Assembly: GCA_002104935.1 (NCBI GenBank)
Contig: MCGT01000012.1
Coordinates: forward strand, 434,001-498,000
Reading direction: 5' to 3'
DNA from: Hesseltinella vesiculosa
Taxonomy: Eukaryota > Mucoromycota > Mucoromycetes > Mucorales > Cunninghamellaceae
DNA length: 64,000 bases
A program made the position numbers and the translations under genes. This document shows, in pieces, positions 1-64,000 of this stretch (its first letter is position 1; the number at the start of each line of letters is the position of its first letter). Under the pieces are notes generated by a model. The model made no database searches, was not told the origin of the DNA, and was given only the letters and a program-made list of their open reading frames with translations.

Positions 1-840
1 CCAACTACCCCAGAAAAAAAAAAGAGAGAGAGAGCAGGACAGGGAGCTTGGGGTTGGCGTCAGAAACACACCAACCAGAGAACAGGCTTTGTCTTCAAAG
101 GACTTGATTACATTTTGGCTTGTATATTTGAGAACTTGAGAATGAGAAAGAAAGTAAAAAAAACTGGGAACTTCCACTCCTTAAATACCTTTTTAGTAAG
201 AAGGTTGCCAGCGGCCTCTCCTGACCACAAAATCTGCATGACAAATCGTTTTTTTTTCTCAATGAAACTTGTTGCGGAAAACACGCCCCTGAATCCTGGG
301 TTAAGAACACATGCAGGTTACTGCTAATTAAGTGTTTCATGTGGTTCACTATTGACTTGACAACTCTCTGTCCCCTTCGGGGCTATTATTGGACTGTACA
401 TGTGTAGCTTTGTGTCCACCATGTACTATTTTTCCTTGGCTGAATTTACTTATACAACCAGATAGTTGCAGCAAGCATGGCAGCGCAATGCACTTTTGTT
501 GGAAAAAAAAAGGGGAAGGAGTGGACGCATGGCTGGATGACCAGAACCACCTCCTGCGACTTGTCCCATTCTCTTTGTTGAGCGTGCTTTAAATATTGAA
601 AAAAAGATAATTCCGCTCTTGTCTTGCCCAACGTTCCCAACAAAAGGGACAGTCATTTATTCACAACACGGACAAATCAACTTTTTATATACAAAAACAT
701 GTGGAGAACAAAGGAAATCAAGCCTTCTGATTCACACAAAAAAGAGGGGGTTGGTTTGGGGCATAGGAAAATCTGAGAAGAGGGAGTGCTCAGCGTCGTT
801 TTTTTTTTTTTTTTTTAAAAAAAAATAAGACTGAATAGTT
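1..840. other. Intergenic, no gene seen
   Basis: Low-complexity AT-rich DNA with homopolymer runs. The short open frames on both strands have no recognisable domain and no plausible splice continuation. A T-run followed by an A-run (799-825) is the only distinct feature. Confidence 0.5.
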
Positions 841-1048
841 GATTCACCCCTTCAACCATATCATCAGTCTCACTATGACACTTTGACTTTAACAAATTTA
901 GCCATCTGTCCATCGTCTCAACAATAGCAATGTCCATAAGATCTCACTCAATACAGCTTTGCGGTGGCCTTCGTTGACTGAAAGCTATCAAAAGTAAAGC
1001 GATCTACAGAATCATGCACAGTGCCGATTCTAAAAAAAAAGCTGGAGG

Positions 1049-1911
1049 TCAGCTCAAGAAACCGAAACCAATGATTGGATAATTTCGTAGGGCAAGGGCT
1101 TGCGAATGGAAACTTGAATTGGTTGTGCGGACAGAAACTACAGGAGTCGTCCCTTTCTTTGACCAGCCAGATGATCGATGCAGATGGATGCTAAACGCTG
1201 CTTCGTCTATGAAAATGCAATTGGAAAGGTAGTCCATATTCGTCTCTTCTTGCATATGCTTGACCCATTCATATCGCGCTTCGATTGCTTCAGGAGAATC
1301 CCGAGCTTCGGCGTGCAGCTCCACCTTCTTAAACGCCATCTTCATTTCGTGCTTGAGGAAATTGCTTACAGCTGACCGCTTAATTTCCAGACCGACGAAA
1401 TCCTTCGTCAACCCGTCTGTCGCTTCATCAATTGTTGCTGTTGAGTTATCGTCGAATAGGGCTATCAAATAAGCCTTATGGTTCTCGTTCAATATCGGCT
1501 TTCTTCCTCCGTGTTGCTTCCTCATGAGACCCTCATCACCATGTTTTCGAAAAGCTTCCACCCACCGCTGGGCTGTGCGAGGCACCTTGAGTCCATACTT
1601 TGCAGCAATAACTGTGGTTGGTATTTGGGGTTTTTCCAGGCACTCGTCAACGATGATCTTCTTGAATTCATATGAATAGTGCTCTCCTTTTTTTGAGGTC
1701 CTGTTTTCTGTTTGGAAGGCTGCTCTGGCTTCATGTCAGTCTCAGGAACAGAGGCAATTTGCTGCTGCATGTGCTGCCGGTGGTCGTCGAGCGACGTGAT
1801 CCCCTCGACTTCCATCTTGACATCCTCAGCAGCCACAATGTCCATGGCATCGTCACCATGCTCATTAAGCACATGTCCGTTACCATCATCATATATAAAC
1901 TGAAATGGCAT
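1049..1911 (-). pseudogene. Decayed Tc1/mariner-type transposase
   Basis: Two frames join to give one transposase N-terminal half. An acidic leader starting MPFQFIYDD is followed by a helix-turn-helix region (AKYGLKVPRTAQRWVEAF, then GGRKPILNENHKAYL). Next comes the start of the DDE catalytic fold (CIFIDEAAFSIHLHRSSGW, then KKGTTPV). The frames are shifted by one base at an A7 run near 1690. The reading breaks up after residue ~285, so only the first catalytic Asp (FIDEAAF) is present and the other two acidic residues are missing. It is therefore inactive as it stands. It lies about 100 bp from the fold-back element and may be its relative, but no terminal repeats bracketing the gene were found. 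A sequencing error at the A-run could explain the frameshift but not the missing C-terminus. Confidence 0.75.
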
Positions 1912-2014
1912 CACAGAAAAAAAAACTCGTCGAGACAAAGTGAAAACGTCAAAAGAGGAAGAATCTGACAAGAGGAAGAATCTGACAATTTGAAAACCAA
2001 GGGCGACATTTCTA

Positions 2015-2632
2015 CAGTATTTTTAGTGATGATTGGCGTGCAGGATAAAATTTTTAGCAGGCAAAAGAAAACTAATTCACAGGCAAAATAAAATTGATTG
2101 CACGCAAACCAGGTCTGATTTGCACGCAAAGCATTTCCAGTGCACGTGAATCTGGTTCTCCAGCCACGCAAACCAGACTTCCGACTCCCGCAAACCTGAT
2201 CTCCACCCCACGCAAACCAGATCTCAAGTACACGCAAAGTCGCTCTTTTTTTTTAAAAAAAAAAAAAAAGAATCTTCGTTTATTGTAAAAAAAAAAGGGG
2301 GGGGGATCTAGAGCATCTCCTCCATGCTCAAAACAACGGTCATAAAAGGTGAGCAATTGATTTCTTGCCCTGATTATGGATTGCTTCAAGAAGGAGTTCG
2401 TGTTTAATTTTTTTCGAATATCGGTTGTAATGTCTTTTCTGTTGGGTTGGCGGTCGCTGCTGCGTTTCTTCGTCTCTTCCCTTTTCTAATACAAATTGAA
2501 TGTCCATGCGAATTTTCGAAGAGATTGAGAGAGACAAACAAATTTAGGAAGATGCGACTTCGCTCTGGAAGCGCTCTGCTTGCAATCAAAAAAAAAGGCA
2601 AGTCGAACGATGTCGAACGCTTCTTGCCTTTT
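2015..2632. repeat. Left inverted-repeat arm of fold-back element
   Basis: Reverse complement matches ~2700-3616 outside the LINE insert. It carries several GCAAACC or CGCAAACC subterminal motifs between 2100 and 2240, a possible transposase-binding array. Confidence 0.8.
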
Positions 2633-2699
2633 TTTTTTTTGGTCGCAATTACCTTTTTTTATTGGTCGCAAGTGGACTTGCCATTTGGTCGCAAGCGGA

Positions 2700-3616
2700 G
2701 CGTTCGACATCGTTCGACTTGCCTTTTTTTTTTTTTTTTTTGATTGCAAGCAGAGCGCTTCCAGAGCGAAGTCGCATCTTCCTAAATTTGTTTGTCTCTC
2801 TCAATCTCTTCGAAAATTCGCATGGACATTCAATTTGTATTAGAAAAGGGAAGAGACGAAGAAACGCAGCAGCGACCGCCAACCCAACAGAAAAGACATT
2901 ACAACCGATATTCGAAAAAAATTAAACACGAACTCCTTCTTGAAGCAATCCATAATCAGGGCAAGAAATCAACTGCTCACCTTTTATGACCGTTGTTTTG
3001 AGCATGGAGGAGATGCTCTAGATCCCCCCCCTTTTTTTTTTTACAATAAACGAAGATTCTTTTTTTTTTTTAAAAAAAAAGAGCGGGAAACACGGGCGCC
3101 CTCTTAAAGACGATTACTGCCTATTCTGCCCCCTGGTGCCCGAGACAGACTTCCACCTGTTGATCACTTGTCCTGCTAAGAATGCCATCTGGTCCTGTGC
3201 TTTGCCTGACTCCGACACTGCTGAAATTCAATGTAACCTTCTCTCCCCTGCTTCTCTGGATCCATCTGCCAGAGCCACCTATGCAAGGGCGCTTGCAGCG
3301 TCCTGGTCTGTGCACTGGGGCCGTACTTTCTCCAAGGGCTGAGCCCCTTCCAGTATAGAGACAATCCTTAACTAAGAAATAAACCGTCTTCATACAAAAA
3401 AAAAAAAAAAAAAAAAAAAAAGAGCGACTTTGCGTGTACTTGAGATCTGGTTTGCGTGGCTGGAGAACCAGATTCACGTGCACTGGAAATGCTTTGCGTG
3501 CAAATCAGACCTGGTTTGCGTGCAATCAATTTTATTTTGCCTGTGAATTAGTTTTCTTTTGCCTGCTAAAAATTTTATCCTGCACGCCAATCATCCAATC
3601 ATCACTAAAAATACTG
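2700..3616. repeat. Right inverted-repeat arm, interrupted by LINE
   Basis: Inverted copy of 2015-2632. It is split by a LINE insertion that duplicated 14 bp of the arm (3072-3085 and 3413-3426), so the LINE arrived after the fold-back element had formed. Confidence 0.8.
3086..3421 (+). mobile_element. 5'-truncated LINE (non-LTR retrotransposon) 3' end
   Basis: The insert encodes only the C-terminal tail of a LINE ORF2: a zinc knuckle CLFCPLVPETDFHLLITC (pattern C-x2-C-x4-E-x3-H-x4-C, the zf-RVT signature), then about 60 residues to a stop at ~3340-3342. A short 3' UTR ends in 26 A residues (3396-3421). The 14-bp duplication AAAAAAAAAGAGCG on both sides, the poly-A tail and the 5' truncation are the hallmarks of target-primed reverse transcription. 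Not autonomous. Confidence 0.85.
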
Positions 3617-3619
3617 TAA

Positions 3620-4560
3620 AATCTGTGTGTGACAATAATTTTTATCAAAACGACGGTTGAAAGTGGGTCTTTTTATCACTGATTTTTTTTTGGCATTTAT
3701 TATAAGAATGAAAAGGATATGAAATGAAGAATGTGATGAATCTTGTTTGTTCTAGATGCCTGGGGAATGTAAAAAAGGTGGGATGTGAATGGATACCATA
3801 TCAATACATCCTTAAAAAAAGACTAGGCTCGGAGGGTAAAGTAAGACACACGTCCAGCTAGGGTATCTTGCGCCACAGGTTGCTTGACTTTGATGGCTTT
3901 GTTGACGTTCTTCTTGACGGATGTCGAGTCAGCTGATTCTGCACCGACTCGTTTGGTAAGCTTGTTAGATAAAACATTGAAAGGCATTTTGTTTCGTGAT
4001 GATATTTTTCAGGATGAGACAGAGATGCTTTTTTTTTTCATGCCTGTTGTGTCCCACCTTTTATACACCTTTTTTTTTTTGCAGTTTTCTGATCTCGTGT
4101 TACCGTTACTCATTCTCCATTTGTCATCTTGGCTCTGATCTTCATCTCTGCCTTTTAAGACAGAAAAAAAATGCGCGAAGAAAAATGATTGACGGCAGCG
4201 ATATTGAAAAGCGTTCGCACTGTACAAGTGATAGAACAGTACTCTGCCGTTGAGAGAGGATTTTTTTTTTTAAAAAAAAAAGTGGTGATTAGCGGGACAA
4301 GGCTGGAATTTTATGAACATGGTCATGCTCCTGCTGTTCAAAGGAAATGGGGCTTGATGACAGCGAACTCTTTAGCTTGTGTGGAGGCTGTGCCAGCTTA
4401 CAAATAGACGGTGACTACGTGGGATGACAAATTTGACTCGTTCCACCGAGGTCCGGAACAAGAAGCGTGTCGCGGGAATCACCAAATATAAAGAGAGGTG
4501 ATCGGTTCTGTTCCTGAAAAAAAAAATAATCATCCTCTCATCTTCAACAAGAACCTCAAT
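3620..4560. other. Intergenic, no gene seen
   Basis: AT-rich DNA with only short open frames lacking domains. It contains one T-to-A homopolymer junction (4261-4281). The last ~300 bp may serve as the 5' region of the small peptide gene at 4565. Confidence 0.4.
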
Positions 4561-4564
4561 AATA

Positions 4565-4735
4565 ATGGCTTTGAACAAGATCATCAGCAAGTTCTCCAAG
4601 CATGCTAGCCCCAAAACTGCCGTTTCTTCCAAGAGTGACACAAGCAATCCCACTCGGCCCAGCAACGCGTCCAAAAAGCAAGTCAAAGAATCCCTAGAGG
4701 CCCGCTATCACTACTTTTCCATTGGACGCATGTGA
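4565..4735 (+). CDS. Small 56-residue protein, Mucorales-type
   Basis: Single-exon frame. It starts MALNKIISKFSKHAS, has a Ser/Thr/Lys-rich middle and ends EARYHYFSIGRM before TGA. Codon choice (AAG, ATC, CCC, TCC) is like that of the longer genes here. The compact tail ending in S-I-G-R-M resembles short unnamed proteins I associate with Mucorales genomes; that resemblance is from memory and not searched. It is basic and Ser-rich and has no signal peptide or membrane helix. Function unknown. The antisense frame 4372-4686 is probably a shadow. Confidence 0.5.
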   Translation: MALNKIISKFSKHASPKTAVSSKSDTSNPTRPSNASKKQVKESLEARYHYFSIGRM

Positions 4736-5144
4736 TTACTTCTGTGAGCATCTCTGACCCGCACCCTGTCATACTTTTACCTTATACCACACAAATTTGT
4801 CATTTTTATTTCATATGGGGCTTCATATAATAAAATGTACGCTGCTACAGCAGCGATAAGTGAAATCACGGTCGCCGATGGATCACCATACAGTCGTTTT
4901 TTTATTTTTTTATTTTTACTCTTTGTAGAATTAAGCCATCGCGATTTGGCACCATTCGTATTGACGTTCTTATCTTCGTCCAAAGAGCAAGGATAGCTTA
5001 TAGCTCTCATGAAAAACGGCGGCAGGGATCGAGAAGCCACGACAGGCCTGACGGCTTTTTATCCATCTCTTGGCTGCTGCCAGGTTTCGTGTGCCGTGAG
5101 TGACAATCCCTTCCCTTGCTGTCTGATAGAGCTGAAAATCCAAT
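4736..5144. other. Intergenic, no gene seen
   Basis: 3' region of the small gene followed by AT-rich DNA. The minus-strand frame 4777-5040 has no domain or coding character. Confidence 0.4.
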
Positions 5145-5500
5145 GAAAGTCATTTCTCATCTTTTTTACTCGTATGCAAAATCTGGCGTGAATTCAGCTT
5201 GAAAAAAAATTGCACTGTGATTTTTGATCAGATCACCTGGGGGGTCGTCTGGCAAAAAAATCGATTTTTTGCTGGGGAATCGGACGAGCCAAAACGTCAT
5301 TGGTCAAACATTGGCTGGACGACCGTTACCAATCGACCTGATTTTTTCAGCACCACCATCATTCATGCATTTGCGCACCCAGTAAAAAGTTCATACCGAT
5401 CCCATCACTCAAAAGTGATGTGCAGCATTTGCTTTTTTTTTTTGCATTTTGAAAAAAAAAAAAGAAATCAGGTAGCTGCATTCAACCTCCGCACAGAGCC
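5145..5500 (+). repeat. Dispersed ~330 bp repeat, copy A
   Basis: Shares a core with four other places in this window. Recognisable words are TTTTGATCAGATC, GGGGAATCGG, AACATTGGCTGG, CATTCATGCATTTGCGC and a final AAAAGTG.TGTGCAGC followed by a T-run and CATTTTG. See copies B (31785-32075), C (54585-54955), D (55206-55540) and E (56230-56460). Confidence 0.7.
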
Positions 5501-6600
5501 TTCTATGTGAGCCAGTGCACGCAGGACAATTTGGCCCTCGCAGAGAGAAGAGCTAGAAGGCTGGCATGCATGCACTAAAAGTGATTTTGCAAGCGCGAAA
5601 TATTTACTCACGGCTCAAATAAACACCTGGCAGCCACCATGGGATGAAAAGAGAAGGGAAGAAGGAAACTGGGAAAAAAAAGAGCCAACTTGAGCCGACG
5701 GTTTGGATGCCTCTGGTCTGTGCGCGCAAAGTCGACAAGTTTCAGCTGCATTTTCCCATTCATAAAAAATGAATAGTCTTCTTCAATAACAAGATATATA
5801 CGAGGCTGTTCTGCAGTGAGAACGAGCATCTGGCTGATAGGCCCCTGGTCGGGCGATTCTTCTTTGAAAAAGGACACGAAGGCCCTAGTCACCTCCATTC
5901 TTCATTATTTTGTCGGATTCCCGATGTTACCCACCGTGCCGTGGCCCCTTTGGTGACGTTGTTCTGCTTTCCTTCCTACGAGGCGCCATTGTTTTTGAAT
6001 CGCGACTGTCAAAATACAAAAAGGGCGGCTTGTCGTTTCCCTCATTGCGTTGTGTCATTTGCCCTGAAAGAAAAACGCGGACAAGTGAATCAAGCAGCAA
6101 TATATAATATAAAAGGAGCGATCAGCTTTCGAGTTTTTCTTTCGTGCCTTTTTTGGGGCTGGGAGAGAAGCGTGTGAAGTCACTCCTCTGGTGGATGGCA
6201 GCAACTTTTTTTTTGGGGGGAAAGGAGATAGGTCAAATAGAGATGGCTTTAATGTTTACAAATGAAAAAATCTCGTTCAAGGTGTCACCATGAGAGCATT
6301 ACATAGCTCATTGAAGATAAAGCTGCTGTGGATTGTGATTTGCTTGATGAATGGCATTCGACCATGGCCGCCGTTTCTCATTATGCAAGCTCCAGTGGCA
6401 AAAGAAAAGCGGCTCTCGGTTTTTTTTATTGCCGCTTTTCTTCCTTTTTTTTCTTTCTTTTTTTCGTTATCTGTAAAAAATAAAAACGACACATCACCAA
6501 TTTTTGAAACCTTTGTAAGCTTGAACAAAACGGAGGAAAATAAAGATGGTGAGAGATGTCAATGAGGAGGATTAGACAAGACTCATTTGTCGAAACGATT
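5501..6600. other. Mostly intergenic; possible coding exon at 5608-5898 minus
   Basis: The minus-strand frame 5898-~5680 (MEVTRAFVSFFKEESPDQ...) has gene-like codon use for about 70 residues before running into pyrimidine-rich DNA. It could be an exon or an old gene fragment, but I recognise no domain and could not connect it to other exons. The rest shows nothing. Confidence 0.3.
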
Positions 6601-6607
6601 TTAGTTG

Positions 6608-7168
6608 ATGACAGATTATCTCGGCTATGTTTACAGCTTGATCATCTTTGCCGGAGGCATTGTTGGTTATGCAAAAGGTACGCCAGGAACATAGGCTGTC
6701 ATATAATCGCTGATTCCTTGTCATGATGATAAAAAAAAATGATAGCTGGTAGTGTGGCATCTTTGGTGGCAAGCACCACGTTTGGCTCGCTGAGCGGCTA
6801 TGGAGCTTTTCTTGTTTCACGCGATCCTCGCAATGTGGGATTTTCAATTGGTAATGTTTTTATTTTATAGCAAGGTGAAGTCTCACGATTGTTTGCATAG
6901 GTGTAAGCCTGATTTTGTTGATGGTGATGGGAATCCGATTTAGCAAGAGTGGCAAATTCATGCCAGCCGGGCTTGTCTCCTTGTTGAGGTAAAGGCTCGA
7001 TCATTTTTTTTCGCGATGGGTAGCACCTATTGGCATTGAGCCAGGTGTTTATCGTGTGTGTGTTTGTGGGGGGGGGGAGACACGTGTTGCCAATCGAAAC
7101 GGCTGATATTTAATTTTTGAACTAGTTTACTTATGGTGTTACGCTATAGCTCTCGATTGATGCAATAA
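6608..7168 (+). CDS. TMEM14: TMEM14 family membrane protein
   Basis: Four exons (6608-6677, 6746-6850, 6901-6988, 7126-7168) give 101 residues, the usual size of the TMEM14/UPF0136 family. Four short hydrophobic segments are visible: YVYSLIIFAGGIVGYAK, a Gly/Ser-rich SVASLVASTTFGSLSGYGAF, VSLILLMVMGIRF and a final SLLMVLRY. The loop SKSGKFMPAGL between segments three and four is the family's most conserved stretch. TMEM14 proteins sit in mitochondrial inner or ER membranes, and relatives are implicated in heme precursor or fatty-acid transport; the exact substrate here is unknown. The start is the first ATG giving the family-typical short N-terminus. All introns are GT-AG and the frame is intact. 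Confidence 0.85.
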
Positions 7169-8446
7169 AGATACCTTTGCGCGTGGGAGAGACAAAGCTT
7201 GTTGTCATGGTGACAAGGGTTGAAAAATGGAGATACTTCCTAGATCAAATGATGATGGGATCAGAAACTTTCCTAATTTGGAGGGGTGCTCATCCCAAAA
7301 CACAATAAGCTCGGCGTGGTAGCCGATCAAAAAAGAGCGAGAGAGCAGGAGGGTCTTGCAGAACTGAAGAATTTTTTTTTTGAAAATTTTGAACGGGGCT
7401 TGTCAGGCTGTGGGAAAGGGCAGGCACATAGGCTAATTAAGGGAAAGTGTGATATTTTATTTTTAATTCAGGTTAGGATGTTCTAAAACCAAGTCCATTG
7501 GCCGGCAGGGAGAAGGAACTGACATGAGGAAATGAGACAGGATGGGTGGTCTTGTACATGAGCATAAATAGGCATAAGGTTTTATTTACCTTTTTCGTTT
7601 GTAAATGTTTGTTAGAGTGAAAAAAAAAGCGCCGCGTCATGACATAGTAGAGATGTTTTTTTTTTTTAATTTTCGGATCTTCGGCGTGGTAGAACCCCGT
7701 ATGCCAATCATACAGCATGATGTCACTCAAGGAAGTTCCATTATGCCGATTTTGTTCATTGATCTCCCCTTGGATGCTGTGTAACCTTCTGGCTGTGCTT
7801 TTCCTGGATCAGGCAACTTTCCCTTTTGTTCACTGCCATGTGTTTGCTTTTATTGGGGGGTGCGCTCGTTGAGAGTGTATGTCAGAAGAGGAGGCCAGGA
7901 GCGTCGAGGCTGCTTCGAAAAAGTCAACAAGGATCAAAACGAGAAACAAAGGATCGTTCAAAAAGCATTGCAGGCACATACGCTTACACAACAACCATCA
8001 TGAACAAAAAAAGAACTGCCACCTTCCCGAGAGTCTTCTTTTTTTTTCTCGATCTATCGTTGAGCCATTGTTTTGAAGCCCCGCCGACTTCCAAGAAACA
8101 TTAGACTTGGCACTTTTTTTTTCTTCTTCCTTTTCTTTTTTCTTCTATTTCTTCTTTTCACTGTTACTTCCATCATCCTTGGTGTGTCTGTTTGTTTGTC
8201 CTTCCTATTCTCAGCCAACCCTATTATAGGTAAAGAGATCGTTCAGCCCGTCATTTTCAACAGTGGTCTCCGCTCCTCATTTCCGCGCCGTTTGGTATAT
8301 TCGTGCTCACCGTTTTCCTTTTTTTTTATTTTTTTATTTTTTTTTTAAAGCAGGTAAGCTTTTGATCGATAAAAGAAAATCAATGATCACTGATCACTCC
8401 TTTTTTACTTTATTTTTGCTCATCCGTCACGTGTCTAAAAAGAAAG
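7169..8446. other. Intergenic / 5' region of GATA-type gene
   Basis: No gene recognised. From 8040 the plus strand is strongly pyrimidine-rich up to the start codon, as is common upstream of fungal genes. Confidence 0.4.
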
Positions 8447-9707
8447 ATGACTTGCAGCTCTTCACCGACATACCGACCCATTGCAGCGTCTACACACACG
8501 AAACAAGCCTCCTTGTGCCCATCAGATTACATGATTCTCTCCCCACCTGAACTGATGCATGATGATGAGGATGATGATATGGGCCATCGCCAGCCAATCC
8601 CTGCATCGCCACCACCTACGCCACCGACCACCACCTCGCCCCTACACCTGACCCTGGACCGTCAACGAAGGAAACCCATCCCACAACAGTCGCCTCTGGC
8701 AGCTCGTTCACGTGAACGAGTCTTTCAGTGGTCTCCTCTGGCCCCAGCCCGCCTGTCCCGACGCTCCATTTCTTATATGATCCAGCAGCAGCAGCAGCTG
8801 GTTGAAAAGCACGATCAGCCACGCATCATCCATCTATCACGACGGGAAAAGCCCCATCGAGCCTCCTGGCCTCGCACCGCCTCCGACCCTGCCTACAGCC
8901 GAGCCTCCTCCACTTACTTAAAGGCAGCCCCTGCCAACATGGACGACGATCAGATCATGCAGATGCATGACCAAAAAAGGGCAGAGCCTCTGTTAGACCG
9001 ATGGACACCGCCACCCTCGATGATCATGGACGCTTCTCCTTCACCCTCCTCCTCGGCGGTTTCTTCCTCCCCACCAAGGTCACACAACCCCAGCCCGATC
9101 CTCTCGCCTTTGGCTCTCTACAGCCAACCTGAATCCTCATCGACCCAAGACACCTTTCCTATCCATACCTTCACCAGCAGCCGCTCTTTACGGTCCAAAG
9201 GCCCCTGCCAAGCCTGTCAAGAAAGCTCAGAGGCCTGTATGCGCAAGGCCTTCCACTGGCCCTTTGCGTCTGATGACATTTTTTATGACAAAGGCCGACC
9301 CTTTGTCTACCTCTGCAACAAGTGTGGACTTCGGTAAGGGAAAAAGAGCGGGCGCAGAAGGTGCTTGTTTGTTTGTTTGGAGGCGTCTCCTATATTTTTA
9401 CTGGCAAAAAAAAAAGGGAAAAAGAATCATCCGCGTGGATCCATTGACCTAGACTTTTTTTTATAGATATAACAAAAGTGGTGGTTGTGTCTGTCGTCAT
9501 TGTCGTTGGGTGTTATGCAAAGAAGAAAAGCGTAAAGCATTACAATTCATTGCAGAAATGCGCATGTCTCGACCCAATGGCTACATTGACTTGGACGAAG
9601 AGATCCCAGCATTTGCCTGTACTCCAAAATATTGGCATTGTGGTCATCCTTGGAAGGTCAATTGGATTGTGTCCTCCCAAGAAGAACTTTATTCCCTCCT
9701 GATGTAA
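8447..9707 (+). CDS. GATA-type zinc finger protein with enlarged finger loop
   Basis: Two exons (8447-9333, 9467-9707) encode 375 residues. The first ~245 residues are low-complexity, rich in Pro, Ser, Gln and Asp, as in many fungal transcription factors. The C-terminus holds a GATA-like finger: CQAC, a 32-residue loop, then CNKCGLRYNKSGG. It is followed by a second Cys/His cluster CVCRHCRWVLCKEEKRKA and a short acidic tail. Classical GATA fingers have 17-18 residues in the loop, so this is a divergent member that may bind DNA differently or bind protein. The intron splits the CGLR|Y junction in frame. An in-frame ATG at 8531 is an alternative start. Confidence 0.7.
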
Positions 9708-10110
9708 ACCCCACCCTCTCCATTCCTGTGTATAGTCTTTTTTTAAATATAATAATCAAATACTTGAGTGACTCTCTTATCTCTCTTGCAATTGAAAACC
9801 AGAGGATGGGTGATATTGTGCAAGAAACTGTGCATGGAAAAAAGGTGAAATAGAGACAATGGCATGTTTTTTTGTTGGGTCCAACGTGGACACTTGCTGA
9901 CAAAAAAGTTGCAGTGAAACTTGTACAAAAAGTGCTCAGCGTCGCACAAATCAACATTGAAGAGAGACAAGCAATCGACGATAAATACCTCCTGCCAAAT
10001 TAGGATTCTCGGTGACTCTCCCATATCGAAGACACTTTTTTTTTTTTTTTTTTTTTTTTGAAATTAGAAAAAGGAAAGGAGGGAATGGGCATGCAGGTTT
10101 ATTGAGAAGG
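9708..10110. other. Convergent 3' regions
   Basis: Lies between the stop codons of the GATA-type gene (plus) and the START gene (minus). It contains a T-run at 10036-10059. No gene seen. Confidence 0.5.
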
Positions 10111-11038
10111 TTAGGCTTTGGAGATGACGACAGTGGTGGGGCCGTTGATGTCGGAGACAGTGATGATGTTGCCTTCGACTTGAGAAGAACCGGTGGAGGT
10201 TTTGATTTGGACACCGTTGGGATACATCTTGGAGGAGAATTGGTATTGGATGTGACCTTGGCCGTCCAATTGGAGGGTGTGGGTGCGCTTGGCATGGTCA
10301 AACGATTCCAGTTTGTACACACAGGAGCTGTCCAGTGCGACAGGGGGAAAGCCATAGGCAGCAGTGTATTCGGCGACCTTGCCAGCGCAAAGAGGCATTT
10401 GCATTTGCACGCTGCGCAAGAAAGACGTAGGGATGGAGCCAGCCAAGTCGATTTGCGACACATACACGATCAAGATCCCGTCCTCGACCTTTTCACACTT
10501 CCAGCCTGAGGTGATCAAGTTGCCGCGCACACAGCCCGACACTTCAGGCACCAAATCGTCTTGGACGGAGGCCATGGCCACATAGCTCAGGTCGGTAGTG
10601 AAATCACGCAAGTTGCAGCCTGACACATCACGGTTGCTGACAGGCCAAGGGGTGTTGGTGCGCACCCAGAACAGCGATTCCCATCGAGTAAACATCTCCC
10701 GGACTTCAGCCGAGTGGAATTTTTCATCCCCTAGAGAATTGAATCAGTATTTTTTTTTTTTTTCTTGCGTGTGTGAATTAGGTCTTACAGATGGCACGGC
10801 AACCAGGAAGAGTGGCGACGGTGGCGACTTGTTGGGCAGTGAAGTCGGTGTTCTTCAGAATGTAATCACCACGCACCAAAGGAATGGAAGACCCTTCGAC
10901 TTGCTTACTGTACAGCTTGACGCCGTCCTTTTCTTGCGAAAATTCCCAGCCGGCCAAATCACCAGTCAGGTCCTTGATCTCGGCCAATTTCTTGCGGTTA
11001 AAATCAGCGTGGCGGTTAGTGGATTCCAAGATAGGCAT
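10111..11038 (-). CDS. START-domain lipid-binding protein
   Basis: Two exons (11038-10789, 10730-10111) encode 289 residues, almost entirely one START domain. Landmarks in order: WEFSQEKDGVKLYSK near residue 32, the WDEKFH motif formed across the splice junction, TRWESLFWVRTN, then SQIDLAGSIPTSFLRSV close to the family's C-terminal helix. A short beta-rich extension ends ISDINGPTTVVISKA-like. START domains form a hydrophobic pocket that carries a sterol, phospholipid or ceramide between membranes; the ligand cannot be told from sequence. No signal peptide or membrane helix, so a cytosolic carrier is likely. Confidence 0.8.
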
Positions 11039-11740
11039 GTTGAATTTCGATGAGGTATAAAGAGGTGTTGAAGAGTGGTGAAAAAAAAAAAAAAAAAAGG
11101 AATCGAGCTTTTTATAACTCTTTCGTTTGTCGAGAAAAACGAGACGCGCATGAAAATCTTCGCTGGGATTCAAAGGTGGTGGCACCAAATCCTCCCTCCA
11201 CGATCACATGTTTGACAGTCAACGCATTTGCCAGGAAACACCGCTTGTTTTTTCTTTCTCCGGCAGGCTAACAACATGAAAAAGAAAAAGAGGCCAAACA
11301 AACAAACCAAAAATAAAACGTGGACTGTCAAGCGCAAGAGACCGTTTTCCTTTGGAAAACGGCTGGCAGACCAAGCCAAGAAATGAGCTCGTCAAAAAAA
11401 AGCTGGGCAGACTAACCAGGAAAAAGAGGAAATGGGCGTTGGTCCTATTTTTCTCCAACAGTGGAAGCTTGACTGGGCATGTTTTTATTTCCCCGCATTG
11501 ATCCCTTGGCTATTGTTTTGCGCTGAAGGAAATAAGGTTTTGCTTGTGATGATGAACAAGCCTTTTGAACAAATGAAAAGTAGATGAAAAAAATGCGGGG
11601 AACAACAAAAAAAGAAAAAACCGCTTCGGGGTCTGGCCGCTGGTGTTGCACGATGGCTTCTTAAAATAAAATATATTGATAAATGCATGGAAGGGAAGGG
11701 CAACAGCAAAATAAATAATAACACGGGAATAGGGCAGCTT
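11039..11740. other. Promoter region of START gene and 3' region of TBC gene
   Basis: AT-rich and homopolymer-rich. The short frames have no domains. Nothing else seen. Confidence 0.5.
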
Positions 11741-14700
11741 TTACTCGGCGGCCAGGGCTTCGGGCTCTTCGGAGAGGGTGGGGTTGGTCAGAGGCGATTG
11801 GGCAAAGGTGGCAGGGGAAAGACGGAGGAGCAGGCTGGAACGTTTGCTGCCGAGGGAGGTGACGGAGGTGGCAGAGGAGGCACAGCTTTCGTTGGAGAGG
11901 CGGGTTTGGTAGGAGTGGGTGGTGGTGTTGGTGTTGGTGGGAGACATGGGGGGCTGGCAGGCGGTGGGAGACAAGGGAGGCGGTGCAGGGGAAGCGGTTT
12001 GCAGAAGAGGTGTGAAGGTGGACGAGCGGTGCTGACTCAGCATGGACAGGGTGGAGGAGCGTTTGGCGGCGAGCGAAGCAGAGCGCTGCTGGAAGGACGA
12101 GCGAGGTGAGCAGCAGACAGACGAGGCCGGGGTGGTGGAGGTAGAGAGAGCGAAGCTGCCGATGGTGCTGGTCGAGGGCCGATCAGAGGAAGCCTCGTAG
12201 TCGGCGATCTTGACCTTGGCTTCGGCCAGCAGTTTTTCCAGTTCGCGGCAGCGCAGGTCGGCCTCGACAAACTTTTGGCGGTATTCGTCGGCTTCTTGGG
12301 TGGGCGAGGATTTGGCGTCTGGGGCGGGTTGGCCAAAGAACAGGTGGTGGGTGGCAAAGACATCCTCGGCAAAGCTGTCGCGGGGCATGAGGTATTCGCG
12401 TTTTTCGGTTTCGAGGTGCTGGATTTGTTTTTCCAGGCGTTCGACTTGCTTGGCCAGGCTGAGCTTTTCCATGTGCAGGTCGCTGGCCATCTTGCGAGCG
12501 GCCAGGGCCTTGTCCATCCAGTCTTCGTTTTCGAGCAGCAGCGATTCTTGCTCCTGGGACCATTCGTGCACGATGGAGTCTTGGAACTGGTCGTGCTCGT
12601 CCAGCGCCTGAGCCAGCTGGCGGATGTGGTCGGCCTGGCTGGTGGCGTGGTGGTTGGCGCGCTTGAGATCCAGTTCCAGGTCACTGTACTTGTGGCAGAG
12701 CTGTTCGTATTTTTGGCCCATCTCATAGTTGGCAAGTTTGACGGCGGTCAGTTCCGACGAGAGTTGCTGGAGGGCTTGTGTGTGCTGGGGATGGCTGGCG
12801 GGCGCCGGGTTAGGTTTGACTGTGTCCTTGGGCGGCGAGGCTGGTGGTTGGTCGTCGCATTCGTCCGAGGCGTCATCGATGGGTTCGAGGCCAGGGAGAT
12901 CTTGGAGGGACATGCGTTTGGAGGTGGAGGCGGTCGGCTGGTGGGAATGGCGGCGGGCAGCTCTCTTGGTGTGGTCAGCAAGGTGTTGTTGGTGGAGGAG
13001 GGCGGGGGTGGGGGAGGCGTCGGCGGCCAGGCCGTTGGCGACCAAGGAGCCGAAGCTGCCGGACAGGCGCAGGGAGTCGATAAAGGAGCGGTAGTGGTCG
13101 TCGTGGTTGAGCTGGGCATGTTCTTGGATGGTTTGTTGTTGTTGGGTGATTTTGAGCTTGTACTTTTTCAGTTTTTTTTCCATGGCGGCGTTGCGTTTCT
13201 GCAGCTTGACACGGTCGGCGTGGGTGTCGAGGTCGTGCTGCTTGAGGGACATGAGTTCCTCGCTCTGCTGGCGGTGGTCGCGTTGGAGCTGAGACAAGGC
13301 ATGGACGAGGTCTTCGATCTGCTGATGCAGGATGGCGGTGGGGTCTTTTTGCTTTGGGGCCACGGGTGAGGAGGGCGGGCGGGAAAGGATGGCAGGCGTG
13401 GCGAGGGTGGCTCTGTTCCTCTTCTTTTCGGCAGGGGTGGGGGTGGATGGACTGACGAGCGTTGACCAGAACCAGGATTCCCGCTTGGCAGAGGGAGGTG
13501 AGGGGGTGGTGGGAGGCAGGCTGGGCTGGGCAGCGGTGATGAGGGATTGGAGGTGGAGCAGTTTCGAGGAGGGTAGGATGGAGGCCCACTGGAGGGTGTC
13601 GGTGACGAGCTGGTCGAGGGCAAGCGGATGGTCGTACAGGTCAAAGAGGCTGGGGGTGCCGAGAAAGGCCAAGAGCGCGTCGGGTTCGGTCTGGGACAGG
13701 ATGTGGTTAGCGGCGCGGTCGATCAAGGCCATGGCCATGCAGACACACACTTGCAAGGCGCCAAGAGCAAAAACCAAGTCGTAGACGCGTGCGACGGCGT
13801 TGTTCGGCAGCACCGAGTGGAACAGGGCAGCGAACCAGGTTGGTACAAAGAGTGAGAGTGGCACGTGGTGCTCGAGCAAGTGCTGTTTGACCAGAGGAAA
13901 GTGTTCATCCAGCACCATGTCGAACACTTGAACAGGGGTATCGTTGACCCGGCTGGTCACCATGGCTTTTAGGCCGAAATGGTCCATTAATCTTAAAAAA
14001 AAAAAACGTGAGGTTGGAAGGGAAAGAAAACGAGCAAGGGGGGGGGGGTTACCTGACAAGCACGCAAAAGGTTTGATCGGGAGCAAGGTACTGGGACAAG
14101 GGGACCAATAAATGCAGCCAGTTGGGATGATAGGTGGAGGTTGGGTCGTACAAGAGATAAACCTGCAGCACAGAGATGACAACATCGGATTGTGGGTGCA
14201 GAGGATAGAGGTCGTTTAGGTCTTGGGAGATGCGGTCGGCGAAGAGGGTGGGTAAAGATGGGAGATGGTCATGGTAGGTTTGGAGCAAAGGTGAGTGTGG
14301 ACAGTGGGCCATGGCCTGGAACACAGACGCACGAGCAAAAGGGGGAATGCCACCGTGTTGCAGCTGGGCCAAGAGGACCTTTGGGTATTGTTGGGCCATC
14401 AGCTCATAGTCCTGTGAGAGTTGCTGCCAAAAGATGAAAGAGTGGTCGTTATCGTGCTGCAGTCGAGGTAAGCAAGGGGGAGGTTCGTGTGAATGCAATC
14501 GTTTACGCAGAGCCAGTTGTGATAGCAGTAAGTTGTCAGCAATCTATCACCAAAAAAAGAAAAAGCATCGTTCAATTTGCTGCGATGTATCATGCAGAAA
14601 TAAAATAGGAGAAAAGGGTGGTCATCCTTTTGCAGTGAAAAGGGCAGGAGAGGTGGAAAAAAAAAAAGGGAGGGAGGGAGGGTGGTGATGACAGGTGGAA

Positions 14701-14902
14701 ACAAGGGACTACAGCAAAAGCATCCAAGGAGCATCCAGTAAAAAAAAGGAGGAATTGGGAGGGAGAGGGTTGACGTTTGGCCACTCGCGGGATGGAACAA
14801 ACGAAGGATGATGGATGGACTTTTTACCTTTGGATGAAGCGTATCGGCGATGGCTGTAAAGTTGAGAGATGAATCGATCGATTTGATGGCTTGGTCGGGC
14901 AT
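11741..14902 (-). CDS. TBC-fold coiled-coil protein, likely non-catalytic Rab-GAP
   Basis: Three exons (14902-14828, 14543-14053, 13991-11741) encode 938 residues. Residues ~50-310 follow the layout of a TBC (Rab-GAP) domain, ending in a helical half with LMDHFGLKAMVTSRVNDTP and PTWFAALFHSVLPNNAVARV. The two catalytic motifs are not kept. The arginine-finger site IxxDxxR reads ISQDLND, and the glutamine-finger site YxQG reads YHPN. A Ser/Pro-rich linker follows. Then come two long coiled-coil stretches (about residues 430-510 and 620-740), rich in Gln, Leu and Glu, and a Ser/Thr-rich tail. Likely role (inference): a Rab-binding scaffold in membrane traffic, not a GTPase activator. The long plus-strand frame at 12275-13369 is an antisense shadow. 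Confidence 0.65.
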
Positions 14903-15207
14903 ATGAAAAGAAAGTTGTACAAAATAATCTATAATCTAAGAGTCAATGGTATAAAATCACAACAAAATCAACAACAAGGGTAAAATGGAAAACAAAAGGG
15001 AAGAATAAAGAGAAAGAAAAAAGGAAAAAGACGGGCGGTGTATGGAATAGTCAATAAAATAAAGGAGGCACGCGAATTTGGAAGCGGACCCCTGACAGGG
15101 AGTTTTGGCCTGTGGTTTTGCGTTGCGCATGTTTGCGTCTCAAAGTGGACCACATGATTAAAAAAAGAGATCTGGGCTGTTCAGATACCTTTATTAGAGG
15201 GTAATGC
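14903..15207. other. Intergenic, no gene seen
   Basis: Short region between the TBC gene start and the 3' end of the second velvet gene; purine-rich. Nothing else seen. Confidence 0.5.
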
Positions 15208-15388
15208 TCAATTGGGGTGAATCAAAGAAGAGATGGCCATGGAGGATGAGGTATCTTGTTTTTGCGGAGGTGAGCGGTCGTCATCCTCTTTGTCTTTAGG
15301 CTTTTCTTTAGCTCGAATGGATAATTTGACGCCTTGTTGGGCGAAATGTCGAGATAAATGCGTGCTGCCTGAACAAAGTCTGAATGAG

Positions 15389-15424
<36 letters not shown>

Positions 15425-16229
15425 AAGAGCACCAGGGAATTGTCTCGCACGATAAACACGGAAAGATTCCGAAAAGATCACATCGTGGATACTTGCTTCA
15501 CTGTATTCCAAGTTGGGCAAAAAAAGAAAAAAAAAATGAAGGAGGTCAATGCGGATCTCGATACAAAATAAGGAAGGGGAGGCCAGGGAAAAAAGCTTAC
15601 AAAAGCGAAACTAACTGGAATTTTAGTCGGAAATGGCCTTCATTTCGAATCGACAAATCACCAAACACAAAATAGATCCCTCGCTCTCCTTGAAGATTTT
15701 CAAGCTCATGGGCATTCGACACCATTGTACCAATGATCGTACGAACGGTTGCCGGTAAAGTGGGCGTGAGAGACGTCGATGAGCCAGCTTCGTCGGACGC
15801 TTCTTGCTGTGGGGACAATGTAATCAAATGCCTTGGTTCATCAGTGACAGCGTCGTACAAGTCACAGTGTACAACCATCGTAGCCACATCGGTATGCATT
15901 GACCTATTCAGGGGAATTGAGTTGGAACAAAAAAAATTGATCAGAACCAGAAACTAGGGTAACATCCGATCGCAAACATATAGATTATCTCTACCAATCT
16001 TACGTGACTTTCACATAGTCTTGGCCTTGTAATTCATATAATTGTAGTAAAGGTGGTGGATCTATCAGTCGGCGATCTCTATTGCCAAAACCAGCACTGC
16101 GAGCATGAATAGGCTGCTGACAGATCACTGCATCCATGAAAGAAGTAAATCATTGAAGCGGCTATTCTTTGATTGTTCTTGAGCTTGGCACTTACCTAAT
16201 TTATATCTGCTTTCAATGGTTGCTTTCAT
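15208..16229 (-). CDS. Velvet-domain regulator B
   Basis: Five exons (16229-16196, 16127-16004, 15903-15601, 15500-15424, 15368-15208) give 232 residues that are nearly all velvet domain. Recognisable blocks are YKLVICQQPIHARSAGFGN, DRRLIDPPPLLQL, GTMVSNAHELENLQGERG, FVFGDLSIRNEGHFRLKF, ESFRVYRARQFPGALGST and HLSRHFAQQGVKLSIRAKE. A charged Lys/Asp tail follows. Velvet proteins are fungal DNA-binding regulators with an NF-kappaB-like fold that dimerise to control sporulation, light response and secondary metabolism. It lies 317 bp downstream of another velvet gene in the same orientation. An insertion rich in Ser/Glu/Thr (around residues 85-105) separates it from VelB. Which classical type it is (VosA- or VelB-like) I cannot say. 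Confidence 0.85.
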
Positions 16230-16545
16230 ACATAAACTTTTAGAAAAGAGAAAGAAAGAAAGAGAGAAAGAAAGAGAATGGAGCTGCCCTGTCAAAGAAA
16301 TAGAAAAAAAAGGTCAAAAGAGAAAAAAAGAAAAAGGGAAAAAAAAAAATAAGCGGAACACTGCCATATCAATACACCGGAGTTGAAAAATCTACCATCC
16401 CTTTTTTCTCTTTCACTTTGGGACATTTTTTTTATTATTATTGGCTGTTTGATCGAAGGGAATGGCCAGCTGCACCAACGTCTAACGTCGTTTCCGTTCA
16501 ATCCTGTAGAAGAAAAATAGGACCGTTGACCAAAGGACATCTTGT

Positions 16546-17806
16546 TTAATTGTCAGCTTTTCTTGAGCGTACTAAAAATCAAAGATGAGAAAGATTGAGT
16601 AAAAGCGCAGATAAAAAAGGTTAATGGCAATACAAGGGGTAGAGCCAAAAAAAAAAAGATAAGACGCTTACCGTCATTGCGGATTGGTATTTTCAAGCCT
16701 TGGCGAGCAAATACTTTCGATAGTTCCGTCGATTCTAATTTTTTTTAAAAAAAAAAATGAGTGGAAACGATTCATCCATCCATAGAAAAAAGAAAAAAAA
16801 ATCCGATGTTGCCAATTATTCGCCCTCCCGTCGGGATCTCTTACCTGTCATGCCCGGGAACTATACCAGACAAAAAAATAGGGTCATTAGAATTGCGGGG
16901 GATAGTGATTGGTTGCCGCTCATTTTGGACAAATGATACCCAATGAATCCCCTCCCCCCCATTTACCTTTTTGGCTGAATACACAGTGAAGGCATCCGAA
17001 AACACTTGTGCAATGATTCTTGACTTTGCATTGGGTTGGAAGTCAGAGCTGTCGGCCATTCAAAATAGGTCAGCTTGTGCCTTTGTCCTTTCTAGTCTTA
17101 CCTAATCAATTTCATCAAACTAAAGCGCAAGGTATATCTCCCTTCTGTTCGAATGCTGAGATCTGGAAATGCAAAATAAAGGCCCTGTTCCCCTTCTGGG
17201 TTTTTCAATAAACTAGGCGAGCTGACCAACGAACCCATCAATACCCGGGTGCATTTGGGTGGATTTGAAATGATATTTCGTTCTTCCGTACGGTCTGCCG
17301 ACCACAGCGTAACATGCAATACGAAAAATGGTATTTGGAGAGTGCTTGACAAAAAAAAAAAAAAAAAAAAAGTGAGACACTTTTTTTGAGCGGTTTTTTT
17401 TCAAAACCCTACTGAACATCCACAGGCTCATTGTCTTGCTGGCGTACTACCAAACGGACGATAGGAGGAGGATCAATAGGTCGTCTATCTTTTTCCCCAA
17501 ATCCACACATGCGGGCATGCAGAGGCTGTTGACACACAATCAATTCATATGTCCTAACCCATAAAAAAATAAAGTCGGTTGGTCCATCAAAACGAGCGCC
17601 CATCGTTACCTCATTTCTCGTTCGTCATATCCCACACTGTCGATAGAAGGAGGCATTGGATCGCTATGAAAGTGATGATGACCATGCGACTGGTCATCTT
17701 CGTCGCCATCATTGCTGTGGTAAGGTCTCGCTGCCAATTGAGAACTCGATGGATCGGGGTAAGTCGAGGGTGAAGAATGATAAACAGGCTGTCGGGGCTG
17801 GTCCAT
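16546..17806 (-). CDS. Velvet-domain regulator A (VelB-like)
   Basis: Seven exons (17806-17610, 17553-17413, 17344-17102, 17048-16967, 16860-16845, 16734-16672, 16571-16546) give 255 residues. A His/Ser/Pro-rich N-terminus of ~65 residues is followed by a complete velvet domain. Its blocks are [106 protein letters not shown] and [18 protein letters not shown]. It has a short basic end. The fifth exon is only 16 nt. The strong match to the canonical DPPP, KKFPGM and RQGLKIPIR blocks suggests a VelB-type partner protein (inference). The downstream neighbour is a second velvet gene. Confidence 0.88.
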
Positions 17807-18790
17807 TGCTATTGATAATCACAACCTTTTTGAGTTTTTTTTTTTAAATGAAAACGAGAAATGGCTTACAAGCAAGAGATAAACCGGCAAAGGGGAATCA
17901 CAAGGAGGGAAAAAAATAAAAAATAAACGGAAGAAAAGAAACAAGGGGTGTTAGTCTTATTTTTTTTTTTTTCTTTTGCCAGCCAACTGTAAACAGCGCC
18001 ACTTTTTCACAGGAGTGTCTTATGCCTGTCACTTTTCCTAGGACAATGTATTTGGCTGTTTCTATCATCCTGTTCCTGTCAAGCGCTGCCCATGTCGCCT
18101 GTGTCATTCATGTTTTTTTTTAAAAAAAAAAAAGTCATCCGCTTTCCTAGGCGGCTGTTTTATCGGTGACGGGCACGAAAGTGTGATCTACTTCTTTTAC
18201 TGCCTAGCTAAACCACGTTGTTAGTCATACGCAAGAGTGTCAGTCTCTTGCTCAACCAAGAATTCCGCCGACTTGATTTTCTGCCCTACCTTTCAAAAGA
18301 GCATGCATAAATTTCACCCAGGTCCATTCACGCATAGGACAAGCCTGCCTGCGTGGCACCAACCTAGAAATGACCACCCTGGTTCAACGCCAACGGATCC
18401 AAATGCATTCTGGTGACCCATCTCATGAAGACGAGTTCTTTACAAAGATGGACGTTGTGACGATGGCATCATGACTGCTTGTGGCCATGGTGTGCCTTGC
18501 TTGTTGACGTTCGATCGGCGGAGAGCCAATCAAGCGCTTGGCACCGCCTACCCTTCTTTTTGAAGGCTGTCATTTTTTGCCACACTGAGTCAACATCTAG
18601 GTATAGTCCAGTTTCCACCGATGAACCTCATTTGATGCCGCCCGTCGTGCCTTGTGCACACTGGTCACGTTTGCACAGGCATGCCTATTTGAAGGCCAGG
18701 ACAGGTAAGCGCCTAGAAGCCGCCGCGCTTTTCTAATTTTTTTTTTTTTTTTTGTTTGTTTCCAATTTTCATTCTTCATTGACAACATCC
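17807..18790. other. Divergent promoter region, no intact gene
   Basis: Separates the velvet A start (minus) from the MRG gene (plus). It contains a T-to-A homopolymer junction (18113-18132). A 34-codon frame begins at 18371 with no recognisable domain. Confidence 0.4.
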
Positions 18791-19905
18791 ATGACACAGG
18801 ATCCAGGCTTTAAATACAATGTGAACGATCACGTCATGTGCTTTCAAGGCCCCCTGATATACAATGCCAAGGTCAGTTAAAATGGATAGTCAAAGAAGTG
18901 GAACTGATTTTTATGACTTGACAACGAAAAGATCTTGCAAAGGACAAAGGTGAAAGAAGATGAAGTGCTGACAGTCTTATATCTTGTGCATTATCAAGGC
19001 TGGAGCAAACGGTAATGGATCAAGGTGGGATTGCCCGTCATGCATTGCTCACCTATTCGAAAAGGTACGACGAATGGGTCGACGACTCTCGGCTGCAGCC
19101 TGTCCATGAAGAAAGTCTGGCCTTGCAAAAACGACTCGAAGCTTGCTATGCGACCAAGTCGCCGCCCAAGAAAACCACGCCTGAACAGTCCGAGGAAACC
19201 AACTACTTGAACAGCCCCGAGATCCGATTGGATATACCCGAGCCCTTGAAGTGCCAACTGGTCGATGATTGGGAAAACATTTCCAAGACGCAACAGGTAA
19301 ACAACACCCGGTTCTTCCCTGTCGCTGACATCTCATGACAACTTAGCTTGTGCCTTTGCCACGGTCCCCCACCATCAACCAAATGCTTGCTCTTTATCGA
19401 CGATCCAAAATGCAAAAGAATACGATTAGCGGAGGGTAAATACACAGGACGAGGACGGATGGACAACTGACTTTCTCTTCCCCGTTGACGGCTCTAAAGT
19501 AGTGACTCGGCCATGGATGAAGTGCTGAATGGGCTAAAGATGTATTTCAACAAAGCTCTGGGTACCATGTTACTCTATCGATTTGAGCGTCAGCAGTATG
19601 CTGACATTCGAAAGACCTATGCCAACAAAGATATGACAGATGTGTATGGCTGCGAACATCTGCTGCGACTCTATGGTAAAAAAAAAAAAAAAAAAGCTAC
19701 TGATCTGAAAAACTGACCAAGAGTTTTTATAGTGCAACTGCCTAAATTGATTGCTTTTACGGACATGACCAAAGGCACGGTGGATCAATTAAAGCAATAT
19801 TTGGAGGACGTATTGAAATACATGCTCAAAATGCAAAAACAGTTCTTCATCACCGAGTATCAAAACGCAAGTCCCAATTATGTCACAATGGCCGGTGAAG
19901 TTTGA
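18791..19905 (+). CDS. EAF3: MRG15/Eaf3 chromatin reader
   Basis: Six exons (18791-18871, 18932-19011, 19065-19296, 19347-19435, 19503-19675, 19733-19905) encode 275 residues, within the usual family range. The N-terminus is a chromo barrel (NDHVMCFQGPLIYNAKI, VLYLVHYQGWSKRYDEWVD), which reads methylated H3K36. The C-terminal MRG domain starts around EIRLDIPEPLKCQLVDDWE and continues through FNKALGTMLLYRFERQQY and YGCEHLLRLYVQLPKL to FFITEYQNASPNYVTMAGEV. Family members sit in NuA4 acetyltransferase and Rpd3S deacetylase complexes and suppress cryptic transcription. Intron 5 begins GTAAAA followed by an A-run. Confidence 0.92.
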
Positions 19906-19989
19906 TACCCCCTCCTCCTCCTTGACTTGCAGAAGAAAGTCAAATAAATTGTCATTGGTTTATGAATCAAAGAGGCAACAAAATAGGTA

Positions 19990-21899
19990 TCAGTGGAGAG
20001 GTGGCATGGATGGACGTGCGGACTTGTATTTGGCAAGAGGGTCAAGATCGCCAAAGAGATCGGGCTGCTTGGTAGAACTGGCAGAGGAGGGCGTGGTGCC
20101 CGTGGACAGCTGGGTCATCAAATCATCTTCTTCCTCGGGTGAAAAGGGTTCGGCCTCGGCCCATTCATCGTCATCTGCGTGAGGGGTTGAAAATGAATAG
20201 CCTAGAAGAAAAAAAAGGGGAGAGGGGAGTGAATTCGTAGAAGGTCAAGAACGCTTCTATTTTCATTTTACCTTGCCAAGAAGAATTGTCACTGGACTCC
20301 GACATGTTGGGTGATTTTGGAGGAGGTTTCCAAGAGACCCGCTGGGCTGAATAAGCAAAGGTGGTTGGTATAGAGTGATGGTTGAGTTCGCGTAGAGCTT
20401 CATAGGGGTCGTTGTCGATGGGTGGTGGCTCGATGGGCTGGCGTTGGCGTTCACCCAATTGACGCAGAGCGGCATAAGGATCTTTGTTTTCTGGGACACT
20501 CTGGGTGCGTTGATGAACACCTTCTAAAAAAGAAGCATTGGTCTTGTCGCACCAAACGAGCTATTTTTTTTTTTTTTTTTTTTACCTTTGGGCGAATACA
20601 GCCTGTTCATGCTCATGGTAGTTTGGGGCAAGGGAGGGCTTGGCATCCCAGGCTTTTTGGGGGTCAGGATCCCCCCGGTGTAGGTGGCTCGGCGAGCATT
20701 GGGCCTGTCATTCAAATCAAGACCGGCCAAATCAATAAAAGCAGAGCTGCTCTTGGATGCAGTGGGTAAAGGTGAGCTTGGCGAATGGTTCGAGAGAGAG
20801 ACTGCATGTGTCACAGAGAAAGAAGGTTAGAAATCTTACTTTTGCTCGACGGGGGATTCACCTTGTGGGGGTGGGGAGGTTGCCATAATCGGCGGAGGCT
20901 GATGCGCCGAGGTGAAGTGCTAAAAATAAAAAGACGACACAATGGACCGAATTTGGGAAGACGAACGTCAAAAAATTGTTTTTTCTGGATCAATGTACCA
21001 CCGTTCCTCTTTTTCCTTTACCAACGGAGCTGTCTTGATAGCTGGAGGTGAGGCTGGTACAGGCAAAAGGGTCAATGGGGCCGGAACATGTTTGGTTTTG
21101 GGTGGGGCAATGGCTATTTGTGAACTTGGCCGGCGTTGCTTGGTGAAAGTGGGCTTAGGTAGACCATCCTAATAAAACGGGGTTGAGATGAGCCCGGAGT
21201 TTTTCCGTGTAAAAAGGCTTGGGTTTTTTTTTTACCTCGTCAAAGAGCTCGTCGATGCAACGCTTGACAGATTTGTCATGGTCAATCCACAGGTCACGCA
21301 GAAGCCATTTTTGATCATAATACTTTTGCCGCATAAATTCACGCACTTCTGTGTCAGTGTCGGGCTCAGGAGTGCTCTTGGCATTGAAGCCATGCAGCCA
21401 GATGGTCGACGCCACCCCGTTGCCGCCCATTTCCAGTGCCAAGATTTCCGGCCCTGTAAAGGTACTGACCGAGATAGATTTCACTCGATGGCCTACTTCT
21501 CGACTAGGAAGGGTAGGTTAGTGGTCATGTGTAAATAAAAACGCCCCAGCCAATCTCTTCCACGCCACTCAGCCAGCTCTTTTTTTTTTTTGCATCACAT
21601 GAAACACTTGCATCAATCCCGAGCACCTCGAGCAGATAAACGTTTGCAAAGTGACATTGACAAAGAACGGGCTCTATCAAAGAGAGTGGTCAATGGCGGT
21701 AACAAGTCGTTCGCTTTACCTTGATAGGGCAATCGAAGCATTTTTTATTTTCAGGTAAACGGAGAAGCTCTTTGACTTTTCTAAACGTCGTAACAAAAAA
21801 GTAGGTGAGTCAATGTCACCACCCACCTCATTCAACTTACTGAGCATGCACCTCCTGTAGTTTTCTTGCTTGCAATGCCGTCTGCTTGGTTTCCATCAT
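19990..21899 (-). CDS. ArfGAP-domain protein (AGFG-like)
   Basis: Nine exons encode 444 residues (21899-21841, 21780-21720, 21673-21612, 21503-21236, 21168-21022, 20919-20862, 20801-20586, 20523-20272, 20201-19990). The N-terminal ArfGAP zinc finger is CFDC-x16-CSRC, followed by SGLIREVGHRVKSISVSTFT with the catalytic Arg. The rest is a Pro/Ser-rich, likely disordered tail with repeated ALRQL/ALREL-type and DPY motifs and an acidic end containing PDLFGDLDPLA. Such proteins switch off Arf GTPases in vesicle traffic. The third intron uses a GC donor (GCAAGT). No GT alternative keeps both the frame and the conserved CSGLIRE block. It converges with the MRG gene with 84 bp between stops. Confidence 0.85.
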
Positions 21900-22136
21900 A
21901 GGGACAGTAAGCAGAGAAAAGATCGAGGAAGAGTGTGAAAAACAAAGGAAAGAAAAGAGTCATGCTTCAAAAAAAAAAAACCGACCCCTTTTTTTCTGCC
22001 TGTCCATTTTTGGCAATCCAGCGGTTTCCGCTTTGAGCATGGAAAAACCCGCCGTTCTGAGTGGCCAAAAAAAAAGCGCCCTCCGTTTCCTTATTTTGCT
22101 TGCTTCCCTTCTTTGCCATTCATTTCTAAACAGTCC

Positions 22137-23328
22137 ATGCGTGCTCAATTGTTTACAACACCATTACGAACGGTATGGAACGTCGACAGTCACAAAACGG
22201 AATCCCTGTGGTGGCCCGCTCAATCGACCCAGCAGCCGAAAACCGTGCTGTTCTTTATCTGCGGCAATCCCGGCTTGATTGAATACTATACCCACTTTCT
22301 ACAAGCCATCCATCAAACCACAGTGACGCTCGAGATTGTCGGAGGTAATCATCCCATCTACATGACCCTGTCTCACTTCTCTTTTCTTTCTCTCTTGTAG
22401 TCTCGCACTTGGGCCATTCGTTAGGCCCGCATAACCCACCGGAAGCAGCGGGCCGCGTGTATGGCTTGCAAGAGCAGATCGACCACAAGGTAGCCTGCTT
22501 TGATCAGTTGCGCCAAGATAATCCAGAAGACACCAATTATATCCTGATGGGCCATTCCATGGGCGCCTATGTGTGTGCAGAAGTTCTGAAACAACGACCT
22601 GACCATCGCATTACCACCATGATCGCCCTGTTCCCCACATTGCGTGAGATTGCATTGACACCGAATGGTGTCAATATCTCGGTAACACGCTCTCTCTGAG
22701 CAACTGACTGAACACTCAACGCCTCTCTTTTTTCTATTATCTTTGCTGTAGCGGTTGGTGTCAACCATCCCGATCTCGGTAGTGAGTGGAGCCGCCGGCT
22801 TGGCCGGCTGGTTGCCAAGCCCGGTGCGGCAAGGTGCTACTTGGCTGATGACAGGGCAAAAAAATGCATCGCTGCAGGTGACGGCTCATGGGCTTTTGCA
22901 TCGGTCGGTCGTACAAAATGCATTGCATCTGGCCAAGCAAGAGATGGAAACCATCAAGGCCCTGGACCATGACTTTTACTCGGTGCATAGTGACAAGTTT
23001 ATCCTGTATTATTCTCGCAATGATCAATGGGCCCCTCCAGATCATTTTGATTACATGGCTGAGCACTTCCCCAATGGTAAAAAAAAAAAAAAAAAAAAGC
23101 AGAGTGGAGCAAGGGGAATGCTCACAGGATTTTTTTTATTTGGTAGCCAAGGTTCATCTGTGTCCTCAAGACATCCCGCATGCATTTGTATTAGGTAAAG
23201 AAGAGAAAAAAGGAGCATGCATCACCAAAAGAATCAAAGGGGCCGAAAAAGCTGATTCCTATTTATTTCTAGATGACACCCATTCCGAATATATCGCCAG
23301 TCGTGTGGTGGAGTGGTTGAAAAAATAA
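22137..23328 (+). CDS. LDAH: Lipid droplet-associated hydrolase
   Basis: Five exons (22137-22344, 22401-22681, 22752-23076, 23147-23194, 23273-23328) encode 305 residues, the usual LDAH length. It is an alpha/beta hydrolase: FFICGNPGLIEYYTHFL forms the oxyanion strand region, the nucleophile elbow is GHSMG with Ser122, and PQDIPHAFVL carries the catalytic His. SHLGHSLGPHN is a family hallmark. The family associates with lipid droplets through a hydrophobic patch (here around VVSGAAGLAGWLPS) and influences sterol-ester and triglyceride turnover. It is divergent from the ArfGAP gene with 237 bp between start codons. Intron 3 starts GTAAAA and has an 18-A run. Confidence 0.88.
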
Positions 23329-24010
23329 AAAAAGGGCGTTTTTTTTTTAAAGCCAGGCTCGTGCTAAGCATTTTTCTTTCTGCCTTGTATTCGCCATGGA
23401 CGTAGGCTATCATTGCCTCACTGTCGTCTCTTGCACAATTTAATATAGAGTTGACCCTGGTAGAGAACATTGGCTCGGAGGCACACGACATCACATGTCG
23501 TAAGCTCAAAGTGGCTAAAAAAAAGTGGAATGCTTCCTTGTGTCACCCGGGAACCACTGTGAGAGATCTTCGCACCGATGTGCCGAGGCGTTTGTTTAAA
23601 TTACCTTTTATAGCGCAACGTTTTTTTTTTTTTTTTTATACATTATTTTTTTTTTTGCTAGAGACGATGGGAGCGATAACATAATATGAGTGAATGCTGA
23701 GCAAAAGGGTTTGAAATGTCTCGGTTGAAAAAAACGGAGCCTAAATCAACTCCATGCAACCCGAAGGAGTGCTTTTGCAAAAGCAAAAAAAGGCTCTCAA
23801 AAAAAGAACAACCAAAAAGGGATGGGTTTGAAAGCCCAAAAATAGTTTTTCCCTTGCTCCTTTTTTTTTTTTTTTTCTTCTTTCCTTTCCTTAACGATCC
23901 GCATCATTTTGCCATAGTTTTTTTTTTTTTAATTTACCTTCTCCATCATCTGTTCTCTTCCTTTTTGTTGCTGTTGTTTTTTTTTGCTGGTTGCCCATTT
24001 GACTTGAACA
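23329..24010. other. Intergenic; promoter region of VTC gene
   Basis: Very T-rich on the plus strand with several 10-17 nt T-runs. No gene recognised. Confidence 0.5.
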
Positions 24011-26609
24011 ATGAAATTTGGACAACACCTGCAAGAGAACATTTACGAGCCTTGGCGATTCGAATACATTGCCTACGATGCCATCAAACAAGACATGAAG
24101 AGCCGCCAGCTGGATCATCAGTGGAACAAACAAGATGAAAAGGACTTCGAAGACTCTCTACGCCTGGAAGCCGACAAGGTGGATTTATTTATCTCTCGCA
24201 AACAACGAGAAATCGACTCCCGCATTGCCTATTGTGAACGTATCCTAGTGCAGCAACGACCCAACATGACCGCCTCCACCCAACAGTCGCTGTATGACTC
24301 CATGGACGATGCTCTGACAGAGATCCTACTCGATCTGAACGACCTGGCCAAATTCACCCGCCTCAACTTCTTGGGCTTCCAAAAACTCATCAAGAAGCTG
24401 TTCAAATACACCGGCATCGATCGCCAGGCACTGCTGGTCGAGATTGTCCGTGACAAATCCCTCGATCGCCAACGCTTCGATGTCGCCCTTGTCAAGGTCT
24501 CCACCATGCACGACCTATGCCGACTCCATGGCGAAGCCCGCAAAGGCAATGCCGCCGCCGGCCTCGACCAGAACGCCTTTGAACGAGCCACCGCCAAATA
24601 CTGGGTCCACCCCGACAACATCACCGAACTCAAGGCCATCCTACTGTTCCATCTGCCTGTCCTGGTCTTCAACCCCAACAAGGAAATCGAAGCTGAGGAC
24701 TCTGCCATCTCCAGCGTCTACTACGACAACAAGGGCTTTGACTTGTACACCGGCCGCCTGCAGCGGGACGAGGGGGCTGAAGCCATTCGCTTCCGCTGGT
24801 ACGGCCCTGTCTCCTCCACCTCTGTCTTTATCGAACGCAAGACCCACCACGCCCCCTGGCTTGACGGTGTGTCGGTCAAGGATCGCTTCCGCCTCGACGA
24901 ACCTCGCGTCGATCCCTACGTGGCCGGCACCTACACGGCCGACCAAGTGGCTGAAGACATGCGCCAACACGGCATGGACGCCAGCCAGGTCGACGCCAAC
25001 CACTTCATTGCCTCGGGTGTCCAGCACTCTCTTCTGGAAAAAAAGCTCAACCCAGCCTTGCGTGTGTTTTACAACCGAACCGCCTTCCAGGTGCCTGGCG
25101 ACCAACGACTCCGCATCTCCTTGGACACCGACCTCACCTTTATCCGCGAAGACGGCAACCGCCGCACCAACAACCACTGGCGCCGTGACGACGTCGGCAT
25201 CGACCATCCCTTTGATGCCGTCACCCCCGGCGACGTCTACCGGTTCCCATACGCCGTTCTGGAAACCAAGCTCCAAACCCACCTGGGCCAAGAACCTCCT
25301 GAATGGCTCACCCGTCTGCTGGACTCCAAGCTTGTGTATGAGGTGCCCCGCTTCAGCAAGTACCTCCAAGGCGCCGCCCACTTTTGGCGACCTCAGCTGC
25401 CTCTCTTGCCCTGGTGGTTGAGCGATCTGCAAAGCGTCGACATCCGCCAAGCCAAACAATCCAGCCTGGCCAACCCCTTCTCCGGCCTGTCTCGCTCCAA
25501 GAGCCTGAAACCCCTGATCGATGGCAAGTACCGCATGGGCTATTTGGAATCCCAACTGGAAAAGCGTGCCACCCTGACCCGCAAACAGAGCTCCCGCCTC
25601 AACCGCCAGACCTCCACCCGCTCGTCTACCAAGAATTTGGCCAATATACCTCCTTTACCCATGGGTGGCAACGTCTACCAAGCCGATCATCAAAATGAAT
25701 ATACCGCCACCGTCATCTCCCCCGCCCCTCGCACCCTCCATGCCATGCCTCAACAACAGACGTAAGCGGTGTTTTTTTTTTTTGTTTTGTTTTGTTTGTT
25801 TGTTCAGGGAAATAACTTTATTTATTTGTAGGCAAGATCCCTTTGCAGATCCTATCTGGCGTCAAGACACCTTGGCCTCCAACAATACCTCGGTGCCCGA
25901 AACACGTCAGCGGAAGAGTATGTACGAATACATGGATGCCTCATCCAGTGACTATTTGATGGGCAAGACACCCCGATCGTCAGTGATGCAGCAACAGCAC
26001 GGCATGACCTCGCGCGAGGCCCTGACCCAAATCCTCCAGGACGACACAGCTCTTGAAGAAGGTGGCGTCCGCTACTCCAAGCCCGGCAAGAAAAAGGCTG
26101 CCAAGAAGGAGACCGAAAAGGGCGAAAAGAAGAAGAAAGACCGTATCGAGCCTAAGATCTTTTTTGCCAACGAACGTACCTTTATCCACTGGCTTTACTT
26201 TGCTGCTTTGTTGCTGACCACGGCATTGACCCTGCTCAATTTTGGCGATGGTGTGACCAAGATCTCTGGTGGCGTGTTCTTTGGCATTGCCTTTGGGTTT
26301 GCCATCTATGCCTTTTTCCGCTACCGATGGCGTGCACACCGTATCAAGAACTTCCCCAACGAACGTTACGACGATATTTACGGTCCCATTGCCCTCTGCG
26401 TCTTGCTCGTCGGAGCCTTGATTGTAAGCATCCCTTTTGAAAATCGGGTCATGTCGCTGATCTTTTTTTTTTCTCTCTTGCATCAGCTAAATTATGTCCT
26501 GACTTACCAACGTACACCAACTGGTGGAGGCTTCCTTGGTATGAACCCCAGCTCAACCACAGCAGCTCCCACAGCAGCTCCCACAGCAGCTCCCACAACC
26601 ACTGCTTAA
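24011..26609 (+). CDS. VTC polyphosphate polymerase subunit (Vtc4-like)
   Basis: Three exons (24011-25761, 25832-26423, 26487-26609) give 821 residues. It has three parts. An SPX domain (start MKFGQHLQENIYEPWRFEYI; basic inositol-pyrophosphate-binding stretch KKLFKYTGI) is followed by a VTC triphosphate-tunnel polymerase domain (~residues 190-480), and then three membrane helices near the C-terminus of DUF202 type. Residues expected in an active tunnel are present: IRFRWYG, FIERKTHH, FYNRTAFQ, RISLDTDL, VLETKL and FSKYLQG. VTC complexes make polyphosphate from ATP and push it into the vacuole. The length is closer to Vtc2/3, but the kept catalytic set favours a Vtc4-type subunit. The C-terminus ends in an APTA repeat encoded by a 15-bp tandem repeat. 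Confidence 0.9.
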
Positions 26610-26907
26610 TCCGCCTGCTCTTCTCCATTTTGTAATATTCATTTTACCCTTTTTTTATTTTCATGCACGTTCTGGTACTCTCTTTTTCTTTATTTATCAG
26701 CTCTTATTATCCTTTTTTCTTTTATTATTTTTTTTACATTCACAAAAAATAAATCTGCACCTCTTGATTCTCATTCAAAAAAAGACATACAAAGCAAGCC
26801 GATGAAAAAACCTGGCGGTCTTTTTTTTCCACTCTTGAAACCGCCCGACAAACTTTTTTCCCTGCAACCCCCGACAATTTTTTTTTTTACTTTTCTTCAC
26901 GCTCGCC
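26610..26907. other. Intergenic
   Basis: AT-rich 3' region of the VTC gene and promoter of the PSMD5 gene. Nothing else seen. Confidence 0.5.
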
Positions 26908-29146
26908 ATGCCAGTGCCTACAAGTGCCGACATTTATCAAACATTACATAGTCATCAATCTCTTGATGACAAACTTGCTCAAGTGCAGGTCTTTACTGCC
27001 TCACTCAGTGGTAACAACTCTACAAAGCCCCCCAAGCCATACTTACACTCTTTTTCACCTGTTTTTAACACGAACTCGAAAAAAAAAGACAACATGACAT
27101 TGGAAGAAGCCGATGAGATCTTACAAGTCTTACCGCCTGGGGTCTTGTATGGCTCATTGACTTTGGCTGCAGACACAGAGGCCAATGTGCCATTGGTGAA
27201 GACCCTCTGTAAGCTGATTTCAAAGGTGTACCGGCCCGTTCCATATCCAGCCATCGTCGAGGACCAGTCCTTTGACTACCTTCAAGCTGGCTTGCGTCAT
27301 TTTATGCCCGACATCCGCTACCTGGCTGTCAAGCTTGTGGGAAAATGCACTGAAGAACCTGAAGACGCTGTAGACATGGTAGGTCACTTTTTTTATCTTT
27401 TCATGCAACGATGGCCTACTTTTTTTTTTTATAAACAGATCAACTCACCCCTCCTGCCATTGGTCATCGCCACCCTTGGGTTCCAAGAAGCTTATGTCGC
27501 ACACAAAGCTGCGGATGTCCTTTACAACGTAATAGCCTTGACAAAAAACACGAGTCCCGCGTCTAATGTTCCATTAGGTGTGTGCTGTGGACGAGGAATG
27601 TCTGGAGGAATTCTTTGCGTCAGAAGCTATTAATCTCTTAAAACAGCTGGTCCATATGTAAGCCTTTCAAGCAAAGACAAAATAACTGATGGACCCCTTT
27701 TTCCTCGGCATGCGTAGCCATGGCACAATGGCCTTTCGCGTGTACGATCTGATGGTGCGCATCGGTGGCATCTCCGAAGCTGCTCTTAAACGAAGTGAAA
27801 AGTGCGGGGTCCTGTACAGACTCAAGAACGAAATGAATTCTCCCGACACCATGATCCGCCTGAATGCCATTGAATCCACAAACGAGGTACGACAGCAGCC
27901 TCAATTCAACCGTCCTCATTTCTTTTCTTCCTCATTCGACTTGGGCCATAGCTCATTTCCACTTGTCAATCGGTGCCAGCCTTGATGCGTATGGGCATTT
28001 TACAGGAGCTTAGCCTGGCAATGGATGGAGATGACGATGTCACCAATATTGATGCCATTTTGATCAAATGTGCCGCTCTCAAGCTCTTTGGCCGCTTGTA
28101 CTCTTTGCCGGTAAATCAGTTCGCTCTTTCTCTGTCTTCTCAAGCTCACATTCATCTGGCTTTAGACCGTTTACAAAACCGATGTGGAGTCTGAGTTCCA
28201 TTTCCTCGACCGATTGCCCAGCTTCATCTGCAGCGATGCAGGAAATGTTCAGGTACGATGGTTGAAAAAATGAAGGCAGCTCTGGACAGCAAATGGATTC
28301 CTTTTTTTGCTTTATTATTGGGGAGTATAGGAAGTATCCTTGGCCGTCGTTGGATTAGTCGGGTCGCATCCTCCTGGACTTGAAGCACTGCTGTCCCACC
28401 CACAGATCATGACTAATTTTTATTTGGTCACTGATCGATCGATTGGCATCATCAAGGCCACCACGATCCAAACCTTGGCCAAAATCATTGGTGTCACGTA
28501 ATGCAATTCCTCCAAAAAGAAAAGCAAGCACTCATTTTTTTTTACGTCCCTAAGGAGCCCTGGTCTACCAGATGAACAAAAAGTGAATGACATGACCGAG
28601 AAAATCTACCGAGACATCACAAGTAAACCCTGATCAACCTACCCTCTTTGGCACTGACTTTTTCTCTCTCCCCCGTAGCCCAGCCGGACTCGCTGAAGAA
28701 CATGCTTGTCAACGTCAAGCAGCCTGTAGATCATGTGCGCTTGGCCGCCTATTCGTTTTTGGAAGCCGTCGCCTCTCATCCATGGGGTGTCCAGGTAAAA
28801 AAAAAAAAAAAAAAAAGTACATTCACACCTGACCAAACCTATCTTGTCTACGTAGGAATTCGCACGTGAGTTTGAGCTGCTGGGGTATTTGTTGGACAGG
28901 ACAAATACGCATGAGCAACAGTGGCAGGTAAAAATAAATAACACTAACGACATGGTTCTTTTGGCGCTGTTCTCATGGCTTTTCTTTTCCGCTTTTTAGG
29001 AATGGAAGTTCTCGGTGGTCAAGCAATTGGTCCAACTCGGCTCTGAAGACACACTAGGACGACACTATGCAATGCTGCAGCAATACGAACGGCAGGGGCC
29101 TTATTATCGGCCTGGCCAAGTCACTACTGCAATGAAAAGTGGCTAG
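26908..29146 (+). CDS. PSMD5: PSMD5-type proteasome assembly chaperone
   Basis: Eleven exons encode 541 residues made of HEAT/ARM-like helical repeats, close to PSMD5 (S5b) length (26908-27378, 27439-27528, 27578-27657, 27718-27886, 27952-28110, 28166-28252, 28331-28497, 28555-28622, 28679-28794, 28856-28927, 29000-29146). Recognisable blocks are LQVLPPGVLYGSL, LRHFMPDIRYLAVKLVGKC, FLDRLPSFICSDAGNVQEVS, AAYSFLEAVASHPWG and a C-terminal QYERQGPYYRPGQVTTAMKS. The family binds the Rpt ATPases and guides assembly of the 19S base. Intron 9 starts GTAAAA with an 18-A run. Assignment rests on overall pattern and C-terminal match. Confidence 0.75.
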
Positions 29147-29636
29147 CCATCATTCTAGCCCCTCGCATTCTAAACCAAAGCAAGGGCCAATAAAATCAAA
29201 GCCACGCCCACTACCTGGCATAATCTTATTACGGCTGTCTCTTCTGCAAAGAAAAGGCAAACAGCCACGCTTATTATGATACGCCTTTAAAGCCGGATAT
29301 CACTAGGATGGTGAACACGTCTTATAAAGTCTTTGGCATTTCCATTCGCAGCCCAGACCGGGCAGACCTTGGGTTACACCCAGATTCGTGCACTTGTGCA
29401 GAGCCCTTTTTCATTGTCGCAAAGGTCTGTGCACGAGATTTATCTTTCATGCGCCAGATCAGTGGTTCTTAACACGTATTCCCTATTTGATCACTTCTTG
29501 GCCATCTTTCCATTCTGGAAATGCGACGAGAAAAGAAAGACGAGTGACAAAAAAAAAAAAAACCAACCCTGTTAACTGGCAGGTGGGAACCTTGCGCGCA
29601 AATAAAATTAAGAAGAGTGACACGGCATTTATTACG
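29147..29636. other. Convergent 3' regions, no gene seen
   Basis: Between PSMD5 (plus) and bleomycin hydrolase (minus). Frames here lack domains. Confidence 0.5.
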
Positions 29637-31426
29637 TTAGGCTAAACTGCCCATGGGATCCCATGCGTTCAAGACAACAGGTGTTTCGGTTTCCAGCAAG
29701 TTGACATACTCGTCAGGCACGTCTTTCTTCTCCAACACGACCTGGAACACATACTCGGTGAAGAATTCGTCCGACATGGACAAAAAGCCTTCGTCGCCGC
29801 AGCTCTTGGCATACGAGTTTTGCACACGCCAACGCACCGGCTTGCCATGTTCATCAAGATGCACGCCCTGCTCAAAAAAAGAAAATGAGTGATTCCTAGA
29901 TGATCTCCAGCGTGGCGTCTCCTACCGTCAAAACCATGGCATGTGTCATGAGTGAGCCTTTGTAACGCACACGGTCACTCTTGGTCGTGTTGAATTCCAC
30001 ATCAAATGCCAGTCGGTAGTCGGTGAGACGCGTGTCATGGATACCATATTTGCGATTTAAAAATTGACCTCCGTCCACGCCAAACCAGACACCGCGATCA
30101 GACTTGAGCACCTTGATAACCAATTGCTTCATATGTTCGACATCGATGTTGACATACAAAACGGGAATCCCTCCAACGACGTTGCGTAAGCGGTTGACAG
30201 TGTACACTTTATTGTATTCATGGCGAGTGTCGTTGAGCAGTGAGATGTTGTCTTCAACCTGGTCAAAAAAAATATTGGTTAGATGATCGATGCACAGCCT
30301 CATTTTTTTTTTTTTTGCTCCAAATTTGGATTTCTTTTTCATGCCTTGGCTTCCACAACATCGTCTCTGAATTTTTGCGGAGTCAAGTCGGGGTACGAGA
30401 TGAAGACACCATCCTTGTCGTAGAGTTCCCTAGATCCAATGGAAAAAAAAAAGAATCCAATGTGAACTGCGTGTCGCTTGTCCCGTCTTCATCAGAGAAC
30501 TTATTACCAATCAAACGTCTTGGGCGGTTCACTGAGGAAGATGACCAGGATGCGATAGATTTCCTGGAGCATGTCACGCTTTACCAGGCGGACTTCGTTG
30601 ACAGGCACGCCTTGGGCCAGGGCATTGCGGATCTGCAGGGCAAATTCACGGAGTCGCGCGGTGATGAGGCCATTCATCTTGTGTGAGCTGCAGGTCGCCT
30701 CCACTTCGCCATAGGCACTCTTGGGCACCAAGCCATACTTCTTCACCACATTGATATACATGCTGAAGGTGCCGCCGTCTTCCACAGGGTTTGTCAACAG
30801 GAATTGGACTTCGCGGTCATCCACGTCTCGGTCCGCCAGGTCAATCATGTGCTCCAAAAACGAGTTGGCTTTTTCAAATTTGTCTAAAATTGACAAAAAG
30901 GACGATATCAAAAAACCTTAAATGCTCAATGCCGCAGTCGTACCATAAAAAAACAAATAGGTTTGGCTAATCTCAAAGTCTGGTTTGAGATTGAAACGCT
31001 TCATCATTTCGATGCGCAATACGCTTGTACCTGGGAAGCAACGTGAGAAAAAAAAAGTGGCCCGCACCCCACCTTTTTTTTTTTTTTTTTTTTTTTACCA
31101 GCAAAGATCCAACAGCGGCCAGTATCCTTTTGATTGGGACAGTCACCTTCGGTTTTAATCTTCACGTTAAAGGTGTGGCGGTTCTTGGTATGGGCAGGGT
31201 TCACAAGGACATTCCAGGGGTCATTGGCGGTGATCACATTCATGGCAAGCACGTTTTTTGGACTCGACCAAAAGGCGTCGCTGTACTTGGTCAGGGCATC
31301 AGCTTCCACAGAGGCTGCACCTTGCTCTTCTTTGTTAATATTGTCCAAATATGTCTTCAAGGCTTTCTCTTGTTGCTTCTGCAATGAAGCTTGCGCCTCA
31401 TTTCCATCAATATGGCATTGAGTCAT
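29637..31426 (-). CDS. BLH1: Bleomycin hydrolase (papain-type aminopeptidase)
   Basis: Six exons (31426-31099, 31030-30944, 30883-30508, 30429-30345, 30258-29926, 29867-29637) encode 479 residues, as expected for the family. The catalytic triad is visible: Cys105 in QKDTGRCWIFAG, His398 in THAMVLTG and Asn420 in WRVQNSYAKSCG. The C-terminus reads WDPMGSLA, matching the C-terminal arm that reaches into the active site of this self-compartmentalised hexamer. It trims peptides and inactivates homocysteine thiolactone and bleomycin in the cytosol. The intron between exons 4 and 5 fits best with a GC donor (AAG|GCATGA). GT alternatives two to four codons upstream would shorten the loop. An upstream ATG at 31444 is an alternative start. 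Confidence 0.92.
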
Positions 31427-31784
31427 GACGATACTAAAATACAAAAGAAAAAAAGACGAAAAGTACCAAGGTCAGGTATTCTTTTAAAGGAGCAGAAAAA
31501 CTGGTGTAACGTGAATGAAATAAACATTGCATCTTGGTGTGGGAACTGATTCCAGCTCTCTTTTGTCAAGAGCAGATGACTGCGATTGTCAAATTATGGC
31601 AATACCGCAGTGAATACTGTAGTCAAGTTCTACATGGCTACTTTCCTAAGATGGAAACCCATGAACTGCACTATTTCAAAATTGGGTTTGCCTCTTTGTG
31701 CCTGCTCGTGTTTGTACTAGCTTTATAGACGCAGGTTTTCCAGTTGATGAGTTTTGGACAACGACTCACAGCAGATGATCAGCT
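31427..31784. other. Intergenic; small single-helix ORF 31576-31728
   Basis: A plus-strand frame from ATG 31576 encodes 50 residues (MTAIVKLWQYRSEYCSQVL...) and ends in a hydrophobic IGFASLCLLVFVLAL. It could be a small tail-anchored membrane protein. I recognise no family, so this is only a candidate. Confidence 0.3.
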
Positions 31785-32075
31785 AGCCAAGCGCGCAAGT
31801 TGAATTGACCACGAAGTCCGTTTTTTCCAAAATGAAGAAAATGATGCTACACAGCAGTTTTCAGTGGTCAGATCCATCTGTTTTTTTGAATGGATGCGCA
31901 AGTGCATGAATCATGCTGGTGCTGAAAGAATCAAGTCGATTGGTGGAGGTCTCCCAGCCAACGATTGACCATTTTTGTAGGAGCACCTCCGATTCCCCAG
32001 CTAAAAAAATGCTAAAATCGGCCGTTTTTTGCCAGGGGACACCCAAGGTGATCTGATCAATGGTGATTTGGCTCC
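31785..32075 (-). repeat. Dispersed ~330 bp repeat, copy B
   Basis: On the minus strand this matches copy A: TTGATCAGATCACC, CCCCTGGCAAAAAA, GCTGGGGAATCGGAGGTG, GTTGGCTGGGAGACCT, CATGATTCATGCACTTGCGCA and AACTGCTGTGTAGCA. It is one of the better preserved copies. Confidence 0.75.
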
Positions 32076-32452
32076 TCTTTTTGATTTTTTTTATTATCGA
32101 GAGATTGTTGACTACAAGAAGCGCATGTTATTATTTTTATTTTTTCCATCTATCTTTTGTTATCTCCTTGTTTTTTTTTTCTACGAGATCAAGGCTTCTT
32201 GTTCCCATTCTCCCTCTCATACTTGTCAAACGAGACGTGTGACGCACGTGTTCGTACACGCTACTTCCTCCATGTTTCTAGGAATCATCTGTGCAATCGA
32301 CTGTTCAGTCGTGCAGGCATCTGAGTGAAAAATGGCGCAAAACTGGAGATGGGCGACCTAGAAAGAGAGAGGTGGCAGGGGGGCTTTTAATTTTATTTTT
32401 CTGTTCATAACCAGGAAAGAGGCCCCACCCCCCCAAACAAAGCACAAGGAAA
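32076..32452. other. Intergenic, no gene seen
   Basis: AT-rich DNA and the 3' region of the CSN4 gene. Confidence 0.5.
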
Positions 32453-33985
32453 TCAGGATAGAGTGGCAGCATAATCAGGGTATTTTTCTTGGATTTGGGA
32501 GATGATGGAATCAAGGTCGTGGCACATGGATTGAATGGCGCCATCCCAGTCCATGATGGCCTTCATGGATTCCTCTACGTGGTAGGTGTGTGGTTGGGAA
32601 GCGGGCTGGGCAGCGAGGGCAGTAGCGTTGGTGAGTGAAGGGTTAGCATGGCTGACCGAGGCAAAGGTGATCAGCTGATCTACTTGGTCAATGTTCCCCA
32701 GCAAGCGGCGGTCGGTGATCATGTGGGCTGCCGTGGACTCTGCCTGTTCGCTCGACACATTCAGTAACGCAGCCAGCTCCTGGAACGTGATGTTGTTGTA
32801 CAGCTTGGAGGCAGCCAGCAAGTTATGTTCGATCATGGCACGGTCAAACACGGTGGTGCGATCAGCCAATTGTGCCAGGTGATGGGGCTTGAGTGTCGTG
32901 GCAAATTCCGAGCGTTCTTCAGGCCGGATGACGCGTTCTAGATAGGTCTTTTCCAGAATGGCAAAGGATGACAGTTGGTGAGTGCGTTCGTCTTTGTACA
33001 GCGTTGCCAGCGTGCGCGATCGTTGTGGGCCAGCTCCTGCAAGTACAGCACATTGCACAGCCGCCGATCTAATCACCCGAAGAAAAAAAATACAAAATAA
33101 AAATCATAAAAAAAAGGAGAGACGACTTACAAGCATTGCAGCCGTTCATCTTCATCTAATTGGCTGACATAGCTCAACTCGTGGTACTTGGAGCAAGCTT
33201 CTAAAAAGCGGCGTTTGGCATCCAGCACACGGGCTTGTGACAGCTTGAAGGTCATTTGCAGTAGCAGGTCTTGGGAATTGGGGATCAGCAAGCCAGCTCG
33301 ATTCAGATACGTTTCGGCCGGCACAGCATCGTCCTCTTCTAAAAGTAAACGCACAATTCGAATGTAAATTTGTAATTTATATTCGTCCGAGATCGTTCTA
33401 CAGCCATTCAAACCAAAAGAAACCAGGTCAGTTCAAACGGATGCAGATTATTTTTTTGAAAAATTAAAAACGCACCTGTGGCCAGAGTCCAGCGCTATGC
33501 CTTGGAGGACCTTGGCAGCCTCGGCAAACTCTTCTTCTTGCTCATAGATCGTGGCCAGTTTTTCACGCAGTAGAGACAGCTAAAGAGAAAATACCACCAA
33601 AAATGTAAAGAGATGTGAGTACGATCCCATGGTTGCCTTTGGGAATGACGCCTACAGGTTCTTCAAAGCTGACGACACGGGGCTGAGCTTGGTTGATGGC
33701 GTACATTAACAACTGTTTCTGAGAATCGGGTTGCAGGATGCGTGTATCAAAGAGCTGGACAAACTCCATCAGGAACTGGCGAGCATTGACACGACCCACT
33801 TGTTCATCCAGGATGGCGTCCACGTACTGCTGCAAATACATCATTTGGCTGGTGGTCAATCGTTGCATGGGGCCGTTGCCGTCACCGCTCGTCAGGATCA
33901 GTTCCAGTACTTGATGGAAAGCATCAAACTTATCTTGCTGTTGAGGTATCGTGATACATCGAGTGATTTCCGTCGACAAATCCAT
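32453..33985 (-). CDS. CSN4: COP9 signalosome subunit 4
   Basis: Four exons (33985-33656, 33579-33476, 33397-33131, 33068-32453) encode 438 residues. Helical TPR-like N-terminal repeats (LSLLREKLATIYEQEEEFAEA, IRIVRLLLEEDDAVPAETYL) lead into the diagnostic AGPQRSRTLATLYKDERTHQ. The PCI domain follows (FDRAMIEHNLLAASKLYNN, ITFQELAALL with MITDRRLLGNIDQ). It ends in a C-terminal helix that in CSN4 packs into the subunit bundle. The signalosome removes NEDD8 from cullins and, in fungi, controls development. The 3' end of the MIC60 gene lies 230 bp upstream in the same orientation. It is slightly longer than human CSN4 because of an Ala/Gln/Pro-rich insertion near residue 390. Confidence 0.9.
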
Positions 33986-34214
33986 CCCTTTATAAAAAAT
34001 CGTCCCACGAAACAAGGCGAAAAAAAAAAAGAAAAAAAAAAGAAAAGGGCAAAAATGGAGGGGAAGAAGACCGCCTTTTTTTTTTTTTTTTTTTTTGAAC
34101 AGGTAACATCTTGGGCTTTTGTGTCTTTCGTGACAAGATAATGAATGATGATATGAGGGGGATATGGATTTTAGTAGAATAAAGAACAAGCATTGCGGAT
34201 AGGGGAAAAAAAAT

Positions 34215-35983
34215 CTAGGCATCGTTTAAACTGGAGGACAAAACGTACGTTTCTACAATCTGCAAGCACAGAGGAGTTAGTCAGGCAACTTTTTTGATGA
34301 GGGAGGTTGGGTGGACTTACTTCCAGCACTTGTTGGACTTCCAGATGTTCACGGGCGGCTTGGATCCAGTCGATAGCAAGGCGTTTGGGCCAGCCTTGCA
34401 ATTGATTCAATTCACGGGCAGCATTTTCAACGTCATACTTTTCGAGGTAGTAGGAGGAGCGAGCAAGCACAGCCTCGACATCGTCGCCATCGACCAATCC
34501 TTGCTTCTTGAATAGCAGCTTGGACATGATCAAGCTGATGATGTGAGCACCAAAACCACCGTCCTCGGGCACCAAGGCCACACGACGCACTTGCTGGGCC
34601 ATGGTGTCGTAGCGATCGGCCAGTTCCTTGTGGGTGGCAATGCCTTGCTCGGTGGTATCGCGGGTGACAGATTGCAGCACGTGTTTCAGGGTAGCATCGC
34701 TGGCACAGGCGTTGCTCAGGGCTTGCCATTCTTCACGGAAGGGCTGGCGCTGGCGGGATTGCACACAGTCTTGCACGGACGAGAGGGCAACAAAACGTTC
34801 GTGGGTGCGGCGCGACTGATCCAGGGCGGCTGCTTGGGTCACCGATACGTCCTCGAGAGCCTTGTAACGGGTGTAGACCTTGTCCAGGGTTTGTAATCGC
34901 ACAGCACGCTCGTGTTCAATCAAGACCTTGCTGTCTTGCATGAATTGACGCTTCAAGTTCTCAGCTTGGGCCAACAGGGCTTGTTGTTGTTCATAGGCCA
35001 GCTGTTGCTGCAGCTTGCTGGACTCGGCGGCCATGATTTGTTGGAAGGATTCTTTGAGCAGGAGCTGTTCATTGCTGTGGTCTTGGTGCATGATGGATTC
35101 CTTGTGCTGGATCTTGTCGACCATGTTGGCGCGTGTGGACTGGATGGAGATGTGGGCCTTGCCGTGGAGCTGGTCGACGCCAGAGGCGAGGGCCGCGCCG
35201 TGTTGGTCGATTTGCTTGACAGCTTTGAGGATTTCAGATTGCTCCTGGATGTGGGCTTGCCAGCGGGCATTCAGGGCACGGATCTCGCCATCGGCCTTGG
35301 CGAGGATATCACGGCCAGCATCGGCCAGCCCGGCGTCGTTCAAAATGTCGGCGAGCTCAGACACGACACGGGACAGTTCCTGGATGGCGGCGTTGTTGGT
35401 GGCCAATTGCTGAACGACAATAGGAGGAGCGAGAGGCTTTTGTTGCTCAGGTTGCTTGGGTTCAGCAGGGCTGGCGGCAGCAGGCGACGAGGAAGGTGGA
35501 TTGGGCGTGGAAGGAGTGTTGTCGCCAGTGAGTTTGGCATAGGTCGCTGTAGCATAATCCACAGCCATGCCCGAATGGTCCTTGGCCAGGGACAAGTAGT
35601 GTGTGGCCTGCTTGTGGGCTTCGTTCAAGCTGTCCTGGTGTTCTTTGACGAATGCCAAGGCCTCTTCACCACCTTGCACATGGGTCGTCACAAAGTCGTG
35701 TACATTGGGATCGTTCAATGCAAGGTAGACGCCACCGCCAGCCACTGCTGCAGTAACAACGGTCGTAGCCAAAAGCTTTTTGCCAAAGGATGACGATTTG
35801 GGAGCGCTGGTGTTGGTCGATTGGAGTCGCTGTCAGAAAAAAAAAGAGAGGACTTCATCGTCAGTTGCCGCGATCTTTTCTAATTTGATGCGCCCGCATC
35901 ATTCTATTTACCTTGGAAACGAAAGATCCAATGCGCTGTTGACCCACATTCTTGACCGTTGTTTGATATAACTTGGAAGCCAT
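34215..35983 (-). CDS. MIC60: MICOS subunit MIC60 (mitofilin)
   Basis: Three exons (35983-35912, 35829-34321, 34259-34215) encode 541 residues. The basic, Ser/Thr-rich N-terminus (MASKLYQTTVKNVGQQRIGS) is a likely mitochondrial targeting signal. One membrane helix follows at ~residues 46-62 (TTVVTAAVAGGGVYLAL). A Pro/Ala-rich linker leads to a long coiled coil (~160-330). The conserved mitofilin signature sits at the C-terminus (GGFGAHIISLIMSKLLFKKQ, YYLEKYDVENAARELNQLQG, IVETYVLSSSL). MIC60 anchors crista junctions in the inner membrane. The last exon is only 45 nt. The plus-strand frame 34912-35793 is a shadow. Confidence 0.9.
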
Positions 35984-37520
35984 GACTGAAAGCGAAGGAG
36001 AGTGCAAAAATAAAATAAAAATAAAAATAAAAAATAAAAACAAAAAAAAAGTGCAAGGTGGATCAATGAACTGTTAAACTCAATGCGGTAATGCCAGGAC
36101 TTACTCTAGTTTCTTTTAATAAGTGCCTTGGATAGTGGAAGATCAAGCTGCCTCGAAGGGTAGTAAAGGAAGGTAGATTTGGTGGTAAAAAGAAAAGAAG
36201 AGCCTGGCGACAAGAATTGTGAAGAAAAAAAAAATGGCGATTGTCCATTTTTTTCAACCCCCTCGCTTGAATTTCTGGCGGTCACACTTTCCCAAAAGTC
36301 AGCTGCGATTTCTCGATATTCGTCTTCTTTTGGCTTGGGACTCGGAAGTGTCCAAGCGATAAATGCAGCAAACACCATTCACCGATACACTTGGAGTATT
36401 TCAGTACCATCGTCGTACACGATTTATTAAGTAATGCCTAGTTCAAAGGCATTGTTTCACTCAAAATAAGGTGCAGTGCAGCAGCATTATCAATATGCGC
36501 CATTTTTTTTTTCTGCCAGAGAGATGTTGGCCGAATCTCTCACTTTCTTGGTCTAGAAGTTCACATTGCCCCCACCAAGCAGGAGCTATGAGTGAGATGA
36601 CGAGACACATAGAGTGCATAGAGTCGGTAATGTATTTTACATTTGCTGCATCACAGCTATGTCAAGCAAGTGGTTTACAATTGTCTCAGTACCAACTCAC
36701 CCGGTCCAACTCGTACCAACCAACTCGTACTGGTACATGCACACACTCCGTCTTATTTTTGTACTTATCAGCTTGGACACGAAGGCTTTCATAGTTGCCA
36801 TATTTCATGAAGGGGTCACGCTTGCGTCCAGCTTCGAAGCATGCCTGCCAGCTCTTCTTGGACCCGTGTGTGTTCTGGTATGACTGCTGGTATGAAATAA
36901 CGAAGGCAAGTTCATCCTCCTCAATGTCACCAGTCTTGGTATTGGCCTTGTCAGAGATCCGAAGCTTCGGTGGCAAAGGGGGAGGTGAACCACTGCTGCT
37001 GTCATCGTCATCGTCCATCCTTTCCGAGCACTGGCGCTTGAAAGCGAACACATGCTCCAAACCACGCGTGATTGCCTTTGTTGCCTTTTTTGCGTTGCCA
37101 GGGTTGTTGTTAACATGACGCTGTGTACTCTCTCAGAGATTTTCGCTAGTCGTGCAAAAGGACTCCCTGGTGGTATAAAAGTTCTGCTGGTGCTATCCGT
37201 GACGCGTGGAAAATGATTTGGCAAGGGCGTACATCTTCTGCACTGTGATATTGTCGCTGTGCTATATTATGTAAAATCAAGCCATTTCTTTACCAATGTG
37301 CCTGTGCTTTAGTATCCATAGGCTTCTGTTCAAGGCAACAAATGAAGAAAATCGGGGCATAGCCGCGAGTGGATACACCTAGCTTGAGCGGGTGGGGTTG
37401 CACGTCAAACGTGGGAAATTGGGAACCTTTGGAATCAGGCAACATGGAGGGGATGGCCAGAAAATGCAAAAAGTTTTATTTTAACCGTTTTATATCAAAG
37501 CTAATTTCCTGCAAAGAGCA
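35984..37520. other. Intergenic with possible ORF fragments
   Basis: Holds an (AAAAT)n-type run near 36006-36050. A minus-strand frame at 36106-36378 (MVFAAFIAWTLPSPKPKEDEY...) and another at 36686-37060 (acidic DDDDDSSSGSPPPLPPK segment) have gene-like codon use but no recognised domain. The second appears frame-shifted near 37095. They may be remnants of an older gene or element. Confidence 0.3.
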
Positions 37521-40172
37521 TCACTTTCGGATATCGGCCACACGGACAGCGACGGCGTTCTTGTGAGCGTCCAGACCTTCAATGGCGGCCAGCTGCATGA
37601 CGGTGTCGCCCAGGTTATCCAAACCTTCGGCTGTCAGTTCTTGAGATGTGATGTGTTTGATAAAGGTCAAGGTGTTGACACCCGAGTACATGCGAGAGTA
37701 GCCGTAGGTGGGCAAAGTGTGGTTGGTGCCAGAAGCATAGTCACCCATGCTATCATAAAAAAAAAGTCAGCCAGTCAGTCTTTTTTTTTTTTTTTTTTTT
37801 TTTTTGTTTGCTCAAGCGTACGATTCAGGTGAATAGTGGCCAACAAAGACACTGCCAGCGTTGTTGATATCCTTGACGAGGTCACGAGCATTGTCGGTGT
37901 GCAAGATTAGATGCTCAGGAGCATATTCGTTGGAGAATTGGATGGCTTGTTGGAGAGAGCCGACACGGAGGACGTAGGACTTGGGAATCGATTGGCGGAT
38001 GATGTCGACGCGAGGCAGGCGAATGGCTTGTTCGTGGACTTGGTCTTCGATGGCTTGCAGTTGGATGTCAGTCAGGTCAACCGCCAGTAGCACCACCTGG
38101 GAGTCGGTACCGTGTTCGGCTTGGGACAGCAAGTCGGCAGCCACATAGGTAGGATTGGCCGTGTGGTCGGCGATGACGAGCACTTCCGAGGGACCGGCAG
38201 GCATGTCGATGGAGACCAGACAGGAGGTGTCGTTTTGGGCCAGCATCTTGGCAGCCGTCACGTATTGATTGCCGGGGCCGCAGATCTTGTCCACCTTGGG
38301 TACGGTTTGGGTGCCGTAGGCCATGGCAGCCACGGCTTGGGCGCCGCCGGCAAGCAGGATGTGGGTGGCACCGACCTTGTGGGCAACATACATGACTTCA
38401 GGCACCACAGAGCCATCGGGCCGAGGAGGGGTGGCAATGACGATTTGAGAGCAACCAGCGACCTTGGCGGGAATACCCAGCATGAGCGTGGTCGAGGGCA
38501 ACACGGCTGTGCCTCCAGGCACATACAGACCAACACGCTCGATAGGGCGGGCAAAGCGAGAGCATACCACCCCAGGCATGGTCTCCACCACCAGGGTTTC
38601 ACGGTCCATTTGAGCGTCGTGGAATTTGTAGATATTGTCATAGGCTTGGTCAATGGCTGCCTTGGTCTTGGGGTCCAGTTGCATGAGGTGCTCAGGGAAA
38701 GGTGCTTGGATTGTAGGACATTGCAGCTCGACTCGGTCGAATTTCTTGGTCAGGTCGGTCAAAGCAGCATCGCCTCGGGCACGCACATCGCTCATGATTG
38801 GCGTCACGCGCTTGGTGATTTCTTGCGAGTCAATGATGGGGCGGAGCAACAGGTCCTTTTGTTGTTGAGCGGACAGTTGGTCGAGTGAGTAGCGTTTCAT
38901 TTCGATGCGATCCGACAGAGGCACCGCGGCGGCGGCAGGTTGAGTGAATTTGGGCTTGGCATTGCCCGGACGGCGGGTGACCTTGCGTGCCTTTTTGTCC
39001 AAGTTCTTTTCCACATCTTCCAGTGACACGCCGCTAGCCACACACTTGGTCAAGGCAAAGTAGATCAGGTCGGCTGCTTCCCAGGCAACTTCGTCCTTGC
39101 TGGTGGCATCACAAAGTTCTTCGGCTTCTTCCAGGATCTTGGAGCGAAGGAGGCCAGGATCATTAAAAAGGCGAGCCGTATAAGAGCCTTCAGGGGCATT
39201 CTTGTGACGTTCCTGCAACGTTTGCTGCAGCGACGTCAGCCCTCCAGAAGGACCAAAGCAGGTGCGGGTATTCAAGTGACAGAAACCTAAAAAAAGAAAA
39301 AAGGTGAGTCATTCGGCGGCGAAGCTGGTTCCCGACTGAAGCGGCATTTTACCAGCCCCGTGTTGTTGCACCACGAAGCGAAGACAGTCGGCATCGCAGT
39401 CAACGTCGATGTGCTTGAGCGTTTGGGTGGCGCCAGAAGTGGCGCCCTTGTACCAGAGACCACGGGCGCGGCTTTGGAACACGCCTTGGCCAGTGCGGAT
39501 GGATTCAGACACGCTTTCGATGCTGGAGTAGACGAGGCCAAGAGCTTGGTTCGATTCGTCCACGACCAAAGTAGCATACAGGCCGTCAGGCCGGTCAGTT
39601 GTAGCCGAGGCCATAAAGGCTTGGCCAATATCCAGTTGCTGTGAGGTTTTGTCGGTGGTCAATTGACTGGCGCTGACCAAAGTGTCCATGCCGGCCATGT
39701 GGAACTGGTGAATCACTTCTGGGGAGATCTGGTCGGCAGGCAACTGGACAACGACTTGGCGGTTGCCGCCTTCAGGAAGCAGGGTTTTCGTCCATTGTTG
39801 GATCGCTGCTTGCCACGTGGGATCGATGGTGGCAGGGGCATTGAGATAAAGAATGGCAGAGGCGTGCGTAGGCAGAGGTTCGCTCAGGTTGGTGGTGGCA
39901 AGAGCGATGCGATCGACAGGGTACGATTCGAGATCAAGAGTGGCAATGACTGAAGCTGGGAAGACAACTTTGTAGACACCGGCATCCCACAGCTGTGTAG
40001 CCTCTTCCACAGACGAAGCCATGGCCCAGTAACCTGTCGAACCAGTGTCATGCACAAACGATTTGATATCGTCAACGGTAGCATTTTCAAGATAAGCCTT
40101 TCCTAAATAACCAATGGCAGAAGCAACAGATCCTTGATCTGTTTTCTTAAAATCAAAGCTAGGGAACAGCAT
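37521..40172 (-). CDS. HIS4: Trifunctional histidine biosynthesis enzyme HIS4
   Basis: Three exons (40172-39353, 39286-37822, 37749-37521) encode 837 residues that carry out steps 2, 3 and 10 of histidine synthesis. The PRA-cyclohydrolase part (about 200-290) includes [34 protein letters not shown] and [10 protein letters not shown]. The PRA-PH part (~310-380) contains [11 protein letters not shown] and [11 protein letters not shown]. The histidinol dehydrogenase part (~410-837) contains [58 protein letters not shown] and [15 protein letters not shown]. This gene fusion is typical of fungi. Its start lies 190 bp from the divergent TMEM170 gene. No clear Gcn4 site was noticed between them. Confidence 0.95.
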
Positions 40173-40362
40173 TGTAAAATAAAGTGTGGAAGGAAAAAAA
40201 AAAAAAAGAAGCACAAGAAGAAAAAAAAACAAGAAAAGATGGGCTGCCAAAAAAAGATGAAGGATGATTCATTCATTAAAACCCAGCCGCTTGAAAAACG
40301 GCAGCGCAAAAAAACCATCGGAACGGGTCTTTCTCCAGTTTTCTTTTTGTTCTTTGTTTTCA

Positions 40363-40991
40363 ATGGCCAATTCAGGACGAGTGCCGATTGGTTATCTGGG
40401 GGCTCCAAACTGGCCATCCTTATATTGGCCATTTGGACCTGGTTATGATCCAATAGAGCAATTTCGCGATACCTCTCATACACTCTATTATATCCAAGGT
40501 AAGAATCTTTTGAAATCTCTTTTTGCTTTTGCTCAGCCGATGTTGTTTCTAGATATTTGGAAATTCACCTTGCTTTGGTCACTCATCTTTGGCCTCATTG
40601 TATATATCCCTGCCGGTAGGATACACTGATGCCGAATGATTGCCACTCACACTGTTTTTTTATGATTAATATTAGGCCTCTTGGCATTTGTGACCCTAGC
40701 GAAAACCCGGACACTTCGCTTATATATCCTTATATTGATACCATTTATATTTGCCATTGGTGGCGCCTTTACAACCTTTATTACTGGCAGTCTATTGGGT
40801 AAACCATGAAGAGCCCAATGCGTAAGGTAGGCTCACCTTTTTTTTTTTTTTTTCCCTAAGGCGTGGCGGTTGCGCTGGTGTACATGACAGGGTATTTTGT
40901 CATGACGACCTGGATTCCATTTCTTTGGGCGTTGATCAATATTCTAATCCTAGTCATTGGTGGCTACTCCACTATCACTGCGATTCTATGA
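40363..40991 (+). CDS. TMEM170: TMEM170-family membrane protein
   Basis: Four exons (40363-40498, 40553-40615, 40676-40798, 40861-40991) encode 150 residues. After a ~50-residue hydrophilic start the sequence LYYIQDIWKFTLLWSLIFGL and IVYIPAGLLAFVTL matches the family's first helix and Pro-Ala-Gly motif. Two further hydrophobic segments follow (YILILIPFIFAIGGAF; IPFLWALINILILVIGG). TMEM170 proteins shape ER sheets and the nuclear envelope in animals; the fungal role is unknown. It shares a 190 bp intergenic region with HIS4. The next plus-strand gene begins 165 bp after its stop. Confidence 0.8.
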
Positions 40992-41155
40992 TCAACCTCC
41001 GAACATGATCTGCTCATTCCTGTTCTTTGTGAAGCAGCGTTGTACCACCGGCGGTCTTTCAACCTTGCTCGTGGCACGGGAAAAAAAGAGAAACACTTGG
41101 TCTTCCCCTTTTTTTCCCCTCGCTCTCTTTTTCTTTACCTCATTTTTTTATCCAC

Positions 41156-42172
41156 ATGGCCAATCTCGATTTGAAAATAAAAATCGCCAATACCGTTGCC
41201 ACTGTACTTTTATTAGGCTCTCACTATAGCGTGTTTATTTGGTAAAGCTAAAAGTCCCAGGCGCTTCAATCATCAACTGTGCCTCGGTTTACCTTTTTTT
41301 TTATAGGGGTCCCAACGTGGATAATCATTGGTATGGTTACATTCCCGTGGCCGTTTTGCAATTCTTGTTGATTGGCTTGACGATCTATCAATGGCTCCCC
41401 AAGGCACCTAAAGGTAAATTCCATAGACGGACAAGAAGAAATTGCCAGCCCTAAGCTCTTATCATTTTCGGCAGACGTGCTTGAAGGTATCAGTTACTGG
41501 TACTTGCTTGTGGCTGTGTTGGCCTCGGGAACGGTGTCATTGGCTGCAAGTCACCCCTTTTGAATTGACTGGACCTGACGCTCATCATTTTTTTTTTCTT
41601 CCCTGAAACAGGTGTCTGGCTTGCATCGCGCATTCTCATTCGTCGTCCTTCTGTGGCAGCTTGCAACGCTGATCTTTATTTACCATCGTCTTCGTCATTT
41701 CCCTCCTCGCAACAAGACCGACGAAGCCTTTTTGAACGCTCCCTTCTCGATCCTCACCTCCATCAGCGTCACCGAGACTTTGTATGCTCTCTTTGATTTA
41801 TTTAGCTTCACCCGTAACAGCGAGATCGTAAGAGACCGGCATACCCGAGAAACCTATGTTTGCTAACGTTCTGTATGGCAGGCACAAACGGTTCTGGTGA
41901 TTGTGAATGGCTTGATTGCTTTGCACTTGGTGGATTATTCTCACCGTAAGGATTGGGTGTTTGCGACCACCACTGCCTGGGCCATTGGTTCCGGCGCGAT
42001 CTCCCAGCGTTACTTCCACACCGCCACCCACACTGTGTCCTTGATTGTCGTCGGTATCTTGATCAGCGCTGTGGCTCGTGCCTTGATTCCCCAATGGATC
42101 GAGCGTCTCCATCGTCGTATTGCTCACTGGTCCAACCGAATTGGTGAACGCACGCCCTTGTTGGGCCATTAA
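41156..42172 (+). CDS. Multi-pass membrane protein, function unknown
   Basis: Five exons (41156-41241, 41307-41413, 41475-41545, 41612-41827, 41882-42172) encode 256 residues with about seven hydrophobic segments, including YIPVAVLQFLLIGLTIYQW, YWYLLVAVLASGTVSLA, FSFVVLLWQLATLIFIY and SLIVVGILISAVARALI. A charged tail ends RIGERTPLLGH, where TPLLG resembles an acidic or dileucine-type sorting signal. The layout and Trp/Pro pattern vaguely recall TspO-like sensory membrane proteins. That is weak, and no function is assigned. Intron 3 uses a GC donor (GCT|GCAAGT), the standard GC-AG consensus, and is needed to keep the frame. Confidence 0.6.
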
Positions 42173-42446
42173 ATTCGACTGCGGCCAATCAATCGCCCCA
42201 CCCAGAAAAAATTAAAACTTTCCCACACTCCAGTGTGTTTTTATTTTATTTTGTGGCCAGAGGTGTCGATATAAAACCCATCATAGGAGGGCAAGCCAGG
42301 CATGCCTGCTGCCTTTCAGACGCTATAGATTCTGGGCCAGCGGGGGCGACGTCGAGGTTGCCATGCCAAGGGATGAAAAGACGAGAAAGGAAAGAGCAAA
42401 AAATTGTTTCAAACTCATTTTTCTCTTTATTTTTCTCTTCTTTACC

Positions 42447-43708
42447 ATGGATAAGATCTTGGGTGAGCAAAAGATCGTTGATCAGCTCGCTCAGCAGCTC
42501 TCGATGCAGGATTTAGAAACCTTGTCAACCATCAATAAGACCTCGCACGGCTCGATGGCCAGTGACCACGTGTGGAAAATGTAATCGAAACTGGACGTCA
42601 AAAAGTGTGGGGTAACAGGAGCTGACCCTGCTCTTCTTTTTTTTTTTTTTCACTGCTTCCATTATCATGCGACTAGGAAAACTGAGCAGGAATTCGGTGA
42701 TCTGTTTGCTATCTACCACATGTTTGATGCCACCCCCGTCGAGCCAGCCCTGGATTTGGCTGAAAAGTACTCGACCCCACCTTTGGATTGGCAGCACTTT
42801 TACCAATTAAAAGCGCAACGACAAAAGCAACATGCTACTTCAGAGGAACTACGGAATCAGGTTGCAGACGAAATGCAGCAGGCACTCTCAGATCTCGACA
42901 AATGTCCAGAACAAGGCGATATTTTGCTCTTCAACCACCTCGTCTCCCGCACGCTGTGGATCCTTGACCTTGTGCCTGGCCACGGTCCTTGTTATTATAT
43001 CCTTGTCAAGATCCTCTACTTTTTACAGCATGCCCAGATCCAGCAACTGCTTCAAGAAGGCTTGCGTCTGGACCCGGATTATCTACCGCTCCGCCAACTC
43101 AAGGACACGATTGACCAGGAGGGTTGGATGACGCCTGCCATGCACACCCAGCACCCCAGCCAGCCTCAACACGACCTTGTCCATCCCATGTCTGCGGCAC
43201 CCTCCCATACGAATACCCACCACTATGGAGCATCGCCACCCACTGCTTTCCTGAACGACACCTCCGACCTCTCACATTACCGCCGCCGTTCATCTGTCAA
43301 GGTGCCGTTGCCAGTCCTTGACCACGACGAAACTGCCTTGTCAGAGCCATTGCTGGGCGTATTGGACGCTCTCTTTGCAAAATACGATGTCGACCATGAT
43401 CAGAGCCTGTGCCCTGAGGAGCTCGATGCGTTTGTCTTTGCCACCAATGGCCAGCATCCTGGTGACGAATGGCTGGAAGCTTTTAGCCAACGGTTTGGTG
43501 CGAACGAATCTGGCTGGCTGACAAAGGACGGTTTTTTGGTAGGCGCTGCTCTGAAAGCAAAAGTCTGTGCTGACCTCGGTTCCTTTTTTTTTTTTTAATG
43601 CAGGCCTTTTATTTGGAACAGACACTGGGCGATCAAGATGAAACAAGAAAAGATATCCAAGCACACGGCTATGATGCCTACACTCTGCAGCCCGCTCATC
43701 TGCCTTAA
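42447..43708 (+). CDS. EF-hand protein with possible F-box-like start
   Basis: Three exons (42447-42580, 42677-43538, 43604-43708) encode 366 residues. The N-terminus (VDQLAQQLSMQDLETLSTI... DHVWKM) resembles an F-box-like helix set, which is only suggestive. The middle is helical up to ~150. A His/Ser/Pro-rich linker comes next. Near residue 235 there is one clear EF-hand loop, DVDHDQSLCPEELD, with acidic residues at the coordinating positions. A second, degenerate hand (RFGANESGWLTKDGF) follows. It may act as a calcium-responsive adaptor. It converges with the aminotransferase gene. Confidence 0.65.
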
Positions 43709-43970
43709 TGGTCAACACAACGTTGATACCCCTCCTGGCTCCTCCATCCCCGCATTTTTTTTATATTTTTTTTTTTTTAATTTTTTATATAAAATGTATA
43801 TTCTTGCTTCACTGACTGCCACTAACCGAAAAATAAAAAAAAATGGCGCTGTGGTTTGGAAAATGCGCTTTAGGCATGGTGGAGCATGGCGTCAGCAAAC
43901 TTGAAATTTTGTTCTAGAACAAATGCGCGAATGGATGGATGGTCGGATCCTTTTATTTTTATTTTTGGGT

Positions 43971-45657
43971 CTACACAATGTATTTCTTAAGGGCGAGCAG
44001 GCGTTCGGCAGCTTGATCCAAGACATCATCCGTCTTGCAGAAAGCGAACCGGGCGTAGTTTTTGGCGAGGGGCCAGTGATCCTTGGTATAGAATTCAGAA
44101 GGAGGGATACAGCAGACGCCGATTTCCTTGGTGAGCCAGTAGCACATTTTGAAGTCGTCGCCGCGTTGGTGGAGGATGTCGGGGAAGACATAGTCCTTGG
44201 GATACTGGATTTTGGCGGTGTTGACCAGGATGTAATAGGCACCTTGGGGCATGGTATAGGGCAAAGCCAGGTCGTCAAACACCTTGGCCAGCTTGGCCCG
44301 CTTGGTCAGGTAGGCCTTGGTTTGGTCCTGGAAGAGCGGTTGGGTGAGCGACGCTTCAAGACCGGCAGCAATGGCTTCTTGACAGGGCGAGTTGACACAG
44401 AACACCACACGCGTTTGGGCTGCAAACGAGTACTGGATCAGATGGGCAGGGCCAATCAACCAGCCGACACGCCAGCCCGTCGAGGCAAAGCTCTTGCCGC
44501 CCGACCCGACGGTGATGGTGCGTTCCCAGAAACCGTCCAACGTGGCAATACGAGGGAATTTTGTCAAAGGTGGGTAATACAAGCGATCATACTAAAAAAT
44601 GTCAAACATAAAAAAAACCATGAGAGGTGAGGCAGCAGAGGGGAGCAACCACTTACAACTTCGTCCGTCAGGATGATCAGATCGTGCTCCTCAGCGACCT
44701 TGCCAATGGCACGCAGCTCATCCTCGCTAAACACCTTGCCGATGGGGTTGTGAGGAGTGTTGAGCACGATCATCTTTGTGCGTGGGGTGATTTTGGATTT
44801 CAATTCATCGATGTCCAGACGCCATTCCTCCGATGAGATTGTCTGGTCGGCTGCATGCTCTGGAGCGCGCAAAGGCACAAACACAGGTTTGCCTCCATTC
44901 ATAGTGATGTTGGGCTACATCCATATCATACGCAAAAAGAAGTCATCAGCCCTCACTGTCCATTGCCCAGGATTGTTCCTTGGCTGCTTACCAGGTATTG
45001 ATCAAAGAATGGCTCCATACAAATGACTTCGGAACCTTCATCCAAGAACCCAGCAAACGTGGCAAACATGGCTAGCACAGAGAAAAACAGGATTAGGTCC
45101 TGCACTCAAGCTCGTGCTGTTTTTACGCTACCTTCGTTGGCTCCCGCAGTGACGAGGATTTCGGATTCGGGATCGAGCTGACGGCCAAACTCTGGGCTGT
45201 ACGAGGCAGCCAAGGCTTGACGAAGACGAGGACGGCCACGAGGATGACTGTATTGATTGGCTTCGACGGTATCAAGGGCTTGTTTGGCGGCTTCTTGGAC
45301 AACGGCTGGAGGGCCAAAGCTGTGTTTGGAAAAAAAGATATGAGGACCAATGGTGGGGCCAAAATAATCACAATGATAACAACAGGGGTCCATGCACTTA
45401 CTTCATGAAGCCTTGGCCCAAGTTGATGGCTTTTGTTTCGGCTGCCAAGGGAGTAAAAATGGACCAGACTAAGAGAATGGTGTGAGTATATGCCAGCAAA
45501 ATAAATAAATAAATAAATGGTCCTTTTCATTTTTACCGTCTTGTTCAAACTTGGACACGCGTTGAGCTGGAGCAAATCGTGGAGGAGGCTGGGTCATATT
45601 GATGCGAGAAGTAGTAAAGAAACGACGAAAAGATGGGAAAGATCGCCGAAGGAACAT
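43971..45657 (-). CDS. BNA3: Kynurenine-oxoglutarate aminotransferase type PLP enzyme
   Basis: Six exons (45657-45537, 45468-45402, 45319-45132, 45071-44992, 44914-44657, 44591-43971) encode 444 residues of a fold-type I aminotransferase. Landmarks are INLGQGFMNFGPP, VEANQYSHPRGRPRLRQALA, ILVTAGANEAMFA, CMEPFFDQYLPNI, IVLNTPHNPIGKVF, and the PLP lysine Lys271 in TVGSGGKSFASTGWRVGW. The C-terminus has FAFCKTDDVL. The family converts kynurenine to kynurenic acid and cleaves some cysteine conjugates. The basic, Phe/Arg-rich first 20 residues look like a mitochondrial signal. A second in-frame ATG (MTQPPP) follows directly and could give a cytosolic form. Confidence 0.9.
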
Positions 45658-46455
45658 GTGAGTTGCAAAAATAAAAAAATAGAGGAAAAAAAGAGACGGA
45701 GATTGACCCGTGCCCGCTCTCTTTTGTTTCTGTGCAAATCATCAGTCAGCGCCATGACACCATCGAATCATCTCCCCGAACCTAAAAAAAAAAAAAAACG
45801 AGCACGCGATTTTTTGTACCGGTGCGGCCACCTCAAAGCTAGTCGTTAGATACAGCTTGACCTGGGCACTGAAATCTATGAGAATAAAAAGAATAAGAAA
45901 AACGGGCATAATAAGAAAAGACCATGCTTTAAAGCATTAGCCTGTGTGACGCTGTGGTGAGAAGCCAGAGAGGTATTTGGTACGAGCTCAACAAGCACCG
46001 CCAATTCTAAGTTTGGAGTATGAAGGAACATACACTACATCCTTCCCTCTCTCCCTTCATGCTTTGGTGCGGGGCAGCGAAAAGCGGGCAACAGGATAGT
46101 GGCTTGCGGCTTTTCGCACAAAGATATTTGGAGGCAGTTTCCTCGATTTCAATGTTGACAATCGTCCAGTCATCCACTGTCAAAGAACCTAACAACAGCC
46201 TCTTTTTTTCTTTTTGGAGGATTTCAAGTGTTAACTTATCAAGAAAAATACTTGGGAGGCTATCTTGATCATATGTCATTTCAATGAACTTCTAGCGCAT
46301 TGCTTCGATCTAAGAGCTTCAAAAGTAAAGAAAAAGGGCAGAATGCCAACGAATACTGCAATATGATTGGCTTAGAGCCGAAGGAAACCAGGTATATGGG
46401 TCGAGCAAGAGTGTTTTCTTTTTTCTTCTTCTTCTTTCTTCTTTCCTGATTCGTG
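45658..46455. other. Intergenic upstream of micro-exon gene
   Basis: No gene recognised. The minus-strand frame 46007-46279 has no domain. A CT-rich stretch at 46418-46446 sits just before the proposed start at 46456. A missing upstream exon of the next gene could lie here. Confidence 0.4.
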
Positions 46456-46756
46456 ATGATGCCTGCCTGTAAGAAAGGTTGCCATCTGTCTAAGTCTAAT
46501 AGATTAGATGGATGCAAGTTAATCGATGCATTTGTGCTAACTTTAACATCCTTTTCCTATTTTTTTTTCCCCCTAAATAGACGACGACCGCGCTGCTGCC
46601 TCAGCTACTGCCTCTGCTTCCCGTGCTTCCCCCGCCTCACCTCCACCACCACCCTACGCATCACCTTCCACCTTCTTCTGTAAGATTCCTTTATAGGTGC
46701 CATTGGCTGTTTGCTAGGCATTGCCATTGTATCGCAATGTTTGTTTACTCACACGA

Positions 46757-46791
<35 letters not shown>

Positions 46792-49700
46792 AGCCGCCCC
46801 TTATTCCGGTTATGTTCCCGCCGAAGAAAATTGTAAGTCGCTTTGAAAAAAAAAGAACCAAATCAACTTCATGCTTAACCATTTTTTGTTTTTCTTTTTT
46901 TATTCCATTTTGCTGCTTTAGATCAAAAAACCCGTAAGTGCCATTCGTAAAAACTAAAAAAAATGAACGATTTAATGCAGTGATCGCTGACCTAGTCCAT
47001 TTTCTTCTCCGCATAGAAAAAAATGGTGAGAACTCGTGCACGGACTCCTGCAAGAATGAGTCGGATTTACTTTTTTTATTCTCTCTCTCTAGATTCCGGT
47101 TGTGTTCCCGCCGATGAAGAAAGTAAGTTACTTTAAAAAAAACAAGTACCAAAGCAACATGTTGCTTACCTATTTTTCGTTCTATTTTATTCCATTGTGC
47201 TGCTCTAGATCAAAAAACCCGTAAGTATCATTCGCACAATTGAAACAAAATGAATCAAAATTAATAGATCCCTGACCATGATGTTCTTCTCCACATAGAA
47301 AAAAAATGTAAGAGCTTAATGTGCCGCACTCTTACGAAAATGAGCCAGTCTCATCAATTTTTTTTCTCTAGCACCCAATTCCGGTTATGTTCCCGCCGAT
47401 GAAAATCGTAAGTTGCTTTGAAACACAAGAGCTAAAACAACTGCATGCTTTAACTGCTTTTTCGTGTTTTTATATTTTTTTTTACCCTTGGCAATCATAG
47501 AAGAAAACACCCAAAGTAAGATTAACATGCTGTCATTGAGACACAAATAAGGCCATGGACAGTATAGCCGCTTAACATTTCTTTATTTACAATAGAAAAA
47601 TATGAAAATGCAGTAGAAAACCCCAAAAAAATCACCTATGCCCCTTATGCCACCTCTTCTGTGTCTTCTGTCCCTGTTTCGGTGTCTTCTGCCCCTGCGC
47701 CAATCACTCGCCCTGGCTACGCCCACTTGCCACCCTCACCATTGTCGCCCGTGGGTTCTCCCCTGTTGGGTCCTGTGTCGCAGGCCCTTTCGGCAGCATT
47801 CCGTCCGCTGCCACCATCCAGCAAGCCGGCGGCTCGGTTCCGTGCTTTGGCTCCGTCCTCCCTGCCAGAGGACTCACTGCTCCGCAACTTGCTTGTCCGA
47901 CGACTCAAGTTGCGGGCAGCCAACAAGCGCCGCTCGGGCGGCGACGACTCGGCCCGCTTCACCAGTAAGTTCTTTGCCATCTTCGCTGTAGAAAGCAGCC
48001 TTTGAAACTGACTTTTTTTCGTTTTCTTCTATAGACCGTCGCGGGCCAAAACGTAAGCAATACAAAAAAATTACCTGAGGATGTTGCTAAGAATCACTCT
48101 TTTTAAAACTAGACGCCTGCAACTTCGCTGTGCTCTCTCGCCCTGTCGCCCCTGCTTCTCCCGCTCCTGCCCGCGTCGGCAATAAGCGACGCGGGGTGTG
48201 GGACGACGACACCCGCTTCTCTGGTAAGTATCAGTACTTTTGAGGAAAGCAGCATTTTACGAATCACACTCACACTCATTTTCTGCCCCTTCCTTATTTT
48301 TGTAGGCCGACGTGGCCCAAAGTGTAAGTTTTGCTATAAAAAAAATAGGGACGGTTCTTGTCAATAGACGTAACACCGGATTTTATTTTCTTAGCTGTCT
48401 CCTCCGGTGCGTCTGGCCCCTCGACAATGGTAGGGGCCATCTGGCCAAACCAATTTCTGGGCCTTGGCCCAACTCTGCCGTACCTTCCTGGCGTGGTTCT
48501 GTTTCCCGGGCCTTGTTTGCTGGCCCGTGGCCCGGCATATGTGCGTTCTGGGCACTTTGGCACCTACTGGCCACCCATCAAATTTGTTGGCCAAAAGGGT
48601 GCCAGTACTTGTGCCCAGACCAGCAAGGATGGAATCTGGGGTAAGTTGAATAACCGGGTATACAATTTTAGAACCTGTCGTTGACCTTTTTCCTGTTTGA
48701 AGGCAAATTGGTGCGTCGACATGCTCCTGTCGTTGGCGCACCAAAGCCCCAGATGAAAGGCAAGGCTCCCCCTTCCTGCTTCCGCCCCCGCAACATCAAG
48801 ACCGCGGCACCAACTTTTGCCAAGGGGGCGGTGAAGCTTTTGACTGGTTGCTCTGTGGCTGGCTGGCGCAGCAATCGTGCTCTGGCCAGCAATGCCCTTT
48901 ATTGGGGCATTTTTTGTCTGCTCTCCGGAGCAGACGTTGACTGGTGCTCCCCCCGTCGTCCTCACGAGAGCTTCACAGGTAAGTATATCTCTCAGTTCAC
49001 TTTAACATTTTACTTGGTATTGATGGCGATCCTTTTTTTTTTTTTCCAACATAGTTCTCGGCAAGCGCTCTCGTGAGGCGACGATCCGCCAAGAATTGCC
49101 CGAGCGCATGAACAAGCGCGCTCGGGCCGTGCACCCAGCCTCTTGCTTTGGTTGCCTTGTGTCTGGCGTTGGTGCTGGCCGTGTGCCCGGCACACCTGTT
49201 CGTTCGGTGTCTTCTGCTGCTGGTGGGCCCTTTGCTGCTGGGGCCCCTGTTGACGTTTTTGCCGGTGCTCTTGGCGCTGCAGGTGCAGCAGCGCCTGCCA
49301 CAAGTCTCTGCGGCCGCCGTGATGGCGGTCGCCGTGTTGAAGGTCACCGTCGACGTTGGGCAAAGCCTATGCCCAACTTCGTGGTGACCTTTGGTCCCAT
49401 TGTTAGCGTGCCTGGTGGCCGCACGGTGCTTCTGGGGTTCCCCCCTACCACATCGTCCCGGGACGCTTTGTGTAAGTTGAGAGAAGAAAAATTTAATGCA
49501 ACGTCAATGGCCATACTCACCCTAATTTTTATTTTATTATTGATGATTGATGACTAGCTCCATTGCTCCCGGGGTGGTGTGGTATCTCCGCCCCCGCCAC
49601 AGCAATGCTGTGGCATCAAACATGTCAATGGGGGCGGCAGTGGTCGGCGTCGGTGCCGGCCACGTTGGCTCGTTACGTGGTGCTGCTGGTGCAGCAGCAC

Positions 49701-50154
49701 CTGCTCAAGGTCTCTCTCGCTGTCGCGCTGGTGGTCGCCGTGGACGTCGGGCAAAACCTTTGCCCAACTTCACGGCGAACCTTGGCCCAATGTTTGGTGC
49801 TCCTGGGGGCCCAACCTGATTCTTGGCCCCCCCCCCGCCACATCGTCTCGGGATGCTTTGCGTAAGTTGAGAAAAAATAATGCAACGTGCAAGGTAATAC
49901 TCACCCGACTTTTATTTATTTAATCATTGATGTCTAGCCAAGCTCTTGGGATGATGTGGCGTGTGGCCAACGAAGGTTCAAGTCCTCCCCCCCCCCTTCG
50001 TTGGCCTGCCTTGGCCCCTGTCTTGGCAGTCTCTGGCTCCACACTATGTGGTTGGTCGTCTTCTCCGGCGCTTGGATGTCTGATTGGTAGGGAATTTGCT
50101 ATGACGACGCCTCCCCTGTCCTCAACCGGGATCCACGAGGGCGACGTCGCGTAA
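46456..50154 (+). CDS. Micro-exon gene, 19 exons, unknown function
   Basis: Exons: 46456-46468, 46581-46679, 46794-46832, 46922-46933, 47017-47025, 47093-47122, 47209-47220, 47299-47307, 47372-47407, 47501-47515, 47596-47964, 48035-48052, 48113-48223, 48306-48323, 48395-48640, 48703-48978, 49055-49471, 49558-49861, 49938-50154. Joined they give 749 residues with no stop. All introns are GT-AG; introns 1-17 are phase 1 and intron 18 is phase 2. The N-terminal part has repeats SGYVPAEEN, SGCVPADEE and SGYVPADEN, each followed by QKT and KK micro-exons. The centre repeats NKRR...DDxxRF plus RRGPK. The C-terminal half is rich in Gly, Ala, Pro, Arg and Cys. No signal peptide is visible at the proposed start, which may be incomplete. 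No known domain recognised. Expression is unproven, but so many clean splice sites in one open frame argue for a real gene. Confidence 0.6.
46794..47595 (+). repeat. Tandem three-exon cassettes of the micro-exon gene
   Basis: Units begin at 46794, 47093 and 47372 (period 299 and 279 bp). Each has a 30-39 nt SGxVPAxE exon. In the first two it is followed by a 12-nt exon and a 9-nt exon; the third unit has one 15-nt exon. Corresponding introns are also alike (for instance GTAAGT.GCTTTGAAA... after the first exon), so whole exon-intron blocks were duplicated. Confidence 0.75.
49185..49937 (+). repeat. Duplicated exon-intron block (exons 17 and 18)
   Basis: The 3' part of exon 17 plus intron 17 (to 49557) recurs as the 3' part of exon 18 plus intron 18 (~49640-49937). 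Both introns start GTAAGTTGAGA, contain TAATGCAACGT and TACTCACCC, and end in GAT(G)(A/T)CTAG. Exon 18 has a net shift of one base relative to exon 17, so the copy is read in a different frame. Confidence 0.75.
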
Positions 50155-51395
50155 AAGCAACAAAAGGGACACGTGCACCGAAAAAAAGTGCACCCTGAGC
50201 AACAAGCACCTTGTTTTTTTTTGTTTTGGAATTGAAAGGTACGTCAGAGACAGAAAAAAAAATGCCAAAAAAAAAATCAGAAACGTTGTGGAACATGATG
50301 CACTGACCACTTTTTTTTTGCAAGAGACATCGATCCAGGTGGCTGGCCTGGCCCCCTCTGGCACGGCGCCTTTGCTTTTGACCTACCATTCAAATCATTG
50401 GCATATGCTGGGCTATGTGGCATGGCGTTTTTTTTTTGCCTCAAAGGCTTTGGAATCATGAGGGAAGTGCACAAATTGTTGCTGTGCCACCATTGTGCGA
50501 AAACGGTCCGTTGCTAGCTAGACACGGCCCCCCTGGGTCCCCGGGGGCAGTGGAGGCACAACTGTCGTCATAGCACCCTACTGACGGGCATCTGAAACTA
50601 GCCCTGGCTTCCAACCTCGCAACTCTGAGCCCTCAACGTAAACCAAGACAGGTGGCCCTGGATTCAAGTCAGCTATATTAACACAGGTGGTAGTGTATTG
50701 TAATGATGCAAGTCAAACCAAACCAAACCAAACCAAGCCAAGCCAAGTCTTGGCCGTTCAATATGTATGGCTGGTGCGCTCATGTTTGGCCAAGGCTGTC
50801 TCTTCTTGGCCTTGCGCTCAAGCACCTGTGATGGCCCCTCGTTTTTTTTTTTCTGTATGGGCCTGTGACCAGATTCCAAAATACGGTCACTCTCAAGCTG
50901 GTGATGATCACTTCAGGGCAGCACACCCTGACATAGCTGACTTCAAGTTACTTTTTGGTCACCATGACAATCAAATAATGGTCTTTTTGGTCGCAAGCAA
51001 TGGCGACGAATGCCCTGGACTGATGCATTGATGAATCAGCGTTGTGATGCACCAGCCGACTGGCCATATGAACACAACGATGTTACAGGTACGTTCAGTA
51101 TCACACTCTCTGACACATTTAGTAACATCAGATCTTCAACACCGTAGACTAACTACCAAGTTCTTGGCCTTTTTGAGTCACTGCCAGCCCTCTTTGGCAA
51201 ACCTTCACTCGACAGCAATTGCTGGCAACAGACACCAGCACCGCTGGCCATTGGCTGTTTATCGTGGCCGGGGATTCAAGTCTTTTTTTTTCGTAATGGG
51301 GGGGGGGAACCTCCATACAAGTTATCCTGTGTATGAACAATTCAACTTCTGGGCTGGCCTGTGCAGGTCATGGACAAAATTCTCTGTCTGCTACC
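50155..51395. other. Gene-poor region, possible gene remnants
   Basis: Contains a CCAAA-type microsatellite (~50711-50746). A plus-strand frame near 50850-51031 (VWACDQIPKYGHSQAGDDHF...) has coding-like character but no start, no recognised domain and no clear continuation. Confidence 0.35.
50711..50746 (+). repeat. CCAAA/GCCAA microsatellite
   Basis: Four CCAAA-type repeats pass into three GCCAA repeats. Confidence 0.8.
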
Positions 51396-51399
51396 TTCG

Positions 51400-51725
51400 G
51401 AGGTGCTCGGCTTCAACTTTTGCTTAGCACGATCCTGTGGAATTTTGCGCAGACGGTGCCAGGGCCTCTCTACATCCTGGTGCCATTGGCGAAGCCTCTT
51501 CTCGTCATCTGCAATCCACATTTATGAAATATTTGATGACATGTTGTGGTGATGGTCATCAAGAAAAATCTCTCGCTGCATCTTGGGTGTTGCTGTGCAA
51601 CGCATGCCTAGTACGACCCTGTGGAAATTTTGCACAGTCGGTGCCAAGGCCACTCTCTGTGTCCTGATGCCATCCGGTGAATATCATCTAGTCATCTGCA
51701 GTCCACTTTTTTGAAAAATTGATGA
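51400..51725 (+). repeat. Direct repeat pair, ~125 bp units
   Basis: Unit at ~51420-51545 and unit at ~51600-51725 share ACGATCCTGTGGAATTTTGC-type starts (second ACGACCCTGTGG), GGTGCCA.GGCC.CTCT, TCCTG.TGCCAT and TCATCTGCA.TCCAC. They are moderately diverged and non-coding as they stand. Confidence 0.6.
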
Positions 51726-52039
51726 CCGTATCAAGGCATATTTGTTTCTTTTTCCGTGGCACCCTTTGCTGTATTTTGGCCGCTGGTCAAAGGAAAACTT
51801 TCCTTTTTTTTTTTGCACTCGACGATACCATGCCACTGGCAAGTTCAAGATTCCTTTTAACTTGGAGGATCCCTATTATATCGGTGACACTGATTTCCAG
51901 CAATCCTTCAAGGCACACTTATCCTTCACTCGTCATAAGCCTCTGTCATTTTCTCAATGCAATGTTGCTCACGTCCAAATGCAACGCACATTCAATGGAA
52001 CACTATGGGAAGCAAACTCTCTTTAATTGGCAGATTTTG

Positions 52040-53515
52040 GTGCTGTGAATTGAATCTCTCGCAATCATAGCAATTTCTTGGGAAGCACAACACATTGGTG
52101 GAATTGGAAACCACCTCTGGGAACACGATATTGAAGGCAATTCATACACACTTTGGCGGCTAAATTGTATGACAGCATTATTGACCTGGTTGGAATACAC
52201 AAGGCATAGGCAGAAATCAATGACATCTTTTAGCGCAGGTAAGCCTGCTTGGTTAGGTGGCTATTTTAGCGAGACACTGACGTTTTTTATTTACTTGGTA
52301 GGGATCCTCTCTTGGCGGAGACCTCTCATACCTTTTTTGGGCTGATTTTCATTTCTTTGGTTGCAGTGCCGCCGACGACCAATGGCGGTGCATGAAGAAA
52401 AAGGAAGTTTTGTGGGAAACAACACTCTTGGCTTGTGGTGGAAATTGGTGCTGTGAACCTTTCGAAATCATAGCACTTTTTTCGGAATCACACAACATTT
52501 TGGTGGAATTGATAACCGCCTCTGGGAACATGATCATGAAGGCATTTTGCTTTTTTCTTGGGTGGCATTTGCATGGCAACATCATTGAACCGGTCGTCAC
52601 ACACAAGATATTGGCAGGAACGAATGGCATCTTTTGGCGCAGGTAAGCTTGCTTGGATGGGTTGCTACCTTGGGAGACCATCATCTTCAACTGACGTGCC
52701 TTATTTTCTTGGTAGGGGCCATCTCTTTGGGTTGATTCTTTTTCTTTTTCTTTTTTTTGGGGAACAAAACTCTTGGACTTTTTGGTGGAACCGCTATGTA
52801 CCTCTCACAATCGCAACACTTTCTTGGGGAGCACACAACACTTTGCTGGAATTGGCAACCACCTCTGGGAACACGATCACGAAGGCATTTTATACTTTCT
52901 TTGGTTTTGTGGCATTTTGCATGACATCATTTTTGAACTGGTTGACACAAGGCATCGGCAGAAATCAATGGAAACTTTTGGCGCAGGTAAGCATATTTGG
53001 TTGGGTGACTACCTTGGTGAGATCATCTTCTTTATCTGACGAGTCTTATTTTCTTGGTAGGGGCACCTCTTTCGGTTGATTCTTCTTTAAAAAAAAATCT
53101 TTAAAAAAAATCTTTAAAAAAAAATCTGTAAAAAAAAAAAAAAACCTTCAAAAAAAAAAAAAATCTTCAAAAAAAAAAAAAAAAAGTTGGACTTGTTGAT
53201 GGAAATTGGTGCTGTGAACCTATTACAATCACAGCACTTTCTTGCGAAGCACACAACGCTTTGGTGAAACTGGCGATCACCTCTGGGAAAACGAATTTGA
53301 AGGCGACTCCCACACGCATTGGTGGCATTTTACATGGCAACATTATTGAACTGGTCGAAACAAGGTATAGGCAGGAATGAATGGCACATTATTCGCGCAT
53401 GTAAGCAAGTTTGGTGTGGTGGCTACCTTGGGGAGATTTTCTTATTTTACTGACACGTCTTACTTTCTCGGCAAGTGTCTTCTTTGGCGGAGTCTACTAC
53501 TTGACAACATCACAG
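52040..53515 (+). repeat. Four decayed tandem exon-intron units
   Basis: Each unit contains an exon-like stretch (CACCTCTGGGAA... ending ..GGCGCAG), then GTAAGC. About 60-75 bases later TTGGTAGGG, resembling an acceptor, appears. Donor-like GT positions are 52239, 52643, 52987 and 53401. Units 1 and 3 translate to similar peptides beginning GIGNHLWEHD and containing TRHRQKSM. Units 2 and 4 are frame-shifted. No continuous gene can be built, so I read this as a degenerated tandem array. Confidence 0.6.
53087..53185 (+). repeat. A-rich minisatellite
   Basis: Six to seven copies of a TCTT(C/T)A(n) unit with A-runs growing from 8-9 to 13-17 along the array, between units 3 and 4 of the tandem array. 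Confidence 0.8.
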
Positions 53516-54584
53516 CATATCTTATGAGCTATTTGACTTGCCCAGTCGATCTTTTTCAGTCATCCTATTCAATTTATCCAAGCAAAAATCAGCCATACTA
53601 GGTATTATGTAAGTGTGTATGAAGGCAAATTGTAACGAAAACGACTCATTGCGACCACGTGTAGTTTTCATTTCCTGTGGGACAGTATCCATGATGATCT
53701 CTTGGCGGAATTAATTTTCGGCGCGCTATTTCATGATGGCACACTCAGCAAGTCGCTGCACAAGTTTGGCTTACCTACAAACGACATCTGTTTCTCTGGC
53801 AAAAGTAACTACTTGGCTGCAATTTTCAAATGAGGTTAGCTAGATGGAGAACATATCATTTCAAGGTGGCGGTGCTCACTTTTATTTTTATTATAGAAAA
53901 ATTCTATTCAAGTTTTATGTGATGTAACAAGCTGCTATTGGCATTTACATTGAACTTGGCAATGCAACCTTGGCCAAATGAGGGCCTTCCTTTACGGGTG
54001 ATCGAAAAACTTTATTCACTCTATTCCTCTTTTACTTCTTACCACTCACCGCATTACTACCCTTTTTAGATTGTGTGTGTGTGTATGTGTCTTCAGCAGT
54101 GAATTGTCTCGTAAAAAAAGGGGGCCTCGAGATTGATTCAAGAAACTTTGATTTGGTGGTAAACACTCCTCTGTACTATGTACATGTGGCCTTGCAACTC
54201 TTATTTGAACTTATGACCGAGGGTGACCTAAACTCAAGTAACGACGAATGAACCATACAGTAAATGTGGGATGAAAAAAAAAGTCATCTCAAATGCAATA
54301 CATCGATCACTCTCGAGTTGGCAAAAACTACCTCGTAAACAAGATAATCAATCGCCTTTTTACCCTCCTTCAGGTTTCACTATATATATCTCCTTCGCCT
54401 CCACTGGCTATGGTATCTCTAGGCTCCTTTCTTTTACTCTGACAGTTCACTTGCAACATATACACACAAACCACACAATATCAAGGACTCGATATTAAAA
54501 TAAATGAGCCAGACATCAACTTTTTTTTATTTTGTGGAGTTTCTTACAAGCTCTTCTGCCTACCAACTGCGAGAGCTGAAATTG
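53516..54584. other. Gene-poor, no gene seen
   Basis: AT-rich DNA without convincing exons. Confidence 0.45.
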
Positions 54585-54955
54585 AAAGGAAGACCATTTC
54601 TTACCATTAGAACTCGTGTGAAAAATTTAGAGTGAATCGACCTGGAGCACTTTGCACTGTGGTGTTTGGTCAGATTGCCTAGGGGTCCCCTGGAGAGAAA
54701 AGCCGATTTTTCTTGGCTGGGCAAGCGGAGGTGTCAAAAAGTAAGAGATCAAAAGCAGGCTGAGCGACTTTTACCAATCTCTCTGAGTTTTGCAACACCA
54801 TCATCATTGATGTGTTTATGCAATCATGCAAGATTCACTTTGTCTCAATCACTCAAAGATGCAGCGAAGCAGTTGGTTTTTTTTTTCCGAAGCGACGAAA
54901 AAGAGTGGAAGTCAAATTCAACGTCCGCGCTGTTGATGATGCAAAAAGCTGCAAC
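54585..54955 (+). repeat. Dispersed ~330 bp repeat, copy C
   Basis: Diverged copy: GGTCAGATTGCCTAGGGGTC, CCGATTTTTCTTGGCTGGG, CACCATCATCATTGATGTG and a T-run followed by ATTCAACGTCCGCG. Confidence 0.65.
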
Positions 54956-55205
54956 AAAAAAAAAAAAAACAAAAAAAACCACCAGTTCGACATGCGTTTG
55001 CAGCATGTTTTTCATGCCATCAAGCCTTCAAAGAGTAGATTTCAGATGTCAAGATGAGGTTTACCCCATGGCACCGGGAAGATTTAGTAGGAGCGATGAG
55101 TAATTTTTTTTGGCAGGTTAAAAGTGCTGCGCGACATCAATTCGTGCCATGCTTGCTGGCCTTCCAGTACTTCACACCGTGATCTGTGATAATGGTAATT
55201 TTAAT
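54956..55205. other. Gene-poor spacer
   Basis: Contains a short piece (AAAAGTGCTGCGCGACAT, ~55118) that resembles the repeat's 3' part. No gene seen. Confidence 0.4.
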
Positions 55206-55540
55206 CAATGTCATTTCTTATCGTTTAGTACATGTATGCGAATTTTGGACTGAACTGACTTACAACAATTTTGCGCTGTGCTTTTTGATCAGATCGCCTG
55301 AGGTTCCCCTGGCGAAAATGCCGATTTTTCTTTTGGAGAATCGGAGGTGTCGAAAAGACTCGGACTAAACATTGGCTGGGAAACCTTTACCAATCACACC
55401 AATCTTTTCAGTACCTCCATCATTCATGCATTTGCGCGCCTATATAAAATTTTAGATCTATTGAATCATTCAAAAGTGCTGTGTAGTGCTCACCTTTTTT
55501 TTCTCAAAATGAAATAGGCGATCTAAGAACCCAGCAGCTG
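55206..55540 (+). repeat. Dispersed ~330 bp repeat, copy D
   Basis: Good copy: TTTTTGATCAGATCGCCTGA, TTGGAGAATCGGAGGTG, AAACATTGGCTGGGAAACC, CATCATTCATGCATTTGCGC, AAAAGTGCTGTGTAG. It keeps the same 5' edge (GTCATTTCT) as copy A. Confidence 0.75.
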
Positions 55541-56229
55541 AAAACAAAAAAAAAAACCAGTCAGGCTTGCTTGACAAAACCGTGATAGAGTTTACCTTTT
55601 CCAGTGGCACATCCATACTTGAAGGTTTCTTTATAGGCATATACGCCTTGTCAGATATAACCTCGTCAACTTCCATAGCATCGGTCAAAGTGGGATCAGC
55701 AAAGCAGGTTAGAAATAGCGGCAGGGGTCGAAAAAAACTAAAGAAATAGGATGCGATGGGGTAAACTTCTCTAGGACAATAAAAACAAAGCCCCAAGCGA
55801 GATTTGAGACAGGGTATCAATGGCTGTCTTTGGTTTCTGCTTAGGTACACTGTCGTCGTCGCCAAAGCCGGCAATCTCTTCCACAGGATGTGCCACGGTA
55901 TGGGATCAGACACGTATGACATGGTGACGAGCAGTAGCATCACCTTCAAAAGGAAATTGTCATCAGAAACACTTCAATTGGGCTATACCACCATACTATC
56001 ATTGGGAAAGTAGGGAAGTGGTGATTTATTGGTGCTTTTTTTGATCCTGAGCGTCATCGCTGATGTATTCAATATCACTGAAAACATCGGCCCACCTACG
56101 TCGTTGATCAAGCAACTGCATTTTACAGTGCATAAATAAAATCATTCCCTGCATGCATTTTTTTTTCTGTAGTTTACCTCGTACCTTGCGCTGACGTTTC
56201 ATTCCAACGCCGTTTTTATTTTTTGGTTG
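55541..56229. other. Gene-poor, possible fragment
   Basis: Short frames on both strands around 55560-55950 may be remnants of a mobile element or gene. No domain recognised. Confidence 0.35.
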
Positions 56230-56460
56230 AGGATTTGGAAGTGTCAAATTAAACATGCAAAACGTTGGCTGGGCAACGTCACCATTCGACACGAGTTTTT
56301 CAGCATCATCACCAATCAAACGTTTGTGCTCGCATGCAAAATATCACGTTGATCTGGCACTCCAAAAGTTCTGCGCAGGATTTTTTTTTTTCGAACTTTC
56401 CCCAAGGCGATCCAATAAAAACAAACCCACTTCATTTCAACGTCTGCGAGCGTGCACAGT
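56230..56460 (+). repeat. Dispersed ~330 bp repeat, copy E (partial)
   Basis: Keeps the 3' two thirds: AACGTTGGCTGGGCAACGTC, TTTTCAGCATCATCACCAAT, AAAAGTTCTGCGCAGG, T-run, TTTCAACGTCTGCG. Confidence 0.6.
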
Positions 56461-56631
56461 ACCATGGGCGGACGGATTCCCCCTTTGTTATGGTGCTGGA
56501 ATGATACCAATACACGGTTTTATTATTTTTTTATTATTAATTTTTCCATCAATGCGCTGCAATCTATCCAATGCGCAGCAGAGCCCACCAAAAACAAAAC
56601 TGAAAGAAAAAGTGGCAGATCATGCTTGTAT

Positions 56632-59600
56632 CTAATAGCCTGAACGGACGCGCATGTCTTCGATTTTCTTTTGGACTTCACCAACAGATCGATCAAGTTC
56701 CTCGGCAACCATTCGTCGCTTTTCGGCGGGGAGGGTGTTGAATTGTTCGCAGAGATCACCATCAATGACATTCTTGACAGGGGCATAGTAACCGCGGTAG
56801 CTAAGATGGTCACGGCCAGCGAGAGGCGGGGCCTCGGTACGCATATGCATTTCGAGGTTTTGGAAAAACTCAACGTCTTCCTTGGCAACAAAAGGTACAT
56901 ACATGGATATAGACCCAAGCAGGGACGTAGCCAGGATCACCTCGCGACCACCCACCACCAACGTTGTCCGATGCAAAGACGTAATGATGTCGCCGGTAAA
57001 ATAGTTGCAGAGCGTTTGTAACTAGGTCAAACAAGAAAAAAAAACAAGAATGCGTGAGTACTTGCGCCTGGTCTATTCCATACAGGGTCTCACCTTGTTC
57101 GGGGCACCGTTGAGGTAGGGTTTTTCAAAGTGGATACGATTACCAGTGGTGTCGTCATCGACTTCGTCGCTGACCTTTTTCTCGAGACGGGAGACCGAGA
57201 GGTTACCGAATTTGTCGCCACAGGCCACAGTGTCATAATCAACAATGGTTGTGGCGGTGAGGTAGCGGGGTGTGGTATCGTCGGCAAAGATGGCAAGCGT
57301 GTTATCGTTGCGATGGTACCGGGCATAGTGGACGGATTCTTGCACATCGCCAATGACGATACGGTCGCCCAAGGTTTGCAGTGAGCGCACCTTGGTGGGC
57401 AGAGGTCGGGATTCGCATTTGCGCAACATTTTCTTGCGGCCGACGTCGTAGATGCGAACATGTTTGCCAACACCAGCGAGTAGGCGGCCATGGAATGCAG
57501 CCAGAGCCAAAGGTACCTCATCCACTGCAGTTTTATGAATCAATTCCAATTGCACGCGTTGATCGTCGCCCAGCAGAGGTCGGTAGAGGCGAATGTAACC
57601 AGATTTGCACTTGCTTGGCTGGAGCTGGACATCTTGACCGGTGCCCACAACAATGAACTGTTCGTAAGGATCGTTTGCATGTGGGTTGTTTACAAACTGG
57701 ACAGCCGCCACGCTGAATGCCGCCTCGTTTTCGTCCAATTCCAGTTCTTGCAAGGTTTGGCCGGTAAAAGGCTCGATGAGACGAATGCAGCTGGCCCACT
57801 TGTTCTTCTTGTGACGGATATGGCCAACTTGCTGTGGGTCAAGGGCCATCATATCTTCATCCACTTCCAAACCTTCAGCAGCCTAGATCATCATCAAGTA
57901 AATAGGGAAAAAAAAGGGGGGGGTATTTAGTGTCGCATTTTTTTTTATGGCTTTTGATGATGTACCTTGACAGACAGTTCCGAAGCTTTCTCAGAGGCCG
58001 AGTAAGTGGCATGATCGCTTTCAACAACGACAAAGGTAGAGGTGGGCTGATGCAGAGCAAACTGGCGAGGGGTGTATTTGAGAGGAATTGTAACTTGGTT
58101 GAATGTGTTGCCGAGCTTTTCGACCATTAGGATTCTAATGTGCAAATCAAGAGAAAGAAAAAATGAGACACTTGTTTTTTTTTTTTGTTTTGATCTTTAC
58201 CGGAGCGTGTTTCCAGTGACGGCGACCATGCCTTCCGCGCATTGTTCACTGACAAACGAGCTGCCATATTCCAAGGATTCGTAACTAAGCGGGGTAAGGT
58301 TCAGGCGGTTCTGGAAGGTATAACTGAGCCATGGCTTGGAGGTAAGTAAGAGGAGAGCGGGCTGGCCGTGGATGGTCAACTTGAAGAGCTTGATGGGGCG
58401 GGGGCCCAAGAACCGTGTCCGAGATTCAGACAGCTGGCCAGTGACAATGTCAAGGGCGGTGCGCATATACACGCCATTGGTCATACCGATGTGCAGATAA
58501 AGCGTGCCGTGGCCACGAACAGCGCCCGTGTCAAACATTTCGAGGATGGTCAGACTGCAGGGCATACCTTGGAGAGCTTGCATGGAAAGGGGTTCAAGAC
58601 AATGTTCAGGATCCAGGTTGAGGATACGCACGGTTTGGTCATCGCAGCCAACAGCCACGTGAGGGAAGCGGGTACGGCCTTCGGGGACGTCGCCAAGAGC
58701 CAGGGAGGTGACAAACGTTGACATCTGCTTATGTTCGCTGTGCTCGTTCAGTTGGCCCATGTTGTCGAGTTCAAAGTAGACCAGTTCGCCGTTGGACAGG
58801 GCGACGATGACTTGACGGTTGTTGGTGGCGGCTTGCACGATGGCCAAGCTGCCGGGAGCACGCCATTCGCTGACGCGCTTGTCGGCAAAGATGTGGCGGA
58901 CACCCTTGGCATAGACCTGCACCAAGGCGTCTTCGCCAAGCTGCTGGACAGCTAGAGTGGGGGTGTTGGTCATGAAGCCAGTGTCGGACACTTCTTCGAC
59001 GGTTTCGCCGATCGAAAGGATGAGGGTGGCGTTGGTGAAGGAGACCACGATGTAGGATTGGTAAGCATCGTCCGTACGGAGTTTGGTTGTCCAGACGGCA
59101 CTGGGGTTGCCTGGCAGTTCACTGACCGCCAGCTCGGACACTTCCAAGCCTTGGTTCATGATGCGGAACGATGCACGTGCGCCTGTGCCACAGATGCCAT
59201 AGATACGGGGTGCTTCTTCGTCAGCGAGGTTATGGACTTGGCTGGCCATAAAGGGTGACAACGATTCCAATTCATCCACGAGTGCCAGGTTTTTCAATGC
59301 ACGAGGGGTGAAGTATACAAGAGGTGTTTCTCCTTGTTCTTCTTCAGCCTCCATAAAGTCGACGGCTGTCAGTTCTTCTTCATCGTCGTCGCCCAAGTTT
59401 TCGATCGAGTACAGTTGGCTAGGTTTCATTGAAAAAAAAAAAAACGTGGTGGTCAGGGCTTGTTTAGCTATCCTAGGCGACTTACTGGTTGGAGAATTCG
59501 TTGGCAGCGAACAGGAAACCGCTCTTGAGGATGCAAAGGGAGGCAGCGACAGGCACAGTATCAAAGTACTTGAGGGTCATGTTGTTGACGACACCGTCGG

Positions 59601-60636
59601 CATGGTCCATGGTGACCTTGTAGATGTCACCAGCCTCGGATTGTAAAAGGAAGAAGAATTGGGTCTTTTTGTTGATCTTCATCTTGTGTACGGTAGAGGT
59701 GGAGATGATCAGGCCACGCTTGGCGTCTTCCAGAGGCTGGGCACGGCGGATGATGGGCAGGCGTAGGTCAGGCATGTCTTGGTGTTTGTAGGTGATCAGG
59801 TTTTCAGAGCACACGAGTACGCCTGAAGGGCCGTCCGTGCCGCCGGGCACAGGCACAAGCAAGTTGGCGGTTCGTTCCACAGGCTCCGACCATTTGCGCA
59901 CCACGTGGTTGAGGCCGAGATCCAGTTCATAGTAGGTCAGGACTTTCTCGACGTCGCGGAAAGCATCGCCAGTAGGGTCTTGATCGGCGTCGGTGTAGTC
60001 CACTTCCAGACAGGCAAAGATTGGGTTGTCGAAGCCGACGTCCAGGCCGACGATGTGGTGGTGGATGGTGTTGGTGCGGTGAGCTTCCAGAGGTGAGGAG
60101 ATGGTCAGGTTGGCGGCGGAATCCCGATTCAGGACGTAGACCAGCTTTTGTTTTTCGATAGCGCCAATCATCACGGCACGGCCCTTGGGGTCGGCAGCAA
60201 GGTATTGGCCAGGCACAATGCGCCGGCTGCCAGTTTTGCCATAGGTTTCTTGCTGCAGTTTATCAAACGTGTTCTTTGTTGGGTTGTATTCCAAAATCAC
60301 AATTCTTCCAGAGTCCGAGCCAAGGATGAGTAGATCTAAAGTAGAAAGATGAGTGAGTTGTGATGTCCTTCTTTTAGGATCATGTCGTTGGTACGGATGA
60401 TTGTGATTACCTTTGGAAGCCCCAGTCAATCGGAATGGAGCAATAGAGCGTATCAAGCCGAAGCATTCGTGAGAGAGGATCGTATGGAGCTTGCCAGTGC
60501 TGGGATCCGGTTTGAGCAGTTCCAATCGAGTTTGCCGAGCAACGATGATCTCTTGTTGTTTCGTTCCAGAAAAGTTACCACGGATGGCTTGGTTGATGCC
60601 AGTGGTGTTGTTTAACGTCAGGCCGTATAAATACAT
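56632..60636 (-). CDS. SF3B3: Splicing factor 3B subunit 3 (SF3B3/RSE1)
   Basis: Six exons (60636-60411, 60335-59486, 59418-58201, 58134-57966, 57882-57094, 57021-56632) encode 1213 residues, matching SF3B3 length. It starts MYLYGLTLNNTTGINQAIRG with GNFSGTKQQEIIVAR and LGSDSGRIVILEYN. The WD40-type triple beta-propeller blocks continue (DLGLNHVVRKWSEPVERTAN, KNLALVDELESLSPF). The CPSF-A C-terminal part has IRLIEPFTGQTL, RLLAGVGKHVRIYDVGRKK and HLSYRGYYAPVKNVIDGDLC. The tail is KKIEDMRVRSGY. It is a U2 snRNP component that supports branch-point recognition together with SF3B1. Confidence 0.95.
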
Positions 60637-61764
60637 TATTGATCTAGGTGGCGGATCGTTTGCGAATGCTTAACAATATAAAAATCAAAAAAATAAACAA
60701 CAGCTAAAAATGGGAGATGAATGACACAGCAGCAATGAAAACAAAGGAAGCTGAAACGACAGGGTGCAAACAGTGTTGAATTACAATGTGCTTATTTTAC
60801 GGTAATAATAAGCAGCAGCTAATCCAACAAATGTGATTGATGTTGACAGGGAACAGAGAGAAAAAGAAAAAAAAATTGAGCAGCGAAAAAAAAAAAAATT
60901 GGCTTTTTGCGCCAGGTCAAAGTGAATTTGGCTGGCCGCGCAATGCGACTCTGCTTCTCGTCGTTTGTCTACCATTGTCAAGCAAGTCTTTTCTGCTGCT
61001 GTTTTTTTTTTTTCTAAAAGCAATATAAACGGGTTGAATATAAATACGTGATATGGGCATGTGGCGAGGAAAAAGTGGGTTTTTCGAGGGATTCTTTGAT
61101 CGAGAGCATGGCAAAAGTGAAAATAAGCGAGGAGAGGTCTCCCATCAAAAAAAGTCTCCTCTTGTCTTCCCCGCGTTATAAACTCCTTAAACTGTTTGGT
61201 GCGATAGGATCCTTGCTGATGCAAACAAGGTTGTAAGGAGTACGCACTATTTTAGACAGGATGAGTGGTCCCGACTTTGGTCGATCCCTCGGCTGCATGA
61301 CAAGCGGTGAAAAAATCATCAAGGGTTGCACCTGTGATCCTCTGCAACGAATCTTCTGAAAAATCGATGTGTTACTGCATAAATGATGGATGTCGTATCG
61401 TCATCTCTCCTTATCCCCATTGTAAACATAAAAAACACTCGCTCCAAGGAGAACCGCCTAAAAAAAACAAAGACACCATCCTCTCCCTTACTCTCTCATT
61501 AAAAAAGGAGCTTTCAACGGTATGATCTAGAGCAAAAGGAAATGGCCTAGAAGGATAGAAAATGGACCGAGGCAAAAGAAAATATGCCTTGATGTGTTGC
61601 TAAATCATCTTTTTTAAACTCTCGAGAAAGTTTGCCTCCTTTTTTTCAGGGGAAAATGAAGGAGACGCCCGCCCATGTCACCGGTGATAAAAAATGCTCA
61701 TGCCATCCGAAAACTTCATTTCCTGTTCTCTCTCTTTCTTTCAACTTTCTCAAATCCATTCACC
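60637..61764. other. Intergenic, no certain gene
   Basis: Contains A/T homopolymers. A 32-codon plus-strand frame from 61261 (MSGPDFGRSLGC...) and a minus frame at 60781-61224 with a hydrophobic end (FVGLAAAYYYRKISTL) have no recognised family. They are not called. Confidence 0.4.
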
Positions 61765-62429
61765 ATGAAGAACATCTCTCTCTTTGCTCTTGGTTGCCTT
61801 TTGGCTGCTGCTCAAATTAACGCTCAGTGCGACTGTGCTGCAGGCGAAAGCGAATGCTTTGACAGCTGCGGTAAGCTTATCACTGCATGACATTTCCATA
61901 GCAGCTTCGCTGACTAGCTTTTTTTTTTTTTTTTCTTGTAGTCAAAAGCACCAAGGATTGTTTGGGTGGATGTGAGGGCACTGAATGCTACGAAGGTTGC
62001 ATCAATCAACACTGGCCTGGTTCCAAAGGAGATCAATCTACTGTGGCTACGCCCACCGCTACTGGAGCTACCTTTGTCAGCACCAACAGTGCTAGTGAAA
62101 GTGATAGTCTAAGCGAAAGCCAAAGCGGAAGCCAAACCTTGTCCTTCTCTGGCACACCCACGTCTGCTGCCACCCTGCAAAGTTCGTCTGGCTCCGCCAC
62201 CGTCAGCGCCAGCAAAAGTGCCTCTTCGGTCATGTCCTCGGTCAGCATGAGCCACACTTCCTTGCCTTCGCTTTCCATTCTGCCTACTTTGTCCAGTTTC
62301 AGCACCCCTTCGGCCTCCTCCTCGGTTGCTTCGGCCTCGGCCACACCCATCCGCAATGGCGCCTCCAGTCTTCAATGGTCAGCTGCCGCCGTCGTTGCTG
62401 GCGCCGCCATCTTTGCTTGGTTCCAATAG
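61765..62429 (+). CDS. Secreted Ser-rich protein, likely GPI-anchored
   Basis: Two exons (61765-61870, 61942-62429) encode 197 residues. A signal peptide is clear (MKNISLFALGCLLAAAQINA). A small Cys-rich head follows with about ten Cys in the first 45 mature residues (CDCAAGESECFDSC, DCLGGCEGTECYEGC). Then comes a ~110-residue Ser/Thr-rich stalk suited to O-glycosylation. The C-terminus has a small-residue site followed by a hydrophobic end (AAAVVAGAAIFAWF), as in GPI-anchored proteins. A cell-surface role is likely. The Cys-rich head belongs to no family I can name. Confidence 0.75.
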
Positions 62430-62811
62430 TCACCTGGACCAAGCGTTCCATTTCCTATTTCTGTTTTGTTTCGAGTAGTAATGCATCGTGATATAATTTA
62501 ATAAAGAAAAATATCCACTTTCCTTCTCGGTCCATTGGCAAGACACAGATTTGCAGCATGGCTATGGCACCAGACACTGTTTTTATGTGTTTGCACGAGG
62601 ATCTCCTGCATTTGCTAGTGTCTCCTTTTTTATTTCATTTTTTTTAGAGTTTGCAGAAATCAAAGACTGGTTTGACATGATCCGCGATCGCCTTCTGGAC
62701 ACACGACCAAGCGCAAAGAGTCTTGCTGGCTACCGCGGAATGAAAAAAAGGCGGCGGTTTTGCATTTTTTTTTTTCCAATTGCAGCTGTCTTTCACTCAT
62801 TCATCATTACC
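62430..62811. other. Intergenic
   Basis: 3' region of the GPI-type gene, then the promoter of the CWF19L1-type gene. A polyadenylation-like AATAAA is at ~62500 (taataaag). No gene seen. Confidence 0.45.
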
Positions 62812-64000
62812 ATGGCCAGTGAATCACTCAAGGTGTAAGGTTTTTATTCCCTCCCCCCTTCTTTATGCTCTTTATTAAAAGTAGATACTGATGGATCATT
62901 TTCTAGACTCGTGACGGGCTCAGTGAACAGCCAGTTCCATGCCTTTTTTGAAAAGATCGAAAGCATCAACAGCAAACATGGTCCTTTTGATCTGTTGTTC
63001 TGTGTGGGCGATTTCTTCTCATCCGATGCATCTCTTCCTGATGTACAAGATCTTTTAGATGGCAAGATCAAGGGTAATCCACACCTGTGAAGTTTCTATT
63101 TGATGTCATGTTTTTTTTTTCTTTCTTAGCTCCCATTAGCACCTATTTTATCCAAGGCGCTAGCGCCTTCCCCTCAGCTGTCCAGGAGCGTATCCACAAT
63201 GAATCTGGGATGGTATGTGATGATGTTGTGTATGCTGGCAAACGCGGCATCATGAACACGGTCCATGGCCTGAAAATCGCCTACCTGTCTGGCATCTTTA
63301 ATCAAGGCAACGACGACGACTCGATCCTTGCCTACGATCAGGCCGATGTTGACAAATTGCGATCTGCCAACTTTCAACAAAACGTTCCCTATGGTGTCGA
63401 TCTTCTCTTGACAACAGAATGGCCCGAAGGGATTCAGCAAGGGAGCGCCAATACCCCTTCGTCCTCCTTACAAACCGTCTCGCGTCCTATTGCTCAGCTC
63501 GCCCTCGGCCTGAAACCGCGTTATCACTTTGCCGACTCTGAACATGTCTTTTACGAACGAGAGCCCTACACCACTGTGATGGGCTTTGGTGGTGCCAACG
63601 AGCGACCTGCGAATCATGTCACCCGCTTCCTTGGACTGGGCGATGCCTTGAACAAGAACAAGCAGAGGGTAGGCAAGAGGGATGGCCGAAAATGACGAGA
63701 GTTCTTACCCTGGTTTTATTTTTATTTCAAAAAAGTGGTTTTATGCGTACAACCTGGTGCCCATGTCTAAAGCCACGCCTGATATCCTTTCTACACAACC
63801 GACATCAACAACAGACTGTCCCTTTTGGGAATTGACGCAGGCCAACAGTGGCAAGCGCGACCACCCGGACAATGGCACCTATTTTTGGGGTGATAACCAA
63901 CCTCGAAAACGTCAAGGTATTCTCTTGTCAGTCCTCCTTTTTGTAGTCTTTGCCTCATCTGTTTTTTTAGGGCCACCTGAAGGATATGTCTGCAAGATAT
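62812..64000 (+). CDS. CWF19L1/Drn1-type protein (3' end outside window)
   Basis: Exons 62812-62834, 62907-63073, 63130-63668, 63736-63916 and a fifth from 63971 running off the window. The N-terminal part is the metallophosphoesterase-like domain of the Drn1/CWF19L1 family (LVTGSVNSQFHAFFEKI, GPFDLLFCVGDFFSSD, IAYLSGIFNQ, GVDLLLTTEWPEGI, PRYHFADSEHVFYEREPYT). The last visible residues, GPPEGYVCKI, are the start of the zinc-knuckle-like block that precedes the CwfJ domains. The family works with lariat debranching enzyme Dbr1 in intron turnover. At least 313 residues are visible; the remainder is missing. Confidence 0.88.

Follow-up and report, generated by a model that had tools for sequence, protein, structure and literature searches.

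Sequence evidence for a protein-coding micro-exon gene family in the mould Hesseltinella vesiculosa

Introduction

Does a row of very short exons in the genome of a soil mould form a real gene, and if so, is its product of the kind for which this architecture is familiar? Most known examples of symmetric micro-exon arrays come from genes for secreted proteins of parasites and aphids, whereas Hesseltinella vesiculosa (Mucorales, Cunninghamellaceae), the species of the deposited proteins that match the gene, is not known to be host-associated. Secreted parasite and aphid proteins encoded by such arrays are described in PMC4350168, PMC10526429 and PMC9168663. The locus studied here lies on the forward strand of a window of 64,000 nucleotides (C4:434001-498000, from a genome of 27.05 Mb in 85 contigs), which is the whole stretch of DNA analysed and to which the positions below refer. 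An earlier note on this DNA had proposed a gene model and a parallel to secreted variable effectors; both are examined here by comparison with paralogous copies and with four deposited proteins, P0001 (the window copy), P0002 (C4_375), P0003 (C1_1509) and P0004 (C1_1465).

Results

Rebuilt from the sequence, the model of the earlier note is present as written, with nineteen exons, GT-AG borders throughout and a length of 2250 nt, or 750 codons if the stop is counted. Its count of seventeen consecutive phase-1 introns is arithmetically right for introns 1-17 of that model, the last intron (18) being in phase 2, but the conserved frame has sixteen. Exons 1-16 and most of exon 17 are backed by paralogues and by P0001, whereas the start, the frame of exon 18 and exon 19 had to be revised. 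The ATG shared with P0001-P0003 and with the other start-keeping copies is the second one, at 46459 and not at 46456; in these three deposited models exon 1 comes first, and the fourth, P0004, has a different N-terminus. P0001 was reproduced letter for letter by a script from exons 1-4, exons 6-16, exon 17 up to 49469 and positions 49558-49819. Exon 17 of P0001 thereby ends two bases upstream of the donor first proposed, at a GTGTAA donor, and exon 18 is read by P0001 and P0002 in another frame; there the end of exon 17 is repeated, the stop is TGA 49817-49819 and intron 17 has phase 2. As first modelled, exon 17 (49055-49471) has 417 nt in the window, one base less than the 418 nt of two close copies, in which intron 17 is likewise in phase 2. 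Because of this single base the frame proposed before for exon 18 seems open; given the frame of P0001 and P0002 and the 418 nt exon of the close copies, neither that frame nor exon 19, which is not coding, represents the conserved product. As judged from these comparisons, the conserved frame runs through 18 coding exons, and its phase-1 introns number 16 in a row, with lengths of 60-114 nt in the window.

Coding exon 1 (46459-46468) has 10 nt, encodes MPA plus one base and is found in start-keeping copies as ATG with the donor GTAAGAAA. Intron 1 (46469-46580) is followed by the Ala/Ser/Pro-rich exon 2 (46581-46679) and by the first SGYVPAEEN micro-exon, exon 3 (46794-46832, 39 nt), whose core 20-mer occurs only in family loci. 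The QKT micro-exon 4 (46922-46933) has 12 nt in all 11 other aligned copies, with an AG acceptor in ten and a GT donor in all of them, and the QKN micro-exon 5 (47017-47025), with the donor GTGAGA, has 9 nt between AG and GT in 11/11. A second cassette comprises SGCVPADEE in exon 6 (47093-47122, 30 nt), a second QKT micro-exon 7 (47209-47220, 12 nt) and a second QK(K/N) micro-exon 8 (47299-47307, 9 nt); the third has SGYVPADEN in exon 9 (47372-47407, 36 nt), after which comes exon 10 (47501-47515, 15 nt). Exon 11 (47596-47964, 369 nt) ends in KRRSGGDDSARFT. In nine of 11 copies the projected borders of the RRGPK micro-exon 12 (48035-48052, 18 nt) show AG and GT, and the second RRGPK micro-exon 14 (48306-48323) has 18 nt with both signals in ten. 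Exon 13 (48113-48223), ending in KRRGVWDDDTRFS, has 111 nt in the window, 192 nt in two copies and 552-756 nt, Ala-rich, in five. By eye, exons 11-12 and 13-14 resemble a repeated pair (KRRSGGDDSARFT plus NRRGPK, KRRGVWDDDTRFS plus GRRGPK). Exons 15 (48395-48640, 246 nt) and 16 (48703-48978, 276 nt) precede exon 17, part of which is repeated (repeats D5, D6 and D8) in exon 18 up to the conserved-frame stop (49558-49819, as in P0001 and P0002).

A DNA search of the genome with positions 46456-47400 yielded 12 loci including the window, and a degenerate 13th at C4:521.8-523.4 kb (C4_521) was added by pattern search and protein search, so that 13 copies were found in all. They occur in both orientations and cluster on contigs C4 and C1. 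We labelled as group A the window, C4_531 and C4_375; as group B C1_1509 and C1_1465; as group C C24_111, C67_599, C34_267, C19_264 and C49_95; and as group D C24_38, with C1_1533 and C4_521 outside these groups. The main alignment comprised the window and 11 other copies. As the sequence stands, the frame is kept through exon 16 in nine of the 13 copies (the window, C4_531, C4_375, C1_1509, C24_111, C67_599, C24_38, C19_264 and C34_267); in C34_267 a deletion from the end of exon 11 to the start of exon 13 leaves a single open fused exon of 837 nt. The remaining four look disrupted: C1_1465, with stops and an exon 16 whose length is not a multiple of three, C49_95, without an ATG at the start site, C1_1533, again with an exon 16 off the multiple of three, and C4_521. 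In group C the exon after exon 16 stops at once in four of the five copies (e.g. LMKDMFSRGGQN in C24_111), and C19_264 reads on.

Coding constraint is evident from the paralogues. At projected boundaries the length of exons 2, 3, 4, 5 and 15 is divisible by three in 11/11 other copies, and that of exon 16 in nine of them (all but C1_1465 and C1_1533). Between six pairs of group representatives (exons 2-5 and 13-16), indels came in multiples of three in 71 of 80 cases in exons vs 27 of 100 in introns, counts that are pooled over pairs sharing lineages and hence include the same event more than once. The nine exon indels off the multiple of three have lengths of 11, 14, 22 and 25; 11 plus 22 and 11 plus 25 each give a multiple of three, and pairs of this kind probably represent one indel that the aligner split, while 14 stays unexplained. 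Computed on exons 2-5, the final 60 nt of exon 13 and exons 14-16, dN/dS between groups was 0.57, 0.53, 0.41, 0.46, 0.47 and 0.46, and seven pairs within groups gave 0.39, 0.34, 0.36, 0.69, 0.45, 0.51 and 0.43, i.e. values below 1 in 13/13 pairs, which indicates that selection is on average purifying and not diversifying. Given the indel bias of the exons, the persistent splice sites and dN/dS of 0.34-0.69, we conclude that the family is genuine, protein-coding and under purifying selection. The recurrence of the same frame and sites in copies 0.49-1.17 synonymous changes per site apart likewise indicates that they are beyond chance, and a chance reading frame was ruled out by the paralogue indels, dN/dS and the exact match of the deposited protein.

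Cassettes encode a short region at the N-terminus; each combines one exon of 30-39 nt (SGxVPADEN) with exons of 9-15 nt (QKT, QKN), and phase-1 introns flank them. SGxVPADEN exons number three in the window, four in C1_1509 and one in each copy of groups C and D, so that the numbers in non-degenerate copies are 1, 3 or 4; the degenerate C1_1533 retains two imperfect matches. In agreement with the frame-neutral exons of the earlier note, duplication and loss of exons without loss of frame are seen between copies, including the fused exon, which is still open: cassettes were gained or lost with the frame kept because the exons are symmetric. The pattern TCCGGTTNNGTTCCCGCCGA, searched in the genome with up to two mismatches, was found at 26 places, all in family loci, vs two for the reversed control; 23 of the 26 are perfect, silent positions included, and lie in family copies, and the three imperfect ones belong to C1_1533 and C4_521. 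As a side observation, the micro-exon core has one exact match in a viral contig (L040), and we estimate that about one such match would be expected by chance for a collection of that size.

Enumeration of all micro-exon subsets from the start to exon 11 (for P0004 from exon 2, using the micro-exon sequences of C1_1509) showed that each of the four deposited proteins fits exactly one subset. P0001 and P0002 keep seven of eight micro-exons, both without exon 5, P0003 keeps eight of ten and P0004 four of ten; the four models thus represent three inclusion patterns, with the frame intact in all. The sole micro-exon missing from P0001 and P0002, exon 5, is followed by the weaker donor GTGAGA; of the two adjoining exons missing from P0003, the first has the donor GTATGT. 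P0004, however, leaves out micro-exons with GTAAG donors, so that weak donors cannot account for every omission.

Homologous introns, after trimming, are 65-74% identical, compared to 44-48% for non-homologous ones. Introns diverge less than synonymous sites in 13/13 pairs: between groups the values were 0.31-0.52 vs a dS of 0.49-1.17 (6/6 pairs), and within groups synonymous divergence was the higher in 7/7 pairs, with Fisher p < 0.01 in five. This may reflect constraint on introns or faster mutation in GC-rich exons, and the latter is a real alternative because introns and the 5' flank do not differ in four of the seven within-group pairs (introns being slightly more diverged in three of these four) and because raw identity is higher in exons than in introns in one of the seven close pairs (C24_111 and C49). 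Only 4 of the 16 window introns contain a CTRAY branch motif. Intron 1 harbours the 19-mer TCTAATAGATTAGATGGAT at 46495-46513, which has 11 matches in the genome at up to two mismatches, ten of them exact, and every match lies in intron 1 of a family copy; it is present in 11 of the 12 aligned copies and missing from C1_1533, and the controls gave 0 and 1 matches. The hairpin predicted at this site (z of -1.6 to -2.1 vs single-base shuffles in five copies; C1_1533 folds differently) is suggestive only.

Beyond the stop, a conserved non-coding 3' region (49820-54522) ends with a conserved block (54389-54522) that carries AATAAA at 54499. This is the sole sense AATAAA between 49.5 and 55 kb, approximately 4.7 kb past the stop, and the block is common to all eight copies aligned (C1_1509, C1_1465, C24_38 and C1_1533 were left out). 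Each of four tandem units (52027-53511) has a GTAAGC donor (at 52239, 52643, 52987 and 53401), to which inspection by eye adds a CTGAC motif and an acceptor-like AG. Some of the indels that distinguish the units have lengths that are not multiples of three and break any frame, and the units look like spliced non-coding exons; their donor pattern was found in 15 units in seven of eight copies searched, with none in C24_38. Positions 50017-50845 are 70-74% identical in six copies of groups C and D, vs 49-59% for their exons 15 and 16. We infer that the gene and its apparently spliced non-coding tail would form one unit of approximately 8 kb.

The earlier statement that the protein has no recognised domain holds: a Pfam search of the four deposited proteins up to E 1 returned only DUF702 (E 0.3) and RnaseA (E 0.83), both below cut-off. 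P0003 had no relative among solved structures up to E 1 and none among phage records. Highest 10-residue hydropathy means near the N-terminus were 0.77-1.10 in five proteins, four deposited and one reconstructed, and by this simple test, which is not a dedicated predictor, none of the five has a hydrophobic N-terminal stretch, the different N-terminus of P0004 included. The parallel to secreted effectors is therefore not supported. A regular expression detected NLS-like basic clusters in three of the five. AlphaFold gave a mean pLDDT of 30 on four sequences, a model too poor for fold search that fits disorder weakly.

A protein search with 226 residues, without the Ala-rich part, among 3894 candidates matched only the four Hesseltinella proteins, and another listed no relative from other species among its matches; within their limited sensitivity, the searches revealed no relative in another species. 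A third search, with alignment A1, returned nothing, not even the family, and is uninformative, probably because Ala-rich words filled its candidate list. The proteins of groups C and D of the same genome were returned by none of the three, which implies that distant relatives elsewhere could also be missed or that these copies are absent from the database. So far, these searches place the family in H. vesiculosa only.

Discussion

The reading that we consider reasonably probable is a micro-exon multigene family for a disordered intracellular protein, the repeat number of which is changed by cassette duplication and perhaps by skipping. Short introns with GTAAG donors might be recognised by intron definition, which would make exons of 9-12 nt spliceable, and skipping may affect those micro-exons whose donors are weaker (GTGAGA, GTATGT). 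Over evolution the number of N-terminal repeats would change through duplication of cassettes, and within a single cell perhaps also through skipping. That the product is disordered, intracellular and possibly nuclear is our best guess, since no signal-peptide-like start was seen and NLS-like clusters occur in three of five proteins. Points that speak against this reading are the omission from P0004 of micro-exons with GTAAG donors, the presence of the CTRAY motif in only 4 of 16 window introns, the disrupted look of four of the 13 copies, and the possibility that GC-rich exons mutate faster, which would account for the slow change of introns.

Prediction programs often miss exons of 9 nt. The micro-exons could accordingly be by-products of tandem duplication in a gene rich in introns that are always included and that the deposited models partly overlooked. 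Constitutive splicing of this kind, which overlaps with the first reading, is a serious possibility that falls short of an even chance. It would fit the GTAAG donors at 17 of the 18 exon ends of the model first proposed, the omission of the same exon from P0001 and P0002, and the purifying dN/dS. However, the deposited models do contain other exons of 9 and 12 nt with exact boundaries, and the weaker donor of exon 5 is present in all three C4 copies.

Cassette duplication with possible skipping can be extended to a bolder proposal, namely that a free-living fungus independently evolved a protein-diversifying family in which tandem cassettes of symmetric exons of 9-39 nt are combined, under the control of a private, near-invariant RNA element in intron 1 and of micro-exon cores constrained at silent sites, into many variants of a disordered intracellular protein. 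We regard this as rather doubtful.

Gene and spliced non-coding tail might also have spread together as a selfish or mobile unit, either as driver or as passenger of a transposon. Pairwise alignment of group C copies from different contigs gives blocks that sum to approximately 5.8-6.9 kb at 87-95% identity, copies lie in both orientations and in clusters on C4 and C1, and a dispersed foldback repeat is present at some copy ends. Nevertheless, inspection by eye of the junctions of five copies showed neither a terminal inverted repeat nor a target duplication, a search for inverted repeats in the window stretch and in L012 gave only an A/T run, and the Pfam families of the four deposited proteins all stayed below cut-off. 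We consider mobility unlikely. More improbable still is that RNA from the introns and the 3' tail carries the main function and the protein is secondary. The lower divergence of introns and 3' region compared to synonymous sites and the conserved AATAAA block far past the stop would agree with such a role, but the in-frame indels and dN/dS below 1 point to selection on the protein, no Rfam family matched the window at gathering score, and a structure scan of the 3' region had just 4 of 20 windows at z <= -2.9, the others being weaker.

A secreted variable effector of the MEG, SP7 or bicycle type is the least probable reading, and a very remote one: the family is multi-copy, known from one species so far, repeat-bearing and built with frame-symmetric micro-exons, but its five proteins lack a signal-peptide-like N-terminus by simple hydropathy, dN/dS is below 1 in every pair, and ordinary exons make up most of the coding length.

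Comparison with known systems separates shared architecture from product. Schistosome MEGs also have tiny symmetric exons, the skipping of which keeps the frame (PMC4350168, PMC10526429), but their products bear a signal peptide and are secreted or membrane-anchored, whereas the hydropathy test detected no such peptide here, and their micro-exons form most of the coding region, whereas 10 of the 18 coding exons here are at most 36 nt long and total 169 of 1988 nt; their introns reach up to 5 kb, in contrast to the short ones of the Hesseltinella window. MEGs yield protein variants through alternative splicing, and the deposited Hesseltinella models vary in the micro-exons that they contain. 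Aphid bicycle genes have about 17 exons on average, and nearly all internal exons begin at codon position 2 (PMC9168663), as they do in the Hesseltinella gene because introns 1-16 are all in phase 1. Organism and proteins are different, however, and the Hesseltinella gene has several large internal exons and no signal peptide was seen. Bicycle proteins are characterised by paired Cys-Tyr-Cys motifs. A loose pattern of C, 1-10 residues, Y, 0-4 residues and C, used in place of the exact bicycle motif, had no match in P0001-P0004.

SP7-like effectors are multi-copy, with imperfect hydrophilic repeats, an intron preceding the first repeat and an NLS in several members (PMC11333574), and the Hesseltinella family resembles them in all of these features. 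All SP7-like effectors have a signal peptide, unlike the Hesseltinella proteins by simple hydropathy; the authors found no such effector in Mucoromycotina, and separate micro-exons for the repeats are not described in the accessible text of that paper (PMC11333574). No SP7 protein was among the matches listed in our protein searches. A micro-exon architecture in a mould, without sign of secretion, would separate this architecture from an effector role, and the family would provide a small-genome system for how exons of 9-12 nt are recognised and how exon cassettes multiply. Among the literature matches listed, which covered few subscription papers, there was no fungal micro-exon gene family, and fungal micro-exons are described as little studied so far (PMC11121469). 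The Xlr2 switch of Trichoderma demonstrates a functional micro-exon in a filamentous fungus (PMC11121469), in that case a single one in a transcription factor, whereas Hesseltinella has a tandem array in a gene family.

Exon loss and expansion in the gene family

In the family copy C34_267 (approximately 3.1-3.9 kb of the stretch L016), exons 11 and 13, which in the window lie at 47596-47964 (369 nt) and 48113-48223 (111 nt) with micro-exon 12 between them, are joined through a deletion into a single open exon of 837 nt. This fusion is an exon loss in nature with retention of the frame. Exon 13 of the copies C24_111, C67_599, C19_264 and C49_95 measures 588-756 nt, the length differences among them being multiples of three; its Ala-rich part is enlarged and Gly-Pro-Val-type repeats are also present.

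Sequences flanking the unit

In the window, the block at 55159-56454 is found on the downstream side of the gene, but in the C4_531 copy it is directly upstream. A 367 bp stretch switches sides likewise, being located 3' of the unit (gene plus conserved non-coding 3' region) in C24_111 and 5' of it in C67_599. Copies of a dispersed repeat at 54612-54886, 55224-55514 and 56216-56395 gave at least 55 matches, with 40 of 618 candidates scored. Foldback elements (arms of 270-438 bp, 94-99% identity) were found at all four places checked, the choice of which rested on their listing as inverted pairs.

Elsewhere in the window, a transposase-like helix-turn-helix protein occupies two overlapping frames (1049-2022, minus strand), of which 1049-1735 (minus strand) matched HTH_32 above the cut-off.
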